DNA of 39,890 nt from Clostridium sp. (GTDB lineage Bacteria; Bacillota; Dethiobacteria; Dethiobacterales; Dethiobacteraceae). Below, in pieces: positions 1-39,890 of this stretch. The notes under the pieces were generated by a model. It was not told the DNA's origin and searched no databases. It worked only from the letters and a program-made list of their open reading frames with translations. Position 1 is the stretch's first letter. Every line of letters starts with the position of its first letter. The translations under genes were made by a program, and so were the position numbers. The stretch is taken from positions 1 through 39,890 of the forward strand of contig JAGXRV010000051.1 of NCBI GenBank assembly GCA_018335695.1. The letters are read 5' to 3'.

Positions 1-179
1 TCCCAGTGTAAGATCTTCAGTTTATCCCGTTTACGGTTGCAAAACACAAAAAGACAGGGTGAAAAAGGATCTAACTGAAACCCTTCTTTCACCAAAACAG
101 CCAATCCGTCAATGGATTTGCGTAAATCTGTATCCCCACAGGCTAAATAGACACGTTCTAAGCTTGCTTCGTTAATCAT
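1..179 (-). CDS. tnpB: IS66 family accessory protein TnpB, N-terminal part
   Basis: Reading from ATG at 179 leftward gives 59 residues that run off the window edge. The segment contains ACGDTDLRKSIDGLAVLV and later FVFCNRKRDKLKIL, both characteristic of the IS66 Orf2 (TnpB) family, a small protein needed for transposition. Its start overlaps the tnpA stop (ATGA, 176-179), so the two are translationally coupled. Only about half of the usual ~115 residues is visible. The assignment rests on these conserved motifs. Confidence 0.85.
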   Translation of the reverse strand, partial: MINEASLERVYLACGDTDLRKSIDGLAVLVKEGFQLDPFSPCLFVFCNRKRDKLKILHW

Positions 180-475
180 AGCACTGCCAATGTTCTCAAA
201 ACATCCAGCAACAGCTTTGGATCAAAGCCCGGCTTCACTTCCACAGCAACCTGACCCACTCTTACTAACAAAAACCCTTGAAGGCCTGCATTGCTAATAT
301 CTATCGGCACCCAAGAAATTGCTTTTGAAGCAGAAGTCTGCTCTTTTCGAAGCCAGTACCGCATTTGATGAATGCTGACACCGTTGGCCACACACCATAC
401 CGGTACACTCTTCCCGCTTGACTTAAATTCTGCAACCCTAGAGGCCCATAAGTCTCGCAACTCTGATTTGGTCAC
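176..475 (-). CDS. tnpA: IS66 family accessory protein TnpA
   Basis: This 99-residue protein begins MTKSELRDLWASRVAEFKSS and contains a predicted helix-turn-helix (VPVWCVANGVSIHQMRYWLRK), the pattern of IS66 TnpA/Orf1 proteins that bind the element ends. Length is normal for the family. It lies directly upstream of tnpB with a 4-base overlap and is the first gene inside the element end at 563. Function in transposition is known for the family; activity of this copy cannot be judged because the rest of the element is not in the window. Confidence 0.8.
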   Translation of the reverse strand: MTKSELRDLWASRVAEFKSSGKSVPVWCVANGVSIHQMRYWLRKEQTSASKAISWVPIDISNAGLQGFLLVRVGQVAVEVKPGFDPKLLLDVLRTLAVL

Positions 476-563
476 AAAAAATCCCCCTTTGCCGAACTCT
501 ACTTAAAGTAGAGTATCCCATAAAGAGGAACTGAGTGCTATGTGGGTACTATTTGACGCTTAC

Positions 564-657
564 CTTTGAACAGGTCACGCAGTTTCTCATGGACGTCTTC
601 TACCGAGGTACATTCTTTGGCTAACTCACGGATCAATTTTTGTCTTTCATTTTGCAT
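564..657 (-). pseudogene. IS256-type transposase, N-terminal fragment interrupted by the IS66 element
   Basis: From ATG at 657, preceded by a good ribosome-binding site (AAAAGGAG), the minus strand reads MQNERQKLIRELAKECTS, then VEDVHEKLRDLFKG. This resembles the start of IS256-family (mutator-type) transposases, which continue with a region such as the DLFKxTIxEMLEAEL block. Reading enters the IS66 end at 563 and stops a few codons later, so the gene is broken. Upstream, the segment from about 690 to 718 on the minus strand (containing TAATTTTGTGTAAATGG) resembles the AT-rich terminal repeat of IS256 elements and probably marks the end of this older insertion. Confidence 0.6.
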
Positions 658-706
658 AAATGGTCAACTCCTTTTATGGTAGTATTTCCCATTTACACAA
701 AATTAT

Positions 707-904
707 TTACGCTCTCCCTAACGGTGAGTTTTCTGCCAACATTTGAGCAGCAGCACCTTTTAAAATGCGAACGTTAGCTTCATCAGCTCTTGCCATTGCA
801 TTTGCTTGTACTGAATTGTAAATCGGCACCGCAATCGCCACGAGCACCCCAATAATCACCACAACGACCATCAGTTCAACCAGTGTGAAGCCGTGTGATA
901 CCGG
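707..904 (-). pseudogene. Type IV pilin fragment
   Basis: The minus strand reads GFTLVELMVVVVIIGVLVAI followed by AVPIYNSVQANAMARADEANV and about 20 more residues before a stop. This is the conserved N-terminal helix of a type IVa prepilin (Gly at -1, Glu at +5). There is no leader peptide or start: a TAG (905-907) lies six codons upstream of the Gly. The C-terminal part is missing too, the frame ending where the IS256-like end begins (about 718). It closely resembles the pilA gene at 7183-7641, so it is either a decayed second major pilin or a relic of a duplication. Confidence 0.8.
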
Positions 905-930
905 CTATTTTGCATTGTATGCATTATGTA

Positions 931-950
931 AAAACCCCGTAACCACGGGC
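931..950 (-). terminator. Possible short terminator hairpin
   Basis: On the minus strand CCCGT-GGTT-ACGGG is followed by GTTTTTA. The stem has only five base pairs, so this is a weak call. It would end any minus-strand transcript coming from further right, but no complete minus-strand gene lies immediately upstream of it. Confidence 0.25.
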
Positions 951-998
951 TTTTCAGCAATTCGGACAAGCCATAATATGGTAAAATCTATGGTTGTC

Positions 999-1037
999 GT
1001 AGCTATCAAAATGTAATCATGTGGCTTTGATAGCTAC
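999..1037. promoter_or_regulatory. Inverted repeat upstream of abiE, possible AbiEi operator
   Basis: GTAGCTATCAAA (999-1010) and TTTGATAGCTAC (1026-1037) form a perfect 12-bp inverted repeat with a 15-bp centre. A further half site CTATCAA lies at 1056-1062, just before the -35 hexamer. AbiEi antitoxins of the AbiE family are known to repress their own operon by binding inverted repeats at the promoter. The placement here fits that role, but it is inferred, not shown. Confidence 0.5.
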
Positions 1038-1067
1038 CAGAACGATAGTATAAATCTATCAACCTTC

Positions 1068-1096
1068 TTGATTTATGTGCAAGTATAGTTTATAAT
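1068..1096 (+). promoter_or_regulatory. Sigma-A-type promoter of the abiE operon
   Basis: TTGATT (1068-1073), a 17-bp spacer and a perfect TATAAT (1091-1096) predict a transcript start near 1103. This is downstream of the ATG at 1097, which therefore cannot be used from this promoter; it supports GTG at 1133 as the abiEi start. Confidence 0.75.
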
Positions 1097-1132
1097 ATGA
1101 GCATAAAAATCAAATTAGAGGGGGCTGATGTT

Positions 1133-1726
1133 GTGCCACTGCCAAGTGAACTGCAAATCCTTTTACAGCAAAACGGTGGTACAGTCACAACCGCACAGGC
1201 AAATGACGCCGGTTTTTCAAATGAGCGGCTACGTCTGCTTGTGGTTTCCGGCAATCTGGAACGGGCGGGACATGGTGTATACATTTCACCCGAGGACATT
1301 CCTGACAAGATGTATATTGCCCAGCTTAGGCGGCCGAAGTTGATCTACTCCCATGAAACGGCGTTGTTCCTCCATGATCTCACCGACCGCGATCCAATCA
1401 ATTATACTGTGACTGTGCCGACAGGATATAATGCGAATAAGCTGCGGGAGGAGGGTTTTACCATTTTCACTGTCAAACGTGAACTCCACGAACTGGGTAC
1501 GGTTCAGATGGAAACGATGTTCGGGCATAAGGTGACCGCTTACGGCTTGGAGCGGACAATCTGTGACTGCATCCGCAGCCGGAGCCAGATGGACATCGCC
1601 GTTGTGATCGACGCTGTAAAGCGCTATGCAAGGAGAAGCGATAAGAAACTTAACGTGCTGATGCAGATGGCGGAAACCTTCCGCATTACAAAACCGCTCC
1701 GAAGTTATCTGGAGGTACTTCTATGA
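1133..1726 (+). CDS. abiEi: AbiEi-family antitoxin / transcriptional regulator
   Basis: This is the antitoxin of a type IV toxin-antitoxin (abortive infection) pair. The N-terminal winged helix reads LPSELQILLQQNGGTVTTAQ then ERLRLLVVSGNLERAGHGVY, the pattern of AbiEi family N-terminal domains; the rest matches the C-terminal antitoxin domain in length and style (TVPTGYNANKL, ERTICDCI). GTG at 1133 is chosen because it follows the ribosome-binding sequence AGAGGGGG (1118-1125) by seven bases, the ATG at 1097 lies inside the promoter, and AbiEi proteins usually start close to this winged helix. The protein is then 197 residues. It overlaps abiEii by four bases (ATGA) and is probably autoregulatory. 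Confidence 0.85.
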   Translation: MPLPSELQILLQQNGGTVTTAQANDAGFSNERLRLLVVSGNLERAGHGVYISPEDIPDKMYIAQLRRPKLIYSHETALFLHDLTDRDPINYTVTVPTGYNANKLREEGFTIFTVKRELHELGTVQMETMFGHKVTAYGLERTICDCIRSRSQMDIAVVIDAVKRYARRSDKKLNVLMQMAETFRITKPLRSYLEVLL

Positions 1727-2559
1727 AAACATCAAATCAGTTAATAGCGCTGGTACGCAATCTGTCTAAGCTGAAAAACGTGGAAGCAGAAGTCATCCTG
1801 CGCAACTTCATGCTGGAACGGCTTTTAGAGAGAGTGGCCCTGTCAAAATACCAGAATAGTTTTATTCTAAAGGGTGGTATGCTGATTGCGGCGATGGTCG
1901 GCATAGATACCCGCACTACGATGGATTTGGATGCCACTATCAAAGGCCAAGTATTAAGTGAATCTGAGGTTGCCGATATTGTCCAAGATATTCTGAACGT
2001 TGACGTTGATGACAGCGTTACCTTCACGCTGCGGGATATTGAGGAAATCCGCGAGGAAGCAGACTATCCAGGATACCGGGTATCCATTAAAGCTGTCATG
2101 GACAAGACGCGGCAAACGCTGAAAATGGACATCACCACCGGGGATTTTGTCACTCCGAGGGAGATTGAGTACAGCTTTAAGCTGATGTTCGAGGATAGGA
2201 CGATCAGCATTATGGCATACAATCTGGAAACTGTTCTGGCTGAAAAGTTTGAAACCGTGATCACGCGGGGCATCGCCAACACCCGGATGAGGGACTTCTA
2301 CGATATTTATGTCCTGACCACCACTCAGGTCGTTGACGAAACTATTTTCCGCGCGGCATTGAAAAAGACGGTCGAAATGCGGAATACCGTAAAACAAATG
2401 GCAGCCCTGGACGAGGTTGTTCAGACCGTTACAGCCAGCACCGTCATGGTCAGCCTGTGGCAGCGGTATCAGAAGAAATACAGCTACGCCGCTGATATCA
2501 CTTGGGAGAGGGTTACACATGCGCTGAAGGACATGGCCGGGAAGGCCGATAACGTATAA
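1723..2559 (+). CDS. abiEii: AbiEii/AbiGii-family nucleotidyltransferase toxin
   Basis: A 278-residue protein with the AbiEii hallmarks: FILKGGMLIAAMVGIDTRTT (glycine-rich nucleotidyltransferase motif) followed by MDLDAT (the DxD catalytic aspartates), then KMDITTGDF and LAEKFETVITRGIANTRMRD, all conserved in this toxin family. Such toxins transfer nucleotides, in characterised relatives to tRNA, and stop growth, which can block phage spread. It is translationally coupled to abiEi, so both come from the promoter at 1068-1096. No frame damage is visible, so the pair should be functional. The neighbourhood of IS elements suggests it is mobile cargo. Confidence 0.9.
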   Translation: MKTSNQLIALVRNLSKLKNVEAEVILRNFMLERLLERVALSKYQNSFILKGGMLIAAMVGIDTRTTMDLDATIKGQVLSESEVADIVQDILNVDVDDSVTFTLRDIEEIREEADYPGYRVSIKAVMDKTRQTLKMDITTGDFVTPREIEYSFKLMFEDRTISIMAYNLETVLAEKFETVITRGIANTRMRDFYDIYVLTTTQVVDETIFRAALKKTVEMRNTVKQMAALDEVVQTVTASTVMVSLWQRYQKKYSYAADITWERVTHALKDMAGKADNV

Positions 2560-2660
2560 CATTACTACATAACGCGGGTTGACTGAACGTCTGATTATCT
2601 GTATGATAAGGTGCAAACAGAGCCCACCACGCCTCTTAACAATGCGAACCAGGGTGGGAC
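2560..2660 (+). other. abiE downstream region with a weak hairpin
   Basis: CCCACC (2623-2628) can pair with GGTGGG (2653-2658) across a 24-base loop, followed by ACATTTTATTTT. It might stop abiE transcription, but the loop is long and the stem short. No gene is seen here. Confidence 0.25.
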
Positions 2661-3425
2661 ATTTTATTTTCTGCTGTCCTCAAGCCACAGGATGAACTCT
2701 TCGGAGGTCTTGTGGTCTCTTTTTATGTCCTGCGTGCCCAGATAAGCACGTGTTATCTTGCCGGTGCAAGTCCGGTTGGGGTAAGTGCCAAGACGCCCCA
2801 TAGCTAGGATACCTATGTAGGGAGAAATCCGTGCGTAGAAGCGTATCGACAAAAGTACCTGTCAGAGACAGGGCGAGCAAGTTACCAGACCGCAACATTA
2901 AGTGAATCCTGCCGCGTCGACAAAAAGGCCTCGCAAGAGGGAAAAGGAGAAGTCGAGCCTTGGGGATATGGGCGAAGACCATGGAAGGTGCAAAGAACTT
3001 GGAAGCAGCACCGAAGAATCTCTCGGCGTAAAGGGAACGGTATGGTAACAAAGATAATGCAGTGAACTGGGGAGACCCTCCCCTGCAACAGAGGGGTAAG
3101 GTTGTCAACTTCTCTGTCCTGTCAGAAAGAGGCAACAACTCTGGTGGGTATCCAATCCCGGAGGAATTCCGGGCAAAGCTCGATCTGGTGCTGGCAAGGA
3201 CAATTCCTGGCAGACCAACTAACCTTAGAGAGCCGCTGCCCGCTGCACCAGAAACGCCGAAGGAGGCGGCGCAGGGTTCTGATTGACAAGAGCAACGGTG
3301 GATAGGGTCTGCCTGAATTTTTCTTCTTGGTCGCTTTGCATGAATCAAAAGAAGTGCTGATTTGCTTGACTATCCAGCATTAATAAGTAATGTATGTGCT
3401 TTTAAGCGTCGCCGCGCTTTCCTCT
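2661..3425 (+). other. Long non-coding stretch resembling the 5' half of a group II intron, no maturase gene
   Basis: No reading frame here resembles a known protein, and all six frames are broken into short pieces. The plus strand holds GTGCG (2831-2835), the usual first bases of a bacterial group II intron, and downstream many short self-complementary runs (for example CCTGTC/GACAGG at 2858-2871, GAGACC and CCTCCCC/GAGGGG near 3072-3096, GGAGGAATTCC at 3161-3171). Overall base use and structure look like intron domain I. No domain V consensus and no LtrA-type maturase follow, so if it is an intron it is a truncated relic. On the minus strand the last codons of an unrelated frame (KTSEEFILWLEDSRK, 2664-2710) may be the tail of a gene cut by the insertion. 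Confidence 0.35.
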
Positions 3426-3453
3426 AATTGAGTGGGACAAATCACCTGTCCCC
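3426..3453. repeat. Repeat family B, copy 1
   Basis: The core is the hairpin TGGGACAAATCACCTGTCCC, stem GGGACA/TGTCCC. The 28-bp copy here, including AATTGAG on its left, is identical to the one at 7149-7176, and both sit within 40 bases downstream of a minus-strand pilin stop codon. Confidence 0.8.
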
Positions 3454-3462
3454 TTGTCCCTT

Positions 3463-4971
3463 TTAATGAGCGAAGAGGATAAATGGATCATTAGCAGTAC
3501 CGCTGCCCTCAGTGGCAAATAAACCAGAGCCTAAATCTTTTGTTAAAAAAACAGCGCCGGAGGCATTGTTTGTATGTAGCCTACCAAATGCGCCATTACT
3601 TTCGACAGACTCCATATGGTTTTGACCCCAAGGAGTACGGGTCCAGTAAGAAGAAGTAGCAATATCTCTTATGGCATCCGTCCAGGAGTCTCTCTCAAGT
3701 TCACTGCGCAGTGGCAAGCGGTCTCTGTGCTGTATATTTGACCAAGTAACTGCTGTTTGGGAGGCGGTGGTTTGCAAGACCAGATTGTTTGAGCCAGTTA
3801 GCTTAAGGTAATTAATCCCATTATGGCGAACATAATTACCGCCTCTGATTTGTGCTAAAGGGATCATGAATACGGCTGTTGCTGTAGTATGATTCTCCAT
3901 TTCCAAGGTTCTGTTGGCATCGGAAAACGGTATGCCGTTAATCAACCAGTGACGGAACTGCCATGGTGAGGATGGTGTGGCAGAAATGGCGACAGTAGCT
4001 ATTCCATGCTCATTAAGTGTGTAGTTATGTGTGCCAGACGCCGGCGTAACAGTACCTCTGTTTGGCGGATGAACCGCCATTGTCAGCCGGCGCACATTCG
4101 ACTCAATAATTACGCCTGCTATCAAGGGGCTTCCAGTAGTCAGGGCACTTCCAGCGATATTAATTATGCCGATTCCATAGCTATGGACAAGGTTGCCGGA
4201 AACGCGAACGGATGCCTGCTGGTCACTAATGCGTGTTACATTCGCGATTGTTAGTCCGCTAAAGTCATTTGCCAAAGAAAACTGGTGTGTTTGCAGCGGG
4301 GAATTAAATTGTGAAGCTGTCAGCGTTAACTCAAACGTCCTGTCAAATGTTGGTGAAGTCGTTACTAAGTTCGGTGATACAAGGACAGAAGTGTTTGTGA
4401 AAGCGGGGGGCGTATACGTGATGCCCTTGCTGAAATGCACTCCGGCACCGCTATTATGCCCGCCAATTGATTCAGTGCTCAGGTTCATATTTTCAGCGAG
4501 TATCTTTGTGTCAATAACGAACGTTCTGTTGGCGTCATTTTTGCGGCTCGCGCTAACGGTTAAGCCCAAAGTTTTATCTGTGACCTTAGTAAAAACCAGT
4601 GAATCAAAGTTTATCCCAAACTGGGCAGGATCAAAAAGCACTTTGCTCGCGTTTCGCTGACGTAACTCTATTTTGCTGTTGCTGTTGATAAACATATAAT
4701 AATTATCCGCTCCGATCTGCGCTGCATCAGGAATAGAGGCTATCTCAGTGCTGTTAATAATCGTCATCCCCGTTGCGTATCGGAGCTCGTTTGTGATAAA
4801 ATCAGCAGCTAAGTTGACAGTTTGCTGCAAATTGGATTGCTGTTCTCCTAAGGAAATAGTGTCGCCGCTAAACGAATAAAAGCCGTATGCAATAGCTAAC
4901 ACGAGGCTTAAAAGGGACAGCGCGACCATCAACTCAAGCAGACTCAGGCCAGCTTGCTCTTTTATGCGCAT
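3463..4971 (-). CDS. PilW-like minor pilin with InlB-type repeat and C-terminal extra domain
   Basis: A prepilin-type protein of 502 residues. The start ATG at 4971 follows GGAAGGGGTGAATA and gives MRIKEQAGLSLLELMVALSL, a short leader, Gly at -1 and Glu at +5, then a hydrophobic helix. Residues ~20-180 resemble PilW-like pilins. Around residues 300-375 the stretch PPNRGTVTPASGTHNY ... WQFRHWLINGIPF ... TATAVF matches the divergent InlB B-repeat pattern (GTVTP, hydrophobic-W, TVTAVF). The last ~110 residues contain SYWTRTPWG and GLFATEGSGTANDPFIL, a separate domain of unknown role. Such fusions suggest a pilus-tip or adhesive subunit, an inference. It is last in the minus-strand pilX-pilV-pilW operon, and is far longer than ordinary PilW proteins. 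Confidence 0.8.
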   Translation of the reverse strand: MRIKEQAGLSLLELMVALSLLSLVLAIAYGFYSFSGDTISLGEQQSNLQQTVNLAADFITNELRYATGMTIINSTEIASIPDAAQIGADNYYMFINSNSKIELRQRNASKVLFDPAQFGINFDSLVFTKVTDKTLGLTVSASRKNDANRTFVIDTKILAENMNLSTESIGGHNSGAGVHFSKGITYTPPAFTNTSVLVSPNLVTTSPTFDRTFELTLTASQFNSPLQTHQFSLANDFSGLTIANVTRISDQQASVRVSGNLVHSYGIGIINIAGSALTTGSPLIAGVIIESNVRRLTMAVHPPNRGTVTPASGTHNYTLNEHGIATVAISATPSSPWQFRHWLINGIPFSDANRTLEMENHTTATAVFMIPLAQIRGGNYVRHNGINYLKLTGSNNLVLQTTASQTAVTWSNIQHRDRLPLRSELERDSWTDAIRDIATSSYWTRTPWGQNHMESVESNGAFGRLHTNNASGAVFLTKDLGSGLFATEGSGTANDPFILFAH

Positions 4972-5047
4972 ATTATTCACCCCTTCCAGGAATGTTCGCT
5001 TGTGGCCGCAATTGCCCGGACACCTGTGACAAAGTAAAAGCCTGCCG

Positions 5048-5380
5048 CTACTGCTTTGGAATATAAGTTGTGAGAAACGCATTCTGTCCCTCTATTTCAA
5101 TGCTAACCAGTTGGCCTTGGACTGTAATAGGCGGAGAGTTAGGAATGTTGATCGTGAAACCCTGGGTATCAGTAGGAGGGATATTAAGTCTGCTTTCCAT
5201 AGCTTCTTGTGCTCGGAAAATAGCCTGGCTTTTGCGGCCAGCGGCAAAGATATTTGAGTAACTGCCGGTAAACAGGCCGGTAAGCGCAAAGATAGCAATT
5301 GAGAGGACAGCCAAGGCAATTAACAGTTCTACCAGGCTAAAACCGCCCTCGCCGGACAGTGTTGTTTTTTTGTTTGACAT
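5048..5380 (-). CDS. PilV-like minor pilin
   Basis: A 110-residue prepilin beginning MSNKKTTLSGEGGFSLVELL, with Gly at the cleavage site, Phe at +1 and Glu at +5, then the hydrophobic helix IALAVLSIAIFALTGLF. PilV/GspI-type proteins carry SQAIFRAQEAMESRL-like helices as seen here. PilD would remove the leader and the protein would be assembled at the pilus tip or initiation complex. Its start is preceded by GAGGTG. It lies 22 bases after the pilX-like stop and 76 bases before the start of the pilW-like gene, as one operon. It is short but complete. Confidence 0.8.
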   Translation of the reverse strand: MSNKKTTLSGEGGFSLVELLIALAVLSIAIFALTGLFTGSYSNIFAAGRKSQAIFRAQEAMESRLNIPPTDTQGFTINIPNSPPITVQGQLVSIEIEGQNAFLTTYIPKQ

Positions 5381-5402
5381 AACACACCTCAGACTGCTGG
5401 TT

Positions 5403-6509
5403 TTAATTGCTCCAATAACCTCTGATGTAGCCGAAAACAGAACTTAAGATGTTTGCGCCGCTGGGCGGGGGCACATGAATAATGTTGCCGTTTGGTCCCC
5501 CGGCACCATTTAATCTATTTAAGCTACCCGCGATAACGCTGCCAATGATTGTTGTCAGGCCGCTTTGCACATTAACTGTAGCTTTGGGGCCATAGATATA
5601 ACCATAAAATTCAACGTTGGCCTGCAATGTAAGGCTGGCACCATCCATTAAGTAGACAACGAGGTTGCTTTCATTGCCCGGCCTGTTTACCGTTTTTTTG
5701 TTGCCTGTCCGCACAGTTGCGCTGTGGGTTACGAATAACTCAAGCCTCCCGCCGCCTTGCAAAATAATATTCCGGCCGGCATCCAGCGTGTCAACAACTA
5801 CTTGCACAGTTTCACCCGGAGTCCCTGTCTTAAAAACAATGTCCCCGGTGTTGTGTGGACCAATACTTGGATAAAAGAAATTTGGGTCCACAATCAAGTC
5901 ACTACCCTGCTGGGCCACTGTGCCGGTAGTAAGTGAGGGAAGAATCGCATCAGGATAAGTTGCGTCGGTCTGCCAGGGATACGTTGTTCCCGCAAACCGC
6001 CTGGGATTGATAATAATTTCTCTGGCAGAACCCACATCGCCGATTACAGTCATTCCTCTCAAATCAAGAGTGTGAGGAGATGCCTGCTCTATTGCTCTGT
6101 GAAAAACTTGAATGTTGCTTTGCTGGCGCAACAGATTCAGTGTCACCTGAGAAGTGACATCGTCGTTAAATCCATTTGAGACAATCTGGATAACATTGCG
6201 ATTTGCAGGGTCGTGCCGCACAAATGCCTGAAAATGTCCGCTCCCCACCTGTGATGTGGCAGGGTTTGTCTGTGAAGTGGACGCCACTAGCTGCGAAGCA
6301 GCTTGCGGGCGTTCAATTAGATGCTGAGCAATAGCCTCTGCCCCTGACCGGGCGATATAGTGTGCTTGCATTTTTTGCTGCTTTCTTGACGCTTGTTTAA
6401 TGTCAGTCATACTATATTGCCACAGGACGCTACTTAAAAGAGTAGCCACAACCATGACTGTCAAAACTAAAGGCAAGGCAAGTCCTCTTTCATCGTTTCG
6501 CAAGTTCAA
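5403..6509 (-). CDS. PilX-like minor pilin / pilus assembly protein
   Basis: TTG at 6509 is the preferred start: GGGAGGTG (6516-6523 on the minus strand) lies six bases before it, whereas ATG at 6530 has no such site. The 368-residue product begins MNLRNDERGLALPLVLTVMV, a PilX-type N-terminus with Gly before a hydrophobic helix but no Glu at +5. The region QQKMQAHYIARSGAEAIAQ is the usual PilX segment. The C-terminal half (about 130-350) is rich in Gly, Asn, Val and Thr with SLTLQANVEFYGYIYGPKA and resembles the beta-rich domain (DUF7305 type) found in many such pilus proteins. It opens the minus-strand minor pilin operon. Confidence 0.75.
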   Translation of the reverse strand: MNLRNDERGLALPLVLTVMVVATLLSSVLWQYSMTDIKQASRKQQKMQAHYIARSGAEAIAQHLIERPQAASQLVASTSQTNPATSQVGSGHFQAFVRHDPANRNVIQIVSNGFNDDVTSQVTLNLLRQQSNIQVFHRAIEQASPHTLDLRGMTVIGDVGSAREIIINPRRFAGTTYPWQTDATYPDAILPSLTTGTVAQQGSDLIVDPNFFYPSIGPHNTGDIVFKTGTPGETVQVVVDTLDAGRNIILQGGGRLELFVTHSATVRTGNKKTVNRPGNESNLVVYLMDGASLTLQANVEFYGYIYGPKATVNVQSGLTTIIGSVIAGSLNRLNGAGGPNGNIIHVPPPSGANILSSVFGYIRGYWSN

Positions 6510-6548
6510 AACAGTCACCTCCCAAAGCACACAACTATCCCCATACTA

Positions 6549-6577
6549 ATTATATTACAAAAATAGGCAAATGAACA
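6549..6577 (-). promoter_or_regulatory. Candidate promoter of the minus-strand minor pilin operon
   Basis: On the minus strand a perfect TATAAT (6554 to 6549) lies 17 bp from a weak -35 hexamer TGTTCA (6577 to 6572). The predicted start near 6542 leaves a leader of about 33 bases before the TTG start of the pilX-like gene. Confidence 0.45.
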
Positions 6578-6967
6578 GTTATTTTTACATGAAACCGACT
6601 AAAGATTCCAAGGAACTAGCACGCCATTCTTTTAAAATGGCGGGTGATAAATTGATTCATCCGGCTGTATTATGGGGAGTTTTTGTTATAGGAAGCAACT
6701 TTGACTTTCGGTGTCTTGCCTGCCCGGAAGGTGGGGTAGTGTGTGGCAGGGAATTGGACAGGTTCATCGGTCTTCGGGTTCCTGGCGCATTCAGGTGAGG
6801 TTTCAAACCGCCTTATTGCCTGCTCCCATGAGCAGGACAATCTCTACATGTTTGATTACAGAAGCGAAATTTCCGATGCGATAGGTAGCAATTTTGACAT
6901 CGACTTTACGCGAAAACGCCTTCTGCTAAGTGAGATAAAAAATATTTTGGCCAACAGCAAAAAATGA
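6571..6967 (+). other. Region with short unassigned plus-strand frames
   Basis: Two overlapping plus-strand frames (6571-6798, 75 residues; 6743-6967, 74 residues) cover this stretch but neither resembles a family I know. The second ends with the lysine-rich helix KRLLLSEIKNILANSKK. Because the minus strand of the same stretch reads as a decayed HU-type protein, at least the first frame is probably not a gene. A near-duplicate sequence ATAGGnAGCAAnTTTGAC occurs at about 6689 and 6881. Confidence 0.3.
6670..6843 (-). pseudogene. Remnant of an HU-type DNA-binding protein
   Basis: Between two stops the minus strand encodes about 57 residues including RRFETSPECARNPKTDEPVQ and then FPATHYPTFRAGKTPKVKVA. 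The RNPKT core, the following IPA-like FPA and the FRAGKT segment match the DNA-binding arm and C-terminal strand of HU/IHF proteins (RNPxTGE ... PAxxxPxFxAGKxLK). The N-terminal dimerisation helices are absent, and a stop (6844-6846) precedes the fragment, so it is a relic. It lies between two pilin transcription units, in a stretch that otherwise lacks genes. Confidence 0.55.
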
Positions 6968-7047
6968 TTAATCCCCTACATATTTCTGAAAAACATGAAG
7001 GCCGCAAACTCCTTTATTCATGAATAAATTGAACCGTACCAAAAATA

Positions 7048-7079
7048 ATACCTCCTGCCATGAGCGTGGCAGGAGGTAT
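7048..7079 (-). terminator. Rho-independent terminator of pilA
   Basis: ATACCTCCTGCCA (7048-7060) and TGGCAGGAGGTAT (7067-7079) form a perfect 13-bp stem with a 6-base loop. Read on the minus strand the stem is followed by TATTTTT, so it terminates transcripts from pilA about 100 bases past its stop. In the plus direction there is no T run. Confidence 0.85.
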
Positions 7080-7148
7080 GCGCAGTAAGTTGGTTTCGGA
7101 GAGGAAGCAAGAAAATAGTCCTCATTGCTTCTGCCCGTGTTTCCTTTA

Positions 7149-7176
7149 AATTGAGTGGGACAAATCACCTGTCCCC
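7149..7176. repeat. Repeat family B, copy 2
   Basis: The 28-bp copy is identical to that at 3426-3453 and begins six bases beyond the pilA stop codon on the minus strand. Its hairpin stem is GGGACA/TGTCCC. Confidence 0.85.
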
Positions 7177-7182
7177 TTTCCT

Positions 7183-7641
7183 CTAGTCAGCGATTCTAAT
7201 GCTAATCGCTCCGGTGGGTGCTATTACCACAGTGTACGTTCCGTTTGCGTTAGCGGAGTTCGCTTCGCCAGCGCCATCAATTGCTACAGGGAAGCCAGTG
7301 GGAAGAGGTCCATGCGCATCAGCAGGAACAGTAGGCCATGATTGCAGATACTGCATTAGTGGATTGTTAGTGGGTGATGGAGGGTTAGCAGGATCCCAAG
7401 CGCTTCCTGTAAGAATAAGCTCTGCAGCAGGTCTGCCTGCAGCTGCAATGTGCATGCTTGCCGCACCAGCTAATGTTCTGATGTTTGCCTGGTGTGCTTG
7501 GTTTGCCGCATTTCTTGTGACAGTACCAAAAATAGGCACCGCAATAGCCACAAGCACTCCGATAATAATGACTACCACCATCAGTTCAACCAACGTGAAG
7601 CCTTTTTCGTTCCTTTTTGCTTTTTGGATAAGTTTAAACAT
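7183..7641 (-). CDS. pilA: Type IV major pilin (PilA-like)
   Basis: ATG at 7641 follows AAAGGAGGTAGTAAAA, a strong ribosome-binding site, and gives a 152-residue prepilin. The leader MFKLIQKAKRNEKG ends in the Gly cleaved by PilD; FTLVELMVVVIIIGVLVAIA follows with the invariant Glu at +5 and the polymerising helix. The C-terminal half is Ala/Pro/Asn rich and lacks cysteines, so no disulfide-bounded D region is present. It is transcribed alone, away from pilC, with its own terminator (7048-7079). It is the best candidate for the main pilus subunit; the broken pilin at 707-904 shares the same N-terminus. No convincing promoter was seen in the 206 bases before pilC. Confidence 0.9.
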   Translation of the reverse strand: MFKLIQKAKRNEKGFTLVELMVVVIIIGVLVAIAVPIFGTVTRNAANQAHQANIRTLAGAASMHIAAAGRPAAELILTGSAWDPANPPSPTNNPLMQYLQSWPTVPADAHGPLPTGFPVAIDGAGEANSANANGTYTVVIAPTGAISIRIAD

Positions 7642-7847
7642 TTTTACTACCTCCTTTGAATGTATTGACAGGCAGAGTTTGCTTCTCAATTAGGGTTATA
7701 CCGCGCAATTAGTGTTTTAGACAGTGGAAAGCAAATTTCATGCAAATATGACAATTTAATGTAAGACGGTGCAGGAAATTAGCGCTCTGCAGAGAATTAT
7801 TGTAAATCGGAAGGGTCTGCGTGCGGGAAGGATGGAGGTGATGCTAA

Positions 7848-9050
7848 ATGCCTTTGTATGCTTATCAGGTACTCAATCAGAGAGGCGTTTTGACCAGCGG
7901 CAAGTTGGAAGCGGAAAATGAGTTTCTGGCGGCCGCCCGTTTAAAGCGACAAGGTTTTACGCCGCTTGAACTGAAGGAAGCAAAAGTTTCCGGATTGCAG
8001 CAGGCGCTAGCCTTGAAAAAAAAGGTTGGTTCGGGTGAACTGGCTCTTTTTAGCAGGCAGATGGCATCCATGTTGAGTGCGGGAATTCCTTTGACCCGTT
8101 GCCTTACTGCTTTGGGTGAGCAGACTGCCAACCTGACTCTACGCAAAGCTTTGCTTGAAATATCAGCTAATGTGGAGGGGGGAGGGAGCTTTTCCGAGTC
8201 TCTGCGCAGTCATCCCGAGGTTTTTAGTGAGATGTATTGTGATTTAATCAAGTCTGGCGAAGTCGGTGGTACATTGGAAAATGTGTTGCTGCGTCTCTCT
8301 CAGCAATTGGAGAGTGAAAAAATTCTCAGGGACAATATCAGGACGGCTATGTTCTATCCCGCTGTAGTGCTTATTTTCGCCGTGCTGGTGTTAACGGTGA
8401 TGCTTATTTTTATCGTGCCGGTATTTTTGGGCTTTTACCCGGAAGGAGTGCAGCTTCCTTTTCTAACCAGGCTGATTGTGCTTTTAAGTGATTCGCTGCG
8501 CACTTTTTGGTATCTCTATATTATGTCGGGTTTCGTTGCCTTTTTAGCTGTTAAGTATTATTTGGCCAGTGAATCTGGTAAAAAGGTTTGGGATATAGCA
8601 AAATTTAAGGTGCCGATCTTTGGCGTTTTAGTGCAAAAGACAATAGTTGCAAGATTTTCCCGTACTTTAGCTACGCTTTTGTCCGGCGGTATTCCGGTGC
8701 TGCAGGCATTGGAGACGGCAGGACCAGCGACAGGAAGCACCTTAGTGGCGGAAGCTGTAAAGAGGGCGGGCGAGAAAATCCAGGAAGGACAGAGTATAGC
8801 AGAGCCATTAAAAGAGAGTAAGATTTTTCCGCCCACAGTTACGCTGATGATTGCCGTGGGAGAAGAGACGGGGGATTTGCCGTCGCTTTTAACGGGGATT
8901 GCTGAGTTTTACGAGCAGGAAGTGGCTACTATGTCTAAGGGGCTAACCTCTTTGATTGAACCGCTGATGATAATTTTTGTTGGTGGAATTGTGGGCGTAA
9001 TGGTGCTGGCGCTTTACTTGCCGATTTTCACTGTGATTACCCAGCTTTAG
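7848..9050 (+). CDS. pilC: Type IV pilus inner-membrane platform protein PilC
   Basis: A 400-residue GspF/PilC family protein. The N-terminus MPLYAYQVLNQRGVLTSGKL is the family signature, followed by two repeated cytoplasmic four-helix domains (about residues 65-190 and 265-390) each followed by membrane helices (near 170-195, 220-240 and 370-395). LFSRQMASMLSAGIPLTRCL and its counterpart FSRTLATLLSGGIPVLQALE mark the two repeats. The protein anchors the motor ATPases PilB and PilT and the alignment complex. ATG follows GGATGGAGGTGATG. It begins the plus-strand machinery operon, and its stop is immediately followed by repeat family A sequence. Confidence 0.95.
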   Translation: MPLYAYQVLNQRGVLTSGKLEAENEFLAAARLKRQGFTPLELKEAKVSGLQQALALKKKVGSGELALFSRQMASMLSAGIPLTRCLTALGEQTANLTLRKALLEISANVEGGGSFSESLRSHPEVFSEMYCDLIKSGEVGGTLENVLLRLSQQLESEKILRDNIRTAMFYPAVVLIFAVLVLTVMLIFIVPVFLGFYPEGVQLPFLTRLIVLLSDSLRTFWYLYIMSGFVAFLAVKYYLASESGKKVWDIAKFKVPIFGVLVQKTIVARFSRTLATLLSGGIPVLQALETAGPATGSTLVAEAVKRAGEKIQEGQSIAEPLKESKIFPPTVTLMIAVGEETGDLPSLLTGIAEFYEQEVATMSKGLTSLIEPLMIIFVGGIVGVMVLALYLPIFTVITQL

Positions 9051-9055
9051 AGGGA

Positions 9056-9290
9056 GAGGGGGTCAAACCTGCACCTTGCCCTCACCCTAGTCATCACCGC
9101 CCTAACCCTGGCTCTAGCTATCACCGCCATCATCGCCCTCATCGCCCTCACCCTAGCCCTCTCCCAGAGGGAGAGGGAAGTAGAGGGAGAGGGAGAGGGA
9201 AGTAGAGGGAGAGGGAGAGGGAAGTAGAGGGAGAGGGAGAGGGGAGGCGAGGCGAGGGAGATATAGATGTAGATGTAGAGAGAGAGGGGA
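9056..9290. repeat. Repeat family A cluster with a 22-bp tandem repeat
   Basis: The core CCCTCACCCTAGCCCTCTCC (9145-9164) with AGAGGGAGAGGG is a GC-rich palindromic unit also found at 12825, 19071 and 23847. Before it lies a degenerate copy (from 9079) and after it three tandem copies of a 22-bp unit GAAGTAGAGGGAGAGGGAGA (9177 onward, phases at 9181, 9203, 9225). The stretch fills the 263 bases between pilC and the sigma factor gene. It holds no gene. Confidence 0.85.
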
Positions 9291-9313
9291 TAAGCCGGAG
9301 GAGTTTTGATACT

Positions 9314-10015
9314 ATGAGTCTTGGGCAGCAAAGTGAATTGGAAGTGCGGTATTTGCGCTATCGCCAAACTCGTTCCGCAGAAGATTTGGCGGAGGTGGTT
9401 GTTGCCGGTCGGCGGTTAGTCAGCCATTTTGTGCGGATTTATACAGGAAACATTTGTGATGATGCGCTTCAAGCAGGTATGGAGGGGCTGCTTAAAGCAG
9501 TGCGTCGCTATGACCCGGAGATTGGCGCTGCTTTTAGTACTTACGCCGCTCATTGCGTGATGGGGGAAATCAGACATTTTGTGCGTAAGGAAGCGGCATA
9601 TTACCGGCCGGGATGTATCGTAGAGTTACAGTTTAAGGTAGACCATTATGTGGAGCAAATACTGAAGGAGACGGAGTCGTTACCTGGTATTGAGGAAATT
9701 GCGGCAGCGTTAAATGTACGTAAAGAAGGAGTGCTGCAGGCAATGCGGGCAGGTTTGGTTGCTTTTGACGAAGTGGATTTGAGTAAAATTCGCACAGAAA
9801 AGCATGAAACTTTTAGACTGCCGATTGAGGATCGGCTTGTCTTGCAACAGGCTCTAAAGAAATTAAGCAAATTACAGCAAAAAGTAATCTATTTTCTATT
9901 TTATCGTGACTTAACGCAGGTTGAGGCGGCGGAGAAATTGGGAATCAGTCAGCGGCAAGTGTCGCGGGTTTTACATAAAAGTCTAAAAGAGATGGAAAAA
10001 GATTTTAGGCGGTAA
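9314..10015 (+). CDS. Sigma-70-family RNA polymerase sigma factor
   Basis: A 233-residue alternative sigma factor. Region 2 (about residues 25-95) contains DALQAGMEGLLKAVRRYDPE and FSTYAAHCVMGEIRHFVRKE, the core-binding and -10 recognition helices of group 3 sigma factors; a middle domain (about 105-150) is like region 3; region 4 (about 175-230) contains LTQVEAAEKLGISQRQVSRV, the -35 helix-turn-helix. It resembles the SigB/SigF/SigG class in architecture, but no recognisable sporulation identity. It lies between pilC and pilM in the same direction, so it is likely to be co-transcribed with the pilus genes and may control them. That role is inferred from position. The ATG is preceded by GGAGGAG. 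Confidence 0.85.
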   Translation: MSLGQQSELEVRYLRYRQTRSAEDLAEVVVAGRRLVSHFVRIYTGNICDDALQAGMEGLLKAVRRYDPEIGAAFSTYAAHCVMGEIRHFVRKEAAYYRPGCIVELQFKVDHYVEQILKETESLPGIEEIAAALNVRKEGVLQAMRAGLVAFDEVDLSKIRTEKHETFRLPIEDRLVLQQALKKLSKLQQKVIYFLFYRDLTQVEAAEKLGISQRQVSRVLHKSLKEMEKDFRR

Positions 10016-10034
10016 GATAGGGGGACAGGTTATA

Positions 10035-11051
10035 TTGTTTGCCGGCGGCGGAAGCATAGGCTTGGAGTTTGATACCGGTTTTATTCGCGCGGCTGAAATA
10101 CGGGGCAAAAGCGGTAGTCTGAAAGTGACTGCTGCGGCACAGGTGTTGATTCCGAAGACGGCGGTAGTTGACGGAGTTGTGCAGGAAGTGGCAACTGTGA
10201 GTGAAGCTTTAAATAAGTTATGGTCTCAAGCAAAATTTAGCAGCCGCAATGTGGTGCTGGGGATGTTTAACCAGAGCGTGATTATCAGGCTGATTAATTT
10301 TCCCAAGGTGCCAAAGAATAAGCTGGATCAGGCCGTTAAGCTGCAGGCGGGAGAATATATTCCCATCCCTCCTGCTCAGATGCTCTTGGACTTGGCGCTT
10401 GTTGGAGAGGTGGACGGAGAGGATGGACCGCAGTATGAGCTGCTGCTTGTGGCGGCTCGCAAAGCACAATTGGAACCAAGCCTTGCCGCTTTAAAAATGA
10501 GCAGGCTGCTGCCGAGGGTGGTAGATCTGGCGCCGCTTGCTACGATGAGAGTTGTGCCGTCTGAGAAGCTGGTGGGGACTGTTGTGCTGGTGGATTTGTC
10601 GATGGGTTTAGGCAGTGTTTTATTGGCTGTCGATGGCATGCCGCGTTTTGCAAGGGTGATGCCGGTAGGCTTGAGCCAGTTTCAAAGTAGCCTAGGGCTT
10701 GTGATGGAAGAGGAAGAGTATCATAGGCAGGTAGCGGCTACGTTGGAAAAAGGGAGCGATGAACAAGAGTTTGACCGGTGGATCCAGTCTGTTGCCTCCG
10801 AAATCCGCACTTCCATTAGTTATTACATCAAACAGGAAAGTCTTAGTTCTGTAAGTAAAATTTTGCTTAGCGGTATAGGTGCCCGGGCAGCGGGGCTTGC
10901 TGTTTTACTTCAAGACACGCTGGAGGTGGCGGTGGAAGTGGCGCAACCTCTAGCTAATTTTAAGGACGGACAATCAAAATTTGCAGTAAGCGGGGCTGAA
11001 TTTGCCGTGAGCATTGGTCTTGCTCTGCGCGGAATGGAACTAGGCAAATGA
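10035..11051 (+). CDS. pilM: Type IV pilus assembly protein PilM
   Basis: This 338-residue actin-like cytoplasmic ATPase fold protein begins with TTG at 10035: MFAGGGSIGLEFDTGFIRAA, the normal PilM beginning (SxGLDIG...IKAxE). Other actin-like blocks are NVVLGMFNQSVIIRLINFPK and LVDLSMGLGSVLLAV and KILLSGIGARAAGL. PilM binds the PilN cytoplasmic tail and links the alignment complex to the motor. The upstream bases GGGGACAGGT look like half of repeat family B and may double as the ribosome-binding region. It overlaps pilN by four bases (ATGA). Confidence 0.9.
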   Translation: MFAGGGSIGLEFDTGFIRAAEIRGKSGSLKVTAAAQVLIPKTAVVDGVVQEVATVSEALNKLWSQAKFSSRNVVLGMFNQSVIIRLINFPKVPKNKLDQAVKLQAGEYIPIPPAQMLLDLALVGEVDGEDGPQYELLLVAARKAQLEPSLAALKMSRLLPRVVDLAPLATMRVVPSEKLVGTVVLVDLSMGLGSVLLAVDGMPRFARVMPVGLSQFQSSLGLVMEEEEYHRQVAATLEKGSDEQEFDRWIQSVASEIRTSISYYIKQESLSSVSKILLSGIGARAAGLAVLLQDTLEVAVEVAQPLANFKDGQSKFAVSGAEFAVSIGLALRGMELGK

Positions 11052-11623
11052 TTAAAGTAAACTTGCTGCCCGCAGAGATGCTGGCTGAGATGAGAATTAA
11101 CGAGCGGAAGGCAAAGCTAATTAGATTAGCCGGTGCGGCGACTCTGTTGCTGTTTGCAGTCTTTGGCTTACTATATACTCTGACACTGCAGGTAAGGTGG
11201 CAGCTTGCTGATAAAGCGCAAGAGAGGGTAACGGTAGAGTTGGAGGCGGCAGCCTATGAACCTTATCAGCAATTACAGAAACGGATCGAGAGACAGAAAG
11301 AGTTATTAAAAAAAGCTATGGGCTCACCGCTTGCCTGGCGCGACCTTTTGGCTGCTCTGGGGAGTCATATTCCACGCAATGTCTGGCTTACTAATTTAAT
11401 GATGACGCAAAGCGGCGAGCTGCTTTTGCAAGGTTTGACTTTTGATCATCCTGCCGTGGCCAACTGGCTTGCCGAATTGGCGAAAATTTCCGGAGTGAGT
11501 AATGTGCGCCTTGTTTTTTCTGCGGAAGAGTCGCTTGATGCGGCAACCTTGGTTCGTTTCGAAATCAGAGCCGTGTTGGCTGCGGGAGATGAATATGCGC
11601 CGCCGCAAGGAAGAGGTGAGTAG
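11048..11623 (+). CDS. pilN: Type IV pilus assembly protein PilN
   Basis: A 191-residue bitopic protein. The N-terminus MIKVNLLPAE is the conserved PilN motif that docks into PilM. One membrane helix follows at residues ~25-48 (LIRLAGAATLLLFAVFGLLY), then a coiled coil (about 55-90, EPYQQLQKRIERQKELLKKA) and a small alpha/beta domain (about 95-180). It pairs with PilO in the periplasm-like space. It is coupled to pilM and to pilO (stop and start 3 bases apart), so the three proteins are made together. Confidence 0.88.
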   Translation: MIKVNLLPAEMLAEMRINERKAKLIRLAGAATLLLFAVFGLLYTLTLQVRWQLADKAQERVTVELEAAAYEPYQQLQKRIERQKELLKKAMGSPLAWRDLLAALGSHIPRNVWLTNLMMTQSGELLLQGLTFDHPAVANWLAELAKISGVSNVRLVFSAEESLDAATLVRFEIRAVLAAGDEYAPPQGRGE

Positions 11624-11625
11624 CT

Positions 11626-12150
11626 TTGCTGAAGAAACAGGTTAGTTTAATGGTGCCCGCCCTTGCTCTCTTGCTTTTGGCCGGGTTTTTTTTAGCTTTT
11701 AATCAGTGGAATGGCTTGCATCTTGAGCGGCGCAGATTGCTGGAAGAAGAGCAAATGTTGTCTGCCGCGAGAAACAGGTTAATTGCTTTGCAGGCACTCG
11801 AAAGGCAGGGTGCACAGTTGACTGCAGATTGGGAAGTTGTCGAGCAGTTGCTGCCTGCCTCAGCGCGGGTGGAAGATTTGTTGCTTGATTTGCAGGCGGG
11901 AGCAGATTTAGCGGAGATGAATTTTGCTCAAATACGTTTTGTTGAGCAAGTGGATGTTGAAGGCGTTGAAGGCTTGGTAGAAATGCCTATGCAGCTTTTA
12001 TTCGAAGGCAGTTATCATCAACTGATGAATTTCCTTGATTATTTGTTGCTCTATGAAAGAGCAATACGCATAGACGAATTAGTCTTGTCCCAGGGGACAG
12101 AGGGTATGACGGTAAATATGCGCGCCAGCGCTTTTTATGCGGCAGAGTAG
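11626..12150 (+). CDS. pilO: Type IV pilus assembly protein PilO
   Basis: A 174-residue bitopic protein read from TTG at 11626, preceded by AGAGGTGAG. The membrane helix is at residues ~8-26 (MVPALALLLLAGFFLAFNQW), followed by a coiled coil rich in Leu, Glu and Arg (about 30-62) and a ferredoxin-like domain containing FEGSYHQLMNFLDYL (the YHxLxxFLxxL motif of PilO). It forms heterodimers with PilN. It lies between pilN and the PilP-like lipoprotein gene, the canonical order. Confidence 0.88.
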   Translation: MLKKQVSLMVPALALLLLAGFFLAFNQWNGLHLERRRLLEEEQMLSAARNRLIALQALERQGAQLTADWEVVEQLLPASARVEDLLLDLQAGADLAEMNFAQIRFVEQVDVEGVEGLVEMPMQLLFEGSYHQLMNFLDYLLLYERAIRIDELVLSQGTEGMTVNMRASAFYAAE

Positions 12151-12158
12151 GAGTGCTG

Positions 12159-12836
12159 ATGAAAAGAAAAGGATTGGCAAAATTATTGATATTTCTGCTG
12201 CTTTTGTCTGTTGGTTGCGGGGAGGTGGTGCTACCGTTGCCGGAAACAGCAGCTGATGAATTGCCTGTGCCGGTGGAAGAAGCGCCGGAAATTTTGGTGC
12301 CTGTTGTGCCGGGACGTGATCCGTTTGGCGTTGCCGCTCCTTCTGCCAGGCAGAAAATAAGCGGTTCTGTTGACAGGACAGGACGTGATCCGTTTTTGCC
12401 GGCGTCGCGGCAAGCGGAGCCGGCAGTGCCGCAACCGACTGAGCCGGAGCCTGTAATACCTGAACCGGTGCCGCCGGGCAATGAGGAGAATGATGATCGT
12501 CTGCCGGAAGGTTTGCTTATTTTGCTTGAAACTGTTGACAGATGCTGGCTTGATGTATTTGCCGACGGACGGCGGGTTTTGCGCAGCAATGTGGCTGACG
12601 GGCAGGAGCTGCGCTTTGAGGCGGAGCGGGAGATAGTGCTGCAGCAGGTGGGGAGGGAACATGCTGTGCGCCTGACGGTAAACGGTCAAGATTTTGGGTT
12701 GTTGAGCCAATTTGTTCAGCGCTTGGCGGCAGGGGAAGGGCTTGGTCGCCAGGCGGGAGTGCAAGTAAGTCTGGAGCGCAGACATGCGGGCGGAGTGCTT
12801 GTGGGGTTGCGTTTTTCAGCGGTGCCCTCACCCTAA
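12159..12836 (+). CDS. PilP-like lipoprotein with a RodZ-type C-terminal domain
   Basis: ATG at 12159 is used because AGGAG (12149-12153) precedes it by five bases; a GTG at 12153 overlaps that site. The 225-residue product has a signal peptide ending in a lipobox (LLLSVGC, Cys at about 19), then a long Pro/Glu-rich linker with two GRDPF motifs, the RDPF signature of PilP/GspC-type proteins. The last ~110 residues (LLILLETVDRCWLDVFADGR, then LTVNGQDFGLL) look like the beta-rich C-terminal domain of RodZ (DUF4115). Position after pilO fits a PilP role. The final codons and stop TAA lie inside a repeat family A unit (12825-12857), so the repeat has fixed the C-terminus. Confidence 0.65.
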   Translation: MKRKGLAKLLIFLLLLSVGCGEVVLPLPETAADELPVPVEEAPEILVPVVPGRDPFGVAAPSARQKISGSVDRTGRDPFLPASRQAEPAVPQPTEPEPVIPEPVPPGNEENDDRLPEGLLILLETVDRCWLDVFADGRRVLRSNVADGQELRFEAEREIVLQQVGREHAVRLTVNGQDFGLLSQFVQRLAAGEGLGRQAGVQVSLERRHAGGVLVGLRFSAVPSP

Positions 12837-12902
12837 CCCTCTCCCAGAGGTAGAGGGGAAAAGTAGCGGAGGGAGAGGGGAAAAGTAGCGGAGAGAGAGG
12901 GG
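12825..12902. repeat. Repeat family A, copy 2, with 22-bp tandem unit
   Basis: CCCTCACCCTAACCCTCTCC with AGAGGTAGAGGGG (12825-12857) is followed by GAGGGGAAAAGTAGCGGA at 12853-12870 and again at 12875-12892 (22-bp period). The unit overlaps the 3' end of the PilP-like gene and fills most of the gap before pilB. The pilB promoter or ribosome site begins after it. Confidence 0.85.
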
Positions 12903-12970
12903 GTAAGTTTAAGGAAAGAGAAAGGAATAGGCAGCAAGAGGGGATTTACTCGGCGGGGAGAGGCTGGATA

Positions 12971-14671
12971 ATGAGAGAAAATATGCAGGAGTTGCTTGGA
13001 AGGCGGCTGATCCAAGAGGGGATTATCACGCAAGAACAGTTGGATGAGGCACTACGGCATCGTGATTTGAAAAAAGGTGAAAAGGGTTTGCTTGGGCGGA
13101 TTTTAGTCAGACTGGAGTACTGCACCGAGGAGGATGTGGCCAGGATAGTGGCGGAGCGGGCTGGGGTGCAGTTTCTTTCGCTGGAGGCTTTCCAGCTTGA
13201 TCCCGCAGCTATGCTGACTGTTTCACCTGAAGCAGCCAGGCGTTATCGAGCTTTGCCTCTTGCGTTTACTCCTGATGGCAAACTACTAGTGGCTATGCAG
13301 CAGCCGCTTGATATTCTGGCGTTAGATGACCTGCGGGTTCTGACAGGTTACAATATACAGCCGGTGGTAGTAATAGACAGCGAGCTTGATGCAGCGATTA
13401 AAAATTATAGTCAGTCCAGTTTAAATGTCGAGCATGCGCGTGATGATAAGCCGGTAGCCGAGGCGGATGACGCAGCCACGGTAACTGCTGAAGAAGGAAC
13501 AGAACGGCCGGCGGTGCAATTGGCCAATGTTATTTTGACGCAGGCGGTGATGCAAAAAGTCAGTGATGTCCATATTGAAGTGTATGAAAAGACGCTACGG
13601 GTACGTTTTCGGATTGACGGTGTCCTGCATGATGTGATGAGTCCGCCCAGGCAGCTGCACGGTTCGCTCGTCTCTCGCTTTAAAATAATGGCGAAGATGA
13701 ACATTGCCGAGAGGCGTATTCCCCAAGATGGCCGGATGTCGGTAAAAATTGAAGGCAAGACTGTCGATGTGCGGGTAGCATCGCTGCCTGCAAGCTTTGG
13801 AGAACGGTTGACTTTGCGCTTATTAGAGAGAACCGAGCGAACGATAACTTTGGAAGAGCTTGGGGTCGCGCCAAATATTCTGGCAGCTTATAAAAAGCTT
13901 GTCAGTCTGCCCTATGGTTTTATTCCGGTGACAGGACCTACAGGCAGTGGAAAAAGTACCACTCTTTATGCCAGTCTAAACGCGGTGGATCGGAAGGCTA
14001 AAAATGTGATTACTGTGGAAGACCCTGTCGAATACCGGATGGAAGGGATTAATCAGGTGCAGATCAATCCCAAGGCTGGACTGACTTTTGCTTCAGGGTT
14101 GCGTTCCATCTTGCGCAGTGACCCGGATATAGTCATGGTAGGTGAGATCCGAGACAGGGAAACGGCGCGTATTGCGATTGAGGCGGCGCTGACCGGGCAT
14201 ATGGTGTTTACCACGCTCCACACTAATGATGCGGCCGGTGCGATCAGCCGCCTGACGGAGATGGGAGTGGAGCCATATCTTACTGCTTCTTCGGTTGTAG
14301 GAATTATGGCACAGCGGCTTGCGAGGCTATTGTGCCAGCAGTGCAAGGAGCCTTATCACATTACCCGGGAAATGGCTGAGGCGATAGCCGGTTTTCCGCT
14401 TAACCCACAGGAAGAAACGGTCAAGTTGCATAGACCAAAAAGCGGCGGTTGCATGCGTTGCAGCGGCACTGGTTATTCCGGCCGGATCGGTATTTATGAG
14501 CTGCTGGTGGTAACTGAAGAGATTCAGCGTTTGGCGCTTGAACAGAAGTCCTCAAGTGAGATTCAGCGCATGGCTGTAGCCCAAGGGATGCAGACTATGA
14601 GGCAGGACGGATTGATGAAGGCAAAACAGGGTTTTACATCTATTGAGGAAGTATTGAGGGTGATAGTCTGA
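12971..14671 (+). CDS. pilB: Type IV pilus extension ATPase PilB
   Basis: A 566-residue GspE/PilB secretion ATPase. The N-terminal MshEN-type domain (about 1-150) begins LGRRLIQEGIITQEQLDEAL. The ATPase part has Walker A GPTGSGKSTT near residue 322, an Asp box in VITVEDPVEYRMEGINQVQI, Walker B in RSDPDIVMVGEIRDRETARI and the His box TGHMVFTTLHTNDA. A zinc-binding tetracysteine motif is present (CQQC near 455 and CMRC near 494), as expected for PilB and absent from PilT. It powers pilin assembly. Start ATG follows GGGGAGAGGCTGGATA. Its stop overlaps the pilT start (TGATG). Confidence 0.95.
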   Translation: MRENMQELLGRRLIQEGIITQEQLDEALRHRDLKKGEKGLLGRILVRLEYCTEEDVARIVAERAGVQFLSLEAFQLDPAAMLTVSPEAARRYRALPLAFTPDGKLLVAMQQPLDILALDDLRVLTGYNIQPVVVIDSELDAAIKNYSQSSLNVEHARDDKPVAEADDAATVTAEEGTERPAVQLANVILTQAVMQKVSDVHIEVYEKTLRVRFRIDGVLHDVMSPPRQLHGSLVSRFKIMAKMNIAERRIPQDGRMSVKIEGKTVDVRVASLPASFGERLTLRLLERTERTITLEELGVAPNILAAYKKLVSLPYGFIPVTGPTGSGKSTTLYASLNAVDRKAKNVITVEDPVEYRMEGINQVQINPKAGLTFASGLRSILRSDPDIVMVGEIRDRETARIAIEAALTGHMVFTTLHTNDAAGAISRLTEMGVEPYLTASSVVGIMAQRLARLLCQQCKEPYHITREMAEAIAGFPLNPQEETVKLHRPKSGGCMRCSGTGYSGRIGIYELLVVTEEIQRLALEQKSSSEIQRMAVAQGMQTMRQDGLMKAKQGFTSIEEVLRVIV

Positions 14672-15729
14672 TGAAGTTTAATTTCAATGAGATTTTGCTG
14701 CGTACGGTGGAACTCAAAGGGTCTGATTTGCATTTGACGGTGGGCAAACCGCCGGTTGTGCGGGTATTCGGAGAGTTACAGTCTCTTGATTTGCCGGTGT
14801 TAAACCAACACGATATTAAAGATTTATTATATGCGATTATTGACGAGCGGCAGAAGGATGTCTTCGAAGAAAAATGGGAATTGGATTTCTCTTATGCTAT
14901 CGCAGGGCTGAGCCGTTTCAGGGGCAGTGCAATTAAACAGCGCGGTTCAATTGATGTGGTTATGCGGGCAGTAAGCTGGCAGATTCCCAAAATTGCCGAC
15001 CTAGGTTTGCCGGAGGTTGTTAAAGAATTAACTCGTTTGCCTCGGGGACTTGTGCTCGTAACCGGACCTACCGGCAGCGGCAAGAGCACCACTTTGGCTT
15101 CAATGATTAATCTGATTAACGAAGAACGTGCAGTTAATATCGTAACTGTTGAAAATCCAATCGAGTTTTTGCATACTCATCAAACTGCTATTGTTCGGCA
15201 AAGGGAGATTGGCAGCGATACACATTCTTTCGGCGATTCATTGCGTAATATGCTGCGGCATGACCCTGACGTGATTTTGATTGGGGAGATGCGAGATTTG
15301 GAAAGTGTCAGTATTGCCATAACGGCGGCGGAAACCGGTCATTTGGTTTTTTCCACCCTGCATACCCAGACTGCGCCTCTCGCGGTACAGCGAATTGTCG
15401 ATGTGTTCCCGGAGACTGTGCGTGATTTTGTGCGTCGGCAGTTGGCTGATACTTTGAAAGGGGTAATTTCACAACAATTGCTGCCGCGTGCCGACGGCAA
15501 AGGAAGAGTGGCGGCGCTGGAAATTCTTTTAAATACGCCTGCGGTTGCCAATATGGTGCGCGAAGGGAAACAGCACCAGTTGTATACGGCTATGCAGACG
15601 GGGCGTAGTTTTGGCATGCAAACAATGGATAGTTCTTTGGCAGATTTGTGTCTTAGAGGCTTGATAACTCGTGACGAAGCTATGTCACGCAGTGTAAATC
15701 TAGCGGAATTGGAAAGGGTGTTGCGGTAA
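14671..15729 (+). CDS. pilT: Type IV pilus retraction ATPase PilT
   Basis: A 352-residue ATPase with Walker A GPTGSGKSTT near residue 131, Asp box TVENPIEF, Walker B RHDPDVILIGEMRDLES and His box ETGHLVFSTLHTQTA. The C-terminal PilT signature AIRNLIRE appears in variant form as TPAVANMVREGK. It lacks the tetracysteine motif, and the N-terminus (MKFNFNEILLRTVELKGSDL) is the short PAS-like domain of PilT rather than a PilB domain. It drives depolymerisation and hence twitching or DNA uptake. It is coupled to pilB and pilD by overlapping stop and start codons. Confidence 0.95.
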   Translation: MKFNFNEILLRTVELKGSDLHLTVGKPPVVRVFGELQSLDLPVLNQHDIKDLLYAIIDERQKDVFEEKWELDFSYAIAGLSRFRGSAIKQRGSIDVVMRAVSWQIPKIADLGLPEVVKELTRLPRGLVLVTGPTGSGKSTTLASMINLINEERAVNIVTVENPIEFLHTHQTAIVRQREIGSDTHSFGDSLRNMLRHDPDVILIGEMRDLESVSIAITAAETGHLVFSTLHTQTAPLAVQRIVDVFPETVRDFVRRQLADTLKGVISQQLLPRADGKGRVAALEILLNTPAVANMVREGKQHQLYTAMQTGRSFGMQTMDSSLADLCLRGLITRDEAMSRSVNLAELERVLR

Positions 15730-16472
15730 TGTGGTGGCTGGTCTTTGTTGTCAGCCTTTTCATCGGTTCTTTTCTTAATGTCTGCATTTACCGCATTCCG
15801 CGTGGCGAGTCGGTAGTTTTCCCTCCTTCAGCTTGTCCGGCTTGCGGTCGGCGGTTAAGGCCGGTCGAGCTGATTCCGGTGTTAAGCTATTTCTTGCAGT
15901 CCGGCCGCTGCCGCGGCTGCGGCTCGGCGGTCTCCTGGCGTTATCCCGCAGTGGAGTTTTTGACGGCGCTTGTTTTTACAGCGCTTTTCTTGCGTTTCGG
16001 TTGGCCTGATTTTTTCTTCCAGGCTGTTTTCTACGCTGTATTGCTCGTGATTTTCTTTATTGACCTGGAGCATCAGATTATCCCAAATCGTTTGGTATTG
16101 ATACTTTTTGGCTATGCATTGCTGCTGCGTTTTGTTTCGCCGGCGGTTCCCTGGGCGACTTCGCTGTGGGGAGGGCTGCTGGGCGGCGGCCTGTTTTTTT
16201 TCCTGGCTGTGGTAAGCCGGGGAGGGATGGGCGGTGGCGACATCAAGCTGGTGACGGTGCTTGGTTTTTGGTTTGGCTGGGGGCATTTGCTGCTCTTGCT
16301 ATTTTTAGCTTTTTTAACGGGAGGGCTGCTTGGCGGGCTGCTTTTGCTTCTGCGTATAAAAAATCGTAAAGATGGGATTCCTTTTGGTCCGTTTCTGGTG
16401 TTGGCAGCTTTTGTTGTCACCGTATGGGGCGAAAGTATTTTAGGTTGGTATTTGCGGTTAAGCGGCATTTAG
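15729..16472 (+). CDS. pilD: Prepilin peptidase PilD (leader peptidase / N-methyltransferase)
   Basis: A 247-residue polytopic membrane protease that cleaves prepilins after the conserved Gly and usually methylates the new N-terminus. Two CxxC pairs (CPACGRR near residue 37 and CRGCGS near 59) form the cytoplasmic zinc site, the catalytic aspartates are in FFIDLEHQIIPNRL and GGGDIKL (GxGDxK motif). About seven hydrophobic helices are visible. It would process PilA, the two minor pilin sets, and all other Gly-Glu-type prepilins in the window. It follows pilT by a TAATG overlap and is followed by a terminator at 16496-16530. Confidence 0.95.
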   Translation: MWWLVFVVSLFIGSFLNVCIYRIPRGESVVFPPSACPACGRRLRPVELIPVLSYFLQSGRCRGCGSAVSWRYPAVEFLTALVFTALFLRFGWPDFFFQAVFYAVLLVIFFIDLEHQIIPNRLVLILFGYALLLRFVSPAVPWATSLWGGLLGGGLFFFLAVVSRGGMGGGDIKLVTVLGFWFGWGHLLLLLFLAFLTGGLLGGLLLLLRIKNRKDGIPFGPFLVLAAFVVTVWGESILGWYLRLSGI

Positions 16473-16495
16473 TTGCATAAATAGCAGGCAAAGCG

Positions 16496-16530
16496 AGGCA
16501 CCGGAAACGTCGGTGTCTTTTTCGTTTTTT
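16496..16530 (+). terminator. Rho-independent terminator or attenuator after pilD
   Basis: AGGCACCG (16496-16503) and CGGTGTCT (16511-16518) form an 8-bp stem with one G-U pair and a 7-base loop, followed by TTTTTCGTTTTTT. It separates the machinery genes from the second minor pilin set, which begins only 25 bases later, so it may act as a partial stop. Confidence 0.7.
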
Positions 16531-16554
16531 GATGTCGAAATTTGGAGGGAAAAA

Positions 16555-16956
16555 ATGTCATCAAAGGAAGAAGCTGGCTTCTTGCTGCTTGAGTTGATTG
16601 TTGCTTTGGCAGTGCTTTTGCTTGTGAGTGTGCCAATGCTAGGCCTGCTTGCCATGGCGGCGGAGACGCAGGAGCGTGCGAGGCGCCATACGGCAGCAGC
16701 TTTTCTTGCCCGGGAGGTGATGGAAACGGTACGCAATCAAGGCTATTACCGTGCCGAAAGTATGGCCAGTGAGCCGTTAAGCGGCGGAGGTAAGTTTTTA
16801 ACGACTGTAAACGTTTCTGCTGCTGTGCCGGGGGTTAGCGGCTTAAAAAGGATTGCGGCGAATGTATCCTGGTATGAGCGGGATGGCAGGCAGCAAATCG
16901 AGTTGATTACTTATTTGGCGGGAGGTGAAACAATGGGAAGACGGGGCTTACGCTAA
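16555..16956 (+). CDS. PilV/GspI-like minor pilin (second set)
   Basis: ATG at 16555 follows TTTGGAGGGAAAAA and gives 133 residues beginning MSSKEEAGFLLLELIVALAV: Gly at -1, Phe at +1, Glu at +5. After the hydrophobic helix comes RRHTAAAFLAREVMETVRNQ, typical of PilV/GspI. It opens the second minor pilin cluster, just after the pilD terminator. Its last eight codons (MGRRGLR and a stop) are in the same frame as the likely start of the next pilin, an unusual arrangement explained by the apparent frameshift there. Confidence 0.75.
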   Translation: MSSKEEAGFLLLELIVALAVLLLVSVPMLGLLAMAAETQERARRHTAAAFLAREVMETVRNQGYYRAESMASEPLSGGGKFLTTVNVSAAVPGVSGLKRIAANVSWYERDGRQQIELITYLAGGETMGRRGLR

Positions 16957-17408
16957 TAGAAATTTTGGTATTTATGGCACTGATTATCTCGGTTGTGGCG
17001 GCGGTGCAGCTTTATCTGCCGCTTGGCAGTCTGTTTTGGGAGCGAAACGCTTCCTTGGCGGAGGCGCATCAACACGGGCGGATTGCTATGGAAGAATTAA
17101 GTCATGAACTGCAATATGCTTACAGAGTTAATTTTGAGCAGCAAAGAAGGGTGCTTACCTATTATAAACGAGTGGAAGGGGAGTTAAGACGTTATCGAAT
17201 ATATTTGCTTGGAAGACAGCTTTTGCTTGATTTGCCTACAGGAACGGCAGTGCCCTTGGCCGGCTGGATTGAAGATTTTTGGGCGGAACCGGCTGGGGAA
17301 TTGGGAGCAAGAGAGCTGCTCTATTTAAGAGTGATTGTAGCTCAAGGCGAGCAGCGCCTGAAATTGCAAAAAGCAGTTTCGCCGAGAAATGTGGGGAAAG
17401 AATGGTGA
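16933..17408 (+). pseudogene. PilW/GspJ-like prepilin with frameshifted N-terminus
   Basis: ATG at 16933, behind GGGAGGTGAAACA, opens MGRRGL and then stops at 16954-16956. Reading the same DNA one base back from 16950 gives TLIEILVFMALIISVVAAVQ and about 150 residues of a normal PilW/GspJ pilin to 17408. Joined, they would make MGRRGLTLIEILVFMALIIS, a perfect prepilin motif (Gly -1, Glu +5). In the long frame there is no ATG, GTG or TTG upstream of the motif; the only start (TTG 16965) would lose the cleavage site. So the gene is broken by a single missing base, is rescued by -1 frameshifting, or the base is an assembly error. The remainder of the frame is intact, and it overlaps the next gene by seven bases. 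Confidence 0.7.
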
Positions 17409-18457
17409 CAGGTCAAAGGGGTTATGCGCTGTTGCTGTTGTTGGTTGCTACTTTATTGATTCTTTTGTTGGGCAGCACAATTTTTCTGATCGCTTTTTCT
17501 GATTTGCGGGTCAGCCGTCATTTGGCAGAGGCTGACAGAGCCTTCTATTACGCCGAAGCAGGAGTTGAGCTGCTGAAGTCACGTTTGCCCCGCAATTTCA
17601 GAGAGATACAGGGATACCGCTTGCAGACAGAAAAACTGGATAGTCCCCGCTTTAGCGGCTCTGTTACTCCGCTCCCGGGGGAAGAGTACGCATTTCTCTT
17701 GACTGCCGAAGGTCAGTTTGCAGATAAACGGCGCGAAGCGAGAGCGGAGGCACGTTACTTTCCTTTCGGAGGCAATGCGGTGTTTGCCGGTAATTTTCAG
17801 GCAGCCGGAGCCACTGTGCAAGGCAGTGTTTACGCAGACAATTTTCTGGTCGCTGCGGGAGAGACAAAGATTAGCGGTGATCTGACGGTAAAAGGAGTCG
17901 AAACAATCGGAGGAAGCTATTATTATCAGGGACGAAAACTGCCGCGGGAGGGGTCTGGGTTGTTATGGCCTGACCTTGAGAGCCTAACGGCAAAGGCAAT
18001 AACAGATGGCTGGCCTGTGCCGCTTAGCGCAAACGGGAGCTACAGGCTTGAAAATACGGCGACAGGTATTTTTTATGTACCGGGAGATTTAGAGCTAAGC
18101 GGCTGGCTTGGCAGCCAACTGTTTGCGGTGGTGGCGGGAGATGTGTTGCTTTGCAGTCTGCCGGCCGGTCAGGTAGTTTTGTTTGCCCAAGGTGAAATTA
18201 AGCTGCAAGCGTGCGGCATTGCAAATACTTCGCAGAGTCAGAGTCTGCTTTTTTATAGTCTTGAGCGGATTACGGTTTTAGGGGATTGTCTGTCGTTTCG
18301 TGGTGTCTTGCTCGCGCCGGAGGTAGAACTTCAGGGGGTGTCGCTGCTCTACTGCCACCGCGCCGCGCTGCCTTGGCTTAGTCTGGCGCCGGCGGAATTG
18401 CTTGCGATTAGTCCGACCTATGCGCTCGAGTGGTTGGAGACAAGAATAAGAAGGTGA
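17402..18457 (+). CDS. PilX-like pilus assembly protein (second set)
   Basis: ATG at 17402, overlapping the previous stop, gives 351 residues beginning MVTGQRGYALLLLLVATLLI, a Gly-hydrophobic PilX-type N-terminus without Glu at +5. DLRVSRHLAEADRAFYYAEA is the conserved PilX segment where long-distance contacts are made. The C-terminal ~200 residues alternate short Gly-Asp and hydrophobic strands (VQGSVYADNFLVAAGETKIS, GDLTVKGVETIGG), like a beta-helix or bactofilin-type domain, similar in type to the minus-strand PilX-like protein at 5403-6509. ATG follows GGGGAAAGA. Confidence 0.7.
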   Translation: MVTGQRGYALLLLLVATLLILLLGSTIFLIAFSDLRVSRHLAEADRAFYYAEAGVELLKSRLPRNFREIQGYRLQTEKLDSPRFSGSVTPLPGEEYAFLLTAEGQFADKRREARAEARYFPFGGNAVFAGNFQAAGATVQGSVYADNFLVAAGETKISGDLTVKGVETIGGSYYYQGRKLPREGSGLLWPDLESLTAKAITDGWPVPLSANGSYRLENTATGIFYVPGDLELSGWLGSQLFAVVAGDVLLCSLPAGQVVLFAQGEIKLQACGIANTSQSQSLLFYSLERITVLGDCLSFRGVLLAPEVELQGVSLLYCHRAALPWLSLAPAELLAISPTYALEWLETRIRR

Positions 18458-18474
18458 AACAAGAAGGTGAAACT

Positions 18475-18927
18475 ATGGAGAGACGGCGTCAAGGAGTTGT
18501 TCTGACTGAATTACTGATTGTCTTTCTGCTTTTGGCAATTTTAACTGCGATAGCCGTTCCTGTGATGCGTTCCCTTGGTCAATGGCCGCTGCGCGCTGCG
18601 TCACAAGAGATGGCGGCGCGGATTAGAGAGGCGCGTCAAACAGCGATGGCTACAGGCAAAGTATGTTTTGTGGTATTTTTTGAGTTTAGCGGCCGCTATC
18701 GCTTGGAGTTGCCGACTGGCAGAGAGTGGGTCAATCTGCCCGCTGGAGTTGTTTTTAGCGGCATAAATTTCCCGCGGTTTGACAACCGTCCCACAGTATA
18801 TTTTCGCTATACCGGTGCGCCTAATCGAGGTGGTCACTTGATTTTACGCGACGCAGGCGGCAGGCGACGCTATATTATTGTCACACCGGTGACGGGAAGA
18901 GTGAGAATCAGTGAAACGCCGCCCTAA
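18475..18927 (+). CDS. GspH/FimT-like minor pilin
   Basis: ATG at 18475 (behind GAAGGTGAAACT) gives 150 residues starting MERRRQGVVLTELLIVFLLL: Gly at -1, Val +1, Glu +5. A GspH/FimT-type segment QEMAARIREARQTAMATGK follows the helix, and the C-terminal beta domain ends in RRRYIIVTPVTGRVRI, the usual FimT ending (xGRV). It is last of the second minor pilin set. The upstream AAGGTGAAAC is tandemly duplicated (18451-18472), and the second copy serves as its ribosome-binding site. Confidence 0.8.
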   Translation: MERRRQGVVLTELLIVFLLLAILTAIAVPVMRSLGQWPLRAASQEMAARIREARQTAMATGKVCFVVFFEFSGRYRLELPTGREWVNLPAGVVFSGINFPRFDNRPTVYFRYTGAPNRGGHLILRDAGGRRRYIIVTPVTGRVRISETPP

Positions 18928-19070
18928 ATTAGTCAGTCAGCAGGCAGAAAAGAGGTTAAGAGAGAAAATATTTGTTTGTCTATTTTTGCCGGCAGGTTAA
19001 TTGTCTTTTGGCGTCGAATTCCAAACTTTGGTCAAAGGGAGCGCAAAGGTTATCGCTATCTTTTACTTTT

Positions 19071-19104
19071 CCCCTCTCCCTCTGGGAGAGGGCTAGGGTG
19101 AGGG
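19071..19104. repeat. Repeat family A, copy 3 (inverted)
   Basis: CCCCTCTCCCTCTGGGAGAG then GGCTAGGGTGAGGG is family A in reverse orientation. It lies in the 211-base gap between the pilin set and the CBS-PAS-HD gene, with no other feature recognised in that gap. Confidence 0.85.
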
Positions 19105-19138
19105 CACTTCTCCCCTTGACAGCACAGGAGGCAGCAGT

Positions 19139-20572
19139 ATGCAGGCAAAAGAGATTATGATTACAGACCTTCCGCTTGTGACGGCAAGCGCAAGCTTGAC
19201 ACAGCTTGCGCAGGTTATGGTGGCTAAAAATTCTTCCCATGTGCTTGTTGTCGCTGAGGATAATAAACTGCTGGGTTTGGTTGCAGGGATGGATTTGCGC
19301 AAGGCGTTGGCGGAAGGCAAGCTAAATTTTAGTGCGGAGCAAATAATGACGCCAAGGCAAAAACTGCTGGTAGCTTTTCCCGATACGCCGCTTGAGGAGG
19401 CGGCTGCTGTCTTATCAGGTAAAAAGATTTCCCAATTGCCGATAGTGCAAAATGAAGTGCCGGTTGGTTATTTGCATTTAAATACGGTACTCGAGAAAAC
19501 TTCTCAGTCGGCAAAGAAAAGCAGAGATCAACTTGAGCAGTTTCGTCAGGCGGCTTTATTGGTGGAAGCTATGCGTGAAGGTTTGGCGGTGGTCGATCGT
19601 GACTACCGCTTGCGTGAGTTTAATCCGGCAGCGGCGGAGTATAGCGGCTTGACGGCGAAGCAGCTTCTGGGGCGGCGGTCTAAGCTGTATTTTGAAGATA
19701 ATTCTCCGGTAAGACGGGTAATGGAAACAGGCGAGGCGTTGCTGAATTTGGAAGTAAAAAATTCACGGGAACAAGTGTTTATGACTAATAATGTTCCCAT
19801 CATTGTGGACGGCGAGATTGCGGGTGTAATGCAAACATTTTCTGAGATCACTGAGTTGAAGCGTCTGCAGCAGCAATTGTTTAATACAAAAGAAGAACTT
19901 GATAAAGCGTTTGCTCTGACATTGCCCAATTCGAGGGTAGAGTATAAGTTAAAAAGTACGCCGGAATACAGGGATGTGTTTAACGCCGCAAACGGGTTGA
20001 TTGAAATAACGGAAGTGATTGAAGACGGAGGATATCAGCATGTGGTCAACGCTTTAAAGGTGGCGGCCGATTTAAATGAAAAAGGATTAATGGGGCTCCT
20101 GGGAATCGATAAGGATATTCTTGTGCAGGCTTTGATTTTTCATGACTTGGGAAAGTCACAGCCGGTGCTTAATGTGGGTCAGATTACAGATCCGAAGAAA
20201 GCATTTGAGCCAGGTATGATGCATGCGATGCGTAGTGCGGATATTGCGGAAAATTATTATCAAAAGCCAAAAGATGTGGTAACTTTGATTCGCTATCACC
20301 ATCATAGCGCAGAGCAATTGCCGGCTGATTTTCCCAGCCATCTTTTGCCTATGCTGCGTTTGCTGCAGGTTATCGACGGGCTTTCTGCCGGATTGACAAG
20401 AAGAAACGGCAGGATTGGTTTTCGCGTAAACGGTTCACGTGTCACAATTGTGGAGAATAATGCTCATCCGGCCTATAATCGGACGATTGAAGTAGATTTG
20501 TATACCGGAGAGGATTTTGTGTATAATGGAATAAAATTGCTAAAGATAAAACGGGAGGCCGCAACAACGTGA
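19139..20572 (+). CDS. CBS-PAS-HD domain signalling protein
   Basis: A 477-residue soluble regulator. Residues ~1-120 hold two CBS motifs (MQAKEIMITDLPLVTASASL and AEQIMTPRQKLLVAFPDTPL), residues ~135-250 a PAS domain (MREGLAVVDRDYRLREFNPA), then an HD-type phosphohydrolase (about 270-440) with QHVVNAL, FHDLGKSQ, MMHAMRSADIAENYY, RYHHHSAEQ and LLQVIDGLS. All HD metal ligands appear to be present. CBS domains usually bind adenine nucleotides and PAS domains small ligands, so this is likely a sensor with nucleotide hydrolase output. It is not a GYP-type c-di-GMP phosphodiesterase by sequence. It overlaps aroK by four bases (GTGA). Confidence 0.8.
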   Translation: MQAKEIMITDLPLVTASASLTQLAQVMVAKNSSHVLVVAEDNKLLGLVAGMDLRKALAEGKLNFSAEQIMTPRQKLLVAFPDTPLEEAAAVLSGKKISQLPIVQNEVPVGYLHLNTVLEKTSQSAKKSRDQLEQFRQAALLVEAMREGLAVVDRDYRLREFNPAAAEYSGLTAKQLLGRRSKLYFEDNSPVRRVMETGEALLNLEVKNSREQVFMTNNVPIIVDGEIAGVMQTFSEITELKRLQQQLFNTKEELDKAFALTLPNSRVEYKLKSTPEYRDVFNAANGLIEITEVIEDGGYQHVVNALKVAADLNEKGLMGLLGIDKDILVQALIFHDLGKSQPVLNVGQITDPKKAFEPGMMHAMRSADIAENYYQKPKDVVTLIRYHHHSAEQLPADFPSHLLPMLRLLQVIDGLSAGLTRRNGRIGFRVNGSRVTIVENNAHPAYNRTIEVDLYTGEDFVYNGIKLLKIKREAATT

Positions 20573-21108
20573 AGCGTATTTCCGGCAAAAATCTGGTTTT
20601 GATCGGCTTTATGGGAACGGGGAAAACCGAGGTCGGCCGTCTGCTCGCTCGCTTGTTAAGTCGTCGTTTTGTAGATACCGACCAGGTGATCGCGCAGCGG
20701 GAGAAAAAGGCGATTGCAGCAATTTTTCAGGACCAGGGAGAAAAATATTTTCGTCAGCTTGAGAAGGCTTTTGCCGAGGAGCTAAGAGAAGAGCAGAATT
20801 TAGTGATTGCCACAGGCGGCGGTTTCGTATTAGACGAGGATAATGCGGCTGCCTTGCGAAAGTTTGGTTTTGTGGTTTGGTTGACTGCCGATATCTCTGT
20901 CTTACGTGAGCGCTTAAAAAATGATGATTCGCGGCCGCTGCTGAAAAATGAGCTTGATTTTGAGGCGCTTTATCACGCCAGGCAACCGATTTATCGGAGG
21001 GCATCCCATGTTCAGGTGGATACTGCCGGGAAGACGCCGCAAGCTGTAGCGGAAGAAATTTTTTGTATACTGGAGCAAAATAGCACAACTGAAAGAGAAA
21101 ACGGATGA
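20569..21108 (+). CDS. aroK: Shikimate kinase
   Basis: A 179-residue P-loop kinase that phosphorylates shikimate in aromatic amino acid synthesis. It has Walker A GFMGTGKTEVGR, the shikimate-binding DTDQVI-type stretch (VDTDQVIAQRE), IATGGGFVLDEDNA (the GGG motif) and the lid RLKNDDSRPLLK. GTG at 20569 overlaps the previous stop. Length is usual. It pairs with aroQ just downstream, but the other aro genes are not in this window. Confidence 0.95.
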   Translation: MKRISGKNLVLIGFMGTGKTEVGRLLARLLSRRFVDTDQVIAQREKKAIAAIFQDQGEKYFRQLEKAFAEELREEQNLVIATGGGFVLDEDNAAALRKFGFVVWLTADISVLRERLKNDDSRPLLKNELDFEALYHARQPIYRRASHVQVDTAGKTPQAVAEEIFCILEQNSTTERENG

Positions 21109-21208
21109 GCGAAAGGCTTGGGAATTGCGCTTAAATAAAAAATGCCGTGGGCAGGAATTTGCTCTGAAAGAATAGAAATACTAAACAGAAATGGAAACGG
21201 TGGTTATA

Positions 21209-21652
21209 ATGCATAAGATTCTGGTAATCAACGGCCCAAACTTAAATAAGCTTGGTCAGCGTGACCCGCTCCTTTACGGAACGAGTACGTTGCAGGAGCT
21301 TAACAGCTTACTTGCCAAAGAGGCTGTTTTGTTGGGCGTTGCGCTGGAAACTTTCCAGTCTAACCATGAGGGGGAGCTGATTGACCTTATTCAAACAACT
21401 GATGCGGCGGCGCTTGTTATTAACCCGGGAGCTTTAACCCACTACAGTTATGCGCTGCGGGATGCGCTTGCCGATTATTCCGGACCGGTGGTGGAAGTTC
21501 ATTTAAGCAATATTCATGCCCGTGAGGATTTTAGGCAGAAATCGGTTACCGCAGGAGTGACCAGCGGTTTGATCAGCGGTTTTGGTTTTGATAGTTACTT
21601 GCTTGGACTTCGCGCCGCTGTGAGCCGACTGCAAAAGGAAGTCATAACTTGA
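21209..21652 (+). CDS. aroQ: 3-dehydroquinate dehydratase, type II
   Basis: ATG at 21209 gives 147 residues, the usual length for type II dehydroquinases; an ATG at 21191 in the same frame would add six atypical residues. Active-site motifs are NGPNLNKLGQRDP (Tyr-containing loop LLYG follows), NPGALTHYSYALRDAL and EVHLSNIHAREDFR with the catalytic His. It dehydrates 3-dehydroquinate, one step before shikimate. Its stop overlaps the start of the M24 peptidase gene (TGATG). The order aroQ-peptidase-efp is the same as in Bacillus (yqhS-yqhT-efp). Confidence 0.95.
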   Translation: MHKILVINGPNLNKLGQRDPLLYGTSTLQELNSLLAKEAVLLGVALETFQSNHEGELIDLIQTTDAAALVINPGALTHYSYALRDALADYSGPVVEVHLSNIHAREDFRQKSVTAGVTSGLISGFGFDSYLLGLRAAVSRLQKEVIT

Positions 21653-22725
21653 TGACTGGACGTTTAGAGTTATTGCGCAGCCTGATGTCAGTCAAAAATA
21701 CGGAAGCCGCGCTCTTCTCAAATCCAATAAACATTGCTTATCTATCGGGTTTCACCGGCACTGCCGGCTGTTTGTTGGTTACTGCGGAAGAAGGTTACTT
21801 ATTTACAGATTCCCGCTATCTGCTGCAGGCGCAAAATGAAGCTAAAGAGTTTACGGTAATCGACGTTGGACAGTCTCTCTGGCAAAAAGTGGCGGAATCG
21901 CTTGCGTTGTCAGGCAAAAATATCCTTACCGTTGAAGCAGATCACCTGACGGTGGAAAGTTATCATAAGATGTCTGCTGTGCTCTCAGGCGTAAAAGTCA
22001 GCGCGCTGCCTTCGCTCGCCGCAGAGTTGCGAAGTATAAAGAGTGTTGAGGAGCAAGAGGCACTTGCGGCTGCCGTGCAGCTTACAGACCGGGCGTTTGC
22101 CCATATCTTGCCTTATCTGCGTGCCGGCGTTCGGGAGAGAGATGTGGCACTGGAGTTGGAATTCTTTTTGCGCAGAAATGGTGCCGCTGCTCTTTCGTTT
22201 CAGTCTATTATCGCCTCCGGTCACCGTTCTGCTTTGCCTCATGGAGTAGCGGGAGACAAGCAGTTGTCTTACGGAGACGCGGTTGTCTTGGATTTCGGTT
22301 GTCTGCTAAACGGCTACTGTTCCGATATGACGCGGACTGTGTTTGTGGGAAGCTTTACGGAGCGTCAGAGGCAGGTATATCATGCGGTGCTTGCGGCACA
22401 GGAGCAGGCGCTAAGACAGATTCGTGCCGGTATAACCTGCGGCGAGGCAGATGCCTTCGCGCGAAAAGTGTTGGCAGAGCATGGGTTGGCTGATTATTTT
22501 GGACATGGCTTAGGACATGGCTTGGGCAGAGAGGTTCATGAGGCTCCAAAAGTTTCTGCGGCAGTAAATGAGCTGCTGATTGCAGGAATGGTGATTACTG
22601 TAGAGCCCGGTGTCTATATCGGCGGAGAATTTGGTGTTCGTCTGGAGGATGTGGTTGTGGTGGAAGAGCAAGGTGTGCGCAACCTGACGCAGAGCACCAA
22701 AGAATTGCTAGTTGTGGGAGCGTAG
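21652..22725 (+). CDS. M24B family Xaa-Pro peptidase
   Basis: A metallopeptidase of 357 residues with a creatinase-like N-terminal domain (SNPINIAYLSGFTGTAGCLL) and a pita-bread catalytic domain. Metal ligands are visible: Asp in VVLDFGCLLNGYCSDMTRTV (two Asp), His in GHGLGHGLGREVHEAPKVS, Glu in VITVEPGVYIGG and Glu in GVRLEDVVVV. It should cut X-Pro bonds near the N-terminus of peptides. ATG at 21652 is chosen over TTG 21649 because it overlaps the aroQ stop and follows AAAGGAAG. It precedes efp by only 16 bases; EF-P relieves ribosome stalls on proline runs, a link noted in this conserved order. Confidence 0.92.
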   Translation: MTGRLELLRSLMSVKNTEAALFSNPINIAYLSGFTGTAGCLLVTAEEGYLFTDSRYLLQAQNEAKEFTVIDVGQSLWQKVAESLALSGKNILTVEADHLTVESYHKMSAVLSGVKVSALPSLAAELRSIKSVEEQEALAAAVQLTDRAFAHILPYLRAGVRERDVALELEFFLRRNGAAALSFQSIIASGHRSALPHGVAGDKQLSYGDAVVLDFGCLLNGYCSDMTRTVFVGSFTERQRQVYHAVLAAQEQALRQIRAGITCGEADAFARKVLAEHGLADYFGHGLGHGLGREVHEAPKVSAAVNELLIAGMVITVEPGVYIGGEFGVRLEDVVVVEEQGVRNLTQSTKELLVVGA

Positions 22726-22741
22726 AGGATGGAGGTAAAAA

Positions 22742-23299
22742 ATGATTTCAACCAGTGAATTTAAAAACGGTATGACAATAGAGCTCGACGGAGACGTTTA
22801 CACAATTGTCGATTTTCAGCATGTAAAACCGGGGAAAGGCGCGGCTTTCGTCCGTACAAAATTAAAAAATGTGAAAACGGGCGGAGTGACCGAGCGAACA
22901 TTCAGGGCTGGAGAAAAAGTGGCGCGGGCGATGATGGAGCGGCGCGAAATGCAGTATCTTTATAGTGCCGGTGATGAATATTATTTTATGGATACGGAAA
23001 CATTTGAACAGATGGCGCTTCGTGCTGAACAGCTTGGCAATGATGTAAAATTCCTGAAAGAAAATATGAATATCGGTGTCGTGATTCACCAAGAGCAGGT
23101 GATGGGCATTGAGCTGCCTGTTTCTGTAAGTTTAATAGTTGCTGAAACCGAACCTGGTATTAAAGGTGATACTGCCTCAGGCGGCTCCAAGCCGGCTAAA
23201 ATGGAGACCGGCTTAGTGGTGCAGGTTCCGTTTTTTATCAATCCCGGCGATGCGCTGCGGATTGACACGCGTACCGGTGAATATATCGAGAGGGTCTAA
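22742..23299 (+). CDS. efp: Translation elongation factor P
   Basis: A 185-residue EF-P of normal length, with domain [21 protein letters not shown] and the loop [15 protein letters not shown] whose lysine (about residue 32) is the site modified in many bacteria. Domain II ([11 protein letters not shown]) and III ([20 protein letters not shown]) follow. It relieves stalling at proline stretches. Ribosome-binding site GGATGGAGGTAAAAA precedes. It lies between the M24 peptidase and the acidic zinc-ribbon gene, ahead of spoIIIA, as in many Firmicutes. Confidence 0.97.
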
Positions 23300-23332
23300 A
23301 TCTAAGATGCCAATTATAAGGAGGGTTTACCG

Positions 23333-23806
23333 ATGGAAGATCTAAAATCTCGCGTGGCGTATCTTAAGGGGTTGGCCGCAGGACTGAATTTCGATGTCAA
23401 TTCACGGGAGGGCAAATTATTTGGGCAGGTCATCGAGGTAATTGATTCTTTGGCTGCGGCTGTGACGGAATTGCAGGATGACTTCGACGATTTAGTGGAT
23501 TACACAGAAGCGCTTGATGAAGATTTAAGCGAGCTTGAAGAGGATTTCTATGAAGAAGAAGATGACGACGACGATGATGAAGAAGAAGATGACGACGACG
23601 ACGACGATGATGATGATGACGAGTTGTTTTCTGTAGAATGTCCCGATTGTCATGAGATTGTCTATATTGATGATGATATGTTGGAAGATGATGATGTGGT
23701 GGAAATCCTTTGTCCAAATTGTGAGCGTGTAGTTTTTGTGAACGACGATGAAGACTTTGAATGCTTTGATGATGATTTGGATCTGTCTGATAACGAGGAC
23801 AAATAA
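23333..23806 (+). CDS. Acidic CD1247-type zinc-ribbon protein
   Basis: A 157-residue protein of unknown function. Residues 1-60 (MEDLKSRVAYLKGLAAGLNF, VIEVIDSLAAAVTELQDDFD) form the helical N-terminal domain known from clostridial CD1247-type proteins. A run of Asp and Glu (about 75-100, coded by GAT/GAC/GAA triplets at 23555-23622) follows. Then two CxxC knuckles, CPDCHE and CPNCERV, form a zinc ribbon, ending in another acidic tail. It sits between efp and spoIIIAA, a conserved place in Clostridia. A role in the cell cannot be named. The codon repeat could expand or shrink. Confidence 0.8.
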   Translation: MEDLKSRVAYLKGLAAGLNFDVNSREGKLFGQVIEVIDSLAAAVTELQDDFDDLVDYTEALDEDLSELEEDFYEEEDDDDDDEEEDDDDDDDDDDDELFSVECPDCHEIVYIDDDMLEDDDVVEILCPNCERVVFVNDDEDFECFDDDLDLSDNEDK

Positions 23807-23822
23807 GAAATAGAGGTACATT

Positions 23823-23880
23823 CCCTCACCCTAGTTCTCCATTTTTCCCTCACCCTAGCCCTCTCCCGGAGGGAGAGGGG
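23823..23880. repeat. Repeat family A, copy 4
   Basis: A partial unit CCCTCACCCTAGTTCTCC (23823-23840) is followed by the full unit from 23847 (CCCTCACCCTAGCCCTCTCC with CGGAGGGAGAGGGG to 23880). It begins 17 bases after the stop of the acidic protein gene. Confidence 0.9.
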
Positions 23881-23928
23881 AGTTGTTGGGGGAGAGGGGA
23901 TTTGTTGGGCGGAGAAGTAAAAACGAGT

Positions 23929-23964
23929 CGGTATCCTGCAGTCGTGGGATACCGGTTTTTTTTT
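23929..23964 (+). terminator. Rho-independent terminator before spoIIIA
   Basis: CGGTATCC (23929-23936) and GGATACCG (23947-23954) form a perfect 8-bp stem with a 10-base loop, followed by a run of nine T. It ends the transcript covering efp and the acidic protein gene, isolating the spoIIIA operon. Confidence 0.9.
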
Positions 23965-24154
23965 GTGGGACAGGGGGACAGGTGATTTGTCCCATTCGTT
24001 CACGCGACCACCCCGTCCTTGCGGGCACCCCTCCAGGGGAGGGGAATTTTTGTTGCGGGAAAGTGGGACAGAGGGACAGGTGATTTGTCCCATTCGTTCA
24101 CGCGACCACCCCGCCCTTGCGGGCACCCCTCCAGGGGAGGGGAATTTTTGTTGC
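23965..24154. repeat. Tandem duplication of a 98-bp unit (repeat families B and C)
   Basis: The unit at 23965 recurs at 24063 almost unchanged. Each copy carries a family B hairpin (GGGACAGGTGATTTGTCCC, at 23975 and 24073) followed by CATTCGTTCACGCGACCACC and CCTTGCGGGCACCCCTCCAG (family C). The sequence lies between the terminator and the spoIIIA promoter; no gene is seen in it. Confidence 0.9.
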
Positions 24155-24176
24155 AGGGAAATTAAATTGTCTTTGT

Positions 24177-24204
24177 CATAAATGCTTGCCTGTCCCCATA
24201 AAGA
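24177..24204 (+). promoter_or_regulatory. Sigma-E-like promoter of the spoIIIA operon
   Basis: CATAAA (24177-24182), a 14-bp spacer and CATAAAGA (24197-24204) resemble the sigma-E elements (ATA-type -35 and CATACAnT -10). spoIIIA is transcribed by mother-cell sigma-E in Bacillus subtilis. A transcript starting near 24211 lies downstream of the ATG at 24182, which supports the later ATG at 24224 as the spoIIIAA start. Confidence 0.45.
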
Positions 24205-24223
24205 TATTGTGGTGAAGTTAAAG

Positions 24224-25219
24224 ATGGCAAAAATGGCATGGAAAAATCACATACTGCCCATTCTCCCTCCTCGCCTGCAAAATATTTTTGATTTAATGAG
24301 TGGACAGGCGGCAGAAGAGTTGGAAGAGATTCGACTGCGTGCGGGCAAGGTTTTAATGATTCACTCGCATCGAGGGGAAAATTTTGTGGGGTTAAGCGGT
24401 GTTACAAGCAGTTTATCGCAGGCAGTGACAGTGACGGCGGCTGAGTTGCAGTCTACGCTGTTAGCCGTTGTCGAATATTCCCTTTATGCGAGGGATGAAG
24501 AACTGCGGCGAGGCTATTTGTCTTTGCCTGGCGGTCACCGTGCCGGCTTTGTTGGCCGGGTGGTGCCGGAGGAGAGCAGGGTCAAGCTGCTGCGGGACAT
24601 ATCGGGCATCAGTATTCGCATTGCACGGGCGGTAAAAGGAGCAGGCGAGGCGCTTTTGCCTCAGCTTTATTGTGCGCGTCAGCGGCGTGTCTATCATACG
24701 CTGCTTGTTTCCGCACCTCAGGCCGGCAAAACAACGATGCTGCGAGATTTGGCACGCTTGTTCTCCGATGGCGACCTGCCAAAAGGGCGCCCCGGCCTGA
24801 AGGTGGGGATTGTTGATGAACGTTCAGAATTGGCAGGCTGTTACTTGGGAGTCCCTCAGTTGGATGTGGGTATGCGCAGCGATGTATTGGACGGCTGTCC
24901 AAAGGCGGAAGGAATGATGATGCTGGTGCGTTCAATGTCGCCGCAACTTTTGGTTACAGACGAATTAGGCAGACCGGAGGATGCGAGAGCGGTGGAAGAA
25001 GCTGTTAACACCGGCGTTTCTATTTTGGCGACAGTTCATGGGCATTGTCTGGAAGATTTGCTGAAGCGACCAAGTATTGGTTATCTATTGCAGCAAAGTT
25101 TATTTGAGCGGCTTGTCTTTCTTTCACGGCGTAAAGGGCCGGGGACGGTAGAAGCAATATACAGTGAGGAAACAGTGAAAAGCAGGCTAAAGACGGGGGA
25201 GATCGGTCATGTGCTTTAA
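24224..25219 (+). CDS. spoIIIAA: Stage III sporulation ATPase SpoIIIAA
   Basis: An AAA-type ATPase of the secretion-ATPase superfamily, 331 residues from ATG 24224 (behind GTGGTGAAG). Walker A is in VSAPQAGKTTMLRDLARL (about residue 165), Walker B-like LLVTDELGRPEDARAVEEAV and DERSELAGCYLGVPQLDVG. It powers the SpoIIIA-SpoIIQ channel between mother cell and forespore. The alternative ATG at 24182 would add 14 residues, but lies within the candidate promoter. It overlaps spoIIIAB by 11 bases. Confidence 0.93.
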   Translation: MAKMAWKNHILPILPPRLQNIFDLMSGQAAEELEEIRLRAGKVLMIHSHRGENFVGLSGVTSSLSQAVTVTAAELQSTLLAVVEYSLYARDEELRRGYLSLPGGHRAGFVGRVVPEESRVKLLRDISGISIRIARAVKGAGEALLPQLYCARQRRVYHTLLVSAPQAGKTTMLRDLARLFSDGDLPKGRPGLKVGIVDERSELAGCYLGVPQLDVGMRSDVLDGCPKAEGMMMLVRSMSPQLLVTDELGRPEDARAVEEAVNTGVSILATVHGHCLEDLLKRPSIGYLLQQSLFERLVFLSRRKGPGTVEAIYSEETVKSRLKTGEIGHVL

Positions 25220-25733
25220 GTGGGCCGGTGCCGTGCTGATCGTGTTGGCAACAGCGTTATTAGGTAATCAAAAGGCAATACAAATGAAGCAGCGTGTAAA
25301 ACAGTTGGAAGAATTCAGGCTGGCGATGCGCTTGCTGATGGCAGAAATCGGCTACACTGCCACTCCTCTGCCACGCGCCCTGGAATATGTGCAAAACCGG
25401 CTGGCTGATGAACGTGTGAAGCAGTTTTTTGCGGAGATCGTGCGGCAGTTAGGGCGACCTGAGGTCGGTGATGCTTCTTTGGCATGGCTGCGGGCTATAG
25501 AAACATTTCGGGGGCAGCTTGCTTTGCGAACAGATGACTGGCCGTTAATCAAACGGGCGGCAGCCGGTTTGGGTGGTCTTGGACGGGAGAGTCAGCTAAA
25601 ACAGTTGGAAGCGGTGGAAATCCAATTGGCGAGCCATAACTCGATGGTCGCGGCAAACTGTGTGCGCAGCGAAAGGATGTGGCGTTACTTGGGGATGCTT
25701 GGCGGCGCAGCGTTAGTGATTATTCTACTTTAA
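25209..25733 (+). CDS. spoIIIAB: Stage III sporulation protein SpoIIIAB
   Basis: A 174-residue GspF-like membrane protein with an N-terminal helix (AGAVLIVLATALLGNQKA) and a C-terminal membrane helix (YLGMLGGAALVIILL). RVKQLEEFRLAMRLLMAEIG followed by Y-T-A-T-P-L-P-xAL is the family signature. It forms part of the inner platform of the feeding-tube complex. It starts within the end of spoIIIAA; length equals the B. subtilis protein. Confidence 0.92.
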   Translation: MCFKWAGAVLIVLATALLGNQKAIQMKQRVKQLEEFRLAMRLLMAEIGYTATPLPRALEYVQNRLADERVKQFFAEIVRQLGRPEVGDASLAWLRAIETFRGQLALRTDDWPLIKRAAAGLGGLGRESQLKQLEAVEIQLASHNSMVAANCVRSERMWRYLGMLGGAALVIILL

Positions 25734-25794
25734 GTAAGAGATTATCGTACTTGCCGCACTTATCCAAAGAGGTTTGAGATGGGAGAGAAAAATT

Positions 25795-26001
25795 GTGAAC
25801 GGATTAAATGTGGATCTGCTTTTTCGTATTGCGGGTATCGGCATCCTTATTTCTGTGCTGAACATTGTGCTGAAGCAGGCCGGCAAGGAGGAACAGGCAC
25901 AAATGTTGACGCTGGTGGGCGTAGTAGTTGTGCTGTTAATGGTGATTCAGTTAATAAATGAACTTTTTTTAAGTATTAAGACAATTTTTAATCTCTTTTA
26001 G
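25795..26001 (+). CDS. spoIIIAC: Stage III sporulation protein SpoIIIAC
   Basis: GTG at 25795 (behind GGGAGAG) gives 68 residues, the standard length. Two hydrophobic helices are seen: LLFRIAGIGILISVLNIVLK and MLTLVGVVVVLLMVIQLINE, with the conserved KQAGKEEQAQ between them. ATG at 25774 would add a charged stretch not found in the family. It pairs with SpoIIIAD in the membrane. Confidence 0.92.
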   Translation: MNGLNVDLLFRIAGIGILISVLNIVLKQAGKEEQAQMLTLVGVVVVLLMVIQLINELFLSIKTIFNLF

Positions 26002-26028
26002 GGCTGAACTGAAAGGCAGGGTGTCCCG

Positions 26029-26415
26029 TTGGAAATCATCCAGATTGTGGCGTTAGCCCTGATGGCCACATTTTTTGCAGTTCTTTTGCGAGAACAGGAG
26101 CCGGTTTACGCCATGTTTGTGGCGATTGTTGCCGGTGTAATTATTTTTCTGCGCTTAATGGGTTATTTAGCGGCAGTGATTCAGTTTCTCGCTGAGATTA
26201 CTCTGCAGGCAAATATTTCGATGGTCTATTTAAACACACTGCTAAAAATTATGGGAATCGCATATCTTGCCGAATTTGGCTCCCAAGTTTGCCGTGACGC
26301 AGGGGAAGGTGTTATTGCCGGGAAAGTGGAGTTTGCCGGAAAACTGTTGATCTTGGTGATGGCATTGCCTCTTTTGGCGGCCGTGCTGGAAACTATCCTT
26401 AATTTTGTTCCGTAG
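26029..26415 (+). CDS. spoIIIAD: Stage III sporulation protein SpoIIIAD
   Basis: This 128-residue protein starts with TTG at 26029. It carries four hydrophobic helices and the conserved blocks MEIIQIVALALMATFFAVLL and TLLKIMGIAYLAEFGSQVCR, found in all SpoIIIAD proteins. It helps form the membrane platform of the channel. It lies 27 bases after spoIIIAC. Confidence 0.92.
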   Translation: MEIIQIVALALMATFFAVLLREQEPVYAMFVAIVAGVIIFLRLMGYLAAVIQFLAEITLQANISMVYLNTLLKIMGIAYLAEFGSQVCRDAGEGVIAGKVEFAGKLLILVMALPLLAAVLETILNFVP

Positions 26416-26420
26416 GTGAG

Positions 26421-27596
26421 ATGATGAAAAAGCGAGAGTTCCTTTGCCTGGCAATTTGCCTTATTTGCCTATTGACAGTAGGTACGGCCGCTGCGCAAGA
26501 GCCGGGCGAGTTGGCGCACAATCAGTTTGAACAGCTTGAATTGTCGGAGATTGAGGCTTTCTGGCAGGAGCTGCAACGCGATACAGGCGACTATCTTCCT
26601 CAGTTTCATTGGCGCGATGTCTTGCTCTGGTTTGTCCCTGGGCAAGCTTCCGGACTGTCGCTTTTTGAAGTGCTAAATGGGCTGTGGCGCTTTCTTTGGC
26701 GGGAAATTTATCATAACTTAAGTTTGCTTGGCAAATTGCTCTTTTTGGCTGTTGTGGCATCACTGTTAAAAAACCTGGAAAAGGCGTTCGCCAACGAATC
26801 GATTGCCGCCCTTACGCAAGCAATTGTCTATTTAGCGCTAATGGTTATTGCTATGCAAAGTTTTGCTGTGGCAGTAGAGCTAGGACGTGCCGCGGTAGAT
26901 AGAATGGTTGAGTTGATTTTGGCAATTATCCCGCTGCTACTGGCACTCCTCGCATCGCTTGGCAATCTGGCGTCTGCAGCCATTTTTCGTCCGTTGATAA
27001 TTTTTGCGGTAAATTTTTTTGCTACTCTGACGCGAGACCTGGTTTTTCCGCTGATATATCTTACTACTATTTTGTCGATCGTGAATTATTTTTCACCGCG
27101 GGTCACTGTAAGCAGGCTGGCAGAGTTGCTGAGAAATGTTTCGGTCTGGACGATGGGATTGTCAATGACTATTTTCACCGGTCTTTTGTCGATTCACGGC
27201 GTAGCTTCGTCAGTAGGAGATGCAGTGACGATCCGCACAGCAAAATTTATGACAGGCGCATTTTTGCCGGTAGTTGGAGGGATGTTGACTGATGCGGTGG
27301 AAACCGTCGCGAGTGCTACTTTAATTTTAAAAAACACAGTGCACTTATCAGGCTTGTTACTGCTTTTTTATATTGTAGTTTTTCCTCTCTTTAAAATTTT
27401 GGCGCTCGTCTTTATTTATAAACTGGCGGCGGCACTGATTCAGCCGCTCGGAGAGACAACTTTATGTGACTGTTTAAATACAATGGGTAATTGTCTGGCA
27501 TTGGTTTTTGCCGCCGTAGCCATTGTCAGCGTGATGTTCTTTTTGGCCATAACTATTATTGCGGGAGCCAGCAATACATCGTTTATGTTGAGGTAG
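26421..27596 (+). CDS. spoIIIAE: Stage III sporulation protein SpoIIIAE
   Basis: A 391-residue polytopic membrane protein with a signal peptide (MMKKREFLCLAICLICLLTV, cleavage probably near AAAQ). The family blocks LSIVNYFSPRVTVSRLAELL and FMTGAFLPVVGGMLTDAVET are clear. It is thought to act as the central membrane component of the SpoIIIA apparatus. Five bases separate it from spoIIIAD. Length matches the B. subtilis protein (399). Confidence 0.95.
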   Translation: MMKKREFLCLAICLICLLTVGTAAAQEPGELAHNQFEQLELSEIEAFWQELQRDTGDYLPQFHWRDVLLWFVPGQASGLSLFEVLNGLWRFLWREIYHNLSLLGKLLFLAVVASLLKNLEKAFANESIAALTQAIVYLALMVIAMQSFAVAVELGRAAVDRMVELILAIIPLLLALLASLGNLASAAIFRPLIIFAVNFFATLTRDLVFPLIYLTTILSIVNYFSPRVTVSRLAELLRNVSVWTMGLSMTIFTGLLSIHGVASSVGDAVTIRTAKFMTGAFLPVVGGMLTDAVETVASATLILKNTVHLSGLLLLFYIVVFPLFKILALVFIYKLAAALIQPLGETTLCDCLNTMGNCLALVFAAVAIVSVMFFLAITIIAGASNTSFMLR

Positions 27597-27604
27597 GTGT
27601 TTTT

Positions 27605-28207
27605 GTGCTAGATATCCTCTCTGAAATAGTCCGCAATATTGTGGTGTTGATAATTCTTGTCACACTGCTTGATTTGCTCTTGCCTCGTAATCACTTTCGC
27701 CCTTATATAAATATGGTCGTCGGCCTGGTGCTGATGTTAATGCTCTTGTCTCCCTTCCGCTCTCTGCTGCAGTTTCCAGCCACACTCGAGCCGGCATTGG
27801 AAATGCGCTTATATCTGGGAGAGTCAGAAGTTGACAAACGTCTTGCATTGCTTGAGCAGATTAACTGGGGGTTAACTTTAGAGCGTTACAGGATGTTGAT
27901 GCAGGAAAAAATAGCTGAGATTTTGGCGCAGGAAGGGCTGGAAATTACGGAAATCACACTTGAACTTGAAGAAAACATTAACCACCCGGAATTTGGACAG
28001 CCGGAGCGAATTACTGTAGCAGCGAAAAAGCTGCAAATAAGCGAATCAAGAACCGGACAAGTGGCAAATGTAGAAATTGATCTCGGCAGGCCGGCAGCAA
28101 GGAGTGCAAATGAGGGGGTCGTAAGCGGCAGAATTGAACGTCTGATTGGCAAACAGCTAGGCGTTGGTGTGGAGAAAATCGAGGTGAAGGTGCTAAGCGA
28201 CAATTAG
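27605..28207 (+). CDS. spoIIIAF: Stage III sporulation protein SpoIIIAF
   Basis: GTG at 27605 (behind GAGGTAGGTG) gives 200 residues starting MLDILSEIVRNIVVLIILVT. A reading frame opens further upstream but would overlap spoIIIAE deeply. Two N-terminal membrane helices (about 10-28 and 37-53) are followed by a soluble domain of the ring-building type (NVEIDLGRPAARS and ERLIGKQLGVGVEKIEVKV). It forms part of the intermembrane ring assembly. Confidence 0.9.
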   Translation: MLDILSEIVRNIVVLIILVTLLDLLLPRNHFRPYINMVVGLVLMLMLLSPFRSLLQFPATLEPALEMRLYLGESEVDKRLALLEQINWGLTLERYRMLMQEKIAEILAQEGLEITEITLELEENINHPEFGQPERITVAAKKLQISESRTGQVANVEIDLGRPAARSANEGVVSGRIERLIGKQLGVGVEKIEVKVLSDN

Positions 28208-28263
28208 CGGCATAATTATTTGCAGAGATCTTCCACTTAGCGGTTTCAAAAAATGCAAGACAT

Positions 28264-28896
28264 ATGCCAAAAATTTTCTGTTGGGAGGTGGCGGGGATCG
28301 TAAAAAAACTTTGGCAGCGCTTGGCCGATTTTTTTAGGGGGGAACGAGCGGCAAAAGGCACGCGTTCCACAACTTTTCTGCTGGCGCTTGCATGTATCGG
28401 GATAGTTTTGATGTTTATCAGTGCCAATCCAAATCAGAGCAGGACGCCTCCTTCCTCTGATAAAAACAGCGAAGCAGTATTGAATCCTTTTGGTGTCAAA
28501 GGCGACTTCAGGGAGAGACTTGAAAGCGAGCTGGAGGACAGATTGAAGCAAGTCAGGGGAGTCAAAGCAGTCTCAGTGTTGATTACCCTGGAGAGCGGCG
28601 GGGTTACGGTTTATGCGCAAAATACCGAAAACACAGAGCGGAGCACGACGGAAACAGACGCAGCCGGCGGACAGCGTGAAATTAAGGAGGTTACCGAGCA
28701 GAAACAGCTTGTCATGACCCGGGATGGCAGCGGCGAACAGGCTGTGGTAACAGAGTCGCGGCAGCCAAAGATTAAAGGAGTGCTGGTGGTAGCCCGGGGT
28801 GCGGAAAATCTGCTGATTAAAGAACGGTTAACTACTGCTGTAGCAGCGGCGCTGGATCTGCCGGCGCATCGGATTAGCGTTTTGCCGATGGATTAG
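28264..28896 (+). CDS. spoIIIAG: Stage III sporulation protein SpoIIIAG
   Basis: A 210-residue ring-forming protein of the forespore channel. A membrane helix at about 39-56 (TTFLLALACIGIVLMFI) is followed by the ring-building domain (LEDRLKQVRGVKAVSVLITL, then GVLVVARGAENLLIKERLTT). The start is uncertain: ATG 28264 has no good ribosome site, whereas GGGAGGTGG (28283-28291) precedes only GTG 28288 (too close) and ATC 28297. 56 bases separate it from spoIIIAF, the only sizeable gap in this part of the operon. Confidence 0.92.
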   Translation: MPKIFCWEVAGIVKKLWQRLADFFRGERAAKGTRSTTFLLALACIGIVLMFISANPNQSRTPPSSDKNSEAVLNPFGVKGDFRERLESELEDRLKQVRGVKAVSVLITLESGGVTVYAQNTENTERSTTETDAAGGQREIKEVTEQKQLVMTRDGSGEQAVVTESRQPKIKGVLVVARGAENLLIKERLTTAVAAALDLPAHRISVLPMD

Positions 28897-28907
28897 GAGG
28901 AAGGGGA

Positions 28908-29441
28908 ATGAATGTGATGAGAAAATTTATGACGCTTTCTATTTTGATTGTGACGTTGACAGCCGTCTGGTGGCTTGCAGGTTTAGGAGGGGTGGCGACT
29001 AAAAGCGAAGTGCCGGCAAGTGTAGCAGTGCCGGATGTAGTCGATGATCCGGAGGCGAAGCCGGGCAACTTGGTATTGGAAGAATATGAAGCGTTTTTTG
29101 TGGAATACAGGCTTGAGCGAGACCGTGTCCGAGGCAAAGAGTTGGAGATGTTAAACGGTATGATAAATAATCCCGAGATTTCGCAGACCGGAAAAAAACA
29201 GGCGGAAGAACAATTGCTGGCATTGGTAGAAACAATGGAAAAAGAGTTGTTGGTAGAAAACATGCTTAAAGCACACGGCTTTGCGGACGCAGTCTTTTTT
29301 TACCGCGGCAGGATTGCCAATGTTGTCGTGCAGGCGGAAAACTTAAAGGACGAGGAATTCATGCAAATTGCGGAAATGGTCAGCGGTGTGACCGAGGTGA
29401 AGATAGAGGAGGTGACGGTGGTGGAACATAGCGGCCCGTAG
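28908..29441 (+). CDS. spoIIIAH: Stage III sporulation protein SpoIIIAH
   Basis: A 177-residue bitopic protein: membrane helix at about residues 8-26 (MTLSILIVTLTAVWWLAGL), a flexible linker and the YscJ/FliF-like ring-building domain (LVLEEYEAFFVEYRLERDRV and LKAHGFADAVFFYRGRIANV). It binds SpoIIQ across the intermembrane space. Ribosome site AGGAGGAAGGGG precedes. It is last of the spoIIIA operon; no clear terminator follows. Confidence 0.93.
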   Translation: MNVMRKFMTLSILIVTLTAVWWLAGLGGVATKSEVPASVAVPDVVDDPEAKPGNLVLEEYEAFFVEYRLERDRVRGKELEMLNGMINNPEISQTGKKQAEEQLLALVETMEKELLVENMLKAHGFADAVFFYRGRIANVVVQAENLKDEEFMQIAEMVSGVTEVKIEEVTVVEHSGP

Positions 29442-29467
29442 CAGGAATTTCGCTTGCCGGTATGGAA

Positions 29468-29496
29468 TTGTATTCCAAGGTATCTTTTGCTATAAT
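29468..29496 (+). promoter_or_regulatory. Sigma-A-type promoter of the asp23-nusB operon
   Basis: TTGTAT (29468-29473), 17 bp and TATAAT (29491-29496) predict a start near 29503 and a leader of ~35 bases before the asp23 TTG start. It gives the housekeeping genes their own transcript, separate from sporulation. Confidence 0.7.
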
Positions 29497-29537
29497 AAAA
29501 AACGTCACAGTTGCTCTGTGGCAAGGAGGCGGTTTAG

Positions 29538-29939
29538 TTGGCTGAACATGAGACGTATGCAACGACGGAATTTGGTAACATTAAGATAGCCGACGATGTG
29601 GTGGCAATTATTGCCGGTTTGGCTGCAAGCGAGGTAGAGGGTGTCGCCGGAATGAGCGGCGGCATTGCCGGCGGGATTGCAGATATGCTCGGCAAGCGAA
29701 ACCTTGCTAAAGGTGTAAAAGTTGAAGTAGGCGATAAACAAACTGCCATAGATCTTTATATTGTTGTCAGGTTTGGGGCGAGAATTCCTGATGTAGCTTG
29801 GAATATCCAGGAGAATGTTAAAAAAGCGGTCGAATCTATGACCGGTTTAGAAGCCGTAAGGGTAAATGTTCATGTGCAGGGGGTCAACTTCGGTACGGCA
29901 AAGGAGCATGAAGAAGAAGTTGACGAACGTGTCAGATAA
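29538..29939 (+). CDS. Asp23/Gls24 family protein (YqhY-like)
   Basis: A 133-residue member of the Asp23/Gls24 family, read from TTG 29538 behind AAGGAGGCGG. Conserved blocks are FGNIKIADDVVAIIAGLAAS, EVEGVAGMSGG and VRVNVHVQGVNFG. Relatives are abundant envelope-stress proteins held at the membrane by AmaP, whose gene follows here after 213 bases. Position ahead of nusB equals B. subtilis yqhY, which is linked to fatty acid synthesis control; accB/accC are however absent here. Confidence 0.9.
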   Translation: MAEHETYATTEFGNIKIADDVVAIIAGLAASEVEGVAGMSGGIAGGIADMLGKRNLAKGVKVEVGDKQTAIDLYIVVRFGARIPDVAWNIQENVKKAVESMTGLEAVRVNVHVQGVNFGTAKEHEEEVDERVR

Positions 29940-29994
29940 GTAAATTCTTCTTGAGGAAATTATCTCGTTTCCAACGTAATGGCGGTATCGTAGG

Positions 29995-30106
29995 GCGACT
30001 CCTTTACGGGTGGGCTTGAAACCCTCCCCTGCCAAAAGGTGCTCAGGGTCCGCAGGCCCGCCGAAGGGCGGCAGCCCGAAGGGGCGGGTTGCAAACCCGC
30101 CCTTGC
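29995..30106. repeat. Repeat family D, palindromic GC-rich element between asp23 and amaP
   Basis: The segment contains GGGCGGGTT (30082-30090) and AACCCGCCC (30094-30102), a 9-bp perfect stem with a 3-base loop, plus an imperfect hairpin at about 30057-30079 (GCCCGCCGAAGGGCGGC). It fills most of the 213-base gap and may act as a processing or attenuation signal within the operon. No other copy is seen in the window. Confidence 0.65.
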
Positions 30107-30152
30107 TAATGGAGAAGACGCTCGGTATTGCACAAAAGGGAGTGGTTTATGC

Positions 30153-30686
30153 ATGACTGTCGGTGAGAGGTTATATCTTGGTTTACTGGCGTTATCAATT
30201 GCGGCAGCCGGTGTCGTGCTTGGCGCAGTTGCTACCGCCTATTTTCCTTTGGATCTTTTGCGGACAAGTTTGGATGCGGTCTATGGAAACAGAAATTTTA
30301 TGGTTTTGGCCGGGGTAATGATTGTTTTGGCGGCGGCAGTTTTAGCGGCAAGCTTGCGCCGCGGCGAGCGGGTGGAGACAATCTTGCAGCAGGGGCCCCT
30401 TGGCGAGGTGAGGATTTGTTTTAAAGCGGTGGAAAATATCGTCTTAAAAGCGTCTAAGAGTATGAAGGGGATTAGGGAGATAAAAACAAAAATTATTATT
30501 AGCGACAGCGGGGTCGTAATTTTTCTCCGCGCTGTAATTTATCCGGATCAGATAATCCCGCAACTGACTGCGGAGCTGCAGGCAGTGGTGAAAGATGATG
30601 TGGAGAAAATTACGGGCAGCAGCGTTGCCGAAGTAAAGGTGATGATTGAAAATATTGTTACTGACGGCATAAAGACTGCTCACTAA
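30153..30686 (+). CDS. amaP: Alkaline shock response membrane anchor AmaP
   Basis: ATG at 30153 (behind AAAGGGAGTGG) gives 177 residues. Two membrane helices are seen at about 10-32 (YLGLLALSIAAAGVVLGAVA) and 48-68 (FMVLAGVMIVLAAAVLAASL), then a soluble domain GPLGEVRICFKAVENIVLKA resembling Asp23-like folds. AmaP proteins tether Asp23 to the membrane. It follows asp23 and precedes the DUF2273 gene, the usual triplet. Confidence 0.88.
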   Translation: MTVGERLYLGLLALSIAAAGVVLGAVATAYFPLDLLRTSLDAVYGNRNFMVLAGVMIVLAAAVLAASLRRGERVETILQQGPLGEVRICFKAVENIVLKASKSMKGIREIKTKIIISDSGVVIFLRAVIYPDQIIPQLTAELQAVVKDDVEKITGSSVAEVKVMIENIVTDGIKTAH

Positions 30687-30710
30687 CGACTTCTGAAAGT
30701 GGGTGTGGAG

Positions 30711-30932
30711 ATGAGCGTAAAGATAATGCGCCAGCTTTTAGCAGAACATTGGGGGAAGCTGCTGGGCGGCTTGCTTGGTCTGGCTGTCGGCCTTTCAATA
30801 ATTACATTCGGTTTTTGGAGAAGTTTGCTGTTATTTTTGTGTATTGCTTTGGGAATATCTTTAGGCAAACTGTATGACCGCCATGATGGCTTGCAAAAGT
30901 TGCTGCAGCGTGTCTGGCCTGATAGCGATTAA
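30711..30932 (+). CDS. DUF2273 family small membrane protein
   Basis: A 73-residue protein from ATG 30711 (GTG at 30699 or 30705 in the same frame is possible). Its sequence LAEHWGKLLGGLLGLAVGLS then IITFGFWRSLLLFLCIALGI forms two hydrophobic helices and matches DUF2273 small proteins that accompany Asp23 and AmaP. Function is unknown; partnership in the envelope-stress complex is inferred from its constant neighbourhood. Confidence 0.85.
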   Translation: MSVKIMRQLLAEHWGKLLGGLLGLAVGLSIITFGFWRSLLLFLCIALGISLGKLYDRHDGLQKLLQRVWPDSD

Positions 30933-30945
30933 CGGGAGGAATTAA

Positions 30946-31365
30946 ATGAGCCGGCGGCTAGCAAGGGAGATTGCCTTTAAAGCATTATTTCAGGAAGATG
31001 TGGGTAAAAATGGCTTGGAACCAGTGTTTACAGAATTATTAACTGAGAGTGGATTAAGCGGTGACCATGCTTTATTTGCCCGTCAGTTGGCTGAAGGCAC
31101 TCTTTTACATCTTGGAGAGATTGATAACCAACTCGCAAAATATTTGGTAAACTGGGAGTTCGGAAGATTGGCTGCCGTTGATAGAAGTGTTTTGCGGTTG
31201 GCGACATATGAGCTTCTCTTTTGTGCCGATATTCCTGCGGCCGTCTCTATTAACGAGGCATTGGAGCTAAGTAAACTCTTTAATAGTGAAGAGTCGGCAA
31301 AGTTTTTAAATGGTGTGCTGGATAAGTTGGCCCGCGACCAAGAAGGCGGCAAGGAGGAATCGTGA
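30946..31365 (+). CDS. nusB: Transcription antitermination factor NusB
   Basis: A 139-residue all-helical protein that binds boxA RNA with NusE (S10) during rRNA transcription. It begins MSRRLAREIAFKALFQEDVG, the conserved N-terminal helix, and ends with VDRSVLRLATYELLFCADIP and INEALELSKLFNSEESAKFL NGVLDKL, the NusB signature. ATG follows GGGAGGAATTAA. It overlaps the next gene by one base. Confidence 0.95.
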   Translation: MSRRLAREIAFKALFQEDVGKNGLEPVFTELLTESGLSGDHALFARQLAEGTLLHLGEIDNQLAKYLVNWEFGRLAAVDRSVLRLATYELLFCADIPAAVSINEALELSKLFNSEESAKFLNGVLDKLARDQEGGKEES

Positions 31366-32285
31366 TGTTTCTGGGTGTAGATACTTCATGTTATACGACG
31401 TCCCTGGCCGTAATTGACGCCGAGGGACGTTTGCTTTCCGAGGCAAAAAAGTTGCTTAAGGTGCCTCAGGGAGAGAGGGGCTTGCGGCAAGCAGACGGCG
31501 TGTTTCAGCATGTGCAAAATCTGCCGCAGCTCTTTTCCTTAATTGCTCAGGAGGTCGGTCCGTTAAAGCTCAATGCGGTTGCCGCCTCAACGCGACCTCG
31601 GCCGTTGAATGATTCTTATCTGCCCGTTTTTACGGTAGGGGCTTCATTTGCCAAATCTTTGGCACTTGCTGTCGGAGTGCCGTTTTTCGAGTTGTCGCAT
31701 CAGGAAGGGCACCTCTTGGCTGGTTTATGGTCTGCCGGAGTCGAGTGGCAAAGTTTTTATGTAGTGCATCTGTCCGGCGGCACAACGGAAGTTTTGGCGG
31801 TGGAGATGAAGGAAGAGTTGTCGCTTTTTGAGTTGGGCGGTACGGAAGATTTGCATGCCGGACAGTTTATCGATCGCGTTGGGGTGGCGCTTGGCTTGGC
31901 GTTTCCTGCCGGGTCTGAATTAGAAAAGTTGGCAAGCTGTGCGAGTGCGACACCGCTTGCTGTGCCTGTGGCAGTCAAAGGCGGTGTTTTGTCTTTTTCC
32001 GGACCGGAGAGCCACGTTCAGCGTGCGCTGCTGCAAGGCGCGCGTCCTGAAGGCGCGGCTAGGGGAGTGGAAGATTGTGTGGCACAGTCAGTCTGGTATG
32101 TTTTGAGAAATATTGAGAAGGAGCACGGGGCAAAACCGGTGTTATTTGTCGGCGGAGTCATGGCAAACGCATACATACGCGGCTATTTGTCGGAGAAGTA
32201 CGGCAAAAACGCGGCATTTGCCGGCGTTGAGTTCACCGGCGATAACGCTGTCGGGGCAGCTTTGTTTGCGCATAAGTTCACTTAG
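31365..32285 (+). CDS. TsaD/Kae1-like paralogue (O-sialoglycoprotein endopeptidase family)
   Basis: An ASKHA-fold protein of 307 residues. MFLGVDTSCYTTSLAVIDAE opens the nucleotide-binding domain, FELSHQEGHLLAGLW holds the HxxxH metal motif of TsaD, and VHLSGGTTEVLAV and VLFVGGVMANAYIRGYL match the phosphate loops. True TsaD is about 335-345 residues and lies with tsaB; the shorter form beside nusB in Clostridia is a paralogue of unknown substrate. GTG 31362 is possible, but ATG 31365 has the better spacing from AAGGAGG. It is not clear if it makes t6A. Confidence 0.8.
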   Translation: MFLGVDTSCYTTSLAVIDAEGRLLSEAKKLLKVPQGERGLRQADGVFQHVQNLPQLFSLIAQEVGPLKLNAVAASTRPRPLNDSYLPVFTVGASFAKSLALAVGVPFFELSHQEGHLLAGLWSAGVEWQSFYVVHLSGGTTEVLAVEMKEELSLFELGGTEDLHAGQFIDRVGVALGLAFPAGSELEKLASCASATPLAVPVAVKGGVLSFSGPESHVQRALLQGARPEGAARGVEDCVAQSVWYVLRNIEKEHGAKPVLFVGGVMANAYIRGYLSEKYGKNAAFAGVEFTGDNAVGAALFAHKFT

Positions 32286-32404
32286 TTGGAAAAGTTTTAA
32301 AATTCCTGCATCTTGAACTGTGAAAAAAGGAAATGTGATTAATTTGGCGAAATAAACTTACTTGGAGAGAAACAGTTTAGTCATAGGTAAGGGAGGAAGC
32401 GCTA

Positions 32405-34641
<2,237 letters not shown>

Positions 34642-34734
34642 GCTTATCAGAAAATTATATTTCACTCTGATTATCCAGCTAGCAGGAAAAACAACTGTGC
34701 AGATAAAATAATACATTTTAGGGAGGGATTTTTG

Positions 34735-35592
34735 ATGAGTGCAAAATTGATCAAAGGGCCTGAAGTGGCGGCCGCAATCCGGGAGCAAATCGCAGTCGAT
34801 TTGGTAAGCCTGAAGGAGAAAACGGGTAAAGTTCCCGGCTTAGCCGTTATCCTGTTGGGCGAAGATCCGGCATCCAAAGCGTATGTTGGCAACAAAGAGA
34901 AAACGAGCAAAGCTCTCGGTTTCCACTCCGTCGTCCACCGGGTCCCAGCAGAAACGACTCAGGAACAACTGCTGAAAATGATTGACGAACTAAACAGAGA
35001 CGAAGATATCCACGGCATCTTGGTGCAGCTTCCGTTGCCTGACCACATTCAAGAGAAAGCAGTAATTGATGCGATTGCTGTTGAAAAAGATGTGGACGGT
35101 TTTCATCCGATAAATGTCGGCAATCTAATGATCGGCGATGATTGCTACATACCTTGTACGCCGCATGGTTGCATGAAAATGCTGGAATATATCGGCTATG
35201 ATCTGAAGGGGAAAAATGCAGTCGTTGTCGGTCGCAGTAACATTGTGGGCAAGCCGGTGGCATTGCTTTTGCTGCAGCAACATGCCACGGTCACCATTTG
35301 TCATTCCCGCACCGCAGACTTGGCGGCTGTTTGTCGTGAGGCTGACGTTCTGGTCGTTGCCGTAGGGCGTGCTGAAATGGTTAGTGGTGATTGGATTAAG
35401 CCGGGAGCTATAGTGATAGACGTCGGCATCAACCGTGTAGATGATAAGCTGGTGGGCGATGTCCATTTTGAGAGCGCTAAAGAGAAAGCGTCTTATATTA
35501 CTCCCGTACCCGGTGGTGTTGGTCCGATGACAATTACCATGCTGATGCTAAATACGTTGGAGTCATTTAAACGCAAGCACAATCTAAAGTAA
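34735..35592 (+). CDS. folD: Bifunctional methylene-THF dehydrogenase / methenyl-THF cyclohydrolase
   Basis: A 285-residue FolD. The substrate lysine motif [15 protein letters not shown] has Tyr and Lys as in the catalytic Y52/K56 pair of human MTHFD1, [13 protein letters not shown] has the conserved Gln, and [12 protein letters not shown] the Asp. NADP binding: [20 protein letters not shown]. It interconverts methylene- and formyl-type folates. ATG 34735 follows GGGAGGGATTTTTG; TTG 34732 is an alternative. A second, diverged copy follows directly. Confidence 0.95.
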
Positions 35593-35611
35593 GAAAGCAG
35601 GAGGGATTACC

Positions 35612-36445
35612 ATGGCTGCCCGTGTGATTGATGGCAGTGCCATCGCCAAGGAGTTGCAACAAAAAATTAAAGCTGATGTGGCCAAGTTGAAAGAGCAAGA
35701 TAAAACTCCAGGGTTGGCCATTGTAGTTGTTAACAGTCCGGTAGCGCGAACGAATATTGCCGAGTTGAAAAAGCGGATGTGTGACAGTGCGGGTATTTAT
35801 TGTGAAGTACACACGCTCAACTCGCTTTCCGGGCAGGCAAATGTTATCGCACTTGTCGAGAAGCTAAACGCCGATCCAAAGATTACCGGAATTAACATCC
35901 ATCCTATGCCAAACCATATTGATTACCGGGCGGTCGTACATGCCATTGCCCCGCAAAAAGATGTGGAAGGCGTTCATCCCGAGAATATGGGCAACTTTTT
36001 GCTTGGCGATAAGCGCTTTATTCCGTTTACCCCGCGCGGAATTATGAAGCTGATTGAAAGTACGGGAATTGAGCTGAAAGGGAAACGCGCCGTCATCGTA
36101 GGGCGAAGCCAGCATGTCGGCCTGCCGGTAGGCTTTTTGCTCCTGGAGCGGCACGCCACTGTCTCTTTTGCCCATTCGCGCTCTTGGTACTTGGAGCATT
36201 TGACTAGTCAGGCAGATGTGCTGATTGTGGCTGCCGGTCATCCGGAGATGATTACCGGTTCTATGGTAAAGCCTGGGGCTGTCGTAATTGATGTGGGGAC
36301 TAATCTGGTCGGCGGTCATCTTGTGGGTGATGTTGAGCATGACAGCGTCGGCCAAGTGGCCGGTTGGCTGACTCCCGTTCCCGGAGGCGTGGGACCGATG
36401 ACTGTGGCAATGTTGTTAAACAATCTGATTGGATGTTGCAATTAG
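35612..36445 (+). CDS. Diverged FolD paralogue
   Basis: A 277-residue homologue of the folD product upstream, with the same NADP motif (VIVGRSQHVGLPVGFLLLER) and C-terminal [14 protein letters not shown]. The catalytic set is changed: in TNIAELKKRMCDSAGI the Lys is kept but the Tyr position is Ile; LVQLPLP has become NIHPMP (Gln to His, one residue lost); KDVDG is KDVEG (Asp to Glu). These suggest altered or lost cyclohydrolase activity, or another substrate. It has its own ribosome site (CAGGAGGG) and is 20 bases behind folD, so both are made together. Confidence 0.85.
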   Translation: MAARVIDGSAIAKELQQKIKADVAKLKEQDKTPGLAIVVVNSPVARTNIAELKKRMCDSAGIYCEVHTLNSLSGQANVIALVEKLNADPKITGINIHPMPNHIDYRAVVHAIAPQKDVEGVHPENMGNFLLGDKRFIPFTPRGIMKLIESTGIELKGKRAVIVGRSQHVGLPVGFLLLERHATVSFAHSRSWYLEHLTSQADVLIVAAGHPEMITGSMVKPGAVVIDVGTNLVGGHLVGDVEHDSVGQVAGWLTPVPGGVGPMTVAMLLNNLIGCCN

Positions 36446-37660
36446 ATGCTAAACGGTTCTGAGCGTATTCTGACGGTTGCGCAAGCAACACAATATATAA
36501 AAAATTTGTTTGCCGCTGATTCACAGCTTAACAGGCTGCGGGTCAGCGGTGAAATTTCTAATTTTAAAGCTCATTCTTCCGGCCACATGTATTTTACTTT
36601 AAAAGATGCGGCTGCATCTATGCGCTGCGTGATGTTTAAAAGCGCAAACGGACGTTTGACATTTCGTCCCGCAGACGGCATGAAAGTAGTGCTCGGCGGA
36701 CGTTTGTCCGTCTATGAGCGTGACGGCTTATATCAACTCTATGTGGAGTCCATGGCGCCGGAAGGAGTAGGCTCCCTTTTTGCCGCCTTTGAGGAAATGA
36801 AAAAGCGATTGGCGGCGGAAGGCTTGTTTGCGCCGGAAGCAAAAAAAACCTTGCCGCGCTTTCCGGAACGTATTGGTTTGGTTACTTCACCAACCGGCGC
36901 AGCAATTCGCGATATTCTAGCCACTCTTTCCCGCCGTTTCCCTCAGGCAGAAGTATTGCTTGTGCCTGTTTTGGTTCAAGGAGTGGGGGCGGCCGCTCAA
37001 ATTGCGGAAGCTATAGATTTTTTTAATCGTCTTGCAGATATTGATGTGTTGATAATCGGCCGCGGCGGCGGTTCCATAGAAGAGCTTTGGGCTTTTAACG
37101 AAGAAGCGGTAGCCAAAGCCATTTATAGTTCCCGTATTCCCGTAGTATCTGCCGTCGGTCATGAGACAGATTTCACGATTGCCGATTTTGTGGCTGATGT
37201 CAGGGCGGCTACACCTACGGCGGCGGCGGAAATCGTTGTGCCTGATCAACGAGAGCTGCAGCAGTTTTTGTCTATGGCTAAAAGCAGGATGACGGCAGTG
37301 ATCAGTTCAAAATTGGAACATAACCGCCGCTACGTTGACAGGATAGCTTCAGCCCGAGAGTTTACCCGTCCCTCCCACCGTTTTGATCAGCACCGCCAGA
37401 TGCTGGATAATTTAGCTTCCAGGCTGGAAAATCGTCTTTCTTATCTGATGCAATCTTATACTGCTAAACTCGATTTTCTGGCGGGAAAGCTTGGTGCCCT
37501 AAATCCTGATGCTGTTCTGGCAAGGGGTTTTGCTATTTGTCTGGATGGGAACGGCAAAGTGGTGAGAGATGCGCGGCAGCTTGCGCCTGATGATCTTCTC
37601 CGGACTCGGCTGCACCAAGGCTATGCAGACGCCCGGGTTATACAGACTTATGCAAAATGA
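36446..37660 (+). CDS. xseA: Exodeoxyribonuclease VII large subunit
   Basis: A 404-residue nuclease subunit. N-terminal OB fold RVSGEISNFKAHSSGHMYFT, catalytic motifs IGLVTSPTGAAIRDILATL, LIIGRGGGSIEELWAFNEE and VSAVGHETDFTIADFVADVR AATPTAAAE are intact, and a coiled-coil region (about 265-345) binds XseB. The enzyme degrades single-stranded DNA from both ends. It follows the folD paralogue without a gap. xseB is normally adjacent, but here a toxin-antitoxin pair lies between them. Confidence 0.95.
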   Translation: MLNGSERILTVAQATQYIKNLFAADSQLNRLRVSGEISNFKAHSSGHMYFTLKDAAASMRCVMFKSANGRLTFRPADGMKVVLGGRLSVYERDGLYQLYVESMAPEGVGSLFAAFEEMKKRLAAEGLFAPEAKKTLPRFPERIGLVTSPTGAAIRDILATLSRRFPQAEVLLVPVLVQGVGAAAQIAEAIDFFNRLADIDVLIIGRGGGSIEELWAFNEEAVAKAIYSSRIPVVSAVGHETDFTIADFVADVRAATPTAAAEIVVPDQRELQQFLSMAKSRMTAVISSKLEHNRRYVDRIASAREFTRPSHRFDQHRQMLDNLASRLENRLSYLMQSYTAKLDFLAGKLGALNPDAVLARGFAICLDGNGKVVRDARQLAPDDLLRTRLHQGYADARVIQTYAK

Positions 37661-37688
37661 TTTGATGTGGAAAGTTGAGTAAATAATT

Positions 37689-38006
37689 CTATTTCACCAG
37701 CCACCCATAATCCTGTCTGCAATCCACAATATAATCAACATACACCGTCTGATCCTTAATCTGATACAGAATAAGATAGCACTTCTCAACGAACATTTTA
37801 TGATACTTGTTTAATGGTATGAATTCAGCATTAAGAAAAGGAAAACGCTCCGACATGGTGGAGAGGGAGCGGATAGCGTCCAACAATTCATGCTTTGTTC
37901 TGCGAGCGGCAGCAGGACTTTTTTGTGCCAGAAAACGCACATGAGCCGCCAGCATCTGAAGGGCACGATCGGAAACAATCACCTTATATTGAGGCTTATT
38001 TTCCAT
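37689..38006 (-). CDS. RelE/ParE-type toxin
   Basis: ATG at 38006 follows GAGGTG, and gives 105 residues beginning MENKPQYKVIVSDRALQMLA. The central AARRTKHELLDAIRSLSTMS and C-terminal VEKCYLILYQIKDQTVYVDY are the beta-strand core of RelE/ParE toxins; DCRQDYGWLVK is the basic tail. Such proteins cut mRNA at the ribosome (RelE) or hit gyrase (ParE); the exact target cannot be told. It overlaps its antitoxin gene by 11 bases, on the strand opposite to xseA/xseB. Confidence 0.85.
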   Translation of the reverse strand: MENKPQYKVIVSDRALQMLAAHVRFLAQKSPAAARRTKHELLDAIRSLSTMSERFPFLNAEFIPLNKYHKMFVEKCYLILYQIKDQTVYVDYIVDCRQDYGWLVK

Positions 38007-38274
38007 GTTCCACCTCATCAATAATGCTGTCCAGATATCTGTCGAGCTCATCCGGTGTCACTCCGGCGCGTCCGGCCAGACGGTCTTCCTCAACAGCCAA
38101 CAGTTCTTCACGCAACTTTAGCATTTTCTCACGGCGGACAAAGGTAGCTATATCCATAACCACAAGATCGCCTTCGCCGTTTTTGGTAAGATACACAGGC
38201 TCTCCGGAGGATTTGCATAAAGCCGCAATTTCATTGTAATTTTGCCGGATGCTTGCGGACGGTTTAATCAGCAT
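37996..38274 (-). CDS. Phd/YefM-type antitoxin
   Basis: A 92-residue antitoxin: the N-terminus MLIKPSASIRQNYNEIAALC and GEPVYLTKNGEGDLVVMDIA are the Phd/YefM fold that binds operator DNA as a dimer, and the charged C-terminus (TPDELDRYLDSIIDEVEHGK) would neutralise the toxin. ATG is preceded by TAAGGAGTTGATACC. It should autoregulate from the promoter at 38308-38336. Confidence 0.88.
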   Translation of the reverse strand: MLIKPSASIRQNYNEIAALCKSSGEPVYLTKNGEGDLVVMDIATFVRREKMLKLREELLAVEEDRLAGRAGVTPDELDRYLDSIIDEVEHGK

Positions 38275-38307
38275 GGTATCAACTCCTTATAGTAGCATTC
38301 TAACTAT

Positions 38308-38336
38308 ATTATACTTTTTTCATGCTATGAAATCAA
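38308..38336 (-). promoter_or_regulatory. Promoter of the Phd/RelE-type module
   Basis: Minus strand TTGATT (38336 to 38331), 17 bp and TATAAT (38313 to 38308). The predicted start is about 38301, some 27 bases before the antitoxin ATG. Confidence 0.75.
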
Positions 38337-38417
38337 TTAATAATAGGTTTACAGCACTATCCACATAAATATCTTCATTGGTCAAGATATATCTAATATG
38401 ACTTCTATGGGGTAATA

Positions 38418-38426
38418 TGCTATAAT
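38418..38426 (+). promoter_or_regulatory. Extended -10 promoter of xseB-ispA
   Basis: TGCTATAAT (38418-38426) is an extended -10 element; no good -35 is present, which extended -10 promoters do not need. It gives a leader of about 40 bases before the xseB start and would replace transcription from xseA cut by the toxin-antitoxin insertion. Confidence 0.55.
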
Positions 38427-38472
38427 CGACTAGATGTTAGCAAGCAAGACAAACGTATGCGGAGGAAAGCTA

Positions 38473-38721
38473 ATGACTAAAGCGAGCCAAGCCAAATTAA
38501 CATTAACATTTGAGCAAGCGCTGAAGCGCTTGGAAGAGGTATTGGCAAGCCTGGAGCGTAGTGACTGCCCATTGGAAGAAGCTTTGGCTCTTTACCAAGA
38601 AGGAATGGGTTTGCTCAGGCAATGTCGCCAAAAGTTGGCTGATGCGGAAGGTAAAGTAGCAGTATTGTTAAAAGAAGCGGGGGAGTTTGTTCCTTTAACG
38701 GGGGAGGGGGAAAGCTGGTGA
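38473..38721 (+). CDS. xseB: Exodeoxyribonuclease VII small subunit
   Basis: ATG 38473 behind GCGGAGGAAAGC gives 82 residues, usual for this subunit. LTFEQALKRLEEVLASLERS and PLEEALALYQEGMGLLRQCR are the typical XseB helices. Six such subunits pack around one XseA. A longer frame starting at 38434 lacks a ribosome site. Its stop overlaps the ispA GTG start. Confidence 0.93.
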   Translation: MTKASQAKLTLTFEQALKRLEEVLASLERSDCPLEEALALYQEGMGLLRQCRQKLADAEGKVAVLLKEAGEFVPLTGEGESW

Positions 38722-39599
38722 CATTTGAGATTGGCAGAACTGTGGCGCAAGTGGATGAAGCTCTTAATCGACTTCTTCCTCCGGAAGGTACTTTCCCTGA
38801 GGAAATTCACGGCGCCATCCGTTACAGTGTTTTTGCCGGCGGTAAGCGGTTGCGTCCGCTACTGACATTAAGTGCTGCCGAAATCTTCGGTGTTCCTCAG
38901 CTGCATGCCATGCCGGCTGCTTGTTCGTTGGAAATGGTGCATACTTACTCACTGATCCATGATGATCTGCCGGCATTGGATAATGATAATTATCGGCGCG
39001 GACGCTTCTCCAACCATAAAGTATACGGTGAGGCAATTGCGATCCTGGCGGGAGACGCCCTGTTAACCATGGCATTTGAAACGTTGGCCGGAGAAGCCTC
39101 TGCCTATTTTCCTGCTGCGACAGTAGTGCGTTTAATGGAAGAGTTGAGCAAAGCAGCCGGGGTTAGCGGCATGATCGCCGGTCAAGTGGTAGATATCCTC
39201 TCCGAGGGGAAGCAAATCAGCGCCGAGCGATTGGATTATATTCATCGCCACAAGACGGGAGCACTCTTTAATTGCGCTATTCGCAGCGGTGCAATCATGG
39301 GCGGCGCATCGCTTGCAGAACTGCGGATTCTTACTTCTTTTGCGGATAAGATGGGTCTTGCTTTTCAGATTGTTGATGATCTGCTGGACATCACCGGCGA
39401 ACAAGCATTGTTAGGCAAAAAGACAGGCGTTGATCTTGAGCGTCAAAAAGCGACATATCCTGCGCTTTTTGGCTTGGAAGCCGCACAAAAAAAGGCTGTT
39501 GACCTCTTATTTGACGCAGAGCAAGAGCTGGAAGCTTTCGGTGAGGCTGCGGCAAGTCTTTATTATCTTGCGCAAAAATTGGTGCATCGCCAGTGCTAA
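38718..39599 (+). CDS. ispA: Farnesyl/geranylgeranyl diphosphate synthase (short-chain polyprenyl synthase)
   Basis: A 293-residue trans-prenyltransferase read from GTG 38718. It has GGKRLRPLLTLSAAEIFG, the first Asp-rich motif LIHDDLPALDND (DDxxxxD), GDALLTMAFE, and the second motif FQIVDDLLDITG (DDxxD). It condenses IPP with allylic diphosphates for cell-wall lipid carrier and quinone synthesis. xseB-ispA-(dxs) is the conserved order; dxs would lie beyond the window edge. Confidence 0.95.
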   Translation: MTFEIGRTVAQVDEALNRLLPPEGTFPEEIHGAIRYSVFAGGKRLRPLLTLSAAEIFGVPQLHAMPAACSLEMVHTYSLIHDDLPALDNDNYRRGRFSNHKVYGEAIAILAGDALLTMAFETLAGEASAYFPAATVVRLMEELSKAAGVSGMIAGQVVDILSEGKQISAERLDYIHRHKTGALFNCAIRSGAIMGGASLAELRILTSFADKMGLAFQIVDDLLDITGEQALLGKKTGVDLERQKATYPALFGLEAAQKKAVDLLFDAEQELEAFGEAAASLYYLAQKLVHRQC

Positions 39600-39734
39600 G
39601 CGGGATTTAGTTTTGAGCGGTTACGTAGTCATTGCCTGCTTGCGCGCGGCTCTGTGCCGTCAGCGTGCAGAATCTCAACACGTTTTAAAGCGACTAAATC
39701 ATCTTTTTTTGCGTTATAGTGCCTGCTGGACTGT
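39600..39734 (+). other. Gap after ispA with a possible long-range stem and T run
   Basis: GATTTAGT (39604-39611) could pair with ACTAAATC (39693-39700), which is followed by ATCTTTTTTT. The inside holds a short hairpin (CGGC/GCCG near 39648-39660). It might terminate the ispA transcript, but the loop is long. No gene is seen here. Confidence 0.3.
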
Positions 39735-39763
39735 TTGTGTGTTTATCTAAGATATGTTACAAT
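39735..39763 (+). promoter_or_regulatory. Promoter ahead of the candidate OLE RNA
   Basis: TTGTGT (39735-39740), 17 bp and TACAAT (39758-39763), the latter preceded by TGT (extended -10). Start is predicted near 39770, at the beginning of the structured segment. Confidence 0.65.
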
Positions 39764-39769
39764 AGTCAA

Positions 39770-39890
39770 TGAATCCGTAAGTGGCGCAGTATTCTAGTTG
39801 ACGCGGCCGTTTCCGAGGACGGGCCTAAAAATCCGTAAAGGGCATAGCGATGAAGTTCTTGGTGCTGGCTGCCGACGCCCAGTTGGGGGC
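39770..39890 (+). ncRNA. Candidate OLE RNA, 5' part (runs off the window)
   Basis: The last 120 bases have no reading frame of note, begin behind a promoter, and contain compact complementary pieces such as GGCCGT/ACGGGCC (39802-39824) and a repeated ATCCGTAA (39773 and 39830). OLE (ornate, large, extremophilic) RNAs are about 600 nt and lie in Firmicutes in the nusB-folD-xseA-xseB-ispA-dxs isoprenoid cluster, usually between ispA and dxs with the OapA protein gene nearby. The place matches exactly. I could not compare with the family alignment, so identity is inferred from position, promoter and lack of coding; other structured RNAs are possible. Confidence 0.55.

Follow-up and report, generated by a model that had tools for sequence, protein, structure and literature searches.

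Gene content at the end of the contig

The window, i.e., the whole stretch of 39,890 nucleotides analyzed here, corresponds to contig C51 in full, one of the 101 contigs of a 2.35-Mb assembly (source genome, G000). Near its right edge it encodes the small subunit of exodeoxyribonuclease VII and farnesyl diphosphate synthase, and the last 126 nt match the OLE RNA family of Rfam (Table 1). OLE is a large membrane-associated bacterial RNA whose biochemical function is unsettled. The match (cmscan, E = 2.2e-25 over the whole window) had a high posterior along the alignment and is cut on its 3' side by the end of the contig. An OLE RNA behind ispA at this edge had already been proposed by a sequence-only reading, which estimated the visible part at about 120 nt. 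The position of ispA is the usual one, since this gene was found upstream on the same strand at 103 of the 123 OLE loci with enough flank, and ispA-ole-oapA-dxs is the common order among OLE loci.

The same reading had described the end of the window as noncoding and structured. The first part is borne out, as no open reading frame of at least 60 amino acids covers positions 39770 to 39890. The second holds in one sense only: the folding energy of the 126 visible bases was no better than that of shuffled sequences (z = 0.26), and the structured nature of the region is supported by the covariance-model match, not by thermodynamics.

Table 1. Features of the ole locus and of candidate partner genes. 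Positions without a contig name refer to the window; C31, C38, and C82 are other contigs of the source assembly.
Feature	Position	Strand	Evidence and remarks
xseB, exodeoxyribonuclease VII small subunit	38434..38721	+	TIGR01280, 75.7 bits (cut-off, 35)
ispA, farnesyl diphosphate synthase, directly upstream of ole	38718..39599	+	NF045485, 358 bits (cut-off, 275)
-35 box TTGTGT (weak), predicted ole promoter	39735..39740	+	Read from the sequence; spacer, 17
Extended -10 box TGTTACAAT, predicted ole promoter	39755..39763	+	TGNTANANT conserved upstream of OLE genes
ole, 5' part	39765..39890	+	cmscan RF01071, 100.5 bits; model positions 1-127; cut by contig end
ole, continuation	C38:1-252		RF01071, 203.3 bits; model positions 369-616; ~200 nt absent in between
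oapA	C38:350-943	Same as ole	197 aa; 97 nt behind the OLE 3' end
OapC/YbxF candidate, L7Ae family	C82, between rpoC and rpsL		PDB 3v7e and 4lck (YbxF-type), 2e-14
OapB candidate, 109 aa	C31:16985-17314, between map and infA		PDB 7k9b, E = 4.8e-5

Other features were noted elsewhere in the window. Genes for a ParE-like toxin and a Phd/YefM-like antitoxin lie on the minus strand between xseA and xseB (37689-38274), and a tandem of two distinct FolD-type genes (methylenetetrahydrofolate dehydrogenase/cyclohydrolase) occupies 34732-36445. Within 1097-2900, an AbiEi/AbiEii type IV toxin-antitoxin pair precedes matches to the abiF RNA (38.9 bits at 2623-2659) and to a group II intron domain (106.8 bits at 2758-2900).

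The remainder of the ole gene

The OLE pieces of the source assembly were located by a DNA search using the OLE gene of G002, a genome of the same genus in which the gene is uninterrupted (578 nt, model positions 1-616, 462.6 bits). Two strong places were found: the edge of the window, where 122 of 126 bases are identical (97%), and the start of contig C38 (98% identity). The sequence-only reading had suggested applying the RF01071 model to the continuation of the gene and looking for oapA and dxs downstream. The piece on C38 matches the model, with its 5' side cut and its pairing intact, and both genes follow directly behind it. These results support the proposal, and neither of the outcomes named in that reading as contradicting it, the lack of a covariance-model hit or a protein-coding gene from 39770 onward, was observed. 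The order on this contig then continues with tlyA, a gene for a 139-aa protein, nadK, recN, and spoIVB, and that of G002 is the same to the limit of its 7-kb contig. The typical OLE neighborhood of isoprenoid, translation, repair, and sporulation genes is present, with xseB and ispA upstream and dxs, tlyA, nadK, recN, and spoIVB downstream. Both pieces score above the gathering score of RF01071 (50 bits), and together they provide 127 model positions on the 5' side and 248 on the 3' side. The middle of the RNA, some 200 nt including P7-P9 as gauged on the G002 RNA, is in neither C51 nor C38, and the OLE of the source genome consists of two pieces with an assembly gap of this size. From the G002 gene, the synteny, and the fact that the assembly holds no other OLE piece, we infer that C51 joins C38.

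Of the four genomes of the genus, three (G000, G001, and G003) have contig ends inside OLE. This could be expected if ole were truly interrupted there, e.g., by an inserted mobile element whose site the contig ends marked. An insertion would leave pieces that abut; instead, from about 200 nt (G000) to 333 nt (G001 and G003) are absent between them, which argues against a simple insertion in ole. Moreover, on either side of the break the pieces of G001 and G003 share an identical stretch of exactly 127 bases, the signature of a de Bruijn graph junction formed by co-assembled strains, and the gene of G002 is whole. We regard a true interruption as very improbable. Even harder to credit is the idea that the window holds a mere 5' remnant of OLE, with no working ole gene. 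Such a remnant would account for the window ending at model position 127, but one other contig edge carries the 3' part, which has intact pairing and is followed by oapA, the visible piece is nearly identical to the intact OLE of G002, and the ole promoter is conserved.

The reading that we favor, with a probability of about 0.96, is that positions 39765 to 39890 are the 5' end of an ole gene whose RNA is of the full-length type (about 578 nt), located in its usual cluster and split by the assembly only. Compared with the OLE class, nothing in the locus differs beyond within-class sequence divergence, and the truncation is apparent, reflecting the assembly gap. The class and the conserved core are also common to the variant 1 (TANB77) and variant 2 (RF39) OLE RNAs (PMC11332333). 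Variant 1 often lacks the P12-P13 region, whereas the 3' piece of the locus retains it. With this region retained and the G002 RNA spanning the whole model, the RNA looks like the full-length form, the strain's own P7-P9 falling outside the visible pieces. This is a genuine and ordinary OLE locus, which adds a further host to a known RNA class already reported from 2,822 Bacillota genomes (PMC11332333).

Predicted promoter and candidate 3' signals

The extended -10 promoter that the sequence-only reading had placed at about position 39735 is present (Table 1), accompanied by a weak -35 box, and the same TTGTGT-N17-TACAAT arrangement is found in all four genomes of the genus. A generic promoter scan did not list it, because its -35 box matches at only 3 of 6 positions. 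Among 135 distinct loci from GTDB genomes and relatives, which include related species and so are not independent, 110 have the motif TGNTANANT no more than 50 nt upstream of the conserved 5' block of OLE, against 5.7 expected by shuffling and 1 in windows 300 to 350 nt upstream. The extended -10 box was present in all 31 sequences compared by eye, and the best -35 words upstream of OLE were mostly TTGAGA, TTGAGC, TTGTTA, and similar ones. In Halalkalibacterium halodurans, the OLE cluster is transcribed as one polycistronic RNA (PMC12265935). The conservation of the promoter suggests that OLE may have its own transcription start besides the polycistronic one; in the present host, the RNA would probably be transcribed from the elements at 39735-39763, which gives a testable prediction of the start.

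A candidate intrinsic terminator behind OLE, consisting of CCTAC...GTAGG and a run of T, is visible in the genus. It was rejected: its folding is close to that of shuffled sequences (z = 0.78 and -0.01), and a terminator scan behind OLE listed none at this site. Most members of the family also have a TATAAT after the OLE 3' end (e.g., L155:252-275), 16 to 18 nt behind the conserved TTGCTC of that end, which is possibly an oapA promoter overlapping the RNA.

Protein partners and MpfA

Relatives of OapA were found in 37 of the 40 genomes compared, including the source genome. The protein encoded behind OLE on C38 is 42 to 96% identical to those encoded behind OLE in the relatives. Its match to the Pfam CNNM domain is below the cut-off (25.8 versus 28.4 bits; E = 1e-5), and such a weak match is expected for OapA (PMC11332333). 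Both the position behind ole and the weak CNNM match agree with OapA, a CNNM/DUF21-like membrane protein, and no difference was noted; a sequence search of the PDB with this protein returned no match. Candidates for the other two partners are encoded on different contigs (Table 1). For the putative OapB, the sole PDB match was OLE-associated protein B itself, with a modest score (26.7 bits).

The contig with the OapC/YbxF candidate carries an exact duplication of 3,848 bases (G000:C82:1-3848 and 16153-20000; L173), which comprises ybxF-rpsL-rpsG-fusA and ends just inside the start of tuf. It probably reflects an assembly error at the tuf copies and not a true duplication.

An anticorrelation between MpfA and OLE has been reported. 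The source genome gave no match to MpfA-type CorC_HlyC domains, and a genome of the same family (G008, 99% complete) has two such domains and neither OLE nor oapA, a pattern in line with the published anticorrelation. Several OLE-bearing relatives also have one MpfA-type CorC_HlyC domain. With the present locus, the OLE ribonucleoprotein gains one well-supported host in which each of the three essential partners has a candidate gene and MpfA is missing, in accordance with the published correlations. In another member of the family (G004), oapA lies on contig C145, and OLE was not matched in the 337 nt from the gene upstream to the contig end (L175:1-337); its relatives have the OLE 3' end within about 200 nt upstream of oapA. 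This genome also carries two MpfA-type genes, and loss or displacement of its OLE is possible.

Proposed function

The assignment of the locus is based on the match to the RNA family, synteny, partner genes, and the conservation of the promoter; its role can be proposed by analogy with other species. In H. halodurans and relatives, the 5' domain of OLE mediates its dimerization, OapA keeps the RNA at the membrane, OapC binds via a k-turn near P5, and OapB binds at P12.2/P13; the complex promotes growth in the cold, in the presence of alcohol or Mg2+, and on poor carbon sources (PMC12265935, PMC9723947, PMC12286853). The RNA encoded here, in an xseA-xseB-ispA-ole-oapA-dxs-tlyA-nadK-recN-spoIVB cluster of a Bacillota bacterium with sporulation genes, would dimerize through the same domain, be held at the membrane by the OapA of C38, and be bound at the corresponding k-turn and P12.2/P13 sites by the candidate OapC and OapB. 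The resulting ribonucleoprotein may aid adaptation to the same conditions. Membrane location, complex formation, and stress role are carried over here from published work on those species, and none of the features of the locus points to a mechanism other than that published for OLE. The truncated look of the gene would stem from a metagenome assembly that broke inside a conserved RNA.

OLE genes as probable assembly break points

DNA similarity searches detected OLE in 36 of 40 genomes (the source genome and 39 relatives) and gave no match in G004, G008, G020, and G027. Eight of these 36 genes (G000, G001, G003, G005, G014, G018, G037, and G039) run into a contig end, compared with the 1.57 that contig numbers would predict (P = 1e-4). 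As a control, each of the 37 genomes with the 591-bp oapA gave an almost full-length match to it on a single contig. The two OLE halves share terminal overlaps of 123 bases in G037 and 121 in G039. These overlaps, like the 127-base identities between G001 and G003, mark places where the de Bruijn graph was split by conserved sequence shared among co-assembled strains. The last 77 bases of the window are identical to G002 and the base just before them differs, which fits this cause without proving it.

A whole-genome search with RF01071 gave no match in G000, G001, G003, and G014, although these genomes contain OLE pieces scoring 74 to 203 bits; in G000, the pieces cut by contig ends were missed. 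OLE is often broken in metagenome assemblies, and presence calls are therefore likely to undercount it. In genome-mining surveys of this RNA, genes broken at contig edges will often be met, and a whole-model search can overlook them. We consider it likely that OLE across Bacillota uses its own conserved extended -10 promoter, and not only the ispA-dxs operon, and that it is a systematic break point of short-read assemblies, so that its presence, and its profiling against OapA and MpfA, would be undercounted in uncultured Bacillota.

A contig labelled Kiritimatiellae (SLBU01000065.1; L133) ends inside an OLE RNA (82.7 bits, model positions 1-110) and is probably a misbinned Bacillota contig. 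A complete OLE RNA (399.8 bits) is encoded on plasmid pMM59_01 of Pusillibacter faecalis (NZ_AP023421.1; L178:3292-3956), followed by a CNNM-domain oapA, dxs, tlyA, nadK, and argR. The replicon measures 504 kb and is typed as conjugative; among 72,556 plasmid records, no other had an OapA match.
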